A DNA stretch of 64,000 nt from Lindgomyces ingoldianus (lineage: Eukaryota; Ascomycota; Dothideomycetes; Pleosporales; Lindgomycetaceae). The notes under the pieces were generated by a model. It worked only from the letters and a program-made list of their open reading frames with translations. It was not told the origin of the DNA and did no database searches. Shown here one piece after another: positions 1 to 64,000 of the stretch. Location of the stretch: contig NW_022985183.1 of NCBI RefSeq assembly GCF_010093535.1, positions 470,956-534,955 on the forward strand, in the 5' to 3' direction. Positions within the stretch are counted from its first letter, which is position 1. Every line of letters begins with the position of its first letter. The translations under genes and the position numbers were made by a program.

Positions 1-437
1 GCTTTACAAACGTACTAGGCTAGTTTATGCTAACATGGCCTAGATTTTGCTTAGCGCGCAAAGAATTAGCTATATTAGCCATAAATGCTATCTAAGGGGA
101 AAATCCTTGCGCATATAGCTTAAGTATAGTCTTAACAATTACCTGCTTGTTTTATTGTGTAGCCTTTGTAAGTTAGCTGTAGAATTAGCTTGTAAAGGTT
201 GTCTAGCGCTATAGTTATTTATTGTTATTTATAGGACCTTGTACATAGCTACAGCACGTTTTTTTAAAAGTTTTATGTCTTGTTTAAAAGTTTAGAGTGT
301 AAACTATATCTTACATTCTTTTAGCGCGTCTAAGTAGTGTTGTTAGGAATGCATTAGTGTAGAAAGGGTAGTTTAGTAGGGTCTTAGCAAAAGTAAGCAA
401 CTTAGGTGTGTGAGCAACTTGCCTGTGAAGTACGTTA
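1..437. mobile_element. Right end of a RIP-degraded Tc1/mariner-like element
   Basis: This AT-rich stretch runs off the left edge of the window. It aligns by eye, in the same orientation, with 18,310-18,750, the right half of the complete element at 17,618-18,748. Shared blocks include TACTAGGCTAGTTTA near the start and AGGGTCTTAGCAAAAGT near the end. Its terminal part (about 365-437, ending TACGTTA) is the reverse complement of sequence at 17,216-17,380, as expected of a terminal inverted repeat. No open transposase frame remains, and the C-to-T and G-to-A excess fits RIP. Class assignment rests on the TIR form and the TA at the end; no catalytic motif was read. Confidence 0.6.
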
Positions 438-1376
438 ACTAAAAATTTTTAACTTAAAACTATAAAATAATAAATAATACTATCTAGTTAAATAGTTAGA
501 GATATATACTTATAGTAAACTTGAAAAAAATACTCTAAAGCGCTATAACGTGTTTATTAGAAAAGTGAGACAGGCAAACGAGTAAGTTAGCCCTACTACG
601 CGTCGCTTTCAAGCACCTTTCTACAACAGTAACAAATGATATTCTTAAGAGAGGCTTTCTTTAGCTATTTAGCAATATAATAAAGGCTAATTTAATAGAG
701 CGCGTTAGCCTACCGTCTGTTGAACTTTTGTTAACCCCATTCTTCGTTAATGTAAAATAGACAAGACGAAAGTAGACTCTAGCACCCATGCTGGCAACCA
801 TGTCCCTGTACAAGTTTTTCGCAGCATCTTCAAGGCCACACCCCTGTTCAGCAGTAAGGAGGAATGAAAGAAGGAAAATTATTACGCTTAAGACTTAACA
901 TTAGCTTTTAGAAACCGTTCTTCAATTGTCATTCGTTATCATACAGGGAATGGTAATGTGACTTCCGGGCATCATATATGTTGTAGATGGCTGTTAGCAC
1001 ATCTGGATACGCTTACGTCTGATGTAAGCCTGTGATTATGAAAGGGTATTAGGGGAGTTTATAGACCCTTTCCCTATGAGATGGACACAAGTCGATATAA
1101 TCGCATTATAAATCATAGTTGTTTATAGAAACATTTATAACAATCTACTAGACTGTAGTTACTCTAAAGTTACTTGTAGAGGACAGGAAAGCTAGTTCAT
1201 AACAAAGATTATAGGAACGTCGAAGCAAAGCAGCTGATTACTATTAGTTATCATTTGTTTCGAGTTGAATCCTGCTGTTCGTTGAATTTGTTAGGGCAGG
1301 TAATTAGTGTGTAGGTGTAATAAAAAAAGCTTTATTAAAAAAGCTAATTTATAGTAGATGAAAATACTAGAATAAA
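438..1376. other. AT-rich spacer with one coding-like remnant
   Basis: No intact gene is visible. On the minus strand, about 670-860, one frame reads without stops through a phrase containing LEDAAKNLYRDMVASMG and VYFRLVYFTL. Its normal base composition contrasts with the RIP-altered flanks. It looks like a scrap of a former gene whose family I do not recognise. Confidence 0.3.
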
Positions 1377-1568
1377 TAAGTTGTTAGATTGAAGCACTGT
1401 TTCTAGGCTTCCTGAGATGAATGATGGGTTTGGATATGATGTATGGGATGATGATTGATTGTATTGATCGTGTTGATTTTTCGATCCTTTTTCTGCTCTA
1501 CTCGTGTTGCTCGGCTTTTGTTTTTTTCGATCCGAGTCCCTCGCGCACTAGCCCTATGCGCGACCAGC

Positions 1569-1628
1569 TTGCAACATGCTGCAATTTGCTGCAATTTGCT
1601 GCAACATGCTGCAAAATGCTGCAATTTG
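1569..1628. repeat. 10-bp minisatellite, left block
   Basis: About six copies of the unit TGCTGCAANN, in which the last two bases are only CA, TT or AA. It is part of the Copia LTR. Because the unit is not a multiple of three and lacks stops, it creates spurious open frames on both strands. Confidence 0.95.
1621..1628. repeat. 8-bp target-site duplication, left copy
   Basis: GCAATTTG lies immediately left of the terminal repeat at 1629 and recurs at 11925-11932 immediately right of the other terminal repeat. The insertion is inside a 10-bp tandem repeat, so a match of this length could partly reflect the repeat itself. Confidence 0.65.
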
Positions 1629-1662
1629 TTATCTCAGCTAGCTCAGCCGGCTGATGAGAGAA
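1629..1662. repeat. Left terminal inverted repeat of the 10.3-kb element
   Basis: It begins TTATCTCAGCTAGCTCAG and matches the reverse complement of 11891-11924. Just inside it lie small inverted repeats (about 1696-1711, TACTCC...GGAGTA; and about 1720-1736, GGGTT...AACCC). Confidence 0.88.
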
Positions 1663-2285
1663 CCGACAACGCACATACCACCATGCATACTGCTACTCCT
1701 AACGGAGTATAACCCAGGGTTAGTGGTTTTAAACCCCTGCAACTAACGTTTTCTCTTATTAGCTGTCTAAAGGACTTTAGTGATTTTTTGTGTACACAAC
1801 TAATTTTAACTGCTTAAGAATAAAGACGTGATTTTTAATAGTACAATAAGTATATTATACACAGACTCTAAAAGTTAATACAACGCGTGAAACTTTAGTA
1901 AGAACATTATAAGCATATTTTAAACAGAATCTAATAATGTCTAGGGCAATTTAAATCTATCTGCGCGCGTAACGCAACCTTTTCTACAACTAATTTCACG
2001 CGTTACTCTAAACCCCCCCCCCTCTTATTATCTACGCCTATGTATTGCAAGGCACTTATATTTTAGGCGCTATTTGTCTTTGCTATTATAAACTACCTCT
2101 AGCTTCTAGATCTGCTAATTTTGTCCTGTGCGTATAGTTCTATTGCAGTAGGTAAAACAGTACTAACACTTGCGTAGTAAGCAGTTTAGACACTAAATAT
2201 TATAAGTATCTTTTTACATATTATTTATGTATTTATTTACACACCTTTTAATGTGTACTGCTAATTATTTGCTGTAGTAGCTACT

Positions 2286-5200
2286 ATGCAGACTAGAGGG
2301 CCAGGTTAGCGCGCAGGGAATTAGGGTTTAGGTAGGAGGCCAGCACAAGTACAGCTTGCGCTAAGTCTTCTAGCTGTCTGCTTAGAAAAGACTACTTATT
2401 TAGTGCTAGATAAGGACTATATAGTGCTAAATTAAGTATATAGACTAGCTAGTGTAATACTTTTTTATGTTAAAGCCTGTTATACTCTAAGTGCTAATGC
2501 CTTATAGAATTTAGTATATAAGTGTTTTATAAAGTGTAATATCTAGTATTAAACACTATTGCTTACTTAGGCTATGCAGAAGTTATTAGGCAGTAGGGAG
2601 CTATATAAGCAGCAGGTGCGCGCTGTCTATTAGCTTATGTATAGCCTTAGAGATATAATCCTTATAGCCTGCACTAGCTTTAAAAAAAGTATTATTTTAT
2701 ATGTGTATTTTATGTTTACAGGCAGCATTACGCTTTAGATTATACTACTGTTAAAGCTAAAAAATAAGTAGTTTAAAGTAATCTACTAGTATTCTAGAGC
2801 ATGTCTATGTCTAGTTACTAAATAAATAAAAAATGCTAACTTAAAAATATTCTAGAAGATCTAGTAGCTTTTATACACTTATATTTTACTAAGTTTAAAG
2901 TAGGCTGCATTACTAGTGTTCTAATAGCTATTTACTAACACTATATTCTATGCTTAGGTTAGGTTAGTAGCATTAGATAAGTGCTATATTATATAACAGT
3001 AAAAAAATTTCTAGAAAAAGTATTTATAGTTTTATAAGCTCTAGTAGTGTTTATCTTTTAATATAATGTTCTTTACTTATACTGCTATGTTTAATAAGCA
3101 GACAGAAGAGGCAGTACGCTGTTTTAGTAGCTTTAGGCTAGAGGGTCTAGGGATAGGTAATAATCTAATAGGCAGCCTAGAGGTAATTAGAACATGCGTA
3201 GATTACTCTAAGATTGCGTACGCTATTATTTTAATTAATAATTATAGTAAGAGCATGTATGCTTAGCTCTTACATATTATTAATTATAAGTTTAGTACTA
3301 CTAGTTCTTCTAGCAACCTAAAGCTTATTCTAAAGACATGTGTGTTTATTAATAGTTACACCTATATTACTAACCTTATAAAGCTCCTCTAATCTTGTCT
3401 TATGTTAGATAGACACTACTCTATAGCAGATGCTAAGAAGGTAGTCTAGGCGTATACTAGTTAGGTTGCAGACACAAACTAGCAGAAGATATATTAAAAT
3501 TTTAAAAGCGCTAATGCCTCTATCTAGATTATTGTCTATACAACTATGCTTAGGATAAGTATAGATATCTCTAGAATTAAGCAGGTATACTAATAAGACA
3601 TCTTAATTACTTAAGATATAAGTAATTTAATGTAGTAGTTTAGTTATAGCATATATAGTTATAGTAAGACTATAGTTACTATATTATTTATCCTTTTTTA
3701 TATGTTTAACTGTCTTAGCACTAATCTAGATGCAAGTAATAGACAGGCTAGCAGCTAGGTAAAGTAAAAGATAAAAAAAAGGCAACCTATAAAAGTAAAA
3801 GATTATTATAAAATAAAGCTTTTTATATTAAGGTAAACAATAACTATAACGTTGCTAGATTAGGCATCTGCTAGTAGTAGTTAGACACCTGTTACTCCTG
3901 CTATAACACCTCTGCCTAGGTCTACACCCCTACACAATAAACCTAAATTAGAGGCTGCAGAAGAGGGGGTTAAAAGCACTTTAGCTAATTTATAAAATTA
4001 TGTAGTTACATTTTAGTATAATAAACACAAAAGTAGACCCTCTAATTAGATAAATAAATAGCTAAACTAATAAGCTAGCATTAAGCTTAAGTAGTAAAAC
4101 CTAATTAACTCTAAGTGTTATTATAAGCACTTACTTTAGTATTTCTAAAATAACTTATTTATATAATTAACATAGCAACCTTTTTTAGAAAAGGTTGCCT
4201 ATTGCATAGGTTATAATCTAGCACTTATGCTATATTAAAGCGCCTTACCTCTGCCTACTAAAAAGACTGCGCTAACGCTAAAAAGTAAGGCTAGCCTTAC
4301 GTTACAGCATATTTAAAAGATATGTTAGGCATTTACTCTTTAGTACTTTTTAAAGGTCTATAGTGTGTTTAAGAATAATATTTTAGTTTTACTTTTATTT
4401 TTAGTGTTTTTTTTATACCTAAACTAATAGAAGCTAGTAAGGCTTATTACTAAACAAAAAAATATTAAAAGTAATAAAGTTATAGTGCTTATTAAGTCTA
4501 GTAAGTATAGCACTAGTAGTGTACAGAATTGTCTGCTATTAGACTAAGAGTTTATAAAGTTGCATCTAGCATTTATTAAAAGCAAGTTTAAGCGTATTAT
4601 GCTTATAGTATAAAGTAAGTTTTATAAAAACAACACACTTCCTAGAATAGGCAACGTCTCTAGGTTGCTAAGTATACACAATGCTACTAGAGCTTTATTA
4701 AGTAGTTATATATAAAATAACAGTCTAGCTATATAGGCTACATAATATAAATATTACTAGCAATAGAACTAGTTAGAGTAATATAGTCTACCTCTTAAAC
4801 TAGTTATAATTAATATATTATTTAAGTCTATAGTGTTAACTATAGTACTAGAGTTACTATTTAATAACAACTTTTCTTTATAAAATAATTTCTTGCCTAG
4901 TAATATTTCTAGTTATTAAGGCAGTTTTTTTATAGTTATAGCACACTTTTTTAGTCTAAATAGTTTATTTGTAGCAGCCTTTACTGCGTTTAGCGTACTA
5001 TACTTACTAGGTGTAGAGTTGTATATGTTGCTAAGGGACAGGCAATGCGCAGCTGTAATTATAAGGAGCCTTATACTAGCCTAGGTCCTACACACGCTAA
5101 CTAGTAGTAGTTACTACTTATTACTGCCTAGAATAGTCTTATTGCCTTTTATTATATTAAATAAAATTACTGTTAGCCTATGCGCTTCTAAGCTAGGTTA

Positions 5201-6930
5201 TAAAGGCAAACAGGCTATGTGCTAGTCCTCTATGCTACATACACTAAGATAGTTAAGAACTCTCTATACTCTAATTACTACAGTTTGTTAGAGCTTATTG
5301 CATAATGTAGATATATTACACACTAATTTAGTAGCTAGTGTAGTGTCTCTAAGCAGATTAACACATAAGCGTTAAAGGCGCCTATTAGATAATAAAGCAG
5401 CTAATATAAGTAGTATGCACATTTATTATAATGCAAATAAGCTGTAGTTAGATAGTTAGAAGTGTTATTAAAACATATTATTAACTCTAACTATATAAAG
5501 CTTAGGGATATATTAATAAAGGCGTAGGCAGTTTTTTCTAGAATACTAAACTAACTATGCTTATTCTTACTATAGTTTAGGTGTAAAGCGTTAGTAATAG
5601 CTTTACTTATTTAAACTAGTTTCCTAAAGCGCTGTACACTAGAGTAGACAGAGCAGCGCTTATAGGCAATTATTATTGTTATTCTTATAGCTGCCCTAGC
5701 ACATCCTCTTGTTTTATATAAGAAGGTTCTCTAAAGGGGTTGCCTATAGTGTAAGGTGCGTGCGTTTAGGGTGTTAGGTTTTATGCACAGTGCAGCTAAA
5801 AAAAAGGATGTAATAAATAAGCTTTATTTTTAACTTTAAAAAAAACACTTTATTAACTAAACATCTTTTTATAGACAGAAAGCGCGTTGCAGAAGACCTA
5901 TAAAATAAAAGAAGGCTACTAGGCTTACATCTTTATATTATTATGCTAGGCAAGTGCGTTATAGGGTAGGTTAAGCTTAAAGATAAACTTAGTAGCAGAT
6001 TTAAAGCTAGCTATAGTTCTAAGTAGAGATAGTAAGTATAAAAGAAAAGTTTAGTAAAGAGTTTTAGTAAAATAGATGTTAAATTTAAAAGTAGCTAAAA
6101 GAATTTAATAAAAAAACTTAGCATAGTTATAAGTATATATTACATGTCTGCGTATCTTTAGCGCATTATATAGAAGCCTAGGTAGAGCAACTTATAGGCA
6201 ATTGTTATTATTATTTTTAAAGAAGAGTATATAAGTAGCTGCAGCAGGTGTTGTTAATAATAAAGTTAAAATAAAGTATGCTAAGTATAGATATAATTTT
6301 TTAATTAAGTAGTTCTTTTAAAAATATGTGCTATATCTACACACTAGACCTATTAGCGCTTAGCTGCTTATATAAACGCACTATAAACACTTTTCTATAT
6401 AATAAACACACTTATATTAAATTATTTTTGTGTTAAATCTGCCTTATTTAGCTAACTAAGTAAAAGAATTAAATAATATAGACTATACATACTTCTTAGC
6501 TAGACAGTAACAGCTATCTAAACTAATAGGCACTCTTTAGGCTATCCTATGTAAGCGTAGAACTTTCTAGACTCTAAAGAGCTAGTTAACTAAAAAAGAT
6601 AGTTTTATGTAATATAGCTTTTAGCATATAATGCTTTACTGTCTGCTTAGAATCTTCCTAGGACTATAAGGATGCCCCTACTATAGTGCTCTACTAAGGA
6701 ATGTTTATATTGTACAACTAAGGGGACTTGTTAATAGACACTACCTAGCTGTAGAAGAGCCTAAACCTAGCCCTTAGCCTTATAACCTTAGGCACTATTA
6801 AGAATAATCTAAATAAAAACTAAATAGACTAAGCTAGATAGTAGTTTTATAGTAAAATTATCTAAATTATTTTTCCCTTAGTGCCTACTAATAAACTAGG
6901 TTTAGGAGAGACCTAGCTAAATAATTAGTA
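2286..6930 (+). pseudogene. RIP-inactivated RecQ-type DNA helicase (about 1,500 codons)
   Basis: One frame can be followed from an ATG at 2286 to at least 6731; in the parts I translated (nearly all of it) I saw no frameshift. The stops are TAA or TAG, as expected if CAA, CAG or TGG codons were hit by RIP. Helicase landmarks in order: motif I ACTSFKKSII (2667-2696, a mutated A-x-TG-x-GKS), a DExH-like LVALDKC (2964-2984), motif III FFTYTAM (3069-3089), and a helicase C-terminal segment with IIVYTTMLRISIDI ending near 3569. A late cysteine pair, CLYCTTKGTC (6702-6731), may be a zinc-binding site. RecQ relatives of this size are known from fungal subtelomeres and repeats. The true start and end are uncertain, and the gene cannot make a protein now. 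It lies inside the 10.3-kb element and converges on the DUF6589-like frame. Confidence 0.8.
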
Positions 6931-8764
6931 AACTAATTATTGTAATTAGATAAACTAATTATTATAGATGTCTTAAATGCCCTCTAATTACTCTCTAATT
7001 ACCCTTTAATAGCCCTCTAATTGCCCTCTAATTGCCCTCTAATTACCCACTAATACAGCATTGCTAAAGCAATATAGCAAATGTTGCATGTGCCTAGTTG
7101 CCTAATTGCTAGTACGCACTAGCACGCATGCAGTCCCTTCTAACTAGTACGCACTAGACTTTCTAGAACTCTGTCTTAACTTTGTGCCTGCTAATTATTG
7201 CTAATTGTTGTCTAAGGTAGCTAGGTCTAGGTCTAGGTCTAGCGTCTAGGAAGGAAACAGGAACAACAAAAAAAAAAAAGAAAAATAAGCATATAAAGCA
7301 TAATAATAAAATACATAACTGTAAATAAAAAAAAAAACTTAATCTAAAATAGTTATAGCCTAAAGTTATATTATAGTTAGTCTAAAAATATAAAAAGATT
7401 AGATATACTTATTAATACATAACACTAGCAACTAAATCTAACACATGCAACTATTTAAAAAAGGGCAGGAAGGTAATAAGCAACAGTTAAAAAGTAAATA
7501 TAGTTAATTAAAAAAAAGTATAGTAAGAAAAGGTTTAAGAACATAGTTAAGCAAAAAAAAAAAGTTTAAAGGCGTGTAAAAAGATAGTTTAGTTAATTAA
7601 AAAGAGTAATAAAAAAAGAAAAAGTAAGACTATATTACTGTAAAGTGTTTAGTACAGCCTAACGCATAGACAGAGGGAAGACTTAGCTAGTTAATAAAGG
7701 TAAATAAGCACTTATAAGGCAAGGTAGAGAATAGAGTAACTATACAGTGTTTAGTACAGCTTAAATTAAAAAAGTAGAAGAAACTTAGCTAATTAGAGTA
7801 AAAAAGTTAGAAATAATTAAAAAAAGTTTAACTAAAAAGAAAAGGCCTATATATACCTTAGCTTTTACTTTAGTAGCAAGAGCACTTAACTAGACTAGAG
7901 TTTCTGCCTAGCAGTAAAAGTACATGTTACAAGATTATTTAAAAGGATATAAAAGGCGCTAGTGTTTAACTAGCATAAAAAATTATAACTTTTTAATTAT
8001 TTTTTACTAATTATAACTAAAAATTGCCTAATTTAGAGGTAAAAGTAGGTAAAAATAAGTAAGATATAACATATATAAGTAATTATAAAGCATTAGATTA
8101 ATAATAAGCAGGCTAGGCAGCAGCAGTAAATAAAGAGAGAGAAAAGTCTTACTAAAGTAAATATATATTGCACGTAATTAATTAATTAGTGTTGTAGAGT
8201 TAAACTATGTTAAACAGCAGGTAGTAAATATAAGTAAATAGTTTATAATAATTAAAACACGCAGTAACATAACATTACTATAATTAAAATAGCTTTAGCT
8301 TCTTTAATTTTTAACTATAGTTTTACTTTAATATAGTTAAGCCTTTATATAACCTTATTTACTACTACTACATCTTTAAATTATTTAAGTAAGATATAAG
8401 CATTTTTATAGACCTTTTAAAACTATTAAACTAATAAGCATTATTATAATTAGAAAACCTTTAGAAATAGTAAGTGTATAAAACTATAATAGTATGCTAG
8501 CAACTAGGTAATCTATAGCTAGGAATTTGTCTTAATACATGCAATATGTAGATAGGCTGTGGGTTAGACAAAGGCGTACAAGCTAATACAAGGGGACTAG
8601 AGAGCAGTTACATACCTAACACTGCGCAGTTATTAAAACTAGTAAGCAACTAACAGCGCACAGCGTCTAATTAGCTGCACTAAGTAAATAGTGCTTTACA
8701 ACACTATTATACATCACAGAAGTGCTTGCTATAAGTATATATAAAATAAAAATATATAATTACT
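6931..8764. other. AT-rich spacer between the two reading frames of the 10.3-kb element
   Basis: Very AT-rich with poly-A tracts. It contains an 11-bp tandem repeat at about 6976-7050 and a short TAGGTC repeat near 7218-7240. No coding frame comparable with the two flanking ones was found. Confidence 0.5.
6976..7050. repeat. 11-bp imperfect tandem repeat
   Basis: Repeats of CCCTCTAATTG and variants (CTCTCTAATTA, CCTTTAATAG), about six units, just downstream of the RecQ-like frame. Confidence 0.8.
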
Positions 8765-11623
8765 TTATTTATCTTTAAAAGCTTTATTAAGACCTTTATT
8801 AAAATTACTATTAATTAAATTATTAACTAAACCCTTAGAGTTACTATAAGTTGTGCCCTTAACTATTTCTATAAATTCTGTTACATTAATATAACGCAAC
8901 TTCTCTACACTAATGCTTACTAGATTAGTTACATCTAGTGCTAGTATATAATTACTAGATATAACATTACTAATGTTAAAGTTTATAACTTTTAATGTTA
9001 ACAACTTAATACCACTAGTAATAATATTAGGGCTTATAATAGGCTAAAGGAGCCTTTAGTTAATCTAACTAGTTAAGCGCTTACAGCGCCTATAACTTAG
9101 CAGATAAATAGTAAGGGTAAATGTCTCTAGCTTAATATTATGCTATGTATGCTTATTCTTACTCTTCTTTTTAAAGGCGCCCTTTATTAGCGCACAGAGT
9201 TGCATATAGAACTAGTAAGATAGTGTAAGATAACTAAAGGTAAAGTTTATGTTATAAGTTTTATTCTTAAAGTGCTATATATTAAGCTTATACACATAGT
9301 TTATAAGCTTAAGCATAATATTAACTACTTAAAAAGTGTCTAGCTTTTTGTGTATATTAACTAACTTAAAGGCAAGTATAGACTGCTAAAGCGTTAAAGT
9401 TAACACCTTATTTAAGACTAACTAGCAAAGGTGTAGCAGCTTAGTACTATAGCGCTTTTAACTAGATCTAAAGAAGAATATAGCTAACAAATTAATTAAG
9501 TAATAAATAATTCTAATATTACTAAACTTAACTACATGCTGTAAAGTAAAGAACATCTTAATTTTTTAAAGAAACTAACATATTATTATCTAGTTACTTT
9601 TAGAATTATTATAGCCTTTTTATATAGTAAGTGTAAAGACTTTTTTATATATCTGCTTAAGTAACTTAATGTACTAGTTAGGCAAAAGCTAACTAATAGC
9701 CTTATTATAAAGACTTTACTAGTATTGCTAGACATCTGCTGCATAGATATCTAGCACCTAGCCTTAGAGATATCTACTATTGCCTATCTTTTAGTAGAAC
9801 AACGCAACTATTTAGGCGCCCTAGCTTAGATGTATTAGCAGCACAGCTATATAATACTTAACATTGCCCTAATTAATACTAGCACAGTTTAAGCGCATAA
9901 TATTATGTAAAAGATTACTAGAAAAGTCTATACCTTTAGGCATATTAAAGTGCGTACAAACAATTATATAAGTAAGTGCCTAAAAAATATAAAAATACGC
10001 AGGCAGTCTAATTATCTAATCCCTTCTATTATATAGCTAAGACGCGCTGCGCTGCTCTTTCTTAAGACTATATATAAACTTAGCAGTTTTCTAGTTGCCC
10101 TATACTATCTATAGCTATGTTTTAAAGCTTAGCTTTTTTAGATTTACAGAAATATTTAACTACTAGAGCTAAATATTATTATGCACTTTATAAGTCTTAT
10201 TAATAACGCCCTTATTAAAGAATATTACTTCTAGATAATTTACCTAGCTAAGTTTTTTACATAGTAGGACTTTAATAGCTAGCATTAACAGCAACTAGTC
10301 CTCTAAGCTAATAAAGACCCTTAATACAGCAGCACTATAGATAGCAGCTATAGTGTATAACATATAGCACAATGTAATTTGCTTGCTTATATAGTCCTAA
10401 ATTATGCCAGGCGCTATACAGATCTAATTAGGCTGCAATGCTATGCTAGAATTAAACATAGACTAGGTTAAACTGTCCTTAAAAATCTATAGACATCTTA
10501 TAATAAGCGCTGTTATTAGGTTCTGCTAGATAGCTATTACAACACCTACAGCATAGTTATAAGTCTAGTTAGTAAAGTTATAATTATTATACATAATTAT
10601 TAACTAAGAATTATGCGCAAGACCTAGTAGCTTAGCATTAAGTAAGACATAAGCTATATAATATAATATTATAACTTATAAGCTCTTTGTATAGTCTACT
10701 ATTTTATTAACCTTTTAGTTTATAATCTTATATAAGTTATAAACACCTAAGCCTAACAACATCTTTACAACACGCTGTTTTGTACTACTACTATGCAAAT
10801 ATAAACCTAGTAGGTAGGTAAGGTAGTTGCATCTCTTCTAGGCCTAGCAACATAAGATAATAGAAGTAATTAGATACACTTTACTATCTTATAAACTCTT
10901 AGCTTTACTATAACTGCCTTAAGCACTTTACTTATTCTGTAAAAGTCTCTTAATAAACTTACTTTAATTTAGAGCTTAATTAGCTATAATTAACTTTAAC
11001 TTAGCAAAATTAACCTTATTTAGCCTAAAGGCTGTATTATACTAGTTAAAGAACTTTTACTTAATAAGACTATTAAGTTCTCTTATAAACATAATAAAAC
11101 TAAAGACACTAGTAGCCTTATTATCTTTACTTAATGCTACATAAATGTTTAGCTATTCTAGTGCTAATTAAAGAATTATCCTGCGTCTACTAGGTAGTAG
11201 GGCCCTTAACAACAGCAGGTCTTATAAATATAACTTAACAAATTTGCCTATTAGCATCTGCAGCTTATCTATTAACGCTAGGACCTGCTCTAGTTTCCTT
11301 AATCTTAAGGTGTAAATAGGTGCAGACAACTAGACACGCTAAGTAGACGCGCCTGCTACTTATAGAGTTGTAAAGGGATAAGTTGTTAGAACTAGGGCCT
11401 AAGGCTTAGCAGCAACCACAAACAAAGGCGAGGAGGACATAGGAGGAGGTGACAATAGAGGTGACAATAGAGGAGGTAGCAGCTTATCTGCTGGAGGAAG
11501 ATGAGAGGGTTGTGGACGCTGGCGCGGACGCGGGGTAGGACTAGTGGACTTATTGGCTATTTTGTACAGTAAACAACGTGCAAAACGCGTAACAATTTAA
11601 TAGATAATAGCAAGAAGTTGCAT
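8765..11623 (-). pseudogene. RIP-inactivated DUF6589-like protein (952 codons)
   Basis: An ATG at 11623 and a stop at 8765-8767 lie in the same frame. Segments I translated at the start, middle and end all stay in that frame, so no indel is needed. Internal stops are TAA or TAG. The N-terminus is proline-rich (PTPRPRQRPQPSHLPP). Mid-protein phrases such as IALQPNQICIAPG, VINKTYKVHNNI, GN-KTAKFIYSLKKEQ and LYNRRD, followed late by SKNKHT (9146-9163), follow the order of blocks I recall for the fungal DUF6589 family (compare VHGDQ-T, YDRR-W and GKHT). Function is unknown. The spaced acidic residues make a nuclease or transposase role conceivable, but that is inference. It is the best transposase candidate in the element. 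The assignment is from memory of the family, without a search. Confidence 0.65.
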
Positions 11624-11849
11624 AGCTGTTGGCCTAAAGTTTAGAGATGTTTAGAGAGGAGGAAGGATGCGTAAATATCAATACAATGTATCCTCATACA
11701 AAAAGCGAGCACTGAAATCGGTCGTCCATACAATTGATCACCAAAGTCCCTCAGACGGCTGGGGAGAGAAGCTAAATCTAGCATCCTTATTGGCCAGAAA
11801 GATAGCGTGAGCGCCACCGGCGCGACTAGCATGGGTTTATGTTGACTAG

Positions 11850-11893
11850 CAAGGGTATCAGGGGCTCTGCCCCTGTCGGGGCTTCGCCCCTTC
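11850..11893. repeat. Paired GC-rich hairpins at the right end of the 10.3-kb element
   Basis: Two adjacent perfect stems, GGGGCTCTGCCCC and GGGGCTTCGCCCC, lie just inside the right terminal repeat in a segment not altered by RIP. Subterminal hairpins of this kind can be protein-binding or folding sites in transposon ends. Confidence 0.75.
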
Positions 11894-11924
11894 TCTCCCC
11901 AATCGGCTGAGCTAGCTGAGATAA
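11891..11924. repeat. Right terminal inverted repeat of the 10.3-kb element
   Basis: It ends GCTAGCTGAGATAA and is the inverted match of 1629-1662. The right copy of the GCAATTTG duplication follows at 11925-11932. Confidence 0.88.
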
Positions 11925-12050
11925 GCAATTTGCTGCAACATGCTGCAACATGCTGCAAAATGCTGCAATTTGCTGCAAAATGCTGCAATTTGCTGCAACA
12001 TGCTGCAAAATGCTGCAACATGCTGCAAAATGCTGCAATTTGCAGCAACA
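11925..12050. repeat. 10-bp minisatellite, right block
   Basis: About twelve further units of TGCTGCAANN (NN = CA, TT or AA), ending with TGCAGCAACA. With the left block this LTR holds about 18 units, against two or three in the right LTR (near 17005-17031), so the array expanded after the Copia insertion. Confidence 0.95.
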
Positions 12051-12316
12051 TACTGTTCGAGCTTATTGCTCGTACNNNNNNNNNNNNNNNNNNNNNNNNN
12101 NNNNNNNNNNNNNNNNNNNNNNNNNNNNNNNNNNNNNNNNNNNNNNNNNNNNNNNNNNNNNNNNNNNNNNNNNNNNNNNNNNNNNNNNNNNNNNNNNNNN
12201 NNNNNNNNNNNNNNNNNNNNNNNNNNNNNNNNNNNNNNNNNNNNNNNNNNNNNNNNNNNNNNNNNNNNNNNNNNNGAGAGACTTCCTGTCGGAGCCAGTG
12301 GTTATGGATGTTGACA
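11933..12316 (-). repeat. Left LTR of the Copia element, second part (contains gap)
   Basis: It continues the LTR after the nested insertion. The stretch 12041-12075 (TGCAGCAACATACTGTT, then GCTTATTGCTCGTAC) matches 17021-17055. After the gap, 12281-12316 aligns loosely with 17083-17116 and ends TGACA at the same relative point. Confidence 0.75.
12076..12275. other. Assembly gap (200 N)
   Basis: A round 200-N run, probably a placeholder of unknown true length, directly after the expanded minisatellite in the LTR. Confidence 0.97.
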
Positions 12317-15300
12317 TGTCGGAGCTTAGTTTAAAGTTGAGATATCTCTTTGTTTACTAGTTAGATTGTCTGCTTGTTGTTGCACTAGATTATAATAGTT
12401 AAATTAGGCATCTTAACCTACAGTTTGTTAAAAAGCATTCTTATAAACATAGCTTCCTTAGTAACTTAGAACAGTGTAAGTAATTCTACTTCTGTTGTTA
12501 ATGTTATAACTGTATTTTATTTATTTGCTTGCTATGCAATCTATTTACTAAATAGTTAAATAATGTAGCCTTAAAAGCTCTTTCTATCTAGTGTATTGTC
12601 TACAAATAACGCATTGCTTGCTACTATAAGGTAGTCTTCTCCTTCTAATTAGAGTGCGTACGTCCGTGTCGCATGTAGGTACAGGATGACTTAATCAGCT
12701 GCATCCTAATGGTTAGATGCAGGATTCGTGAGAAACTGTGCGAGGCGTAATGTAGTAAAGGCGATGTCTAGTCTTATAGTAACTACTGCAAAGAGCAGAG
12801 ATCTAATCTTCTGCTAATATTAATTTACCTCTAATAGGGTTGTAAAACTAGATTACAGCATAAGTTTAATCCTACTTATAGGTGTAGCATGCTGTAGGTT
12901 CTTTCTGTTAGCTAGCCTAGCTATCTTATTAATATATAAGGCCTGTAATAGCTAAATTATTTATTACTGTTAATCTCTAATAATCTTAACTCCTAAGAAC
13001 TATTATAGGTCCTTGCCTCTTATTAGGGTATACTTCTCTTATAACTAGTCTACTACACGCTATGCATCTGCTTTAGAGCCTTTCCTGTGCGCAATAATAA
13101 GGTTGTCTACATAGAAAAAGACAAATATTCTAGCTTTAGTTATGCAGCAGAGTTTATGTAGAACAGCTAAAAACCTAAGGCCTTTAAAAGTTATTATAAA
13201 ATAGTGTTACTAGAGTAAAGAAGAAATTTATAGGCTATATAGTGCTTTTTAAAGCTTTAGTATTATACCTAGTTTCTAATAGCCTCTTAGCATCTGCATG
13301 TAGATATTATAGTTAATTACTGCATGTATAAACACGTTAGTTATGTTGTATTGTTTAAGCTTTAAGTTAAAGCGTGTAGATATTACTATTAGCATTTAAA
13401 ATAAGTGTTCTGCTAGGGTAGCAGCGTAGGTATCTTGTGTAGTAATGTTTCTCTATTAATTACTATAGACTACTAGTTGCACCTTACATCTTTGTAATCT
13501 ATAGTGCTTGTTAAGCTTGTAGGTGTACACCTACATATAATCTAGAATCTGCTGTCTAGCTGCCTTAATTAGCTTTGTCTAGACCTCTATCTAAAATTTT
13601 ATTATCTAATAACTATCTAGGTGTGTTCTTTCTACTGCCTTAAACATCTTATGTAGAGAGTACTTCTTTAGTTACTTTTAAGTTAATAGTAGAAGTAGCA
13701 GCTAGCTTTTATAAAGTGTCTTTCTTTTAAATAGCATTTTTATTAATGCTGCTTTATTTAGTGTTTTGCTACTATGCTTTTTTACACTTTTAGATCTTAT
13801 GCTAGCTATAAAGGCTGCAGCCTATAGTATAGTTTTTAACAACTTTATTTAGCTTAGCTTTAGTGCTACTCTAGCTATTAACTACATAAGCAATGCTGCA
13901 GGTAGTAGAGTGTTTAAAGAAGATAAATAGTTATCTCTAATCTTTCTTTTTTAATAGTGGCCTAGTAGGTTTACTTTATTAAAATTTAATATATTATCTA
14001 TAGTGTTGTCTTTATAAAATAACTCTATCTTTAGCTAATAACTAGGTGTTAGAAGCTTAATTATTCTAATATATATAGTAATTTTCTTTACTATGTTATA
14101 TATAAGGTTATTTATTAGGTCTTTAAGCTTACTACTAAAGATTAAGTGTTTATTAAAAATAACATTATATGTATAGATTACTTTTGCTAGCAGTAGTATT
14201 TATACACAGTAGATGTTTAATAATTAGTACTTAACTAGATATCTAATCTACACCTTTAGGTCTAGCCTCTGTAGCTTAGATTTATTCTAATGTGTGTTAT
14301 TAGTTATTATAAATGCTTTATAGCTATAAGCTTTTAAATGTGTAAAGCTTAGCTTTTAAATTAATATAATAACTTTATTATTTAAAGCTACTTATGTAAA
14401 GAAGATCTTATATAATGTCTTTTAGTTATTAGCATAGTTTAGCGTTTAATTGTATAGGTATACACTAGCTCTAGTAATGTATAGCTATATGTTCTATAGT
14501 AGGTTAGCATCTAGTTGCATAGCTTATAACTTTTTCTTATTTACACTTTTTAAGCATTTAGCTTCTTTGTTCTAGGCTTATATATCTAGTGCTAAAGGCT
14601 TAATAGTTATTTTATGTAATGTTAGCTAGCATTTTACCTCTAGTTTTACTATTATAATCTTATTATTAGCTTTAATAACTTTTACACTAATATTATAATA
14701 GTTTTTTAAAAAAAATAAAGATTATAAAAGCTTTAATAATTAATTTAGTAGGCTTATTATTTTTAAAGTAAAAGTCTTACTAAAGGCTAAAATACTTATT
14801 AGTAATTAGCATTTAACTTTGCTTTTTTATAATGCTCTATGCTTTATATGCATAGAAATTAATTAATAGTTTTTTACTAGGTCTACTATTACTAATTTAT
14901 AGTGTACAGCTAATTTATTATTATATCTTAGCTTTACTATATAAGTTATATTAAACTGTTGTAATTTTTTTAATTTACACCCCCTTAGCTTACTATATAA
15001 AGTGTTAAAGTGTAGCTAGTCTAGGGTGTCTAAGACACTTATGCTATAGCTTTATAAATGCTTTTTATAGACTATGTTTAGTTCTTATGTTAATTATGTG
15101 TGTATAATATAAGCTCTTTTATAGTAGATAGTACTTTAACACTTATTAGCTATAGATCTTTATAAAATCTTTAATTATTATTTTATTTAAAGCCTTTAAA
15201 GTAGTTAGCTCTACTTATATGTCCTACTAGATTTCTTTTTATTATAGTAGGCAGAACAAGACTAGGTTGCACAGCAGGTCTAGGCACAGTGCAGTGTTAT

Positions 15301-16815
15301 GTAGTATAAGACTATATGCTTAACTATGTGTTTTATGCTTACTTTTTAAGCTTAGTGTAATTAATTTATAGCTTTAAATTTATATATAAGAGTTTTTAAA
15401 CTAAATAAAGTTTTCTAGTATTAGTAAATAATAGTTATAAATTTAATTAAAATTATTTATAATATAGCATGTTAAGCTTAAGTTAAGGATAAATAATTTT
15501 TTTAGTAAATATTTATTCTAGTTTAAATTAACTATAGCTAGCAATATAGCTGCTTTAACTTTTAATACTTTTTAGCTTTTAAGTTAGTCTTCTTATATCT
15601 TTAGCATAGGTGTATATAAACTTTTTAGAATTAGTATTTTTAAATTATGTCTACACTGCTTTTTTAGTAGGCCTTAAAATTCTAAGTTATGCTTATGCTT
15701 TAATGCTATAAGCTTTTTAACTTTTTTATTTAGCATCTACTAGTCTAGTGCTTTGTCTAAATAGACATAGAAGTAGTTCTTTAATACATAGATATGTCTA
15801 CATGTAGGATATTTAGTGCCTTCTGTTTTAGTAAGTTTCTAGCTTAAAAATAACTTTCTATTATTTTTTTAATAACATTAATGTTAAGGTTTACTTTATT
15901 TTCTTAACATTATAACTTTTACACTATAGGTGTTCTTATTTATGCCTTAAGTAGTCTTTTTACTTTTAGTAAAGTATAATAAGTTATCTGTTATAAAAGC
16001 AGCTTTATGCTTTTTTATATATATTAAATAATTTAATATTATATGTTTTTAAAAGCGCTTTATTATTTTTTTTTAATTTATGTTTAGTGTAAACTATTTG
16101 CTTTTCTAAAAAGTTATAGACTAATAAGGGGTAACTTTATTTATAGTAGTTAAAAAGTCTTTTATAACAGCATTAAACTATGTTGTTTCTAGAACATTTT
16201 ATGTCTCTACTTCTATAGCAGCGTAATTATACTCTGCTAGCTATAAGTTCTATATGCTTACGTTTCTTAGCAGCTTTAGAGATGTATTATATTAGTTGTG
16301 CACATATTCTTGTTTAAATTAGTTGTTAACGCCTACTATAGCTTTAAAGTTTATAATCTACTATCTAAGTAGTTAATCTAGGGAACAGCATGTATACTGC
16401 AGATGCGGGCTAACTATTAACTAGATAAAGATAATAATCTGTTAAAAGCTTAATTACTTTTTTTTATAATTATGTTTATTACTCTTGTACTTATTAGCCT
16501 TAATTTTATAGTATTTAATAGCTTTTTTAAAGGCTCTAACACTACTTATTAATAGCTTGTTTATGTGCATAGGCGTTTTAATATTAGAGGCTAGTAAAAA
16601 CTTAGCTATTAGCAGCATCTCTAGAGCTCTTAGTTTAGAGATCATTTAGATAGTTAACTTAGGATCCACTTGCGGCCAGATGCTGTGCGCTACACATCTC
16701 AATTGCAGCTGCATCATCCAGGCTCTGTAGTCGGTGTGGTCTCGAAGGACGACTGTCGCGTCTCAAGGAGGCTGGGTGGCTATTTTGTATTAATGGAGGC
16801 ACTAAGACTCTTAAT
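12317..16815 (-). pseudogene. Copia gag-pol remains (GAG-pre-integrase, reverse transcriptase)
   Basis: On the minus strand a reverse-transcriptase segment reads VYTYKLNKH (13504-13530), then later FVFFYVDNLIIAHR (13084-13125). The latter is the Copia YVDD box with its second Asp changed to Asn, a GAC/GAT to AAC change typical of RIP. Text after it (EKYTLIRGKDL) matches the post-box region of fungal Copia RTs. Near 14,900-15,043 a GAG-pre-integrase-like block reads HKCLRHPRLATL followed by AKGV and YSKAK. It lies in another frame from the RT, so at least one indel exists. Stops are dense. RNase H would lie at 12,317-12,950, and gag near 16,000-16,650. Confidence 0.82.
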
Positions 16816-17116
16816 TGTTAGATTAAAGCACTATTTCTAGGCTTCCTAAGATAAATAATAGGTTTAGATATAATATATAGGATAATAATTAATTGTATTA
16901 ATTATGTTAATTTTTTAATCCTTTTTCTGCTCTACTTGTGTTGCTTAGCTTTTGTTTTTTTTAATCTAAGTCCCTTGCGCACTAGCCCTATGCGCGACTA
17001 GCTTGCAACATGCTGCAATTTGCAGCAACATACTGTTTAAGCTTATTGCTCGTACTATGTAGCCGCTTTTCGTCAAACGTTCCTCCTGTCTTGACAGTAG
17101 GTGCGCATATCTGACA
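16816..17116 (-). repeat. Right LTR of the Copia element (301 bp), RIP-mutated
   Basis: It begins TGTTAGATT and ends TGACA. Compared with the left LTR, the changes are C to T and G to A. For the minus-strand element this is the 5' LTR. The adjoining 16,660-16,815 has normal composition and is the expected leader, but I could not match a primer-binding site. Confidence 0.85.
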
Positions 17117-17215
17117 TAAGTATATTAGTTATTAATAAAAAAAAGTGCTTGCTTTTTTAACCTACTATTTACTATTACTATAAAGATTATAAATAAAGTA
17201 GGATTATATTATCAC

Positions 17216-17500
17216 AGCTATGTAGGCAAACTACTTACACACCTAAGTTACTTACTTTTACTAAGACTATACTAAACTACTCTTTTTACACTAACGTACA
17301 CTATAGGCAAGTTGCTTACACACCTAAGTTATTTACTTTTACTAAAACTACACTAAGCTACTCTTTTTACACTAATGTATTCCTAATAATACTACTTAAA
17401 TGTGTTAAAGAAATGTTAGCTATAGCTTATACTTTAAGCTTTTAAATAAAACGTAACACTTTTTAAGTAATAAATTGTCTATAGGCTAATACTAACAAGA
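17216..17500. mobile_element. Two nested left ends of mariner-like elements
   Basis: Two near-identical stretches follow one another: 17222-17292 and 17293-17380, each with a GGCAA-to-CTTACACACCTAAGTTA core and an ACTACTCTTTTTACACTAA tail. Both are inverted relative to the end at 365-437. The first is cut where the second starts (TA then ACGTACAC), which looks like insertion of one copy into the terminal repeat of another at a TA. The second peters out around 17,490 in unrelated, GC-normal sequence. Confidence 0.6.
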
Positions 17501-17617
17501 AAGAAGCAGATTAAAGAGCATTACAGGCGACTCACCATGCTCTAAGTCTAAGATCAGGGAGGGTTTCTGATTTAGGATTAGGACACTAAAAGAATTTTTG
17601 TTGTCTAGTTAGAGATA

Positions 17618-18748
17618 ACGTACCTAACAGGTTGGCTGGCTACACAGGTTGGCCAGCTACTTTTGCTAAGCCCCTACTAAAACTACCCTATTCTCTTGCA
17701 AAATAGCCTACTTTAGCCCTATATAAAGTAATACAACATAAGATATTATTTAGAGTCTACTTTTACTACTTACTTATATGTACATAAGTTATGCCTAGTT
17801 TAATTACACTGCTTATATTACTTTTAACTTAGCTTACTTTTTTTAGTGCGCACTTGCGTCTTTAGCTTCTTTTTATTACTACGCGCTCTAAACTTCTTTA
17901 GAGTAGTTAGACAAGCTTTATTTTTAACTATTAAAGTTTTTTTTACCTAAATCTGCTTTCTTTTATATAATCTATGTTACATAGTAGCTTTATTTACTGC
18001 TTAAAGCTTTATAATTTTATAGCCTACTTTATTATATTAATGCTCTAGATAACTATTATTTACTTTTTATTACTTTACTATATTACCTTTAGCTGTTTTT
18101 ATCTTTCTAAAGCTATAATAACTACTCTAGTTAATATCTAGCTTATTATTAAGCTTAACTTATTAAAGTTATACTTATTTTTATTTTAGATACTATACTT
18201 AGCTTTTATATTAGCTACTAAGTAAAACTAGCCTTAGATAACCTCTAGATTCTTATAAAGCGCTTTTTTATAATTATACTTATAATTAAACTTTATTATA
18301 AACTTAAAGCAGTGCTTAACCTACATACTAGGCTAGTTTAAGCTAACCTAGCCTAGATTACACTTTATAGGCAAGAAATTAGCTATATTAGCTATAGTTA
18401 TAAGCCTAAAAAGAAATCTGCGTGTAATAAGCTTAAGTATGTACTTAATAACTACTTTTTTTTAAGCTTAGTTAGATTCTTTAATTTAGGCTAGCATTCT
18501 ACTTATAAAGGCTATCTAGCGCGTTAATTGCTTAGTGTTATATAAAAGACATTATAAATAGCTGTAGCATGTTATAAGAAAAGTTTTAAGTTTTATTTAA
18601 AAGCCTAAAAAGCAAGCTGTATTTAACATTCTTTAGAAGATTTAATCTAGTGTTGTTGTTAAAGCATTATGTAGATAGGTAGAGTTTAGTAGGGGCTTAG
18701 CAAAAGTGGCCGGCTAACCTGTGTGGCCGGCCAACCTGTTAGGTACGT
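17618..18748. mobile_element. Complete RIP-degraded Tc1/mariner-like element (1.13 kb)
   Basis: Inverted ends of at least 58 bp: the left begins ACGTACCTAACAGG and the right ends CCTGTTAGGTACGT, with TA on both sides (17616-17617 and 18749-18750). Each end contains a tandem pair of a roughly 16-bp motif (ACAGGTTGGCTGGCTAC and ACAGGTTGGCCAGCTAC on the left). At 1.13 kb it is short for an autonomous Tc1 or Fot1 element and carries no open transposase frame, so it may be a deletion derivative or fully mutated. Confidence 0.8.
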
Positions 18749-18750
18749 TA

Positions 18751-19151
18751 TAGCTTTATAATTATTAGAATGCGGACCTTCACCAAGCTTTTCTGTGTTT
18801 ATTCTAAAGTATAGAAGTTAGAAAGTGTTTAAAGATCTAGACAGGGTGATTTACTAAGTTTATATAGGAAATTCAAAGTTGTTGGGGTGATCGGTGGTAC
18901 TATCGCATTAAGAATAGGCGCTGGTCGAGATAACAAATGGGCCTCGGAGGTGTGAATTAGATCCCCCGTGTCGCTATCATATGTAGCGTGTTCGCGTGGT
19001 GCAACTTAACCCCGTGAAGCTTAGGGGCATTGAGGGGTAGATAGGAATGGGGATGATGGGAGGAGAGGCTTGCTAGATGGGGGATCGGAGAGAAGTGAAT
19101 TGTTTTAGGGGTGTAATTTAAAGAAATGATATTGAGGATTGGAGATACGTT
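18751..19151. other. Boundary between the RIP block and gene-bearing DNA
   Basis: Base composition becomes normal from about 18,770 onward. No gene was seen. This is the 3' flank of the methyltransferase. Confidence 0.5.
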
Positions 19152-20112
19152 TTATGTCCTTACTGCTTCCACAACGACGAATGTCGGGCGCTCTAACCAC
19201 CGCGCCCAATACTGCGTCGCCATCCTCTCATCATCAGGCACAACAGGATCACTCCATTTCAACCTCAATCCCGCCTTCGCCGCACATCTCTCATAAACAT
19301 CTTTCTTGAACTGAAACACATCGAATTGAATGGCAAACTCGGTATGCGCGACCACCCTTGCTGTAATCCCAAGGTCTTCCCCACTCCCTCCCGGCTCCTT
19401 GTACTCAGGATCCAACACCAAAATATCCAGCCCATAAAAATCCATCTTTGGTTCCTTCATCTTAGGGTCATTCACGTTCGTTGTAATTCCCACAAATCTT
19501 CCGTCTGGTTTCAAATTTTCTCCAATGACACGGAACATGGAAACTAGTTCTTCCTGCGTCCCTGCATAGTTGAGAAACCAGCCTGCGAAGATGAGATCGA
19601 AGGGTTCTGGCTTTGGGTCTAGCGGCTTGCTACAGTCAGCGACAGCGAAGTGGAGAGCTGGGTATGAGGAGGGTGGGTATGTGGTTTTTGCGCCAGAGAT
19701 CATGGTGGAGGAAATGTCGTAGCCGTGAACGGAGGATGCGCCTAGGGTGTGGAGGAGGTGAGTGTAGCGGCCTGTGCCGCATGCTAGGTCTTCGTGGGGT
19801 GTTAGTATAGGATGTAACTAGAATTCATACCACTGGGTGTGGATATTAGAATACGTCGTAACTAGCAAGCTTACTAGTCACGTGTTCATTACCAAATCGA
19901 GCAGAAAGCATTCCATGTTTATGTTCTTGAAGAAGACTTTTAAACTTACCCAGACAACGTAATCCCTTAATACCTCCCACCGCCGCTACAACCGACGGTT
20001 TTTCAGGTTGCACAGCAGGAAGTTCATGCATATAATTATACTTCGTCCCAATCTTATCATATTGCGTATTCTGCGTGCTCGGAAACTTCTCAGTGCTTGA
20101 CTCCGAAGCCAT
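19152..20112 (-). CDS. SAM-dependent methyltransferase (class I fold)
   Basis: Predicted 266 aa in two exons (20112-19950 and 19789-19152) with a 160-bp intron (GTAAGT donor, AG acceptor at 19790). The splice joins ...LRCL to DLACGTGRYTHLL, which is the SAM-binding motif I. A following acidic strand end (HGYDISSTMI) and the post-motif block FDLIFAGWFLNYA fit a class I methyltransferase of the fungal LaeA/UbiE-like type. The start was chosen at MASESSTEKFP; an upstream in-frame ATG (20172) would add 20 residues of unlikely sequence. The N-terminus (IGTKYNYMHELPAVQPEKPSV) is typical of fungal small-molecule methyltransferases. The substrate cannot be told, and no biosynthetic cluster surrounds the gene. 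Confidence 0.85.
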
Positions 20113-22352
20113 GCTTGTTCCAGTTCTCGTCTGAAACCCCAAGGCGTGCTGTGAGTTACACCCTTCAATCAATACAATTGGTGAGAAGGGGGATCAGCAC
20201 CAGCTTGACACAAAGGGTGCTGTGGGTGAAGATGACGGCACGGTTCCACAGCGTTGGGACGGGCGAGAGGAAGAGGTACGATACGGTGGAGGGATGATGG
20301 ATGTTCCGAAGGTGGGGTAATTGTGGGTATTTTGCGCTTCTGTTGTTAGCTTAGTGCTATGCCTAGGTAGTGTTAGCTCTTGCTGGGCATGCTGGGCATC
20401 GTAACAATCGATGCGGGAGGTTTGTTGTTCGGTCAATGAGGTTTTGTGTAGCAAAATAGCTGTGACCAAAATCGTTTCGGTCTAAAATCTCGGGCCTTTC
20501 AACTTCGGCATTCATATCTGGCAACGGGCTCCTTTCATGGAGGGTTCCGAGAATCGAGTGCGGATCGTGCCGAAGAGCATAGGAATTCCTAATTTGGCAA
20601 CCCGAAGATCATGCCTCAACATGGTTTAACATCCACACGATTGAGAGGCAGTCGATGTTTACAGCATCTTGTCACCTAACGTGAATCATGACAGAGATTT
20701 GCATCCTCTTGATGCTCCCGCTAACTCTAGCGAGAGATTTAAAAGATAATCTCTATTCTAAATATGTTCCACTTTGTGTGATAAGCTGTTGTATGCATGG
20801 TTGCCTATATATATACACTCAAAGGGTCCGATGGAATCAATATGCCAAACCACATCAACTTCCTCTTGCCCTCATTCCCATTCACCCTTCTTATCCCCCT
20901 TCCCATCCTCTTAAACTCCTAGTAAATTCACCATCTCACAGGCCCTAAATGAAACACCTTATGCAGTACTGCTATATTCCCCTCAACGGGCGACTCGACT
21001 AACCACGTCAATTCATCGCTCGGGAACTCCGTGACATAGCCTTTCACACTCCCAAATTCTTTGATACCAGCTACAATCTCACAGATAGACTTTCCGCCGT
21101 GAACCAAGACATGTTGTGGGTAGTGAGGAGGTTGGAGTATGATATTGTGATGTGAATTAGGCTAGTGAGGGCGATTGTGAATCGGGATGGTTGATTTTGT
21201 TTGGTGAAGGCCATGGTGTGTCACGAATAGATTGTGTTTTCCTTGGGGGTTCAGAAGACCCAAAGGGAAGGAATGTAGTGGGCATTGAATAGAAGTCGGA
21301 TGCGTAATCGCCACAGTTTTCCCACAGCATGAGGTGCTTCACTTAAGGCCATGTGGGATCGCAGAACAGGTAGGAGCTTAGGGAAGTAGTTTAGAGGGGG
21401 AGGAGATAGGAACAGTAGCCCAGGCCTCACATAAGCCAAAAAAATATATCGAAACTTGAAATTTGCCTCCTCAAATTCTGCACAGAAACCTTTCATTCCC
21501 AACACTCAGGCCCGCTTAAACCTTTCCCTTTGACCTACCATCAGAAAACTATCACAAACCTAAACAACAACAACAACAACACACATTTACATCTCCATCC
21601 ACTACGTCTCCATCGCCTATAGTATGCCTTGTTTCCATGCTCACTGGCTCCGCTTGACCGTTCGGATTTATTCAAAGGGAGTGCTATAGACTGATAATTA
21701 AGCGAAGATGCCAATCAGTATCACAAGTGCCACCGTTCTGCAGACACGAACTGTTTAGGCTAAGAAAGGAGTAAAAATCCCTAATTTCGCTTCCAACTCA
21801 TCCTTTATATAGAAAAAGGCCCTAAGCTTTTTTAGATTCTCAAGCTCAGGAGGGAAATCCGTGTCCACAAGCTCTTGCACAAAGCCGTCGAAAAAGGCAT
21901 CCGCCTTAAATTAGTGCACAGTGCTGAGGAGAAAAAGGTATACTGGGAGTTGAGGGAGATGGAGGAGTTGAAGAAAGCGGAGGAGGAGCATTTCCGGATC
22001 AAGAGGTTGGTGGAGAGGATGTAAGGGGTTGAAACCCGTTTTTCGGGATTGTGAGATTGTCCGATGATGATCAGAAAGTGTGTTAAATGTCGGCATTATC
22101 ATGAAGAGGGAATATGATGGCAGCGTGTTTCGAAGCATTAGGTGAGTTGTGGTATTTCAAGATTGGTCGTCATAAACAGGATTCGAAGTAGTACGAGACA
22201 CGGTGTTGATCGTCTATTCCCGCCGTAATGCTTGCAGGGCGATCGTATTGACACACAACGCAGGCACTGTAGTGAACTAAAGTCGTTACTTAACATATCA
22301 ATCAGGCGTAAATCGCGTACGAGATCTACTCTCGTGAACCACAAGGTAGTCC
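20113..22352. other. 2.2-kb spacer
   Basis: No convincing gene apart from a possible exon remnant at 21836-22024. A short CAA repeat occurs near 21565-21583. The short open frames on both strands have no recognisable features. Confidence 0.4.
21836..22024 (+). pseudogene. Charged coiled-coil-like exon remnant
   Basis: A 62-codon open stretch begins right after a good acceptor-like CTTTTTTAG and ends with TAA. It reads as alternating charged residues (for example EEKKVYWELREMEELKKAEEE). There is no ATG and no upstream partner exon was found. It may be the last exon of a lost gene or chance. Confidence 0.25.
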
Positions 22353-23988
22353 CTATGCCTTCTCTTTAACTTCAATTTCCTTCATCTCGTTCTTCTCGTC
22401 CTCGATGCCCTCCTCGATATCCTTCGCGATGATCTCGACGCCGGGAGGGCCAACAGTCTCGAAATGACGACCGCGTTTCTCGGGCCCCAGGGCTGTGGTC
22501 ACAATAATACCAGTGGCAATGATGGCGGTTGCGATACCCATTACAGGGCCATAAGCTGGCGCTTGTACACCTTTGCTAGTCGTAATCATCGTATTCTCAG
22601 CGATGGCATTCACAATTTGCGCGGATGGAGATGAGATCATGTTTCCGATCTGGTAGGTAATACCCGGGAAACTAGATCGGAACGCAGGAGGGGACAGTTC
22701 GTTCAAGTGGATTGGGATGACACCCCAAGCTCCTTGGACAAAGAATTGAATAAAAAAGCCGGAAGCAGAGAGGTTGCGCTCGCCTTCGGGAAGGATCCAA
22801 GCAGGGATCATTAAGGCAGACATAAATGCGGCGACGATAATGGTGCGGCGACGGCCGAAGAATTGGGAAAGATAGCCAATGATGGTGCCGCCAACGCAGG
22901 CACCAGTCTTCATGAGAATCGAAGCGCGGGTCGCAGGGGAGTTGGTGAGATGCTTTTGGGTAAGCATGAAGGTTGTGTAGCTGTCTTGGCTGGTATGCGA
23001 GTAGTAGTTGAACTGTGGATGATTAGTATGTAGTACTTGGAGCAAAAAGTGTAGAGAAGATCCGCTCACCCAGGTCATGAGAATGATACAGTAGATGCAC
23101 ATTTTCCACTCTTGAATCAGCATACGCTTTGTCTCCTTCCAGAACAAGCCGGGAGCCTTAGCCTTGTGGCCAGCCTTTCGAGCTTCAATGAATTGCCTCG
23201 ACTCCGGGAAACAGATCCGGACCAGACCAACCCCGATAGAAATACCAGCACCAACCCAGAAGACAGTCTTCCATGAGTCAGTGGATCCCCCTACTCCGAG
23301 GTTTACGCAAGCCGCAATAACGTAGCCGAACGAATAACCTTGTTGGAGGATACCGCTCATAAGACCTCTGGCGTTGACGCTGCGCTAGGGTAAGTTTTTA
23401 GACGATGGGAATTTGGGGAATGATTACTTACGGGCAGTTTTCCAAAGCCATGGCAATGGCATTGCCATAGACCCCTCCCATGAAGAGACCAAACAAGCTA
23501 CGCACAGCAAGGAACTGCTGAAACGTACCAGCGTAGATTGTAGCAATCTGGAGCAGGCCGAGAATGATCATATTGACAACCATGGGCCATTTCCGACCGA
23601 ATTTGTCTCCCGCAAGACCAAAGAAGGCAGCGCCCACAGAACGGAGAAGCAGAGTCAGTGTGATAGCTGTTGTGATATCGGTCTTAGAGCGGTGGTAGTA
23701 TTTCGAAAGCTTGACAGTTTGGATTGACAGGGCATGAAAGTCGAAGGCATCGGCGGTCCAAGCGGCGAAACCGACGATGAAGAAGAGCCAGTCCTTGATA
23801 CTGAGCTGGGCCAGGAGACTCACGGGGTCCTTTAATCTCTCAGGTGCTTGCCATTCTGTGTGCGTCTCCCCGAACTCATTGGTGACAACCACTCTCTGTT
23901 TCCACGTGAAGAGATCGCACCAGGACTGTTTAGCTGTAGCGAAGATACCCCTGGCAATTGGATCTGCGGGCTCGTTGGTAGCGGCCAT
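22353..23988 (-). CDS. JEN-family monocarboxylate/proton symporter (MFS)
   Basis: Predicted 508 aa in three exons (23988-23432, 23379-23070, 23012-22353) with 52- and 57-bp introns. It belongs to the major facilitator superfamily and has the JEN signature N-x-x-S-H-x-S-Q-D as NYYSHTSQDSYTT at residues 291-303, formed just after the second splice. DKFGRKWP in the first half and FFGRRR in the second half are the usual MFS loop motifs. JEN proteins (yeast Jen1, Kluyveromyces Jen2) import lactate, pyruvate, acetate or dicarboxylates with protons across the plasma membrane; which substrate applies here cannot be read from the sequence. The acidic, Lys-rich tail (EEGIEDEKNEMKEIEVKEK) suits ubiquitin-linked turnover, an inference. 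The length is normal for the family. Confidence 0.93.
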
Positions 23989-25970
23989 ATTGCTTGACGA
24001 CGAGATTGACCGAAGGAAGTGCAGGAATTGCCTGCTTTGAAGAATTATCGGATCAGAGTGCGACCGAGAAATCGTGAGCTGCCGACCTTAGGGTGCAAAC
24101 TCTGCAATATATATTGTCCCATGGGGTGCCGGGCTGGCGGGGTTCTCGCCGGGGTTACTCCCATGTCACTGCCCTTGACGAGGTCATCCATCCCGCAATG
24201 GAATCAATGTTACAAGCCAAGAGAGGCCAAGATGCCCAGACCAGCAGGTGTTGCATGAGAATGCAACCACCACCACGGAGCCAAGATAACTAAGCATCGC
24301 GGTGAACCGGGCTCTTCAAAATGCACGAGTGAGGAAATAGAACGAAGCCCGGAGGGAGGTACTCATAAGAGGATGTCTTCCGAGGAGCGTCACGCACTTG
24401 TTGATCTTTCTTGGGCAGATGGAAACCCCGTGGGGAAGCACGTATGGTGGTTGAGAAATACCCCTCCACTGCGGTTGCACAAATAGCCGGTGCTGCACAC
24501 AATCAGCGCCTGCATGTCGCAACCCTCCGTCAGCTTTCAAGTCCATTTTCTTCTTTTGTCCATCTCATAAGCATCGTGGCGCCGGGAGAAGCTTCTGTGC
24601 AGAGCTTCCCCGAGCTTCAACCGTTAGCATCGAGCCGCCCAGGACTGCCGTGCATTTGGCCCGTTACTTGGCAAGTCTGCCGCAGCCTGCTGGGCAAGGT
24701 CGGGCGCACCGAAGCTTCAGCCCACCCTCTTTGCAGAGAGTGGTTCGACGGCACGTACGACAGCCAAGGGAGAGAAGCAGTGTGGCTTGCAGGGCCGAGC
24801 AGGCTTTCATCGTCAGCCGAGCAACTTGGACGCCTTCTTTCAACCGTCATCCATCGACAAGAAGATATTGTCGAGCGCCAAAAGGAGCGGGATTAAAGGA
24901 GAATTCGAGAAGTCCGGCCGTGTAGACCTGGCAAGATATTTGAGCATTTCTATTCTCAGAGACTGAACCTGGGGCCAGGGGATTGGTCCGAGTGCATCGG
25001 GGCGGCTCTTGTTCGGTGGGTCTTTCATGTGCACGTGGCGAATGGAGATACACCAGCGTACGAGGTGTGATAAGGATCGATGCGTGTGGACGCAGATACG
25101 GAGAAGACCGGAGTCGAAACTGCTTAGCTGGAAGACAGGGCTGACTCTGGTTCGTGAATCGGTGAAGATAGACTTGAGTTAGGTGGTCTTGGTGTCGTCT
25201 TTGTGTTGATGAAGAACGCTGATGCGGGGGAAAACGCCCCGAGGCGACCACGGCGAGGCGCCCTGTCCGCCGTCCTCAAACCCCCCAAAAGCCCAACAAC
25301 CGCCACAGCATCCGACTTCTGCTCGACCCCAGCGTTACCATCGTTCGTGCTTGATCTGATAATCGCCCAATCCCGTGTTCGGCCACAGGAGAAGAGCCGG
25401 CAGTTGCTCGCCAAGGAAACACATGATACGGCCAGTGGCCGACAAAAGCAGGCACGAGCAAGCAATTGGGAAATGTAATTCCCATCCGCCAACAGCAGCA
25501 AGACACAAAGAATGCCATCATATCCTTATCTATCTCATGCTTCATCAGAGTATTTCAATTGAGAAGCTTCTCGAGACTCAGCTCCAGATTTGTTCTCACT
25601 GTTTAATTTACCTACCGATGTGTCTTAGCGCTAGTTACTGGTATCTAGGTTTTCAAAATGCCATCAACGTCATGATGAACCAGAGCTTCAAGAGCTTGAA
25701 AAGCAGCAATGGGCTGCACAGGACTTCTCAGTTCTCTATCTGCTTTCAAGTTGCTATCATTATCAATTACTCACTCTTCAATTGCTGAACTCAAGGTCTA
25801 CTACCATCACAACCAAATCCAGCTGATCCAAACTATCCAATTCCACTTCCACCTCCTCCACCTCTTCCCCCTCTTCTTCATCTCACCAACACTGTCCGAC
25901 CCCCTCAACAATGGCCGCCTATATCCCCCCGCTCGCATAAAAGTCGTGCCTCAAAACAGTTACAAAACCT
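23989..25970. other. 2-kb spacer upstream of the JEN gene
   Basis: It contains the JEN promoter. Open frames here, the longest 161 codons at 24411-24896, overlap one another on both strands and show no domain, so none is called. Confidence 0.4.
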
Positions 25971-26327
25971 CTACCCACGACAAGACCTAACCGTCTTCAA
26001 TACCACACGCAGTGCAAACACGCAATTCGCTCCTCTGCAAACAATTGGTTCCGGAGATCCCAGTACGGTTACGGAGACAGCCGCGCATACTGCGAATACC
26101 CACATTATACCCGCTACGGTGACTAGTTCGAATCCACTGCTAATGAGGACGGGTAGTAGGTCGGCGAACACACAGGCGATTGGGCCAAGTACTATGAGTG
26201 GGACATAGCGCTCGGGGTTGGGGATGCTGACGGGTGTAGGGGGTTGGATATACTGCTGGTGGCGATCGTTGTGGGAATCATAATGGTTGTATGAACAGGT
26301 TGACAGACATTTGAGAGATAGGAAAGA
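25971..26327 (-). CDS. Possible small two-helix membrane protein (3' exon)
   Basis: A 119-codon stretch is open from just after a TAG to a TAA at 25971. It contains a polar, Gln/Pro-rich lead (HQQYIQPPTPVSIPNPERY), then hydrophobic helices VPLIVLGPIACVFADLLPVL and LVTVAGIMWVFAVCAAVSVTV. There is no in-frame ATG before the helices, so an upstream exon is needed (an ATG at about 26,388 with splicing is possible but weak). I do not recognise a family. Confidence 0.35.
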   Translation of the reverse strand, partial: SFLSLKCLSTCSYNHYDSHNDRHQQYIQPPTPVSIPNPERYVPLIVLGPIACVFADLLPVLISSGFELVTVAGIMWVFAVCAAVSVTVLGSPEPIVCRGANCVFALRVVLKTVRSCRG

Positions 26328-26582
26328 CTATGGTAGCGTGAGGATGGCGGAAGATTAGGCTTGTCTTATAGGACTACACGGAATCCATGTTGGTGGTCAT
26401 TCCTCGAGGCGTCGGGGGTATACGCGCGGGTGTAAATCGATATATTTGTACTGCCTCTAACACCTCAAGATAAGAAGTAACTGATCGGGTCCTGATCTAA
26501 AGAAGGTGGGACAGAAACTAGCAATCCTTTAACATTCGCTCCATTTCCAGCATCACGTCTAATACATCGCGTCTCGTACACC

Positions 26583-26962
26583 TCATTTCAAGCAAATCCC
26601 ATCCACACATCCCTCACCCTCGCACCCCCTCTCAAACAAAAACACCCCTCCCGTCGAATCCACGAAATCACATCGCCATATACCATACCAGCACTCGTCC
26701 GGGCATTCGCATCCTCCGTGTCCACAATGGCAGTCTCCACTCATACGACAGTATTCTTGGCCCATGCCGCCAGAGCATTGTCCTACAGGATTCAAGTCAG
26801 GAAGGGACGGTGATGAAACTCAGGACCGGTGCGATATGTACCAGAGGGGCAGGTATCGTATCCGCAGTATCGCTGGTCTTGGATACATGATGGTGGCTGA
26901 GGGCCTTGTTTTGCAGCTGCGGCTGCGAGGAGAAGGGTGGAAAGAGGTATGATGGCTCTCAT
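26583..26962 (-). CDS. Small secreted cysteine-rich protein A
   Basis: Begins MRAIIPLSTLLLAAAAAKQG, a clear signal peptide with cleavage near Ala16/Ala17, then a cysteine-rich mature part. Two exons; the acceptor is TGTAG at 26783. The donor is either GTACAT at 26841 (106 aa) or GTCCTG at 26826 (111 aa), and both keep frame. Cysteines fall as SCIQDQRYC in exon 1 and CHCGHGGCECPDECWYG followed by WRCDF in exon 2, so several disulfides are likely. Small size, secretion and cysteines are effector-like, but no known fold was recognised. A paralogue with an in-frame stop lies about 0.85 kb upstream, on the same strand. Confidence 0.65.
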
Positions 26963-27808
26963 TTTCGGCTGCTTGTGAGGTGTTATCCGTCGGTTCGGCA
27001 TGCAAAACGGGCAGATAGTGGAATAGATCAATAGAAGCCGCTTTGAAGTTAAGTTTTTCAGCTGGTGCATGGCACGGTGTTTCTTCAATGTCACACGGTC
27101 CTACCATGTATCACATTGATATTCCGGCGGCAAGGTATATGCTAGCACATACTATTCTCTTAAGAACCTTATAATCTCTATTTAGTATAGCGAAGAGCGA
27201 AGTGTATACCCTAGGCCTGCGCGTTCTGGTCGAGTGAGGATATCGAGTGAAGAGCTGTCGGGGGATTCTACAATGACATTATCCAACCCTTCAACTCGAT
27301 TCTCGTTCGAACGTTCCACAACATTACCCTGCAACAGTATATCCCTCCGTGGTACACAACCGGCTTTGCTTGCCAACAATGGTCCCCACAATCACAACAA
27401 TGCCGTAATTCAGTCTTTTCCTCGGAGTATAAGCTCTATTCCAAACTTGGACGTTTCCAGTCAAACGAGATTTGGGTGGAAGTCATCAGGATGAGTGGAG
27501 GAGTATCAATGTGCCTACCAATATCCTGTATTATCTCCCATCCGTAGTATTTTTGACCCACATTGCAAAGTCCAACAACTCCGTCTTCAGCTATCGAGAC
27601 CGGTTGATGGAGAAGAATTATAGAAAACATTTAAATTTCTGAAGTACGACAGACAAGACTCTTAGAGAAAAGGCATTGCAAAATAATGCTTGCTCTGAAC
27701 CCGAGTTCAACGTGCGGAACTTTCTCGTTCAGTCACCGCCAGGAGTGGCTTGATAAACTGAGTCTCCAGCACCCGATTCAACTATCTCATTCCGCCACGG
27801 TCACCTCC
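26963..27808. other. Spacer in the cysteine-rich cluster, with a relic
   Basis: Apart from the possible third family member at about 27,300-27,630, no gene is seen. Confidence 0.4.
27300..27630 (-). pseudogene. Possible third, decayed member of the cysteine-rich family
   Basis: A frame starting MFSIILLHQPVSIA at 27630 contains LCNVGQKYYGW, which parallels SCIQDQRYCGY and NCKVGQHSCAA of the two neighbours but with Tyr for the second Cys. Further downstream a separate frame reads HCCDCGDHCW (27369-27402). I found no splice that joins the two in frame, so it is called a relic. Confidence 0.3.
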
Positions 27809-28244
27809 TCATGTGCAATTTCCGGCTCCCTCAATGCAAGCGTTGCCACAAGTCTTTACATACGAATATTCTCCGATGTTATTGTTATTGAATTCGCACC
27901 TCCAAACACCTCTCGCACAATTACCATGGCAGCTGCACTTCTCGGGGTCCTTGAGGCATTCTTCTGAGCAGTTGCGATGCCATGTGCGGTAGTAATGTGC
28001 GAGGCTTTGTAGAAACGAAGCTAGGAAGGAGCTTAGAAGAGGTTCCAGGCACTTAAAGAGCACTTAATCCATTACCGCGCAACTCATTGTGTGGAGGAAC
28101 ATATGCGGCACATGAGTGCTGGCCCACTTTGCAATTCCTGCCTACAGCGAATTTATCTCAGGAGGAGTCCGCGATGCAGGGTTGGCTGGAAAGGAGAAGA
28201 AGTAGAGAAACAGTCGTACATTGTATATTGGGGAATTGGCACAT
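27809..28244 (-). pseudogene. Small secreted cysteine-rich protein B with an in-frame stop
   Basis: Two exons (28244-28076 and 27963-27809; 112-bp intron with a GTAATG donor) give 107 codons in a single frame. The lead MCQFPNIQCTTVSLLLLLSS is signal-like. A TGA follows ADSS, after which the frame continues through NCKVGQHSC and, after the intron, SCHGNCARGVWRCEF to the end. The C-x6-C block and the WRC[DE]F block match protein A, so the two are paralogues. The stop could be one C-to-T change of CGA. Alternatives are a later start or a missed intron around the stop. Confidence 0.5.
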
Positions 28245-29204
28245 GTTTCAGACGAAGACAAGTCAATGAGCTAAAACATGGCTCGAAAATAAGTTGGGTC
28301 GAATTCGGATTTGCTTTCAGCTGCAATTCCTGCTCGAGATTATCATCTCTCATTCAAGCGTACAAACCCCTAACCTGAATTCGTGAAGAAAGTGTAGAAG
28401 ACAACGTCATATCCCAGCCAAACCCCTTCATCAGCCGAAATATCATCCAACACCCAACGCGACTCCAATATTCAAAGTCTTACTCAGAGCTCAGGTATCT
28501 CCTACCAGACTTGGGGCCTCTGGTTGGCCCTTTCTCTCAGAGATGCAGTTCACTGACGTCTTCACCGTCGTACCAGCTCTGTTAACCACCCTCCTCGTAG
28601 TTGAGCATGAAGGAAACGGTGATACACGCGTTGTTAGGTCATTGGCAGTCGTGGCTAGCTTCTCTTAAGCCTGTGCTTTCTCGTTAGCTATCATAGAATG
28701 TAAGCGCGATTGAGAGTTCTAGGTAGCTTACTTTCGAAGTCTTGTGGAATCTGGATGGCTTCTTCGACGTGAGGCATGATTGCAAGCCAATCAACCACAA
28801 GAGCAAAATTTCTATCTAGGACCTTACAGAAAATGAAAGGGTCGTTCAGATCCCTTTGTCAAAAATCTGCGCTGCGGCAACAGTCGACCCGACACAAGCA
28901 TCGCTCACAATAGAGGTAATGACCCTACCCCGCAGTGGGGAAGCTGCTGTCCCTTCATGCAAGAACGGCAGCGTGTGATAACTTGACTGCTTCAGCTATC
29001 GAAATGCTTATTTCGGGCAAATCGCGTCGTTCAGAATCCCGGAGCTTCGCTCGGAACACATCTCCAAATGCCCCAACTATGCCGACGAAACGTGTTCATT
29101 CGGGCAAACTAGGCACCAACAACGACAACATGCATCAATTGCCCGCATCTGTAAGCTGAGATGAGATGAATCATTCATCCATCCATCCACCAACTCACTG
29201 CCTA
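28245..29204. other. Spacer upstream of the amidase
   Basis: Contains the amidase promoter. A short frame ending near 29155 reads KLGTNNDNMHQLPA followed by a GTAAGC donor-like site. It resembles the N-terminus of the methyltransferase at 20,112 (IGTKYNYMHELPA) and may be a fragment of a related gene. Otherwise nothing was recognised. Confidence 0.3.
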
Positions 29205-30952
29205 ATGAACCAAATCATGTCTGTTTTCTCCATTATCCCCAAGCCCGGAAATCCTGTCACTGCCCAAGTCTTCGACGACGTCTGCGCCAGTCTCAAAATC
29301 AGCGTCAAAGATTCCGAAAAAGATGATTACAGAAAACTCCTCGCAGTATTCCATGATTCGGCGGAGGAGTTAATGGCGATGCCTGAATTTGAGCCTGAAA
29401 CAGATACTACGCGGTTTCCACGGGAAAATTTGCATTTTCCAGGGAAAGAGGATAATGAATACGGGGCTTGGGCTTGGAAGGTGAGGATCAAAGATCAGAG
29501 ACCGACGAGTGGGAATGGATTGTTAGAGGGAAAGACTGCAGCGTTGAAGGATAATATCGCGGTGAAAAACGTTCCAATGCTCTTGGGGACTGCTTTCGTG
29601 AAGGGGTATATTCCTGTGCGTCCCCACCTAATTATGTCGCCGTTGAGATAAACTGATCCTCCGAGTAGAAAGTCGACGCAACAGTCGTAACCCGCCTCCT
29701 CTCAGCTGGCGGCATCATCGTTGGCAAAGCTGTCTGCGAAAACCTGTGCCAGAGCGCAACTTCTCATTCCGCCGCGACTGGCGTCGTCGAGAACCCCCGT
29801 GCAAAAGGGTATTCATCCGGCGGTAGTTCGTCCGGCTGTGGAGTGCTCGTCGCCTTGGGTGAGGTGGATTTAGCGATTGGAGCGGACCAAGGAGGCAGTG
29901 TACGAATTCCAGCGTGCAATTGCGGAATCGTTGGATTCAAGCCCACGTTTGGGCTAATACCGTATACGGCATGTGGGTCGAATGAACCCACTAATGACCA
30001 TCTAGGCCCTATGACGAAGACGGTGATGGATAATGCGCTGCTTCTGCAGGCGATTGCTGGATCTGACAATATTGATGATCGAGGTTTTGCTGCACCTGCT
30101 CCTTCCGCTATCCCGCACTACCACAATAATTTAACGAATCTAGAGGCCCCAAAGAACCTGTCTGGCATTAGGATCGGAATCATTTCAGAGTCGCTGACTG
30201 GCGCAGTTCTCGACCCAAGAGTTCGAGATACGTTCTTGAAAGCCGCTGAGGGATTCCGAAAACTAGGCGCCATCGTCGAGGAAGTCAGTATCCCGATGCA
30301 TTTAAAAGGCCCCGCGATCTGGACTGGAGTCAGCAAACTCGGCGGATATCTGAACAAAACAAGTGGCGCGTTCGGAAGACGAGGTCATCAGATGTGGGAT
30401 CTGAACGCACTCATGCATCCGATGAAGCAAGAAAATTGGGATGAGGGATATGTTTCGTAAGTCTTACCTTCTACTCCCAATTATAGACCATGGAGAAGGG
30501 GACCAACAAGGCTAATGAAATATCCCAGCACCAAAAACCTATACTTCAACGGCGCCTATGCCTCCTCCAAATTCCCCTATCTCCTCTCTAAAGCCACAAA
30601 CCTCTCCCGCCACCTCCGAGCCGCATACGACACCGCGCTCCAATCCTACGACGTCCTCACCACGCCCACGATTCCTTACATAGCGACTTCGCACTCTGCA
30701 CCCGATGCCACACCTCTGGATCAGATCGCCAAACAAGTCGGGTTGACGAGTAATACGTGTCAGTTTAATCAAACGGGACATCCGGCTTTAACCTTGCCGG
30801 TTGGGCTTTTGGAGATTGAGGAGGGGCCTCTTAAGGGGAAAGGGACGAAGCTTCCAGTGGGGTTGCAGATTGTGGGGAGGTGGTGGGAGGAGGAAATGGT
30901 GTTGAGGGTAGCGTATGCGTGGGAGTTGAGCTACGAGTGGGAGGGGATGTGA
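29205..30952 (+). CDS. Amidase (amidase-signature family)
   Basis: Predicted 540 aa in three exons (29205-29615, 29669-30456, 30529-30952) with 53- and 72-bp introns. The amidase-signature triad is complete: Lys115 in ALKDNIAVKN, the cis-Ser at about 190 in GGSSSG, and the nucleophile Ser at about 214 in ADQGGSVRIPA. The 24-residue Ser-to-Ser spacing equals that of FAAH and malonamidase E2. The family hydrolyses amides to acid and ammonia; the natural substrate is not evident. There is no signal peptide, so a cytosolic enzyme is likely. Starts at 29205 (MNQIMS) and 29217 (MSVFS) are both plausible. The 3' end faces the amino-acid permease 165 bp away. Confidence 0.93.
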
Positions 30953-31117
30953 GGAGGTTAGGTGGGAAATTGGGTATATGGCCAGATTATACTCCGAAAG
31001 CGGCCATGCGAAGATATACCATTGATCCCGTACTCTTCCCCAGCAAGGGGAATCTCCCACAACTCCTTCACAAGACACCCACCAAGAGTATTCCTTCTAC
31101 GCTAAAGGTATATCCCC

Positions 31118-33069
31118 CTACGCAACCTCCGCCGTCTTCTTCTTTTTCTGTCCTGTTACCGTCCACCAGATATCCGTCCATAATCCCAACGGCGGCTCAA
31201 TACTTGCCTCATACGCGTCAATCTTCGGTCTCTCCCAGACCAGATCTGCATCTTCAGGCCTGATAAATTTACTTCGCTTGATTAACTTAAATCCGACCCA
31301 AAGGATGATGCATATGAAGCACATAGCATAATATGTAAAGAACGTGCCGACATCGAAGGCGTAGAAAGTAGCGTAGCCGTAGATCGCCAGGGTTATGGAG
31401 AAGAGAATGACCCCAAGGATGGCGACATAGGGCTGGCCCCAGCCTTTGTATGGGAGGGAGTTGCGGTCGTAACCTTGAACTTTCAGGGCGCGGTAGAAGA
31501 AGAGATAGAGCGTGCACATGAATATGTAGTCCATCAGTTGCGCAGCTTGCGTTATGTTAGCGAGCCTAAGATCGTGTTAGCGGGAGTGCAATACCAGTGA
31601 AGTGTGAGGAAGGCACCATTTCACGCCTTCAGAGGCCGCACGACCAACACTGAGGAAAGCGAGGAGTGGGAACACCATGGTGACGCAGAAGCAGTAGATG
31701 GGGACTCCGGCTTTGGTAGTTTTTTGGAGGAACTGCGGGGCGTGGCCATCAATGGAAAGGGAGTAGAGGGTGCGGGTTGCGCAGTAGACGTATGAATTTC
31801 CTAGAAAAATCAGATGCCTTGCTTTTTGTAATGAAGGGCGGGAAGCTATACCAGCAGAGAAGATCGAAGTGACCATGAGCGCATTCGTCAAATCCGGAAG
31901 TACACTAATTCCCATATTCTTCATCGCGATGACGTAAGGCGAGGATGCGCCCGTCCCTGTTCCTTGGGTACTCAGGAGGTCGTTGAGGGTTTTGTCGTTG
32001 TAGGGCAAGACAATACCCACGCAGAGCGCGCCCATTATGAAGAAGATGCCGAAGCGGAAGTACATAGTCTTGAAGGCAGCCTTAATCGTTTTGCGAGGAT
32101 AGATGGCTTCGCCAGCAACCATGGCAACGTACTCTGGGCCTACGATGGTAAATGAGGCTTGAAAGTAGGCACCGAGGAAGCCTTCGAAACGCCCAAGGTT
32201 ACCGGTGTGAATGTATTCTGCAAAGGAGCCTGGGTTTTTCCAGTATCGGAATCCGTATGCGTCATGCTTGGGATTACCACCGACCTATTTTGGTTAGTCT
32301 TGGGAACGGGAGGGGGGTAGATGTGGTTACCATAGTGACAAATGTGAAGCAGAAGAGCATGAAAATCAGAAGGACTTTACCAGAGGCCCTATTGATTTCA
32401 GTACAAGTCGGAAGATGCTGAATTTATGTATACTTACAGCCAGAACTCGCTCTCACCATATGCACGGACAGCGAAAAGATTGATGATTCTAGAAATGTGA
32501 GAGAGAGTCCGCCAATTGTGGCGTGACGAACGAACCCATAGAGGACAATACAGGCAGCGACAACAGCGGCGACAGGGATATCATCTCGCCAGTATGTCAA
32601 GACAAGGTTCAGCGCGGAGATCTCGAAAGGAATGAGCACAGCTTCGTAAAGCTAGGATTGAGTCAGCGACCGCATGCTCATCAGAAATGTGATCAAGACC
32701 TACAAAGAAATTCCATCCTGCCATGAAACCGTAGGCCTCGTCGATCCATTTCGAGCTCATGCGCACCCAACCACCCACAACCGGCATGAAGACGCTCATC
32801 TCAGCCATGCAGCTATTCGCAAGCGCCAAGATGGCACAGTAGCCCGCGAAAGCGATGAATAGACTGCCCGGTCCGCCCTCCACAAGCCCCCATCCGATGC
32901 TCACGAACAGTGCTGTTCCAATTGAGCCTCCAATAGCGATCCATTGGATCTGACGGTTCGACAGTCGGCGATGCAACCCATCCACGTTTTCGACTTCAGC
33001 GACAGCCGTATCGTCCTGCTCTTCATACCCTGGATGCTTCTCGGTGGGTAAGGTGGCTTTTTCCGCCAT
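31118..33069 (-). CDS. Amino-acid permease (fungal YAT/APC family)
   Basis: Predicted 551 aa in seven exons (33069-32704, 32651-32536, 32488-32438, 32388-32331, 32284-31852, 31800-31617, 31565-31118); all six introns are 46-52 bp. The start of helix 1 reads RQIQWIAIGGSIGTALFVSIG, the hallmark of fungal amino-acid permeases. YGESEFWL, TMVGGNPKHDAYGFRYW, FFIMGALCVGIVLPYND and SIFSAGNSYVYCATRTLYSL are further family blocks. It acts as a proton-coupled amino-acid importer in the plasma membrane; specificity is unknown. Two exons are only 51 and 58 bp, which makes automatic gene calling error-prone here. The N-terminal 40 residues are polar and acidic, as usual for sorting signals. It is convergent with the amidase. 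Confidence 0.92.
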
Positions 33070-34574
33070 TTCCGACTCCGCGATGGCGATGAGGGATTGC
33101 TGTAGTCCGGACCGTCTGAGGTGTGGCTATTGTGGCCCTTTAAACGCCTGCACTTTCGCATGCAAGGTTCTTCCAGGATTACTTAGCGATGGCGGTCGCG
33201 TCACAATAAGGCGCCTTGTGGGTAAGTCGGAAAGGTGGGAAACCAGCCACGCGGTAGTGGAGCAATTCGAGAGCTCCGAAAACCAGGATCATCTTGAAAA
33301 GTTGGTCCCTCACAGGTTGTAGTGGTGTTGTGGGTGAGACTACAGGGTCTGAGAAGTGCCCCATCGGCTCACACCTCCTTATCTAGGGCTAGCCCCTCAT
33401 GTGGGTGATCGGGCCAGGGAGAGCTAATGGCAGGCATGGGAGGCTAGATACGAAAACTCTGGTGCACAGAAAGCAGTAAAGAAGTCCAGACTCTGCCCAC
33501 CCACTCCACTTCATCACGTTTAACCTCAAGCTTTAAAGCCGCGATTTGAATTTCGCGTAGCGCGGAAGCTTAGCAGAGCTTAGGTCTGCGCCTGAACGCC
33601 TCCCTTGACGCCAGCTGTGTTCCCCCCACACTAGCTCTCCGCCATGACGTATACCTATGAGGTCCCATCAACCCATCTTTGATACCGACAACTTTGACGG
33701 ATGAGAATCAGTAATGCACTATGAACAATGAGAGAAGGATTGCATAGCTCTAAGGCCCGGAGGCTCGGCTCACGCGAAGCATCAGTAGTGGGTAAATATT
33801 CCACCTGGCCATTTCCCAACGTCTTCCAGAGTCCTCTAATCTCATCAAGCTAGCTCTCTCCCATGCCGGGACTATCGTAAAGCTTCACCTAGGAGAGCAT
33901 CAGATGCAGACGGCCTTTGAAACCACAATCGCCCACGATAATGGAGAGGAGAAAATCCAGGAGCGTCATGACGGCCTTGCGGTTCCGTAGCCCGTGACCC
34001 TTATTCATGTGTCCATTCGGACAGCTTCCAATGTTTCCTAAAGGAGAAGCATGCTTCATTGTTTCGTTGAATTATTGCATCCTTCAAATTCTGACAGTTT
34101 CTCAATCCGGCGTCATCAAAGGACCACGAAGCAAGCCCATTGTTCACGACGACAACCCTCTCAAAACATCGACACTCTCACTGAAGCGCACCAAATCCGC
34201 ATTTCTCGCTTTCCACTCTAGCCCTTTCCGCAGAAATGGCCGGGGATACTTCGCCAAGATCCTCGGGTAGCACCGCAATGCGCACTCACAGCAGCAAGCG
34301 TGGATCCTCTCATCCTCATTGAATATGACGAGATGTATGGTAAAGACGAGAATGCTTATATAAATCCGGAATAACTCAGTCAGGAAGCTTGGGTAAGGCT
34401 TGTGAATGAGCAACGGCTAGGATTTTGGCGCTCCTCGACAGAATGGAGGAAATCATGCACATACATGACGAGTCTTATTTGCGCTACGTGCGTGTCACCT
34501 ACCGCTTTCTGTAGCATCCTCTAAAACATTAGCATCGAACCGCTAACTCTTCACCGAACCTCGTCGCTATTTAG
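33070..34574. other. 1.5-kb spacer upstream of the permease
   Basis: It contains the permease promoter. A plus-strand frame at 34007-34270 ends in ARG/SER-rich sequence (KRTKSAFLAFHSSPFRRN) and may belong to the membrane-protein fragment downstream, but no splice was established. Confidence 0.35.
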
Positions 34575-35074
34575 CTCTCCGCACTCGCCTTCCTCACACC
34601 TCACCAAGCGAACTACTTCCTCTCCGTCGGCATGCTGTGGCCAGCCACCGTCTTCCGGGGCAATTGGAGCTTATTTATCAGTATGGTTAGATGTGCCGAA
34701 CCACTGGAATCTTTTTCGCGTGCTCGAGTCTCTTATTCTACAAAGTTTGTCATAATAGCCGGTTTCTTTCTCTCTATTATCTCCATAGTAGAAGCTTCAG
34801 ACCATCCGTCGAAGGTTCCGGCACTATCATCGCCGTTTACATCGAAATCTCGCCCCGCCTCCATCCAGACGTGTACCTGCTCGCTCCTTGGTTTTCTAAG
34901 ACCCACGTCGATATCGTTGCGGGTGTTGTGCTCTTCGTCGTTCTGACGTACCAGAGCGTAAACCATCGAGTCTTTGTATCGATTATGGTGATTGTGGCCG
35001 GTTTATATGCGATTGCTCTGCTCCCGATCAAGGCGAATTTCTGGGAGTTTTTATGGGACCGGAAACGCGAGTAG
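34575..35074 (+). pseudogene. Possible multi-helix membrane protein, partial
   Basis: An exon-like stretch after TATTTAG reads LSALAFLTPHQANYFLSVGM then WPATVFRGNWSLFISM, ending at a weak donor (34686). A second stretch, open to the TAG at 35074, reads HVDIVAGVVLFVVLTYQ and VFVSIMVIVAGLYAIALLP with a charged tail (WEFLWDRKRE). Together they suggest a small membrane protein, but no start codon or clean intron was found. It could be a decayed or mis-delimited gene. The family was not recognised. Confidence 0.35.
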
Positions 35075-36258
35075 CGTTAAAACGAAACGAGCGTATTTGC
35101 AGCATGAGTAGGAATTTTTAGGAGAGGTAGGAGAAGTTTAGGGACCGCAGGCGTTGTATCGGGAGTCAGCTTGTAAGTATACAGCTCTCAAAGCTGTTTG
35201 TGTTTGCGGGTTTAGTACAACCTTGGGAACTTCTCTCTTGAACATGCACACATACAAAATATCTTCCAAACCTCGCCCTTCCATCTACTCTACCTACCAT
35301 TCACTAGCCCATGCTACTAACAGTCCGCGCCTAGCCTCCTGCTACTCTGATGCTGACGGCATTCCCATCCTCCCCTCCATCGCGATGCCTATCGCTGTTT
35401 GATTGAAGCATTCCAGGATACCGGCATATATGCGGGAGAATTCATCCTCACATTTGTCTTGAAACAGCAAAAATGTGGCTAGTGTGTACACGTGACTCCT
35501 AATCTTGTACTCCATATTCCAACTCCTCGGCACCGTATTCAGCGGCCACCCTTCCACTCATCCACTCATCGACGTACTTAATTTCTCGGCCTTCTATACG
35601 CTAGGTGTGTTGGTCACTTCCCTCTAGAGAACTGTTACTAGTTCGTTGTGCTGTGGAAATTGAGTTTTGTCGGGATTTGTTATGCGATTAAGAGTTAGCG
35701 AGTACAGTATTCGGAGGGACTGTGTCAGTTTCCCTATTGTCCTCAGCGGTTTTGCGTAGAGTGCGAGATGTTCTTAAGATTTTGATAGACGTATGGGTGT
35801 TTGTGTTTGGTCTAGGGGTAGGAAAGGGCCGGAAGGCTACGGCGGGGAATAGATGATGATTAAGAACGGAAAGAGGGTAGGAACTTGGAAAGACGTTAAC
35901 GATCTGGCTTAGGGCAGGTTAATCTGCTATAAACTACTTTTCTGCGTTGGTACTTTGACAAATCATGCTATTTTCGAAGTTCGCCGTCGATATCGTGAAG
36001 TTCTACTACACACGGACCCCGCCGTATTCATAGGTCTTTGTCAAGTGTAGATATCTTAAGACTCTGTGAAGTCTATAATAGGGTATTGGTTCAGCAGAGG
36101 GTAGGCTGAAGTGAATACGAGAACCAGTCTTACGGATGTATAATTTAGTAAAGCTAGGCACTTCGGAGCAGAGGTACGCTGTACATGTATCTGTACTACA
36201 GGAAGCCTTTTCTAAGGCAAATACTTCCAAGCTCAAGCTCCATCGTATGATCGTAAAG

Positions 36259-36456
36259 CTATCCAATTGCTGATGTCATAGAAGGGGTATAATCCGCAAT
36301 ATCGTCACTAAGAAACTCAAACCAGCAGGCATTGTTACACTTCTTCCCTTGCACACAGACACGCTGCTCTATCTCAGCAGCAGATCCGAGTTCGTCCCAG
36401 TCTTTGACCTCATACCGCCCAAACAAACAGGCGTTAGCGTAGTCTCTTTTCCCCAT
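36259..36456 (-). CDS. Candidate 65-aa cysteine-containing ORF
   Basis: It starts MGKRDYANACLFGRYEVKDW and has four cysteines (including VCVQGKKCNNACW). There is no signal peptide. The balanced composition makes it look more coding-like than its neighbours, but nothing identifies it; it may be an exon of a longer gene. Confidence 0.25.
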   Translation of the reverse strand: MGKRDYANACLFGRYEVKDWDELGSAAEIEQRVCVQGKKCNNACWFEFLSDDIADYTPSMTSAIG

Positions 36457-36804
36457 TAGATAGTTGTAGTCACTCCAACGTCATTGCAGACGCGGTCTAC
36501 CTTAAATTATCTCCTCTAGGTGGTGTATATAAAAGCAATAATGTCAATCTCTTTGGCCGTCGGGCCCCTGGTCTTGTGGTATCAATAAAGAGGAGATTAG
36601 TATGGTCCATGCAGTAAGGATGAAGCACTCAATCAAAGAGAGACAACAATTCTGTCTCTTTTCGCGGCATTTGATCGAGTCTGAATTAGGCGTAGCTCCC
36701 CTTTTGAGGGCAGCGTTTCTATCAGGAAGTAGTACGATTCGACTTAGGCTTTCTAGACAAGTTACGTCTCACTTATTATATACTTTTGTTTGCTTCACCT
36801 AACA

Positions 36805-37305
36805 GCAGGGGTTAATATAATTAAGTTACAGTTTAATTAAAGCTGCTTATACTTCTTAACTTTTTACTAAAAGTTACAATGTAACTGTTAAAGCTTTTAG
36901 AGTAGCAAAGTCCCCCTTACTTTTAATATAGCACATAAGGTTATTTAATTTACTAAAAATAACTTTATAATGTAGCTAGTTTTTCTAGAGTTGTAAAGCT
37001 TTAATTATAGAGCCTAAGAGATAATTATAGTTATAAGTAACTATTCTTTTCCCCTTGCTAAAGGCTCTGTGCTATCTCCCTATACAAGGGACTGTTATCT
37101 TTTGCTATAATAAGGTTGTCTAAGGTTGTTGTAGTATAGGGCAAGCTCTAAGGCTACACTAACACGTAAATAGTGGCACAAACACGCTCCCCTAGCCCTT
37201 ACGCGCGTTAGAGACTGCAACCTTAAAAAAGTCTACCTTAATTATATACTTCTTACTTTTAAGCCTTATTAATTAAATTGTAACAGTTAAAAATGTAGTT
37301 ACGTT
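36805..37305. mobile_element. Small AT-rich inverted-repeat element (MITE-like), RIP-degraded
   Basis: A sharply bounded AT-rich island within normal DNA. Its left part (GTTACAGTTTAATTAA, from 36825) is an imperfect inverted match of its right part (TTAATTAAATTGTAAC, to 37283). TA-rich decay resembles the RIP block at the left of the window. The exact ends and any target duplication could not be fixed. Confidence 0.45.
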
Positions 37306-38655
37306 TGTTTGCCTTATGTAATTGTAGGTGGAGCAAAAGTATCAATTGTACTACTTCCTGTTGGAAACGCTGTTTGAGGGTGAACGGGCATTTTTATGGG
37401 TTTGGTAGCTGGGGAGAGTTGGTAGGGCAGCACACAGCATGTGGTGGTTTTAGGGACGTGTGGTAAATTTCAAATGAATGGTGGATTTTGCAAATAGGGA
37501 CCCGGTGGCCTTAGAGACGCTATTGCGGAAGACTCGACGGTGTGTATATAATAGGAGGCTGTCATGCACGTGTGTGAGCGGAGGGATAATAGCTGTAATG
37601 TTTCCTGAAGGAACACGTCTCGTGACAGCCATGGCCAAGATAGGGTCTAGGGATTTAGGAATGTTGTGGGCGTACAGGGCAACAGTACAAAACTAAGCTA
37701 CAAATCCTCAAGTATCTTGGCTGCATCACATTCTCTCAATTCACAACACAACCTTTGGCAAAGCTCTATCCTCACAACAGCAACAGACAGAAGCCTCTAC
37801 CCGTCCGTCATACATCCACCAAATGTCGCAACAAGTTCAACTACATTCAAACCTCAACATCGTTGAATCATTCCCTGATCGCTACAGGATACCTCCACCT
37901 CTTCTACATGATCGTTCGTTTACCAGTCCAAGTTTTGCTCCTAAACTTCGCATCACAGACTTGCAGACTCGATCGAATGGGGGAAAAAAAAAAGGAAATT
38001 GTTCATGCCACGTGCCGGTAGACCCCGAGGCGTGTCTTTGGATCGGTTCTAGTACTCCCGTGCTGAAGAGACGGATAGGGCTAACGATCGTATTACGGCA
38101 ATGAGTGGGGAATATAGGGATAACGTCTGATAGACGACCCGCCGGTATGGGATATTCGGAGGCGAAGCGAGGGAAGATTGATTTGGGAGTATCTTAAGAA
38201 TAGCTGATAACTTGAGCTCATACAAGCTCCAAGTGTAGAATGTAGACATGAGACAACTTTGGAGAAAACTATTGCATATGCCGCACCCGCTGATTTGCAG
38301 GCGGCAAGAGGAGAATGGTCAGGTTGTTGTGATCAGGATATGAAGACTATGACATGCAGTGCGGTTCTATCAAAGGGGTATATATATGTCTTCGAACCTC
38401 AGCAGGTCCTGTACCAACTCCCATCCTTATCCGTCCCTAGCAGTCGCTCTTGCGATGTCGATATTAATAGCCCCAACATCCGCTTTCCTAATTTCGGTGC
38501 GATGAGACCCGATGAGGAGGTTGTAGGTATATTGCGCGCATTTCCTTGTCTGATCCCGTGCTTCTACCCCAGGATGCCATATTGAATGCGCGTGGGCGGG
38601 TGGCGACTGCTTCTTCGTTAAACTTTCCGATCTCTTTTCACTGTCTATCTATCTA

Positions 38656-40715
38656 TCATGAACTCTCACCCGCACCACTCTGCTTCATCAACAGCTCCCT
38701 CTTCTGCCGTAACCGCGCTTCCTCGCTTTCCAACCAATCTAACTCCATGCGTCTCTGCGCCTGCACAAACGGCGAGGGTTCTGGGTTCGAATTCGAATTT
38801 AGCACGCTTTCCTGCGCCCCTGGTACCGGGATCGTTTGTAGTGGAGGTGTTGGTCGTCTCTCGGTAACTTGTACAGGGTGGTCATCAGACAATTCTCCTA
38901 ACTGCCCGTTCCCAGATGGCATTTCGGGCGCTGTCATTGTTGATACATGTCCCCTAGTAGGGTCTAGTTCTGGAATCTGGCCATTTTCAGAAAGCTCCGG
39001 GTACCGGGGACCGTAGTAATCATCTGGATATTGCTTGTTCTCCTCCTCGGCTCCAACGACCATCTTATCTGACTCGCCACCAACAGTTTGCCCGTTGGCA
39101 GACTGCAGCTTCATTGCGTGTTTTCGTCGTCGCAGGAAGAATAACATGGCGCCTAGGATAACGATAAGAAGGATGAGGCCACCGAGAACACCCCCGACGA
39201 TGGCACCAATGGGGGTGCTCTTAGAACTATCCGAGTTCTGGGTAGATGTTGATTTTGCACCTCCGGAAGCAATGACCGGAGTGCTTTGACTTCCACTTCC
39301 AGTGCGGGTAGCAGACCTTGTCGATCGCAGTGACGACGGCGCTGTGAAGCCAGACGTCCCTACCGTTGGGATCGCAGCTTTCGCTTGAATAGACCAGGTC
39401 CCGGATGTGAACTCAGGACAATTGCGCCTGGTCAATGAGGGGTTGTAATTCGAGGCCTTGACGCCAGCCGGACTTAAAGTCGCCCATTGACTCTTCAAAC
39501 GCGTATAATCCCCCATTAAACTCGGGGTCCCGGTCGCAGAGCTCTTATAGGACACAAGTCCGTAGTTGCTCGCCTCCTGAGTCCACTCATAGATGATGTT
39601 TCCGGAGTAGCGGTCATTCATTTGCCGACCGAGTATGGCGACCTGATCATCAAAGGTTCGAAGGGGGGTATTGCCTGATCCCGTAACGCATCCCGTCTCT
39701 GAGAGGAATATTGGGATATTGTATCCATCGGCATCGTCGTACATCTTGTCGTATCCGGATTCGGTAAAGCTGGAGTCATTGCACCAACTGTATCTGTTGA
39801 ACGCGTAGAAATCGGCGGCAATGGCGTCGCTGCCGCAATCGAAGTAGTTCTGCTGGAGCAAGCGAATGCTCTCTCCATCAGCTAGCAAGACCTGTTAGTT
39901 GCCATGACATTCCGTTCCGAAGAGCATTAGACATACACGCGGAATAACCTATAGGGATTTTTCGATACTGCATCAAGTCTCGGTATGCTTTCATGTCGGC
40001 GATGACGGCTTTCGCATATGCTGCGGCTCCAGTAGATTTCACTACTTTCCATTAATATCGCCAGATTCCAAAGCGAAAAGGTGTCTGGTGACGCCAACTG
40101 GTTGGCGCTATCCAAATGAGCACCTAACTTACCGTCATTGACGATCTCGTTGCCAGCGAAAAAGCCAAGCAGGTTGTCGTACTGCTGAAACCCGTCCACG
40201 ACTTGGGCGAAAGCATTGCGCAATTCTTTTGTCCACGAAGGATCTGCCTATAAGTCCAAATTCAGCGGCATTTCTCATGTATTTACGCTCGATAGGCTCG
40301 AGGCTGGAACGCCCATACCCTATTTATTGAGAAAGTCGGGGTAGACATATCCACCAAAACATATATCCCGGCATCGGCGAAGGCATTCATGCATGTATCG
40401 TGGTTTAACGTGGGGTCGACCGAGTATACTCTAACGACATTTGCTCCTAGCTCTTTTATGAGTGGCGCATCGATTTTGCATTGGTCGCCGTTCACGAGGT
40501 TATTAACGTCGGTAATTGAGTGCTGGTATGCAACACCTGAGATAGACATTAGTTCAAGGAATCCATCGAAGGGAGTGTGCTGGTACTGCACCTTTGACGT
40601 AGAATTGGTCACCATCGCTGGTGAAGAACTTCGCTCCCTTAGCCTCGATAGTTGGAATCGCGAAAACGGCGGAGTAGAAGAGGGCAGACGCAATGAATCG
40701 CATCAACATTAACAT
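38656..40715 (-). CDS. GH72 beta-1,3-glucanosyltransferase with a transmembrane tail
   Basis: Predicted 596 aa in five exons (40715-40592, 40536-40319, 40247-40133, 40044-39937, 39881-38656). A signal peptide (MRFIASALFYSAVFAIP after M5) is followed by a GH72 (Gas/Gel) domain: FYVKGVAYQ, DAPLIKELGANVVRVYSVDP, acid/base Glu148 in FAGNEIVND and nucleophile Glu250 in IFLSETGC. The family cuts and re-joins beta-1,3-glucan chains in the wall. The C-terminus is unusual. After a Ser/Thr-rich stem it has one transmembrane helix (about residues 414-438, PIGAIVGGVLGGLILLIVIL), then RRRKH and a 158-residue cytoplasmic tail rich in Pro and acidic residues, in place of a GPI signal. No C-terminal CBM43 cysteine domain is seen. 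Five introns' worth of splice choices rest on family homology; exon 5 starts at CTGATGG after a GTATGT intron. Confidence 0.92.
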
Positions 40716-42874
40716 AGCGCGCGAGTTTGTGCACGGAAACTGGTCAAAATATTATGTCCATAAAGACATCTGAGCCGTACTAGGGGAAACGATCGTAGAG
40801 AATCTGAAAAAAGGGAAAACGGACGGATTCCGGAGGGTGCATGGGAGGCTTACTGTATACTATATAGGACCGAATGAAATCCGTCCAACTTCATTTCGTG
40901 TTGCAGTGGGGATTGGATTTCCACATGGTTTAGGGTCCTTGAACAGTTCTTGGCGGAAGACTCCTGCCAATCGGGGCGGCTCATAGTTGTTTCAGCCACT
41001 CCAGGCGGTTTAAGTTTGGGGCGGAGTGTATGGGCCAGATATAGGTCTCGGCGCTGAATTCGAAGGATGAGAAGCAACGCAAAAATGCTGTAAAGAATAC
41101 GGACGGGGTTTAATAGTGCATAAGAATAATAGCCTCGACTATTGCCACGTGCGAAGGTTATGGATAGAAAAAGACGAGTGGTGTTGTGGAAATGTCAAAC
41201 GTCCGTCAGTCTTCAGGCCAGCCGCGCTAACTGTTTCTAGCGAGACACCAGTCCATCACGAAGGCACGGCAACTCGCACGAGATGGGAAATTCAAATGAG
41301 GGAGGCATCGACTAAAGGATCTACGGACAAGCATTTCTAAAGATGGCCACAACGGACATCTCTACTTCGGAAGAACGATGTGTATCTAAGAATGTGATCA
41401 CCGAACCATCTCCGAAACCCCGAACCATCTCCCCGACGCTATGCTGTCGCATAACCATTGATACCGAGGCAGGCCATCTGCATTGGATAACGCATTTCTT
41501 GTCCAAATATGTGAACCGCCTCGCCCTCCACATCAACCGCGCTTCTGCCATGCAACTCCACCTCTCTTCCTGAGCTAGAACAAAGTGGAAGATAATCCTA
41601 CATGGCTTCTGTGATGCTTAAAACTGACCACCATACCCCATATAGAGTGGGCTAAAACGTTCAAAAAGACATCTCTACATATATTCCTCGTTGAAACAAC
41701 GGACTTCTCGTTCGAGTAATAAATTCCCCCTTCATGCGCACCAATTGATTCCTACGAACTCCACCCACCTCCAGGACTCTAAAATGATAAACACATCCGG
41801 TGATAGCATCTGCGGCACTAAAAGCCCCGGCAAAACCTCTTATAGCGTAGGTTTGTGTCTCTCAAAGACACGGTATCTAGATTAAACCTGTGCGAATTAC
41901 CCCCCGCCCGAAAAAAGAGGGATTATTATGAATGATGAGAATTTCGCGCATACGTCAGCTTTGCGATTACGACTAAGGAGGAGCGCAAGCCGAATTTGGT
42001 CAAGACTTCAAGTAATCTTGAAGAACATTCCTTCCCTTACGGGGGCGTTCTTCCCAAAAAAATTATTTCAACATGCGTGATGTGTCTGCAAGAGCGTTGT
42101 GGAAAATGTAGAGCCTAATGATAGACTGTGTGTGGATTGAAATCGAGGACAGTCTCCCAAAGCTTGTATATAGTTGGGAGCCGCGAGAAAGGTGTGGAGA
42201 TCGTATAATACTAGCTATGCGAAAATAGGAATCAGGTAGAAGTTCCATGGAAGCCAGAAGTACGGACCCCGACCTTTCAAGACCTTTACTCAATCATCGG
42301 AGTTTAGCTAAATGAGCCTGAATACTTTCTCCTAGCGTCTTCCTCTCTAGAGAAAGAGCTGATAATCGCTTAACGGAAGGATGTGCGATCCGCGCGCCGG
42401 ACAAACTGATCTACGATAGAGGTGGAGAATGTCAGGACGATGATGACCACTAGAACAATGGCAAATGAAATGCTTCGGAAAAGTGAATTGGAGGGCTAGA
42501 CACAAAGGGAGGATCCGCGATGAAATGAGCGTGGGATGAAGTATGAGCGGAAATCCAACGAGACATATATCGAAGAAACCAAAGAAACGACCGTATACTG
42601 GCATAATAATACAGAAAAGGCGTAGGCAACGCTATGCAGAATATAAAAAAATTCCAAACACACAATGCATTGAAGTCAAAAGGTGGGACCCAGTAAAGGA
42701 AAAGGAGACGGGGGGGCAGGGCCATCCGTTGTATATAATACTAAGCATCCCACCCACCTCAACACAAAGTGGGCAAAATTCCAACAGTTAAAATCCTAGC
42801 TGCGGTACAATGCCATAAGAAATTCCGAATCTTCTCGTCTAAACGCCGCTAGGCGCCGTGCTACTACTTTCGCT
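40716..42874. other. 2.2-kb spacer upstream of the GH72 gene
   Basis: Contains the GH72 promoter. Short opposed frames around 41,321-41,573 lack features. No gene called. Confidence 0.4.
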
Positions 42875-43633
42875 TCAAACATGGGCCCCGTCTCTGCCAC
42901 CTGTTGCTTTACGATGAATTGGCTTGCTGCGGTGCGGGTAGCGGCTTGGAGGTTCTTTGAGCTGGTCTTTATCGGCCTTTGAAGTAGAGCGCGTGACGGG
43001 TCGATTAGGAGAGATCTTAGAGATCTTAGAACCCATTCCGGACTCTGGCGGAGACGAAGAAGCGGGCCGTTTCGGGAAGATGATGATCCTGGTTATGGTG
43101 AATATGTTGGTGTTTATGGGGACTCTTCTGAGAAGAATGGGGTGGCAATAAGATGTGAAATGGGGCGACTATATGCATAGGTCATGACTTACGGAGGCGC
43201 AGGTTCTGGCTCTGGCTCCGGGTCTGGGTCAGGTTCGGGGTCTGGTACCTTGCGATTGTTGCTTTTGGAAGACCGAGTTCTGTAACGAGAGTTCGTCTTC
43301 TTATCAAGTATGATGACGCTAATAAAAAGTTGGTTAGGATATACTTGCGTAGTGCAATGTTCGTCTACATACGGCGGTGAAACCGGTGGCTCGGGCTCAG
43401 AATCAGGATCAGGATCTTGGTCTGAAAGGTGGGGTGATTCGGGGTTGTCGCCCAAAATGATAATCCTAGCCTCTATCAGAAGTTTTCTTTTCCAGATTTA
43501 ATACGGTGATGGGGAAGGGAAATACTTACGGTGGGGCCGCTGGTGGTTCAGGGTCTTTGTCCGGATTGCGCTGTCGAAAATTCCCTCTGGATTTCTTTGA
43601 CTTCAAATGCTTTGTAGTGAGATCTCGAGACAT
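42875..43633 (-). CDS. Small low-complexity protein built from repeated exons
   Basis: Predicted 178 aa in four exons (43633-43530, 43465-43373, 43318-43193, 43088-42875). Exons 1-3 all end in the same phase on a Pro-Pro codon pair directly before a GTAAGT or GTATGT donor (PEPPAAPP, PEPPVSPP, PEPEPAPP). Exons 2-4 all begin with a short aliphatic run after that Pro (IIILGDN, VIILDKK, IIIFPKR). The middle exons carry Asp/Glu-Pro repeats (PDPEPDPDPEPEPEP), and the end is basic (RPVTRSTSKADK...). No known domain, signal or helix is present. The matching boundaries point to tandem exon duplication. A CTCAG acceptor at about 43131 is an alternative for exon 4. The function is not inferable; the acidic and basic low-complexity pattern suggests a disordered protein. 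Confidence 0.6.
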
Positions 43634-46600
43634 ATTGGAAGAAGGTACTGTTTATATAAAGGGCAGAATGGTAATTTGGCTGGGGTGACGATGTGGTGCA
43701 GGGAGGCTTCACGAACAATTGGCAACGCAGAAGTCTGAAGAATACTGAACGCTGTGCTTGTCGGTGATGATAGTGGGAATTGAGGCTCTTTATCTTTATA
43801 CAAACCATTTCGCAACTTCCGTCTCCTTTAGACCAGAGGCTACACTCCTGTTTTACATTCGTGATACATCCGCTCGTAACATTGACAATCCCTCGCATAT
43901 GCGCTCCCCTAGCCAGCCCCATGATGGACTCGACTTCTCATGGCGTGTAGTCGTCTCGAGCACCCTACCCAGCTGCACTGACATCGATGTCTGTCTAAAT
44001 ATGGATTACGCGAAGCTCGATCCGGCCCCTGTCTCAACTTCTGGGAAGCTTGATTTGTGCGTAGCTAATCGGTTACGATTTGACTAAGTGAGGCTCAAAG
44101 ACAAGCTCGGCCGTAGGTTTTCCAAAAGGGGAACCGACATGCGAGTTTAAGTAATCGGTCCAAGAGGTAAGGCAGGACATCATGAGGTAGAGTTCTGGTG
44201 TGGAGGTTCGTCGCGGCGTGGCTGTGTTGCGGCTCTGAGAGTCATGTGCCAGCGGAGATTAGCTGACTGATGAGGCCAGAGGATTTTGGCCTCTCGCGAG
44301 ATGACATCGAACTATTGGTGGGTGCTGATCGTGGATTGGCAGATGAACGAGGTGGAGTGCGATGATATCACCTCGTAGGGCTGAGCGGGTGAATGTGTAA
44401 GCTTGGTGGTTGGCCCGCCTTATCCCGTATCCGGCTAATCTTCCCCCAGATCTCAAAGTGCCTGCCAAGAAGCACACATGAGGTGTCGCTCTTCCCGTGT
44501 GTTGTACGACGTTCGACCATCTCCAAATCTCAGCATCTTAACCTCCTCTGCGGGCTGCTGATTAATGACCGGCCATTTGGCCGTCTGTAGCAATGTCTCC
44601 GCATTGCGCTACCTTCGAGACTACGGCGCTGCAAGCTGAAAGTCCCGTCGCCGGCGTCGTTGCCTATCGGATGTTTGACATTCAAACTCCTCTCAGCCCT
44701 TTGGCATGTCTTACTAGCGCAGTTGTCGACTTTGCGGCATTTGAATGAGCTCTACGAGAATCATATTGATGACGATCTTCAGCCACTTCGTCATGCCCTC
44801 TATCGTCCCTTATCGACTCAAATCGTTCAACACCTGCGTCAAACTTCCGGACATGCTCTCCCTTACACGAGCATTCTCCTCGCCAGCACCACAACATTAG
44901 AAATCTCAAAGACCCGAAATCTCGTATACGATAGCAATACCTTGATAGTGGGCAGGCCAAGAGACATTCTAGGTGTTGCAAAGCGTGCGGAACCCGGAGA
45001 GTCGGCCATCCTCCAACTGCGGAGCTCCGAAACGAGAATAAGAGTGCTTCGCCTGGCTGTTTTCAGTATGTTAGTAGCACCGGCTTTCGGCCATGTCACC
45101 GCCTCGTTGGCATGCAAGGTCGAAGTATTCTTAGAGCTAAAATAGGTGATCGTCTGGGGTTTTCGTCCATTCATCCGCCTAGACATCCAGCCTTGCGACT
45201 GATTCAGGAAAGTCGCATGCTCGCGCAGCCCGCGAAGTACTGCAGGCCCTTGGCTGGCATTCTTCCTGGGGGAAATAATCTCAGACTACTTCAACGAAAC
45301 CTTAGAAGCTTCGTCGTTATCACGTCTTCTCCAACCGACCCTATAAACTCAACATACTCCGCCCCACGCTGCGGCACAAATAATCTCACACGTAATATTT
45401 GTCAGAACTTACTTTTAACCCACCTTCAGGGGCGGCAACACGCTGGTCGATCCTTCAGCCTAGTGGATGGCCTGGGCCATGTGATCGGTATCGCCGTTGT
45501 TACCTCCCCTCAAAATGGTTTCATTGACATTGATATTCATCGTAGTTAAACCAAAATTGTTAACACAACATGGTCGCGATAATTCAGCTTCCCCTTTCGG
45601 CCTGTCAACTGTGTCCTCAAATAGCAGCTGTGGATTCTATATTAATGAGCAGGCAAGTCGACCCTTCAACATTCGGTTCGCTCCTACGAAGGTATTTCCC
45701 TAAGTTTGGCGAGTACAATTTACGATATATTAGCGACTGAGAGGGATACTGAGGGGCCTTTGTAGACTGTTTCCTATTAGTATCCAAAAGGCAAATGACG
45801 CGAATCATCCGCAAGGTTGCATTTCAGAGCACAGGCTTTCACATATTTCGCTTTGTCGAGCCTACACCAAACTCAACTGTTTGGCACGCCGTATGCCAGT
45901 CCGTGGTAGGTCCTCGCAATCTAGCGAAAGAGCAATGTCTTATCACGGAGCCTGCCTGCTTCACGCCAACGACCACCTTATCTCGGGAGCAATGTATTTA
46001 CAGCATGTTCGTGTAGAACATTGAGCGAGTTTACCAGCATACCGTATTGAACTTCACAGTGGAGGTCCACGTCCACGACTCGTTCCTGTAACGTTTCACG
46101 CACGGCTAGACAGCTTGTGGGTGAGGCTTGCTATCGCCGACCAATCATCCCCAGCCAGCCAATCAATTAGCAGTGCGCGCATTACCCTACTGAAAATTGA
46201 TCCTGTGCTTTGCGAATATTCTCAACTTAGTGTTTCTCTATGCATGAGTATCTCATTGCCAACACTGTCGTTCGCATCTCATCTCATCTCATTCGATATT
46301 GCGATCATGGCCATGCTTCCGTCGTTCGTCTACAAGGTGAGTATCCTGGCCCAGGATCTGGTCATCATTCCATGTATACTCCTAGTGCGGGGTGTGGGAG
46401 GCAGAAGAGTCAGCAGCCGAAGACAACGAAGAGTGTGGCTATGGCTTGTTATTACAGGCCGGTTCAGACTGCGATTCAGGGGATGGGGGTATTGAGCCTT
46501 TGCATCGCTTGCTGGAATGGTCAGAAGCTTAATGAGAGGCTGCATGTGGCCGTGGAGTTTTAAAGTTCCTCATCTTACCTACATACTCTTCTTGCAAACT

Positions 46601-47012
46601 GAGGGGCTCGTCTTGGCAGTGAAAAGGCTTGAGGTGCGATGTGGCTTACTCTTTGTTCACGCCCCTCGGCAATCGACTTGGCGATCCAGGAACCATTTCA
46701 CGTCATAGATCGGACAGGGATGCGAACTGCAGCTGCCCAGATCGCAGCGCGTCACCAAGTCTCCTCACGACTTTCCTCTCTTATCTTCCTCTGTTCCTGC
46801 TTGTCCCTATTTCTTCTTGCTTCGGGACTATTGTTACAGGAGTGGACACATCCACATCTTGAGGCTACGAACCAGAGCTGCATCGCCCAATTATATTGTA
46901 TCAAGTATTTCACCGTCCTTTAGCCACACTCAGGGGCCTACGCCATCCCTCACATTTTACAAATAGCCTCCTTACCCAGCATCCATTCTCCATCTCTCCT
47001 TCAATTACCAAA
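43634..47012. other. 3.4-kb spacer without a convincing gene
   Basis: The longest frames (44660-45145, 161 codons; 45112-45549, 145 codons) overlap others on the opposite strand and have no recognisable blocks. A frame at 46240-46563 is coding-like in composition only. The photolyase promoter lies at the right end. Confidence 0.4.
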
Positions 47013-48909
47013 ATGCCACCTAAAAGAAAAGCAAAATCCCGCATCCCTGCCAACGCCGCCTCCGCAACGGCCTACACCGATGCCTCCGGGAGCATGCCAA
47101 ACAAGCGCTCCAAAAACTCCAAGCCTTCCAACGCCGCACTACCCAAAGAAGCAGAACAGGAATTCGACCACTCCCGCCCGGAAGGAAAAGCCGGAATCGT
47201 AGATCGCCGCTTCTATCCTTTCGAAATGAGCAACGAACGCTGTGCGATGTATAACTCAAATGAAATCCCGCGACCAATGGAAGTGCTGAATAAGACTTTG
47301 GAAGAGACGGGTTCAGAGCGGCATAAGGTAGGGAAAGTAACAGGAGAGGCCGTAGTACATTGGTTTAAGCGCGATTTGCGTGTCCGAGATAACACTGGGT
47401 TAAGCCTTGCCGCGGCGACTGCGAAGGAAAAGGGAGTCGGTGTGATTGGAGTTTGGATTCTTAGTCCACAGGATTGGGAAGCGCATTTAGTGAGTCCTGC
47501 GAAATGCGATTTTGAGATCAGGAGTGTGGACGTGTTGAGGAAGGAACTTGCGGAATTGAGCATCCCGTTGTGGATCGAGGTTGTGGAGAAGCGGAAAGAT
47601 ATCCCCTGGAGATTAACAGCATTGGCACAGAAGTGGGGTGTTAAGAATGTGTACTGTAATTTGGAGTATGAGCCGGATGAACTCAGGAGGGAGGAGAGAT
47701 TGGTGAGGATGATGCTGGAGAAGGGGATTGCGTTTGAGCCCCAGCACGACGATTGTGTTGTTCCTCCTGGCAGCTTGAAGGCGGGAAGTGGGAAACAATA
47801 TGCGGTGTATAGTCCTTGGTTTCGAGGATGGATTGCGCATCTCCATGCACATCCGCATCTACTTCAGGAACGTTCTATGCCGGAAAAGAACCCGGATGGC
47901 TTCCGCGAGAAATACGCTTCTTTGTTTGACTCTAGAGTTCCGGACGTACCAGAATCGAAATGCCTTTCCCCGGATGATAAGCAACGTCTCACATCGCTAT
48001 GGCCGGCCGGCGAGAATGCAGCTCTTGAGCGCCTTGAACGATTCTTGAAGGAGAAGGTTGGCCGATATCAAGCAACGCGTAACTTCCCCGCTGAAAACAG
48101 CACGGCGAGGGTGAGCGTACATCATGCGGCTGGAACACTGGCGGCGAGGACGAGTGTGAGGCTAGCGAGAGATGTGAATAGTACGAAAAAATTAGACGGA
48201 GGGAATGACGGGATCAAGGGGTGGATAAGTGAGGTAGCCTGGAGAGATTTCTATCGACATGTACTTGTTAATTGGCCATACGTTTGGTAAGAATCTCCTC
48301 TCTCCTTTCTCCACAGGCCGTCTACCCTCACAAACACACTCTAACCCCACTAGCATGAATAAACCCTTCAAATACGAATACACTAACATAACCTGGGAAT
48401 ACAACCCCCACCACTTCACCCTCTGGACTACCGGCCGCACCGGCTACCCAATTGTTGACGCCGCAATGCGCTGCCTCGCCTCTACCGCCTACATGCACAA
48501 CCGACTGCGCATGGTCACTGCCTCCTTCCTTGCAAAACACCTACTGCTCGACTGGCGTCTCGGCGAACAATACTTCATCTCGCACCTCATTGACGGGGAC
48601 TTTGCTTCTAATAACGGGGGTTGGGGGTTTTCGTCTTCCACCGGCGTAGATCCCCAGCCATATTTTAGGGTGTTTAATCCGTGGTTGCAGAGTGCGAAGT
48701 TTGATGCTAAGGGAGAATTCATTAGGACGTGGGTGGAGGAGTTGAAGGACGTGAAGGGGGAGGACGTTCATAATCCGTATGAGGCTGGGGGGAAGGCGGC
48801 GGAGATTGCGGAGAGAAATGGATATCCGAGACCAGTGGTTGAGCATAGGATGGCGAGGGAGAGGTGTTTGAGGAGGTATAAGGAGGGGATTGGAAGGGGC
48901 ACTGCCTGA
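47013..48909 (+). CDS. PHR1: Class I CPD photolyase (DNA repair)
   Basis: Predicted 609 aa in two exons (47013-48286, 48354-48909; 67-bp intron that joins NWPYV to CMNKPF). It has an N-terminal antenna-binding domain starting VVHWFKRDLRVRDN and a C-terminal FAD domain with WISEVAWRDFYRHVL, WTTGRTGYPIVDAAMR, MHNRLRMVTASFLAKHLL and SNNGGWGFSSSTGVDPQPYFRVFNP in the expected order. The enzyme splits UV-induced cyclobutane pyrimidine dimers using blue light. The chosen start gives MPPKRKAKSR, a basic nuclear-localisation-like lead. An in-frame upstream ATG at 46896 adds 39 residues (MYQVFHRPLATLRGLRHPSH...) with the Arg/Ser-rich, acid-free character of a mitochondrial presequence. Light induction is usual for fungal photolyases but no element was identified. 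Confidence 0.95.
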
Positions 48910-50606
48910 GTGGTTTGAGGGGTGTGGGAGGGATGCTTGGAGTTTGATGGATAATGTCAGTTCCAATATACAATGTACAATAATATGAGCAGGATTTCCG
49001 TTTTTCATTTCTCAATAAGTCTATATATTTGGAATCTTTCGAACTGCATGATGACAATTTTGGAAAATTTCCATTCATCGCTCTCTGTTTACCCCATGCG
49101 AACTTCAAGTATAAACTCACTTACAGTTCCATCCAATCCCAAGCCCCTCACCCTAGACAGGTATTTAAACCTCCTACTCCTCACTCTCAAGAACTCTGCA
49201 CACAGATCTTCTGCGCGGACCCGGTATCGAGAATGATAACGGGAAATCAACATATGCGAGATTTACATAGCAGTCGCAAGGAATGCGCTAAGCGATGTCA
49301 AGGAGTGGGACCAGGCGAAGGGTGATGACCCACACCACGAATCTTCCTTCTCCGATATTCGCAGACGACCATTGACAAAATGTCGATAGAATCCACGATG
49401 AGCGTTATTGTCCGCATGTTAGGATGGGTCTCTGGCATAATCATTCCTCCTCACCCCTCAATCTCATTTCCTCTGGCCGCCTTGCCATCGCTATATATAT
49501 GGATTCAAATCCGTATGGTGATAATAAAAAAGAAGCGCAATAAACATGGCAATGGCTCTCAGAAAACCGGCCTAATTCCTCAACTATGTGTAGGAACCAA
49601 AGCAGTATGCGCTAAACCTGATAGCTGTTCGCCTCCCCAGCCCCGGGGTCCTGCATCACTTCCTTCAGCTTAAAATCCACGTGGGGGTTTCGCAAAAAAG
49701 CGGAACATATTATATATCGTGATGAGCAAAACACTGGTAGCCACGACTCTACGCATACAGAAAGCTAAGCGAAGTATCTGATGAGTTTCAAGTTTGAACC
49801 TATTAGAGCATTGGAGGAATGTAATCTGGAGCAGGGACCAGAGGCCTACGAATATAATCTATTATTCTAGAAAGTCTTCTTCTGTATTACGATGTTCGAT
49901 GAAATAAAAGCAGGATGCTTAAACGTGTTATATATATATAAATTTAATCAGAGTGCACTATGACGCATAACATAAATTAGGGGTTTGAAGGAACATATCA
50001 GAGGCCTCAAAGTTCGCCATCTTAAACATGACCCGAAAGGGCATTCGACCCGTTAAACATTCTAGAAAGCCGTCTGCTCTTATCCCTGTTCCGTTAACAA
50101 GGCACGATAAACTTATGCCATACTATTAGCACATCTTCTTAAAGTACTCTACCTTTACATATCCTGCATTATGACCCCCAAAACACAAAACATAGGACAG
50201 AAACCACACAATTCACCACAGTCCTTAATCCAGTGCACCCGTCTACCAGTCCATTAAGCGTTCCGTTCTCTCCTCCCCTCCTCCCCTCTAACGACACAGC
50301 ACAATAACCCCCTACGATACTATCAGCAAACCTAACTGCAAAAATACATTACGCACATATCGCAAGAATAAGATGGACCACTCGGTAAAAGCGTTTTATT
50401 TCTAATTATCCACGTACACACTTTTTCTTACCCTTGACTCCCTGGTCAAGAACAGAAGCCCCTCCCCAAAAAAATAATCTTAAGTATTGTACATAAGAGG
50501 TGTGTCAAAGCCAGGTATCACCAGGTATCAACAGCAGCATCGTCAACACTATCAACCCTCCAGCCACTCATACATCCACCATCTATCTACCACGCACATT
50601 GCGCCT
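48910..50606. other. 1.7-kb intergenic stretch between two converging genes
   Basis: It holds the 3' ends of the photolyase and the AT-hook gene. It is AT-richer around 49,860-50,000 and no gene features were seen. Confidence 0.4.
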
Positions 50607-53600
50607 CTATTCCCCCACCTTCCTCCCACTAACCGGCCCCTGCACTACTCCCTGCATCCCTCCTTGCCCCTGCGCTATCAAGGGATATGGACTCAGATGC
50701 GCCTGCGTGGGAGCTGGCGCTAATGGTGGCGGGCCACTCGACTTAGGACGCGGGATCGTGCGCGGACCATATGGACTCGGGTACGTCTGTTGCTGGGGCT
50801 GAAGCGGCATGGGAGCGGGAGCAAGTGGCGGCATCGCGGAGCGCGAACCTTGGGGCTGCGCTTGGTTTGGAGTCTGAGTTGGAGTTTGGGTTGGGGGTTG
50901 GCTCTGGGGCATGGTGCTGGACGGGGGGGCTGCTAGCGGGGAGGACTGGAGTAGCATGGGTTTGGGACCGGCGTGGGTTTGAGACGAGGGTGGTGGAAGA
51001 GTAGGAGCTGGGGCGTATGCAGCGTTGGGAGAATGCAAGAAGGGACTACTCATGTCGAGCATCTGCGGCACTCCCACCATACTAGATGGAAGTATTGAAT
51101 TCTCGGCGTCGTCAGTCTTAGCGAACGGATGTTCCCGGCGGCGATCTGAGGAGGCCGCCTTACTAGACTTCCTGCTCATGGCTGAAGATTTAGGAGTTGC
51201 GGTTGCTTCGGTTTTATTGGCATTTTCCCTAGCCTCGAGTTCCCTCTGTCGCGCTTTGCGTTCGGCCCACCATATCGTCATACTCTGACTCCGCTTCTCA
51301 CTCTTGACCCGTGGCTTGCGTTTCGTTCCTGTAGTTGGCGTAGCTGATGACTCCCCTGCGTATGAATTTCCATATTGGCTCAGCGGAGTTGCATTCATGT
51401 ACTTATCCGGTGCCGCACGCTGTTCTGATTTACCGAGACTTGTTGCGGGAGCTGATTCAATAGTTGGTTGCGGCGTCGCCTGAAAGACAGTAGCAACAGG
51501 CACTGCATGCATCCTCGGTGGAGGGTCACTAGTTCCATCGAGCCCTCCTACCATAGATTGTTGAGACGGGACTCGGGATCCAGATTCAAGGGAGAACTGA
51601 TTCTGGCCTTCGCTAAGAGATTGCAGAACTGCGGGCTTAGCCTCGCTGGGTGCTAATAGGTTGTTCTTCTTTCGAGGGCCCTTCTTGATTCCATAGTCAG
51701 ATCGCCGGCCATGATTCTTACTTCCAGCCGGTCGACCCCTCTTGCGATAGAGCTCATTAAATCGCCGAACATCGTTTGCCTGCGCATCAGGTGAAGACCC
51801 TTCATCAGCTGAGCTCGTGAAACCTGATTCCTCTCGCATTTCTTGAATTCGTTGCGGAAGTAGGGCGCTTGCAGCTCTCGCACCCCGTCTGCCACGGCCT
51901 TCTGGTTCGGGCGTCTCCGAAGCTGCAGCAGCTTGGTTGAAGCGACTGACACCCTTTTTTCTCGCACCGCCCCATCCGCTGTGTCGCTTGGGCGTATTGG
52001 CGCCAGTACCTTCTTCGCTGAGGTCGAATTTCTTGGCTGCTCGACGTATGCGCTTTGATGGCCGGCCTTCATTGTCCTCTTCTTCTTCCTCTTCGTCTTC
52101 ACTTGGGGCGGCAGAACCAAGCATGTCGCGAGCGCGGCGCTGGCGGAGCTCTCTACCACCCACCTTTTCAGCGCCGGGGCGCTGTGCAAATGGGTCCTGA
52201 TTACCTGGTCCCTTCTTTGGGTCGTAGGCGTACCCATACAGATCAGCTTCTTTCATGTCTTCATAAACAAGGGGGTCCAGAGGGATCCGCCCTCCTTGGG
52301 CCGGCTTCTTTGGCGGGTGAGCATGTGGCGCAGTCTGAGAGGGTGAGCAAACATGTTGGCAACCCGACGATTTAACACTTACTCTTGCATCGAGCATTAA
52401 GTATTCATCTTGCCAAGCCTTAAGAATTTTGAAGGTGTTTTCAGCCATCGCATATAGGCTTGCCGTGCTTCGCTGAGAAACCGGGTATTTGGTGAGTGAG
52501 GCGATGATATCCTGAACGTTCGTCATGGGCTTGAACTGGGTTTTGAGAAGATAGTCTGCTTTGTCGTCACATTCAGACTCATTTGGTGGCTCATAGTCTT
52601 CAACCCATGGTCCAAGTAGATCGGAATCGGAGAGTACATCATCTTCAGGATCAAGCAACGCAGGGACAGCTGCCTCGGCTGGAGTTGATGCTGCATCCCG
52701 ACCTTGGGGAGTTTGTGTTGAGGATCCGCGAGGCAGAGATATCTTAGGAACAGGGAGAGAGCCTTGACTGATAGCTTTGTTCAAGGCAGTCGTCAACTGC
52801 AGCCCTGAAAGCACATGTGGCGGTGGCGAGCCGGGCGGCGTGGTGGACTCAACCGGCATAGCTTGCCTCCTACCCGGCTCTTCTTCTTGGTCGGAATCGT
52901 TGGCGTCGGCCATAGTAACATCCTCTCTCAGGGCCTCATCATCGTGATCTGAATCCCTGGCATCGAGAAGAGTCTCGTGATTAGAGGAATCCTCTTCATC
53001 CTCTTCCATAAGGGGAAAGGCAGGAGCGGCATGGCGGGTTGGTCGGACTTTCTTGGGGGATATCTCTCTTGGTACAGCCGAGGAGGCACCTCTTCCTCCG
53101 CCTCTGCCGCGGCCGCCTCGACTGCCACGACCTCCACGGCCTCCACGGCCTCGGCCGCCGCGGCCTCTTCCCGTAGTGATAGTTACAGGGCGAGATTTGG
53201 GTGGCGGTTTCACGTCTTCCTCTTCCTCTTCCTCTTCCTCTTCAGAGGATTCGGAAGGTTCGGAGCTTTCAGAGCTTTCAGCGCTATCCATTACTCCCCT
53301 CATATAAAGAGGAGCGGGTGCACGTGCAGGTCGGCCAGAAGCCCTTGTGGGTGCAATGGTCTTAACAGGGAGGTTGATTAGGAAATCTTGTGGGATGTTG
53401 AATACCTTCAGCACGGGTTTTGCGTAGTGAGCAAAGATCTCCTCAATATCGGGCCGGGGTGAGTTGGGAACATTAATAGATTCATATGTCGAGACATTGG
53501 ATGAAGAGCGGCGAGTGCTCTTTCGCGTGATGCTTGGACTCGCCTTTGGGGTGTGGTTGCTTTCTCCCTTGGCTGAAGCTGACTTGTTGCCGCGTCCGGA

Positions 53601-53684
53601 TCGGGTGCCTCGTACAGGCTGGTAATCCTGCTCAGCGTTTCGTCGCTGCGAGCCACGCACAGGAAACTTCTTCGGCGGAGCCAT
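50607..53684 (-). CDS. Large nuclear AT-hook/RG-rich protein of unknown function
   Basis: Predicted 1,009 aa in two exons (53684-52383 and 52334-50607). The 48-bp intron (GTAAGT...CTCAG) has no stop and is a multiple of three, so retention would only insert 16 residues. Features in order: a basic start (MAPPKKFPVRGS), a Glu run after Ser-rich repeats, an RG/RGG-rich tract (GRGRGGRGRGGRG), a central conserved-looking block (DIIASLTKYPVSQRS ... EDMKEADLYGYAYDPKKGP), a second acidic run before PSKRIRRAAKK, an AT-hook KRGRPAGSK with GIKKGPRKK, and a Pro/Gln-rich C-terminus. This points to a DNA- or chromatin-binding nuclear protein. I do not recognise the central block. The start was chosen at MAPPKK; an ATG 9 codons upstream is also in frame. 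Confidence 0.8.
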   Translation of the reverse strand: MAPPKKFPVRGSQRRNAEQDYQPVRGTRSGRGNKSASAKGESNHTPKASPSITRKSTRRSSSNVSTYESINVPNSPRPDIEEIFAHYAKPVLKVFNIPQDFLINLPVKTIAPTRASGRPARAPAPLYMRGVMDSAESSESSEPSESSEEEEEEEEEDVKPPPKSRPVTITTGRGRGGRGRGGRGGRGSRGGRGRGGGRGASSAVPREISPKKVRPTRHAAPAFPLMEEDEEDSSNHETLLDARDSDHDDEALREDVTMADANDSDQEEEPGRRQAMPVESTTPPGSPPPHVLSGLQLTTALNKAISQGSLPVPKISLPRGSSTQTPQGRDAASTPAEAAVPALLDPEDDVLSDSDLLGPWVEDYEPPNESECDDKADYLLKTQFKPMTNVQDIIASLTKYPVSQRSTASLYAMAENTFKILKAWQDEYLMLDARVSVKSSGCQHVCSPSQTAPHAHPPKKPAQGGRIPLDPLVYEDMKEADLYGYAYDPKKGPGNQDPFAQRPGAEKVGGRELRQRRARDMLGSAAPSEDEEEEEEDNEGRPSKRIRRAAKKFDLSEEGTGANTPKRHSGWGGARKKGVSRFNQAAAASETPEPEGRGRRGARAASALLPQRIQEMREESGFTSSADEGSSPDAQANDVRRFNELYRKRGRPAGSKNHGRRSDYGIKKGPRKKNNLLAPSEAKPAVLQSLSEGQNQFSLESGSRVPSQQSMVGGLDGTSDPPPRMHAVPVATVFQATPQPTIESAPATSLGKSEQRAAPDKYMNATPLSQYGNSYAGESSATPTTGTKRKPRVKSEKRSQSMTIWWAERKARQRELEARENANKTEATATPKSSAMSRKSSKAASSDRRREHPFAKTDDAENSILPSSMVGVPQMLDMSSPFLHSPNAAYAPAPTLPPPSSQTHAGPKPMLLQSSPLAAPPSSTMPQSQPPTQTPTQTPNQAQPQGSRSAMPPLAPAPMPLQPQQQTYPSPYGPRTIPRPKSSGPPPLAPAPTQAHLSPYPLIAQGQGGMQGVVQGPVSGRKVGE

Positions 53685-54225
53685 GAAGAGATGGTTTAAA
53701 AAAGCATGCAAGGATTTCTTGCGATGGTCAATGGGAATTGATAACTGTGATACTCTGCATGTAGCGTGCCGAAGTGCTCACAGAGGCGTAGTGCGGATCC
53801 AAGCCCGTCCGGGTCAGGGTGACAGGCCAGATGCAGAAATAGATGAAGGAGATGAAAACCTCGCGCGAGCGATGGTAACAGCCGCAAGATAGGCGCAAGA
53901 CGATAGAAAAGATCGAATCTTGCAAAGAGAGAGAAGAGAGGGATTGGGACTGGGGATTTGGGAGAGAGGGAGATGCGGTGATGGTGATGGGATCTTTTGT
54001 TCTGTGGCTTAAGACCAGACTTGGTGGCTCCTGCGCTCCAGCCAATCAACCCAAGGTGCGCTAGTGACTGGCATCTGTGAGGTGAGGGATGAAGACAGCA
54101 GTGCGGCTTGCACATGCACTCGAATCCTGCAGGTTCTCCTGCGCTCCGCTACCTACCACCGTCTTCTACCAGTATCTTTGAAACCCATTGTTGCGGCCGC
54201 CATTCTCGCCTTTGTAGTGCCTATC
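53685..54225. promoter_or_regulatory. Shared divergent promoter region
   Basis: The 541 bp between the start codons of the AT-hook gene (-) and MTC1 (+) must hold both promoters. No specific box was identified. Confidence 0.5.
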
Positions 54226-55839
54226 ATGCCTCCAAAGACAGTAGAGGAGCAGCTCGCAGAGCTTGAAATGGAGGCCGAGGCGCCAGCTCCCCCGCCACTC
54301 AAGAGCTCTCGAGCTCCAAAAGGACCGAAAGCACCACGGAAGAGTGCCGAGCAGGAAGATGATGCATTGAAAGAGCTGGAAGAGCTGGAGGCACTTGAGA
54401 AATTCCAGCGCCCAGAACTGCCGCGTCCGTCTAGTCGCCCAAATACGCCTAAAGTGCCGTCTTCATCGACCAGCTCCAGCAATCCTCGTAGAGCGGGCAT
54501 CGCAACCCCATCGTCGACTGGCTCGGCACGGACGAGCGAAGAGAAGGCGCAACCACTGCGGAAGTCGGCTGAGAGTGCGAGGTCCTTCCACCAGAGCTTT
54601 GCCCCTACGGAAGAAGAGCCCGCGAAGCCTGCACCAGAACCCAAGCAGGCGAGTGGTGGATGGTGGGGAGGATTCCTTTCTACTGCAACTGCAACTGCGG
54701 ATGCTGCTCGGAAACGCGCAGAAGCAGCATACAAGGAAATCCAGAAGAACGAAGAAGCACAACGGTGGGCCGAGCAGGTTCGCGGCAATGTTGGTGCTCT
54801 GGCTGGCATTGGTACGATCCAACCTCATTTCTTCACTATTCAGACAGCGCTCCGAATGGAGGCACCTCGACCATGTATCTAACAGCATGCAGGCGGCGAG
54901 CTCCAGAAACGCGCCCTCCCAACCTTCACAAACATCCTCCACACCCTCGCGCCCCCAATCTCCCAGCACGAGCGTCTCCAGATCCACATCACACACGACC
55001 TCGTCGGTTACCCCTCACTGGACCCCATCATCTACCAAACCTTCTCCACTGTCATGGCACAAGTTGAAGGCGGTGACCTCCTCGTCATCCAGCGTGGCTC
55101 GGAATCCACTCACCGTCGTGGCTCAATGGACGGTTTCCGAGGCGGAGGCAGCAGCGGTTGGAACGACGGACCGTGGTGGCGACACACCGAAAAACGCGAT
55201 CTGAGCGTCATCAAAGGCCTGCCAGAGGGTACCAAGCTGGCCCGCGTGAGCGCAGAGTCCTACGCAACCGATTTCTTCGCATCTCGCGGCGGTGTCGAAG
55301 AAGCCGCAAAACAAGCCACTGAGATCCTCAGTGAAACAAATCCCGTCCGAAGCAGCGACATCTTCCTTTCCCTCCAAGCAATCAGCTACGAAGCGCCTAC
55401 AGACCTCTTTGGCGAGGCATCGGGGTCGTCAAATGTGGATGAGTCTGGGATTCAAGAACATAAAGAACGAGACGAACTCGTTGCTTTTGCAGTGTATCTG
55501 CACGACCCGATACACAGCATCAGTTTCCGCGCTCTCTCGCAAGCGTTTCCCGCAAAATGGGTTCAGTGGCTTGATGCTACGAATCCGACTGGTGCTGATG
55601 GCCAAGAATCCCATCTCCCACTAGAGATACAGGAGATTATTGAAAGCGGTGGCGTGGATCCAAGAGAGTGGGTTGCGGAATGGATGGAAGAGACGATCAG
55701 TCTGAGTGTCGGAATCGTGGCTCAGCGCTATGTAGCGCGAAGAATGGGCGTTGGTGAGGGGGGTATTGGAAGGGGCAAGACGCGGGAGGCGGTTGTGGAA
55801 GCGGGAGGGGGCGAGGCCGCCAGAGCAGGTATTTTCTAA
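54226..55839 (+). CDS. MTC1: Maintenance of telomere capping protein 1 homologue
   Basis: Predicted 510 aa in two exons (54226-54811, 54893-55839; 81-bp intron joining ALAGIG to GELQKRALPTFTNIL). The N-terminal third is charged and disordered, with a coiled-coil-like LEELEALEKFQRPELPRPSSRPNTP. The second part matches the Mtc1 family (DUF5427): GGWWGGFLSTATATADAARKRAEAAYKEI, HERLQIHITHDLVGYPSLDPI, and a C-terminal VPREWV/VGIVAQRYVARRMG-type end. In yeast, loss of Mtc1 is synthetic-sick with cdc13-1, hence the name; the molecular role is unclear and a membrane-trafficking link has been suggested. An upstream in-frame ATG at 54064 is less likely. Confidence 0.88.
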
Positions 55840-56250
55840 GATGGTTCTTATCGGGCATCTTTCGATAGGTATAGTGGATGTTTAATGGTTAGGCACCCGG
55901 TAAGAGTGAGGCGTATACGGAGTCCATCTGGGGCATATCATCATGGTGTGCAGGGGAGTCTGGGTTATTTCATCATATTTCGTCAATCTATGGGTATCAT
56001 ATATCCGCATATCGCCCGCCTGACGCCTTGCAATACTAGTTCTTCTCTCTTTCCTTGCGTGTGCATCTGTCCCAGGATCATCAATGCCTTTAGCTTCGCC
56101 TCTCCCCGAAACATAGAATATTCCCAAATCTCCAAGCTATAAAATCATCTCGATACTTTTTCCTCCTGAAACTTACCAAGTTCTTTTTCATTCCCTCTCT
56201 TCATTTCCAATACAAACTTCTCGCTCTTGGCCCCTTCCTTCTTAAACACC
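55840..56250. other. Short intergenic stretch
   Basis: It lies between the 3' ends of MTC1 and the small basic gene. No features were seen. Confidence 0.4.
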
Positions 56251-56529
56251 CTACGCCTTCGCCCTCCCTTCCTTCGCCTTCGCCTTCCCCCTATCCTTCT
56301 TCCCACCCTTCAAAACCTCCATATGTCCCGCCCTCTCCGCCAACAGCTTTTCTGTCTGTGTCACCAGGCCAGCGGCATTCTTCTTCTTGATCTTTTGCGC
56401 GGTTATGAGGGATGCTTTTTTGGGCTTGAAGACTCGATTTCGAGGCGTTTGTTTACCTGCATTGCGGGATTTGGTGGACGAGGAGGAGCCAGTGGAGCGC
56501 GGTTTCGATTTGGGGGCGTTTTGCGCCAT
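56251..56529 (-). CDS. Small basic DUF2462-like protein
   Basis: A 92-aa single-exon protein, about one third Lys and Arg, starting MAQNAPKSKPRS. A central block (KPKKASLITAQKIKKKNAAG then TEKLLAERAGHMEVLKGGKK) follows the DUF2462/UPF0390 pattern of small, probably nucleolar eukaryotic proteins (a PKK-x-Q-x-x-KLKK core and a LAxRAG segment). Its role is unknown. The extreme basic content suits nucleic-acid association. Confidence 0.7.
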   Translation of the reverse strand: MAQNAPKSKPRSTGSSSSTKSRNAGKQTPRNRVFKPKKASLITAQKIKKKNAAGLVTQTEKLLAERAGHMEVLKGGKKDRGKAKAKEGRAKA

Positions 56530-57009
56530 TGTTGTAAGGAGACGCAGAGGTAGGAGGTTGTGGAGAGGTAGGTTAGTGGGGGATAGGAGAAGTGCCGGGT
56601 AGTGGTGTGGATTGTGGGTGGTTTGGAGATGTGGTTTTGGGCCGTAGCGTCCTTAGGAGTTCCAAAATCGCACGGTAGTAGAGTGCACGAGAAACTGTCT
56701 AGAGTCCTTGGATGTCGTTACAGTACGGGCAGCGGGGCGGGTAACGGCTGAAGGCTTTGTGACGGAGGTGTCGGCGAAATGCCCCAATATTGCAACTACA
56801 GTATTGCGACTACCACAGCTCGGACTAGTATCAGATAGTCTCTATCTTCCTTGAACAGGCTAGACAATATAACCAGGAGCAGTGGTGGCGCACAATTGCA
56901 GCGAGCGAGAGGTGGATGAATTCACGATTCGAAAAGTTCGTAGTGTTCGACTTACTTGGCATTTGTCCGGCCTTACTCATCCATCACCACCCTTCCCATT
57001 ATTTAGCCG
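56530..57009. other. Intergenic stretch
   Basis: Promoter side of the small basic gene. No other features were seen. Confidence 0.4.
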
Positions 57010-57379
57010 TTAGCAACGGCTCCTTCGCTCCCGTCCCCCCCCTCCACTAACCCGAGAACCCGTTTCCAAGCCCCAAAGCGCCTTTCCCAAAGCCCTTCTT
57101 AACTTCAAGCACAACTCAGGAGTAGCAAAAAACTTGCCAAGCCCCTCCGGAATAATTTCCTCAGCATCCGGCATCCCAGAATCTCCCAATGATTCCAGAA
57201 TGATAGACGCAGGGGAACCTGCATCGCGTGCATCGTGTTCATATCGATAGATAGAATCGCATACTGTTCCTGGATCTTGGCCGCCGGCTCCAGATGAAAA
57301 AGGTTCGAGAAGTTAGGTCAGGTGGAGGGGGGGATTTACCCAGCCCAGCTATCCAGATCACAATACCCGGGATCGTCAT
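57010..57379 (-). CDS. Putative small protein of unknown function
   Basis: Two exons (57379-57340 and 57275-57010; 64-bp intron) give 101 aa starting MTIPGIVIWIAGLDPG. The second exon keeps a coding-like frame with CDSIYRYEHDARDAGSPAS, MPDAEEIIPEGLGKFF and ELCLKLRRALGKALWG, which is more convincing than the alternative frames. The same frame is open further upstream to 57706, but that would overlap the GH115 start, so the downstream ATG is preferred. The hydrophobic start is too short for a firm signal-peptide call. The family was not recognised. Confidence 0.45.
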
Positions 57380-57632
57380 ATCAGACAGCGGCGTAGATGA
57401 TGTCGCCGCGCCATGCCGCGCTTTTGGCGTTGGCACGATCTTTTTCCTGGGACTTGGACAGTTGTGAAGCGAGGCGAGCAGATTAAGGGGATAGAGCGGA
57501 CGGAGGGCTAGGGATTGTATGTACGATACAAATACAGTTGTTTCCCTGTATGGTGGTGAGGGCTTTGTGGAACTCCGTCTGGCTTGAATCTTGAGCCTGG
57601 TGTTTACGCGCCTGTCTGTCACTCCCGTTACA

Positions 57633-60600
57633 ATGGAGAAGTTCTCGGTTTCCAGATTCTGGATTCGTTGTCTTTCGTTGGTGTTACTAGTTGTCAATCT
57701 CGTCAATGCTCTGGGTCAAAATGCGACAATAGACTTCAAGGACTCCCGTGGCAGTGTGCTCCTCGCGACTCGCGACTCCAACGTCAACCTTGTTCTCGAT
57801 GCGAAAGACTGGCCTGGCGTTCTTCGCGCGGCAATCGATCTCGCGGTTGACTTTGGACGTGTCACTGGGCTGAACGGAACAGTGACGGCTAAGACGTCTA
57901 GCAATGCGACTGTGGCGCGGAATGCGTCAATGATCTTTAATGTCACAGGAATTAGCAAGGATTGGAGCGTTGGTGGAAAGAAGGGGCGGGGAGAAGAGGA
58001 GGGGACGATTATTGCGGGGACAATTGGTAATTCCAGTCTGATTGACGGATTGATCAAGCGAAAGAAGATTGACGTCAGCAAGATTCAGGGAAAGTGGGAG
58101 GCTTTTGTCAGTGTGGTTGTGGAGAATCCCATGGATGGCGTTGATAATGCGTTGGTCATTGCCGGTAAGAACCTAACTCTCCCGCTCTTCTTAGCAAGTT
58201 GAAGAATATATGAGAGCTGACATTGCACAGGAAGCGACCGCCGTGGCACAATCTACGGCCTCTATGATATCTCAGAACAAATCGGCGTCTCGCCCTGGTA
58301 CTGGTGGGCCGACGTTCCTCCTAAATCCCACGACGAAATCTACGCCCTCAAAATCACCAAAGTTCAAAAATCTCCTACAGTCAAATACCGCGGTTTTTTT
58401 ATCAATGACGAAGCTCCTGCTCTGACCGGTTGGGCGAATACGAGGTTCCCGAAATCGAAATGGGGATGTGCATTCAACGCCGAATTCTACTCGCATGTCT
58501 TCGAGCTGCTACTGAGATTACGAGCGAATTACCTCTGGCCGGCGATGTGGAATGGCATGTTCAACGTAGACGACCCACGGAACCAACCCCTTGCCGATGA
58601 ATATGCTATTGTCATGGGAACTTCGCATACCGAGCCCATGGTGCGCTCAACCAAGGAATGGAACAATTTTGGCAAGGGTATCTGGCAGTGGACCGAGAAC
58701 AACGCCTCCATCTACCCCTTCTTCAAGGAAGGCGTGCAGCGCGCCAAGTCTTATGAAAACGTCGTTACGATCGGCATGCGTGGCTCGCATGATACAGCAA
58801 TGAGTCCTGATGTTCAAACGGAGGTATTGCAAGATGTTGTGGATACCCAGCAGAAGATTATGGATGAAGTTTATGGAGATGCGAAAAAGGTGCCACAGAT
58901 GTGGTGTCTGTATAAAGAGGTTCAGGATTACTTTGAGGCTGGAATGAAGGTCCCAGATCATGTTACCTTGCTATGGACCGAGGATAATTGGGGTAATATT
59001 AGGAGACTCCCAGTGGGAGATGAGACGAAGAGGTCAGGAGGAGCAGGTGTTTACTACGTAAGTTGCGCATACTCTGTCTGCACAATCAGAAAGAACAAGA
59101 GCGTAGACGTGGACTGACAAAGAATTCAGCACTTCGACTATGTTGGCGACACCCGAGACTACAAATGGATCAACACAATCCAGCTCCAGAAGACGCGCGA
59201 GCAAATGTACCAAGCAGTCCAGCGCCAAGCAACCGAAATCTGGATCGTCAACGTCGGAGACATCAAACCATATGAAATCCCGCTCAGTCATTGGTTCGAC
59301 CTGGCATACGACATCGATCTCTGGGACGAGAAGAGCGCGCCCAAATGGCTCGAGATGTGGGCATCCCGCACTTTCGACTCCAAAGTCGCGAAGGATGTTG
59401 CAGCGGTCATGGATAAATACAGCTACCTCGCCGCAATGCGCAAGTTTGAGCTGATCGAACCGAACAGCTTCAGCGTGCTCAATTACGAAGAAGCGGATAA
59501 GATCCTTGCGCAATGGACTACTCTCGCCAAAAGCGCTCAGGCGGTATATGACAAGTTGCCTGCCGCCCAGCAACCAGCTTTCTTCGAAATGATACTGCAT
59601 CCAGTGCTCGCGGGAGGAAACTTCGTCGATATTCAAGTCAGCTCTGCGAAGAACCAGATCTATGCCGGTCAAGGAAGAAACAGCGCGAACGTACTTTTTC
59701 AACGAGTTCTGGATGGAATGAAGACAGACCATCAGTTGACGACAAGGTATCATAGCTTGTTCAATGGCAAGTGGAATCATATGATGGATCAAACACATCT
59801 TGGATATCAAGGATACTGGTAAGTAACCCTTCTTCCATCTCTTTTGTCACAAGGATGAGGGGCTAATTGTGTTCATATAGGCAACAACCCATGCGCCAAG
59901 CCACTCCAGCCCTCCAATGGGTCATGAACCTCGAACGCTCGCTCTCTGGTGACATGGGCGTAGCCATCGAACGCAGCAACGGTTCCGTCCCTGGCGACGA
60001 CAAATGGCACGACAATGGCGGCGGCAATCTAAACCTTGCTCCTATCTCGCCCTATACTCCTGCCCGCTGGATCGAAATCTTTAGCATGGGTACGCAGACC
60101 TTCAACTGGAATATCTCCGCCGAGCCCTTTGTCAAATTATCCCAGACTTCCGGCACCATGGCGCCAGACGGGAAAGACGTCCGCATTTACGTAGATGTTG
60201 ACTGGAGCAAAGCCCCCACTGGCACTGGCAAGAAAACTGTCCTAAACATCTCCAGCTCGACAGACTACGGAACCCAATACTCGATGCCCACAGTCACCCT
60301 GCCAATAAACAACACCATACTCCCCTCGACTTTTACATCCGGCTTCGTCGAAGGCTCCGCGGAACTCTCCTTCGAAGCAGAACACTATACGCGACTCTCC
60401 GCAAAAGGAAACCTCACATACCAAATCCTGCCTGGTTACGGCCGCACGCTTTCTGCCGTAACTCTCAACAACCCTCTCGCGCCGTCCCTCACCTCAACAA
60501 CTGCTCCAGCTCTCGAATACGATTTCTACACCTTCACGGCCACCACCTCCACCAAACCCCTCAATCTCACACTCATCCTCGCGCCCACTCTCAATACCTC

Positions 60601-60928
60601 GCCCAAACGCCCCCTAGCTTATATCGCGCAAATCGACGATAAACCAGAACAACGACGGCAATATGTCATCGATCAGAAACAGCCGAAATTCCCGGTAGGC
60701 TGGGAATCTGCGGTTGCGAATGTAGCTTGGTATAATACTACAAGTTGGGGTGAGGTGAAGAGTGGGGTGCATACTTTAAAAGTGTGGCTGGTGGAGCCCG
60801 GAGTGGTGTTGGAGAAGGTGGTGTTGGATTTGGGGGGCGTAGTAGCGAGTCATAATGGGCCGCCGGAGAGTTGGAGGGTCGGTGGGAGCCGGGGCGGGAA
60901 TGGGACAGTTAGGCGGTGGCAGATGTGA
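57633..60928 (+). CDS. GH115 family glycoside hydrolase (xylan alpha-1,2-glucuronidase), secreted
   Basis: Predicted 1,031 aa in four exons (57633-58164, 58231-59057, 59130-59818, 59881-60928) with 66-, 72- and 62-bp introns. A signal peptide (MEKFSVSRFWIRCLSLVLLVVNLVNA) is followed by the GH115 core: SDRRGTIYGLYDISEQIGVSPWYWWADVP, YRGFFINDEAPALTGWA, LRANYLWPAMW, TSHTEPM, TIGMRGSHD, LLWTEDNWGNIRRLP, YYHFDYVGDTRDYKWINT and IWIVNVGDIKPYEIPLSHW. GH115 enzymes remove 4-O-methyl-glucuronic acid from glucuronoxylan side chains. Many N-glycosylation sites (NAT, NGT, NSS) fit secretion. The C-terminal beta-rich domain ends near the stop. The length is normal for the family. It is divergent from the small gene at 57,379, 253 bp away. 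Confidence 0.94.
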
Positions 60929-63900
60929 AGAGAAGGAGGGGATGGGGAGGGCGGGGGCGGGTGGGTAACTGGTATTGGGTAATGAGGTATGGGTAATGGG
61001 TAATGTTTTATTTCGTGCAGACGCTTTCTCTTCGTCATATATGTATTTCTGATATACTTAGTGTGAAATATTTCCTTGTATCTTCGAGGCTGTCTAAAAT
61101 ATTATGTTCTGTACTTTTATGTCCCATCCTTCTCTTCTGCATCAATTCTCATGCGCTTTTTCGGCCTCCCTACGGGCATATAAATCCCCTCTCACTTCCC
61201 TCAATTTCCGTTCTTCGCTCTCTACCTCTCCGGTTCTTAAAATCAACCGGCGTATCTGCAATATGGCTACTACTCCTTAAAATTCTTTTAGACGGATTGG
61301 CTATGTCTCTGCGCCGAACTAAAACTTGCGCAAGGATTCAGCGTGTTCGGTTGCTGGTCTTTCTAAGATGTTGCGCCAGAGGACCGCAAGCACGCCCATC
61401 GGTCTGTTCAAAAGCCGCTCAGGGATAATCTATGCGGGTCTATGATCTAAACACCAACAACTTCGAACTTCGAACTCGTTCTGCGGTCTGGAAATACTGC
61501 CACGGCAAGGCCATGTGTTTCTGTTCGTCTAAAAACTCTACCAAGCGCAAACCAATGCTATTCCGCTGGTCTAAAACCTTGGCCACTCGTCTGTTACTAA
61601 GTCCAAGGTACGAACATTAGGGTATTTTTTTGCGTCTTCAGTACCGAATCTCATGGCGTACGATATGTAAGCGTGTGCTAGCCTTCTAAAAATCGTCTGA
61701 TCCAAAAACAACGTTGGAAGTTGTTTGTTCGAAATTCACAAGTACCTAAGAATGCTCTTCAGATCGAAAAAGCTGGCTAGGGGATATGGGTCGCACAGAG
61801 CTCTACGATTTCATAATGGCTTGATAAGATGAGCCTGCTTGCCAATATCCTGCTCACTATGCTCTGTCACGAGGCGTAGTTTGTGGGAGTACATCTTTGC
61901 GCTTTCTCTCAAAAACTGAGGCAATTCTACGTCCATTATCGCTGGTTATCGCGCACCGCACTACTTGCGTGCGACCTGTATGTTATGGCCACTTCCTTGA
62001 CAGAGCCCAAGTGATATCGCAATATATCTGAGTTTGCGTGAATCTCTTGGGATTGCCTGTTGAGAAGTCGCGAGGTGTATGAATAATGAACGTTTATCGG
62101 TGGAATCGGGAGTTATAGATGTGTGGAGAGGCTTCGTAGTCACCGACCGCAGGAAGGCAAATGAAGGCGTACATTTAGGGTATAAGGTGCGGATTTGTTG
62201 GGGAATATTCGTCGCGTTGTTAGCAGTGCTGAGGGCACTGGTTTCTGTAAGACCAGGCTTGCCGGAGAGGAGGCAGAACGCTAGCGGAGATAGTTGAATA
62301 AGTGGAGGTAGTGTTGGAGGAAGTTGCTTTGCGTCTGTCTGTCAGTTACTGTACAAGTTAGCTTTTAGGTTGGTGATGGTTGGCACACACAGGCGGCGGG
62401 TTGCTGTTGTCGTGTTCTTTCTCCACGGCAAAAAATGGGATGTGTCTAGCCCCCTAAGGAAATGGTAGCAAGTGCTTAATGAGATGGAGCGCAAACTGAA
62501 GGGTAAGCTAAGTGGGTGTGGCCGATATGTAGGTGTAGTGAGCTTATTTGAGAGGCGCAAGCAGGCTGGGATTGCTGCGGAGAGATTCGCCTAACTGTAT
62601 AAGTCAACTGTATATTGCAACTGCTGGTGCAAAAACCCGTATTGCGTAAGGAAACATACATGTGTCAAATAAACATCAGTCCTCGTCGTTTTTATACCTC
62701 CGTAGCATGCAAAAAACTCTACTCTCGCAACCTAGTACCTTCACAACAAAATTAATCTGGAGCGGCCAAAAGAAAAGAAAAATTCAACGCCACCACCAAG
62801 TATCGAACCCAAGGCCTTGATATACCAAAAAAGAATAGATATACACACAATATCCTAGGTTCACTTGTCAGTAAGTTTGGTGTCAACACGAATTTGCGCC
62901 ATAAAGCAAACGAGGCGTGGTCTGGCAGTGGTGTATGTCCAGTGGGAGCCCATCTCCACTGGACGAGAAAACTGGAAATTACAGCCCTTATATAAATAAT
63001 TTGAGTCAGAAATACTTAAGCAAGGGTGAAGTACCAGGGTGTTGTGGGATAGTGTTTTGGTCTTCAGACGTAATCAGGGAGTGAATGGCAACGCTTCTTT
63101 GGGAGACCGTGGGTTTATGCGCTAAGCTTTGCTGTCTTGCGAATGTTTTCATAAATCCCTTGTGGAGGAAAATCGGCCTAATCTACTGCATCTCCCGCCG
63201 CAGAACTCGTTCAACCCGTCTTGGCCTCTGACGTCTCACTCTATGAACCAAAACCCAATCTCATGAACTCCAAAGGCATGCCTCCCCTCCGTGCCATCTT
63301 CTGCTGACTTAATGCTCCTCTTGGTTCCCACCTACGACCCTGATCCTGCTACATATCCTCCCAGGAACTGGGGTAGAGGCACGTGCATTCATAAACGGTA
63401 AGCAGGGTTGCCACTCTCCAGGCATCTCAAAGGCCTATCGTACCTCCGTAGACATTTCTATTTCCTGCAAACATTTAGTCGTCGTCAAGACAGGATTGAA
63501 ATCACCAGAGATGGCCAAATTCAATAAATCCGACTGCAAGTTGTATGAAAACGCCAGAGGGTGTAGAGAGAAATGGAGAGCGCATTGACTATTAGAGGGT
63601 GCTAGTAAGTGTCTCTCTGTCTTCTTGATTTTCTGTGAATATTCCGGTTTTGATGACATCTTTAGGGAACTACGAACTAACTCCATGCTGCAGTTTAAAA
63701 GGTCTGCGTCATATTCAAATCTTGCCAGTATACAGCATCCCAGAGTCTTCCAATCCTGTTTGACAAGCGCCTGAGGGGCTTCCTCCTATTCTTCAAGTAC
63801 CAGAAGAAGACCCATTGGGGGTTACGAGACTTGCAAGAACAGGGAAGTGCTGAAAAACTCTCGCGGTGTATGTTTTTGGAAGCCTTACAGAGAGCAAAAC

Positions 63901-64000
63901 ACTTACTAGCGCCGATCCTACAAGGCTTTATGTTAGTGAGAGACACTATTCAACATGCGAGACAAAGCCCCAGCGACTCTATCGTAGCTCAAACACGAGC
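60929..64000. other. 3-kb right-hand stretch without a convincing gene
   Basis: Two minus-strand frames at 63435-63686 and 63695-63946 adjoin and could be exons of a gene continuing past the window edge, but nothing in them was recognised. Elsewhere only short overlapping frames are present. Confidence 0.4.

Follow-up and report, generated by a model that had tools for sequence, protein, structure and literature searches.

What is the 10.3-kb sequence with inverted ends that lies in the window, i.e., the 64,000-nucleotide stretch of Lindgomyces ingoldianus contig NW_022985183.1 analyzed here, and how are the remains of its two genes related to each other? Taken jointly with the overall explanation developed below, it is very probable that this element represents a copy, dead and RIP-mutated, of a large DNA transposon of the cut-and-paste type with terminal inverted repeats (TIRs). 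Its features are as follows.

1381..1628, plus strand: left part of an interrupted LTR-like repeat, with another copy at about 16815-17055
1621..1628, no strand: left copy of the 8-bp target duplication, GCAATTTG, within a TGCTGCAA array and uninformative alone
1629-11924: whole element (10.3 kb), coordinates exact
1629..1662, plus strand: left TIR, outer 21 bases TTATCTCAGCTAGCTCAGCCG
2400..5513 (C22:473355-476468), plus strand: RIP-broken RecQ-like helicase gene, by homology to the 1,038-residue helicase reading of the C33 copy
8801..10645, minus strand: RIP-broken DUF6589 gene, the part homologous to the intact protein P0001, with 44 stops
9149..10270, minus strand: match to PF20231 (DUF6589), E 2.9e-15 with stops read as X, residues 444-817 of the frame
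11891..11924, minus strand: right TIR
11925..11932, no strand: right copy of the 8-bp target duplication, GCAATTTG
11925..12075, plus strand: right part of the interrupted LTR-like repeat

The preliminary description of this DNA had reported 34-bp inverted ends with 21 identical outer bases, which is borne out by the comparison of the arms (21/21 outer bases and 30/34 in total identical between 1629-1662 and 11891-11924) and by the recurrence of these ends throughout the genome. All 40 scored matches of the first 272 bp start at base 1 (40 of 94 candidates were scored), and 25 of the 38 matches of the last 272 bp reach the final base, while 13 end earlier. Genome-wide, end patterns had 44 and 177 hits, reversed control patterns none. 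The same two ends are present on 13/13 paired copies, with a few single-base differences at most; the left end of a family C copy on C8 was looked for and not found. The dispersed copies thus have their inverted ends in common, as do class II TIR DNA transposons.

At the site in the window, the 8-bp duplication carries little weight when taken alone, as the flanking TGCTGCAA array contains GCAATTTG repeatedly, namely, three times on the left and four times on the right with the duplication counted in. The duplication turns into strong evidence because other copies carry perfect 8-bp duplications, so that the duplication described initially is uninformative where it was noticed but general in the genome (36/37 insertions tested, with 36 distinct eight-mers). 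A perfect duplication was found in 13/13 copies whose left and right ends could be paired, including that of the window, and 8-bp duplications also flank 7/7 shortened relatives, the full-length second-family member (1/1), 6/6 copies of family B, and 9/9 further insertions. This constant length is a property of class II TIR DNA transposons. When the flanks of 12 insertions were joined, uninterrupted paralogs across the join were detected for two of them, C33 and C16, at 10 and 12 places, respectively, the best one for C33 comprising 139 bases at 86% with no net gap. Empty target sites, which the preliminary description had named as a check, are accordingly represented by paralogous sites in repeats of the same genome. 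The interruption of an LTR-like repeat in the window is likewise supported, since both flanks match the other copy at about 16815-17055 (1381-1594 with 16815-17028 at 86%, 12024-12075 with 17004-17055 at 94%). Positions 12076-12275, to the right of the repeat part, are N. Nested repeats are present elsewhere in the genome, e.g., in the 28-kb C11 copy.

RIP-type changes pervade the window copy, which is dead. The two large frames initially described inside the element are not open, because there is no stop-free frame of 130 amino acids in the copy and the helicase and DUF6589 stretches contain 78 (46 TAG, 32 TAA) and 44 stops (35 TAG, 9 TAA), respectively. In C33, a less damaged copy, the DUF6589 frame conserved between families extends further, over element positions 7155-10106. 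The broken DUF6589 frame retrieved a single homologous protein and the intact P0001 48 (about 8,000 candidates scored each), the relatives of P0001 including proteins of Eremomyces bilateralis (Dothideomycetes) and Clathrospora elynae. A search of viral_contigs with the DUF6589 alignment returned nothing, and the DUF6589 model had no match in BFVD at E <= 0.001.

The predicted DUF6589 model (pLDDT 85.4, pTM 0.84) most resembles those DDE transposases that contain a helical insertion. Z-scores from VIA-align were 11.7 for Hermes (289 aligned residues, rmsd 6.6), 9.2 for the P element (297, 5.2), 9.0 for ISCth4 (231, 4.9), and 6.7 for Transib (296, 5.5), followed by 5.3 for the first non-transposase. 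In P0001 numbering, D31 is conserved in 31/31 rows reaching it, D195 in 45/47, E413 in 46/48, and both D453 and E457 in 48/48. Predicted fold and acidic residues, both from intact relatives only, strongly support the prediction of a DDE-type transposase with an RNase-H-like core and a long helical insertion; the preliminary description had proposed the transposase role and suggested looking for an RNase-H-like catalytic triad. Catalysis probably relies on D31, D195, and E457. The last of these was preferred over E413 because the last aligned residues place it near what we take to be the third catalytic residue of Hermes, the P element, and Transib, and E413 was dropped as the poorer fit.

With Hermes and the P element as the nearest solved folds, DUF6589 might belong to an unrecognized branch of a known superfamily with 8-bp duplications (hAT, P element, or KDZ) that picked up a helicase, which we consider unlikely but worth keeping in view. 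Duplications of 8 bp are typical of hAT and P elements. However, no sequence-profile similarity of Hermes or the P element to DUF6589 was found, the TTATCTCA ends differ from what we presume to be the hAT end motifs, and we know of no hAT or P element carrying a helicase. Pfam contains hAT and KDZ transposase profiles, and neither family was listed when 48 DUF6589 relatives were scanned against all of Pfam up to E 1; besides DUF6589, no family was matched by more than two of the 48, and the 12 others listed include no transposase family. The KDZ elements (Kyakuja, Dileera, and Zisupton) resemble the window element in being fungal and in some of them having a second enzyme gene, but this enzyme is a TET/JBP dioxygenase. 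According to passages of PMC12730594, Zisupton and one Dileera family share the 8-bp duplications, while Kyakuja has 7-bp duplications and lacks inverted ends.

The assignment of the partner gene to the RecQ family comes solely from the less damaged C33 copy, with scores below threshold: RecQ profiles matched at E 7.9e-6 to 2.1e-4 and Helicase_C at E 0.0004, all under the curated cut-offs. RecQ proteins are the top matches, but at this sub-threshold level and from one of five pieces of RIP-damaged sequence, and with the five-piece profile the PDB match drops to E 0.053. Besides Helicase_C, no Pfam domain, RQC and HRDC included, was matched in this damaged sequence. A six-frame Pfam scan of window positions 1900-11600 found DUF6589 but not the helicase, the broken helicase had no homologs among about 8,000 scored candidates, and its AlphaFold2 model (pLDDT 31) is meaningless.

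The same two convergent genes recur across several element families of this one genome that are only distantly related to each other. A DUF6589 locus lies within 25 kb of 36/37 helicase loci, convergent every time, and the pairing holds at 23/24 helicase loci outside the window's own family; the DUF6589 proteins of the paired families are 23-60% identical to P0001. Both the recurrence of the pair and the joint retention of its genes in full-length copies, as first proposed, are upheld, with all 11 other copies retrieved in full covering 100% of the C33 copy and colinear with it over its full length. Compared with two other families, transversions at the three codon positions numbered 173/136/294 and 155/126/262 for the helicase and 157/108/249 and 206/154/295 for DUF6589. 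Since transversions are not a product of RIP, this distribution indicates that both genes were once under protein-level selection. Neither the second family's plus frames nor one minus frame of C11 matched anything in Pfam.

It is rather improbable, though by no means negligible, that the helicase is a passenger, i.e., a subtelomeric RecQ gene that was captured and plays no part in movement. Repeated RecQ-like genes are described in parts of PMC4522978, PMC3017866, and PMC5576322, two of which report low GC or RIP effects, and they are subtelomeric in several fungi (PMC4522978 and PMC5576322); in C. higginsianum, such a repeat is joined with a transposase and interpreted as a chimera (PMC5576322). 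Moreover, 11/48 DUF6589 loci have no helicase match nearby. In contrast to the subtelomeric repeats, the helicase studied here is located mid-contig within an inverted-end element that has duplications and a DUF6589 gene, and the constant orientation across such divergent families and the constraint seen at the protein level when helicases of different families are compared argue against a passenger.

In AcademH transposons, helicase and transposase form one fused protein. Membership of the element in this lineage of helicase-encoding Academ transposons, with the functions split over two genes, appears doubtful: the two convergent genes, on opposite strands at 36/37 loci, differ from the fused protein. 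AcademH is a known fungal DNA transposon group with DEAD/Helicase_C domains (PMC10799480, in part), and an SF2 helicase is also encoded by the C33 copy, with matches under the curated cut-offs. Its duplications comprise 9 or 10 bp in the relevant part of PMC10045372, versus 8 bp at 36/37 insertions here. RAG-like transposons, which make 5-bp duplications, differ in having a RAG2-like partner rather than a helicase. Their transposase gene is convergent with that partner gene (parts of PMC7204232). Finally, although nesting does occur in the genome, as in the 28-kb C11 copy, the possibility that a RecQ repeat and one with DUF6589 became nested by chance within unrelated inverted ends is refuted by the duplications at the outer ends, the 11 colinear copies, and the convergent pairing at 36/37 loci.

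A two-gene transposon is the preferred reading. The DUF6589 transposase would bind the TTATCTCA ends, excise the element, and reinsert it with an 8-bp stagger, and the RecQ-like helicase might act by opening the ends or the strand-transfer intermediate or, alternatively, by directing repair at the site of departure or of insertion. A working partnership of the helicase in transposition is the more tentative part of this scheme. Chances appear evenly balanced that DUF6589 is the transposase of an unrecognized DDE superfamily with TTATCTCA ends and duplications of 8 bp, and that all full-length members of this superfamily have a dedicated RecQ-like helicase as a second protein obligatory for transposition. 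In the open-access literature searched, no transposon combining RecQ and DUF6589 appeared among the matches listed, and the term "DUF6589" had no matches.

With these observations, DUF6589, a Pfam family of unknown function, gains a testable role. A likely DDE transposase tied to a helicase in a fixed two-gene layout lets one enquire into the function of a helicase in cut-and-paste transposition, and the recurrence of RecQ-like genes in fungal repeats could have a cause other than telomere biology.

The 34-bp inverted ends, identical in their outer 21 bases according to the preliminary description, were borne out by sequence comparison, with 30 of 34 positions matching overall:

1629-1662, left inverted end, pairing with 11891-11924
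11891-11924, right inverted end, pairing with 1629-1662

The window element is flanked by duplicated GCAATTTG within an TGCTGCAA array. Because this 8-mer recurs in the flanking array (three times on the left side, four times on the right), the duplication claimed for this site says little on its own, but genome-wide a perfect 8-bp duplication is present at 36 of 37 tested insertions, which were picked because both ends were locatable. The left flank (1381-1594) is 86% identical to 16815-17028 and the right flank (12024-12075) matches 17004-17055; the element therefore interrupts one of two LTR-like repeats, the interrupted one having initially been read as a Copia LTR. Two large convergent genes are present, DUF6589 on the minus strand and the helicase on the plus strand, but they are not open as had been described: the window copy contains no stop-free frame of 130 aa, and its composition is RIP-like (GC, 0.304; TA/AT, 1.84). 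Near its middle, the 11-bp unit CCCTCTAATTA is repeated in tandem (6980-7054).

In the host genome (68.4 Mb, 99 contigs), 13 copies of this family were paired from matches to both ends, the remaining single or truncated ends being left unpaired. Twelve were fetched in full, including the least damaged one:

C33:455007-465650 (stretches L049/L050), the C33 copy

The other 11 fetched copies each span 100% of the C33 copy, nine of them in an unbroken alignment (81-88% identity), while the remaining two contain additional inserts. All 13 paired copies have perfect, mutually different 8-bp duplications. The C33 copy was spared much of the RIP (GC of 0.43 versus 0.28-0.32 in six other profiled copies) and nonetheless holds stops and changed acidic residues. 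At C7:1645388-1645838 (L036), a right end of this family lies 70 bp before a sequence resembling a left end of the second family, an arrangement of nested or adjacent insertions.

No two of the 36 eight-mers are alike; 27 of them start with C or G, and 29 end with one of these two bases. End patterns matched the genome 44 times with at most one mismatch and 177 times with at most two, reversed patterns not at all. When the joined flanks of 12 insertions were compared with the rest of the same genome, two insertions, C33 and C16, proved to have uninterrupted counterparts that span the join (10 for C33 and 12 for C16 among the matches listed; best C33 match, 139 bases, 86%, no net gap). The C34 join is spanned by one place on C47, with just 17 bases on one side, and no uninterrupted place was found in this genome for the other nine.

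Target duplications also occur in further families. The second includes a full-length member with an 8-bp duplication:

C1:1229079-1239534, 10,456 bp

A third, nested 28-kb copy on C11 has a 7-bp duplication. Family B has the two-gene layout of the window family, a divergent DUF6589 (23-26% identical to P0001, an intact DUF6589 protein), ends TTATCTCACGAGTCAG or TTATCTCACAAGTCAG, the end pattern TTATCTCAC(G/A)AGTCAG, and 8-bp duplications in all six members:

C4:1657577-1675392
C36:261343-271748
C1:1411163-1421531
C20:176883-187112
C52:45455-57575
C3:1676110-1692034

The 8-bp length is likewise seen in nine of nine further insertions, of which four belong to family C, two bear the ends of the second family, and three measure 0.9-1.2 kb, and in seven of seven shortened relatives of 1.2-3.2 kb, two of them with N stretches. 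Short derivatives (L042-L048 and end-pattern matches; 0.9-1.5 kb, one of 3.2 kb) carry the same ends and 8-bp duplications (n = 10 for the duplication test); being too short for both genes, they are MITE-like nonautonomous members of the same system.

With stops in the broken frames taken as X, DUF6589 was the sole Pfam match in 1900-11600 of the window (minus strand, E = 2.9e-15), and it reached 1.1e-38 in the C33 copy. The C33 plus strand matched Helicase_C (0.0012; 0.0004 on a trimmed reading) and RecQ profiles (7.9e-6, 3e-5, and 2.1e-4), all below the curated cutoffs, as well as the PDB entry for E. coli RecQ (2.9e-4). The other four helicase pieces matched neither Helicase_C nor the RecQ profiles, and combining all five pieces in one profile weakened the PDB match to 0.053.

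The helicase reading gave 44 genome matches and P0001 gave 67, which clustered into 37 and 48 loci. A DUF6589 locus lies within 25 kb of 36 of the 37 helicase loci, always convergently, and of 23 of 24 after removal of the window family's 13 loci. The exception, on C69, has a left end and no DUF6589 match on the contig; conversely, 11 of the 48 DUF6589 loci lack a helicase match inside that 25-kb distance. Since the binomial probability (1.5e-51) assumes independent copies, which these are not, the argument rests on the families instead.

RIP yields transitions only, and transversions are therefore a clean measure of selection. At codon positions 1/2/3 they number 173/136/294 (helicase) and 157/108/249 (DUF6589) between C33 and the C1 family, and 155/126/262 and 206/154/295 between C33 and C11; this bias indicates that both genes were kept as proteins while the families diverged. 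Outside the matched gene parts, C33 element positions 6153-6609 and 4624-4913 are alignable between families (61-74% identity), possibly as further exons or a conserved noncoding part.

Insertion with an 8-bp stagger, repeated mobilization, and shortened derivatives sharing the ends are demonstrated at the sequence level. DUF6589 would be the agent of cutting and joining, and the helicase would assist, perhaps by opening the ends or resolving a joined intermediate. According to Kojima, the differences in duplication length among Academ elements appear to be linked to helicase versus nuclease (PMC10045372), which by analogy offers a precedent for a helicase role in movement and no more. DUF6589 is mentioned in no paper of the open-access literature searched. 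Within that literature, AcademH is the closest described element, with duplications of 9-10 bp (PMC10045372) versus 8 bp here. The element may be distantly related to AcademH, and there is a fair chance that it represents a superfamily of its own.
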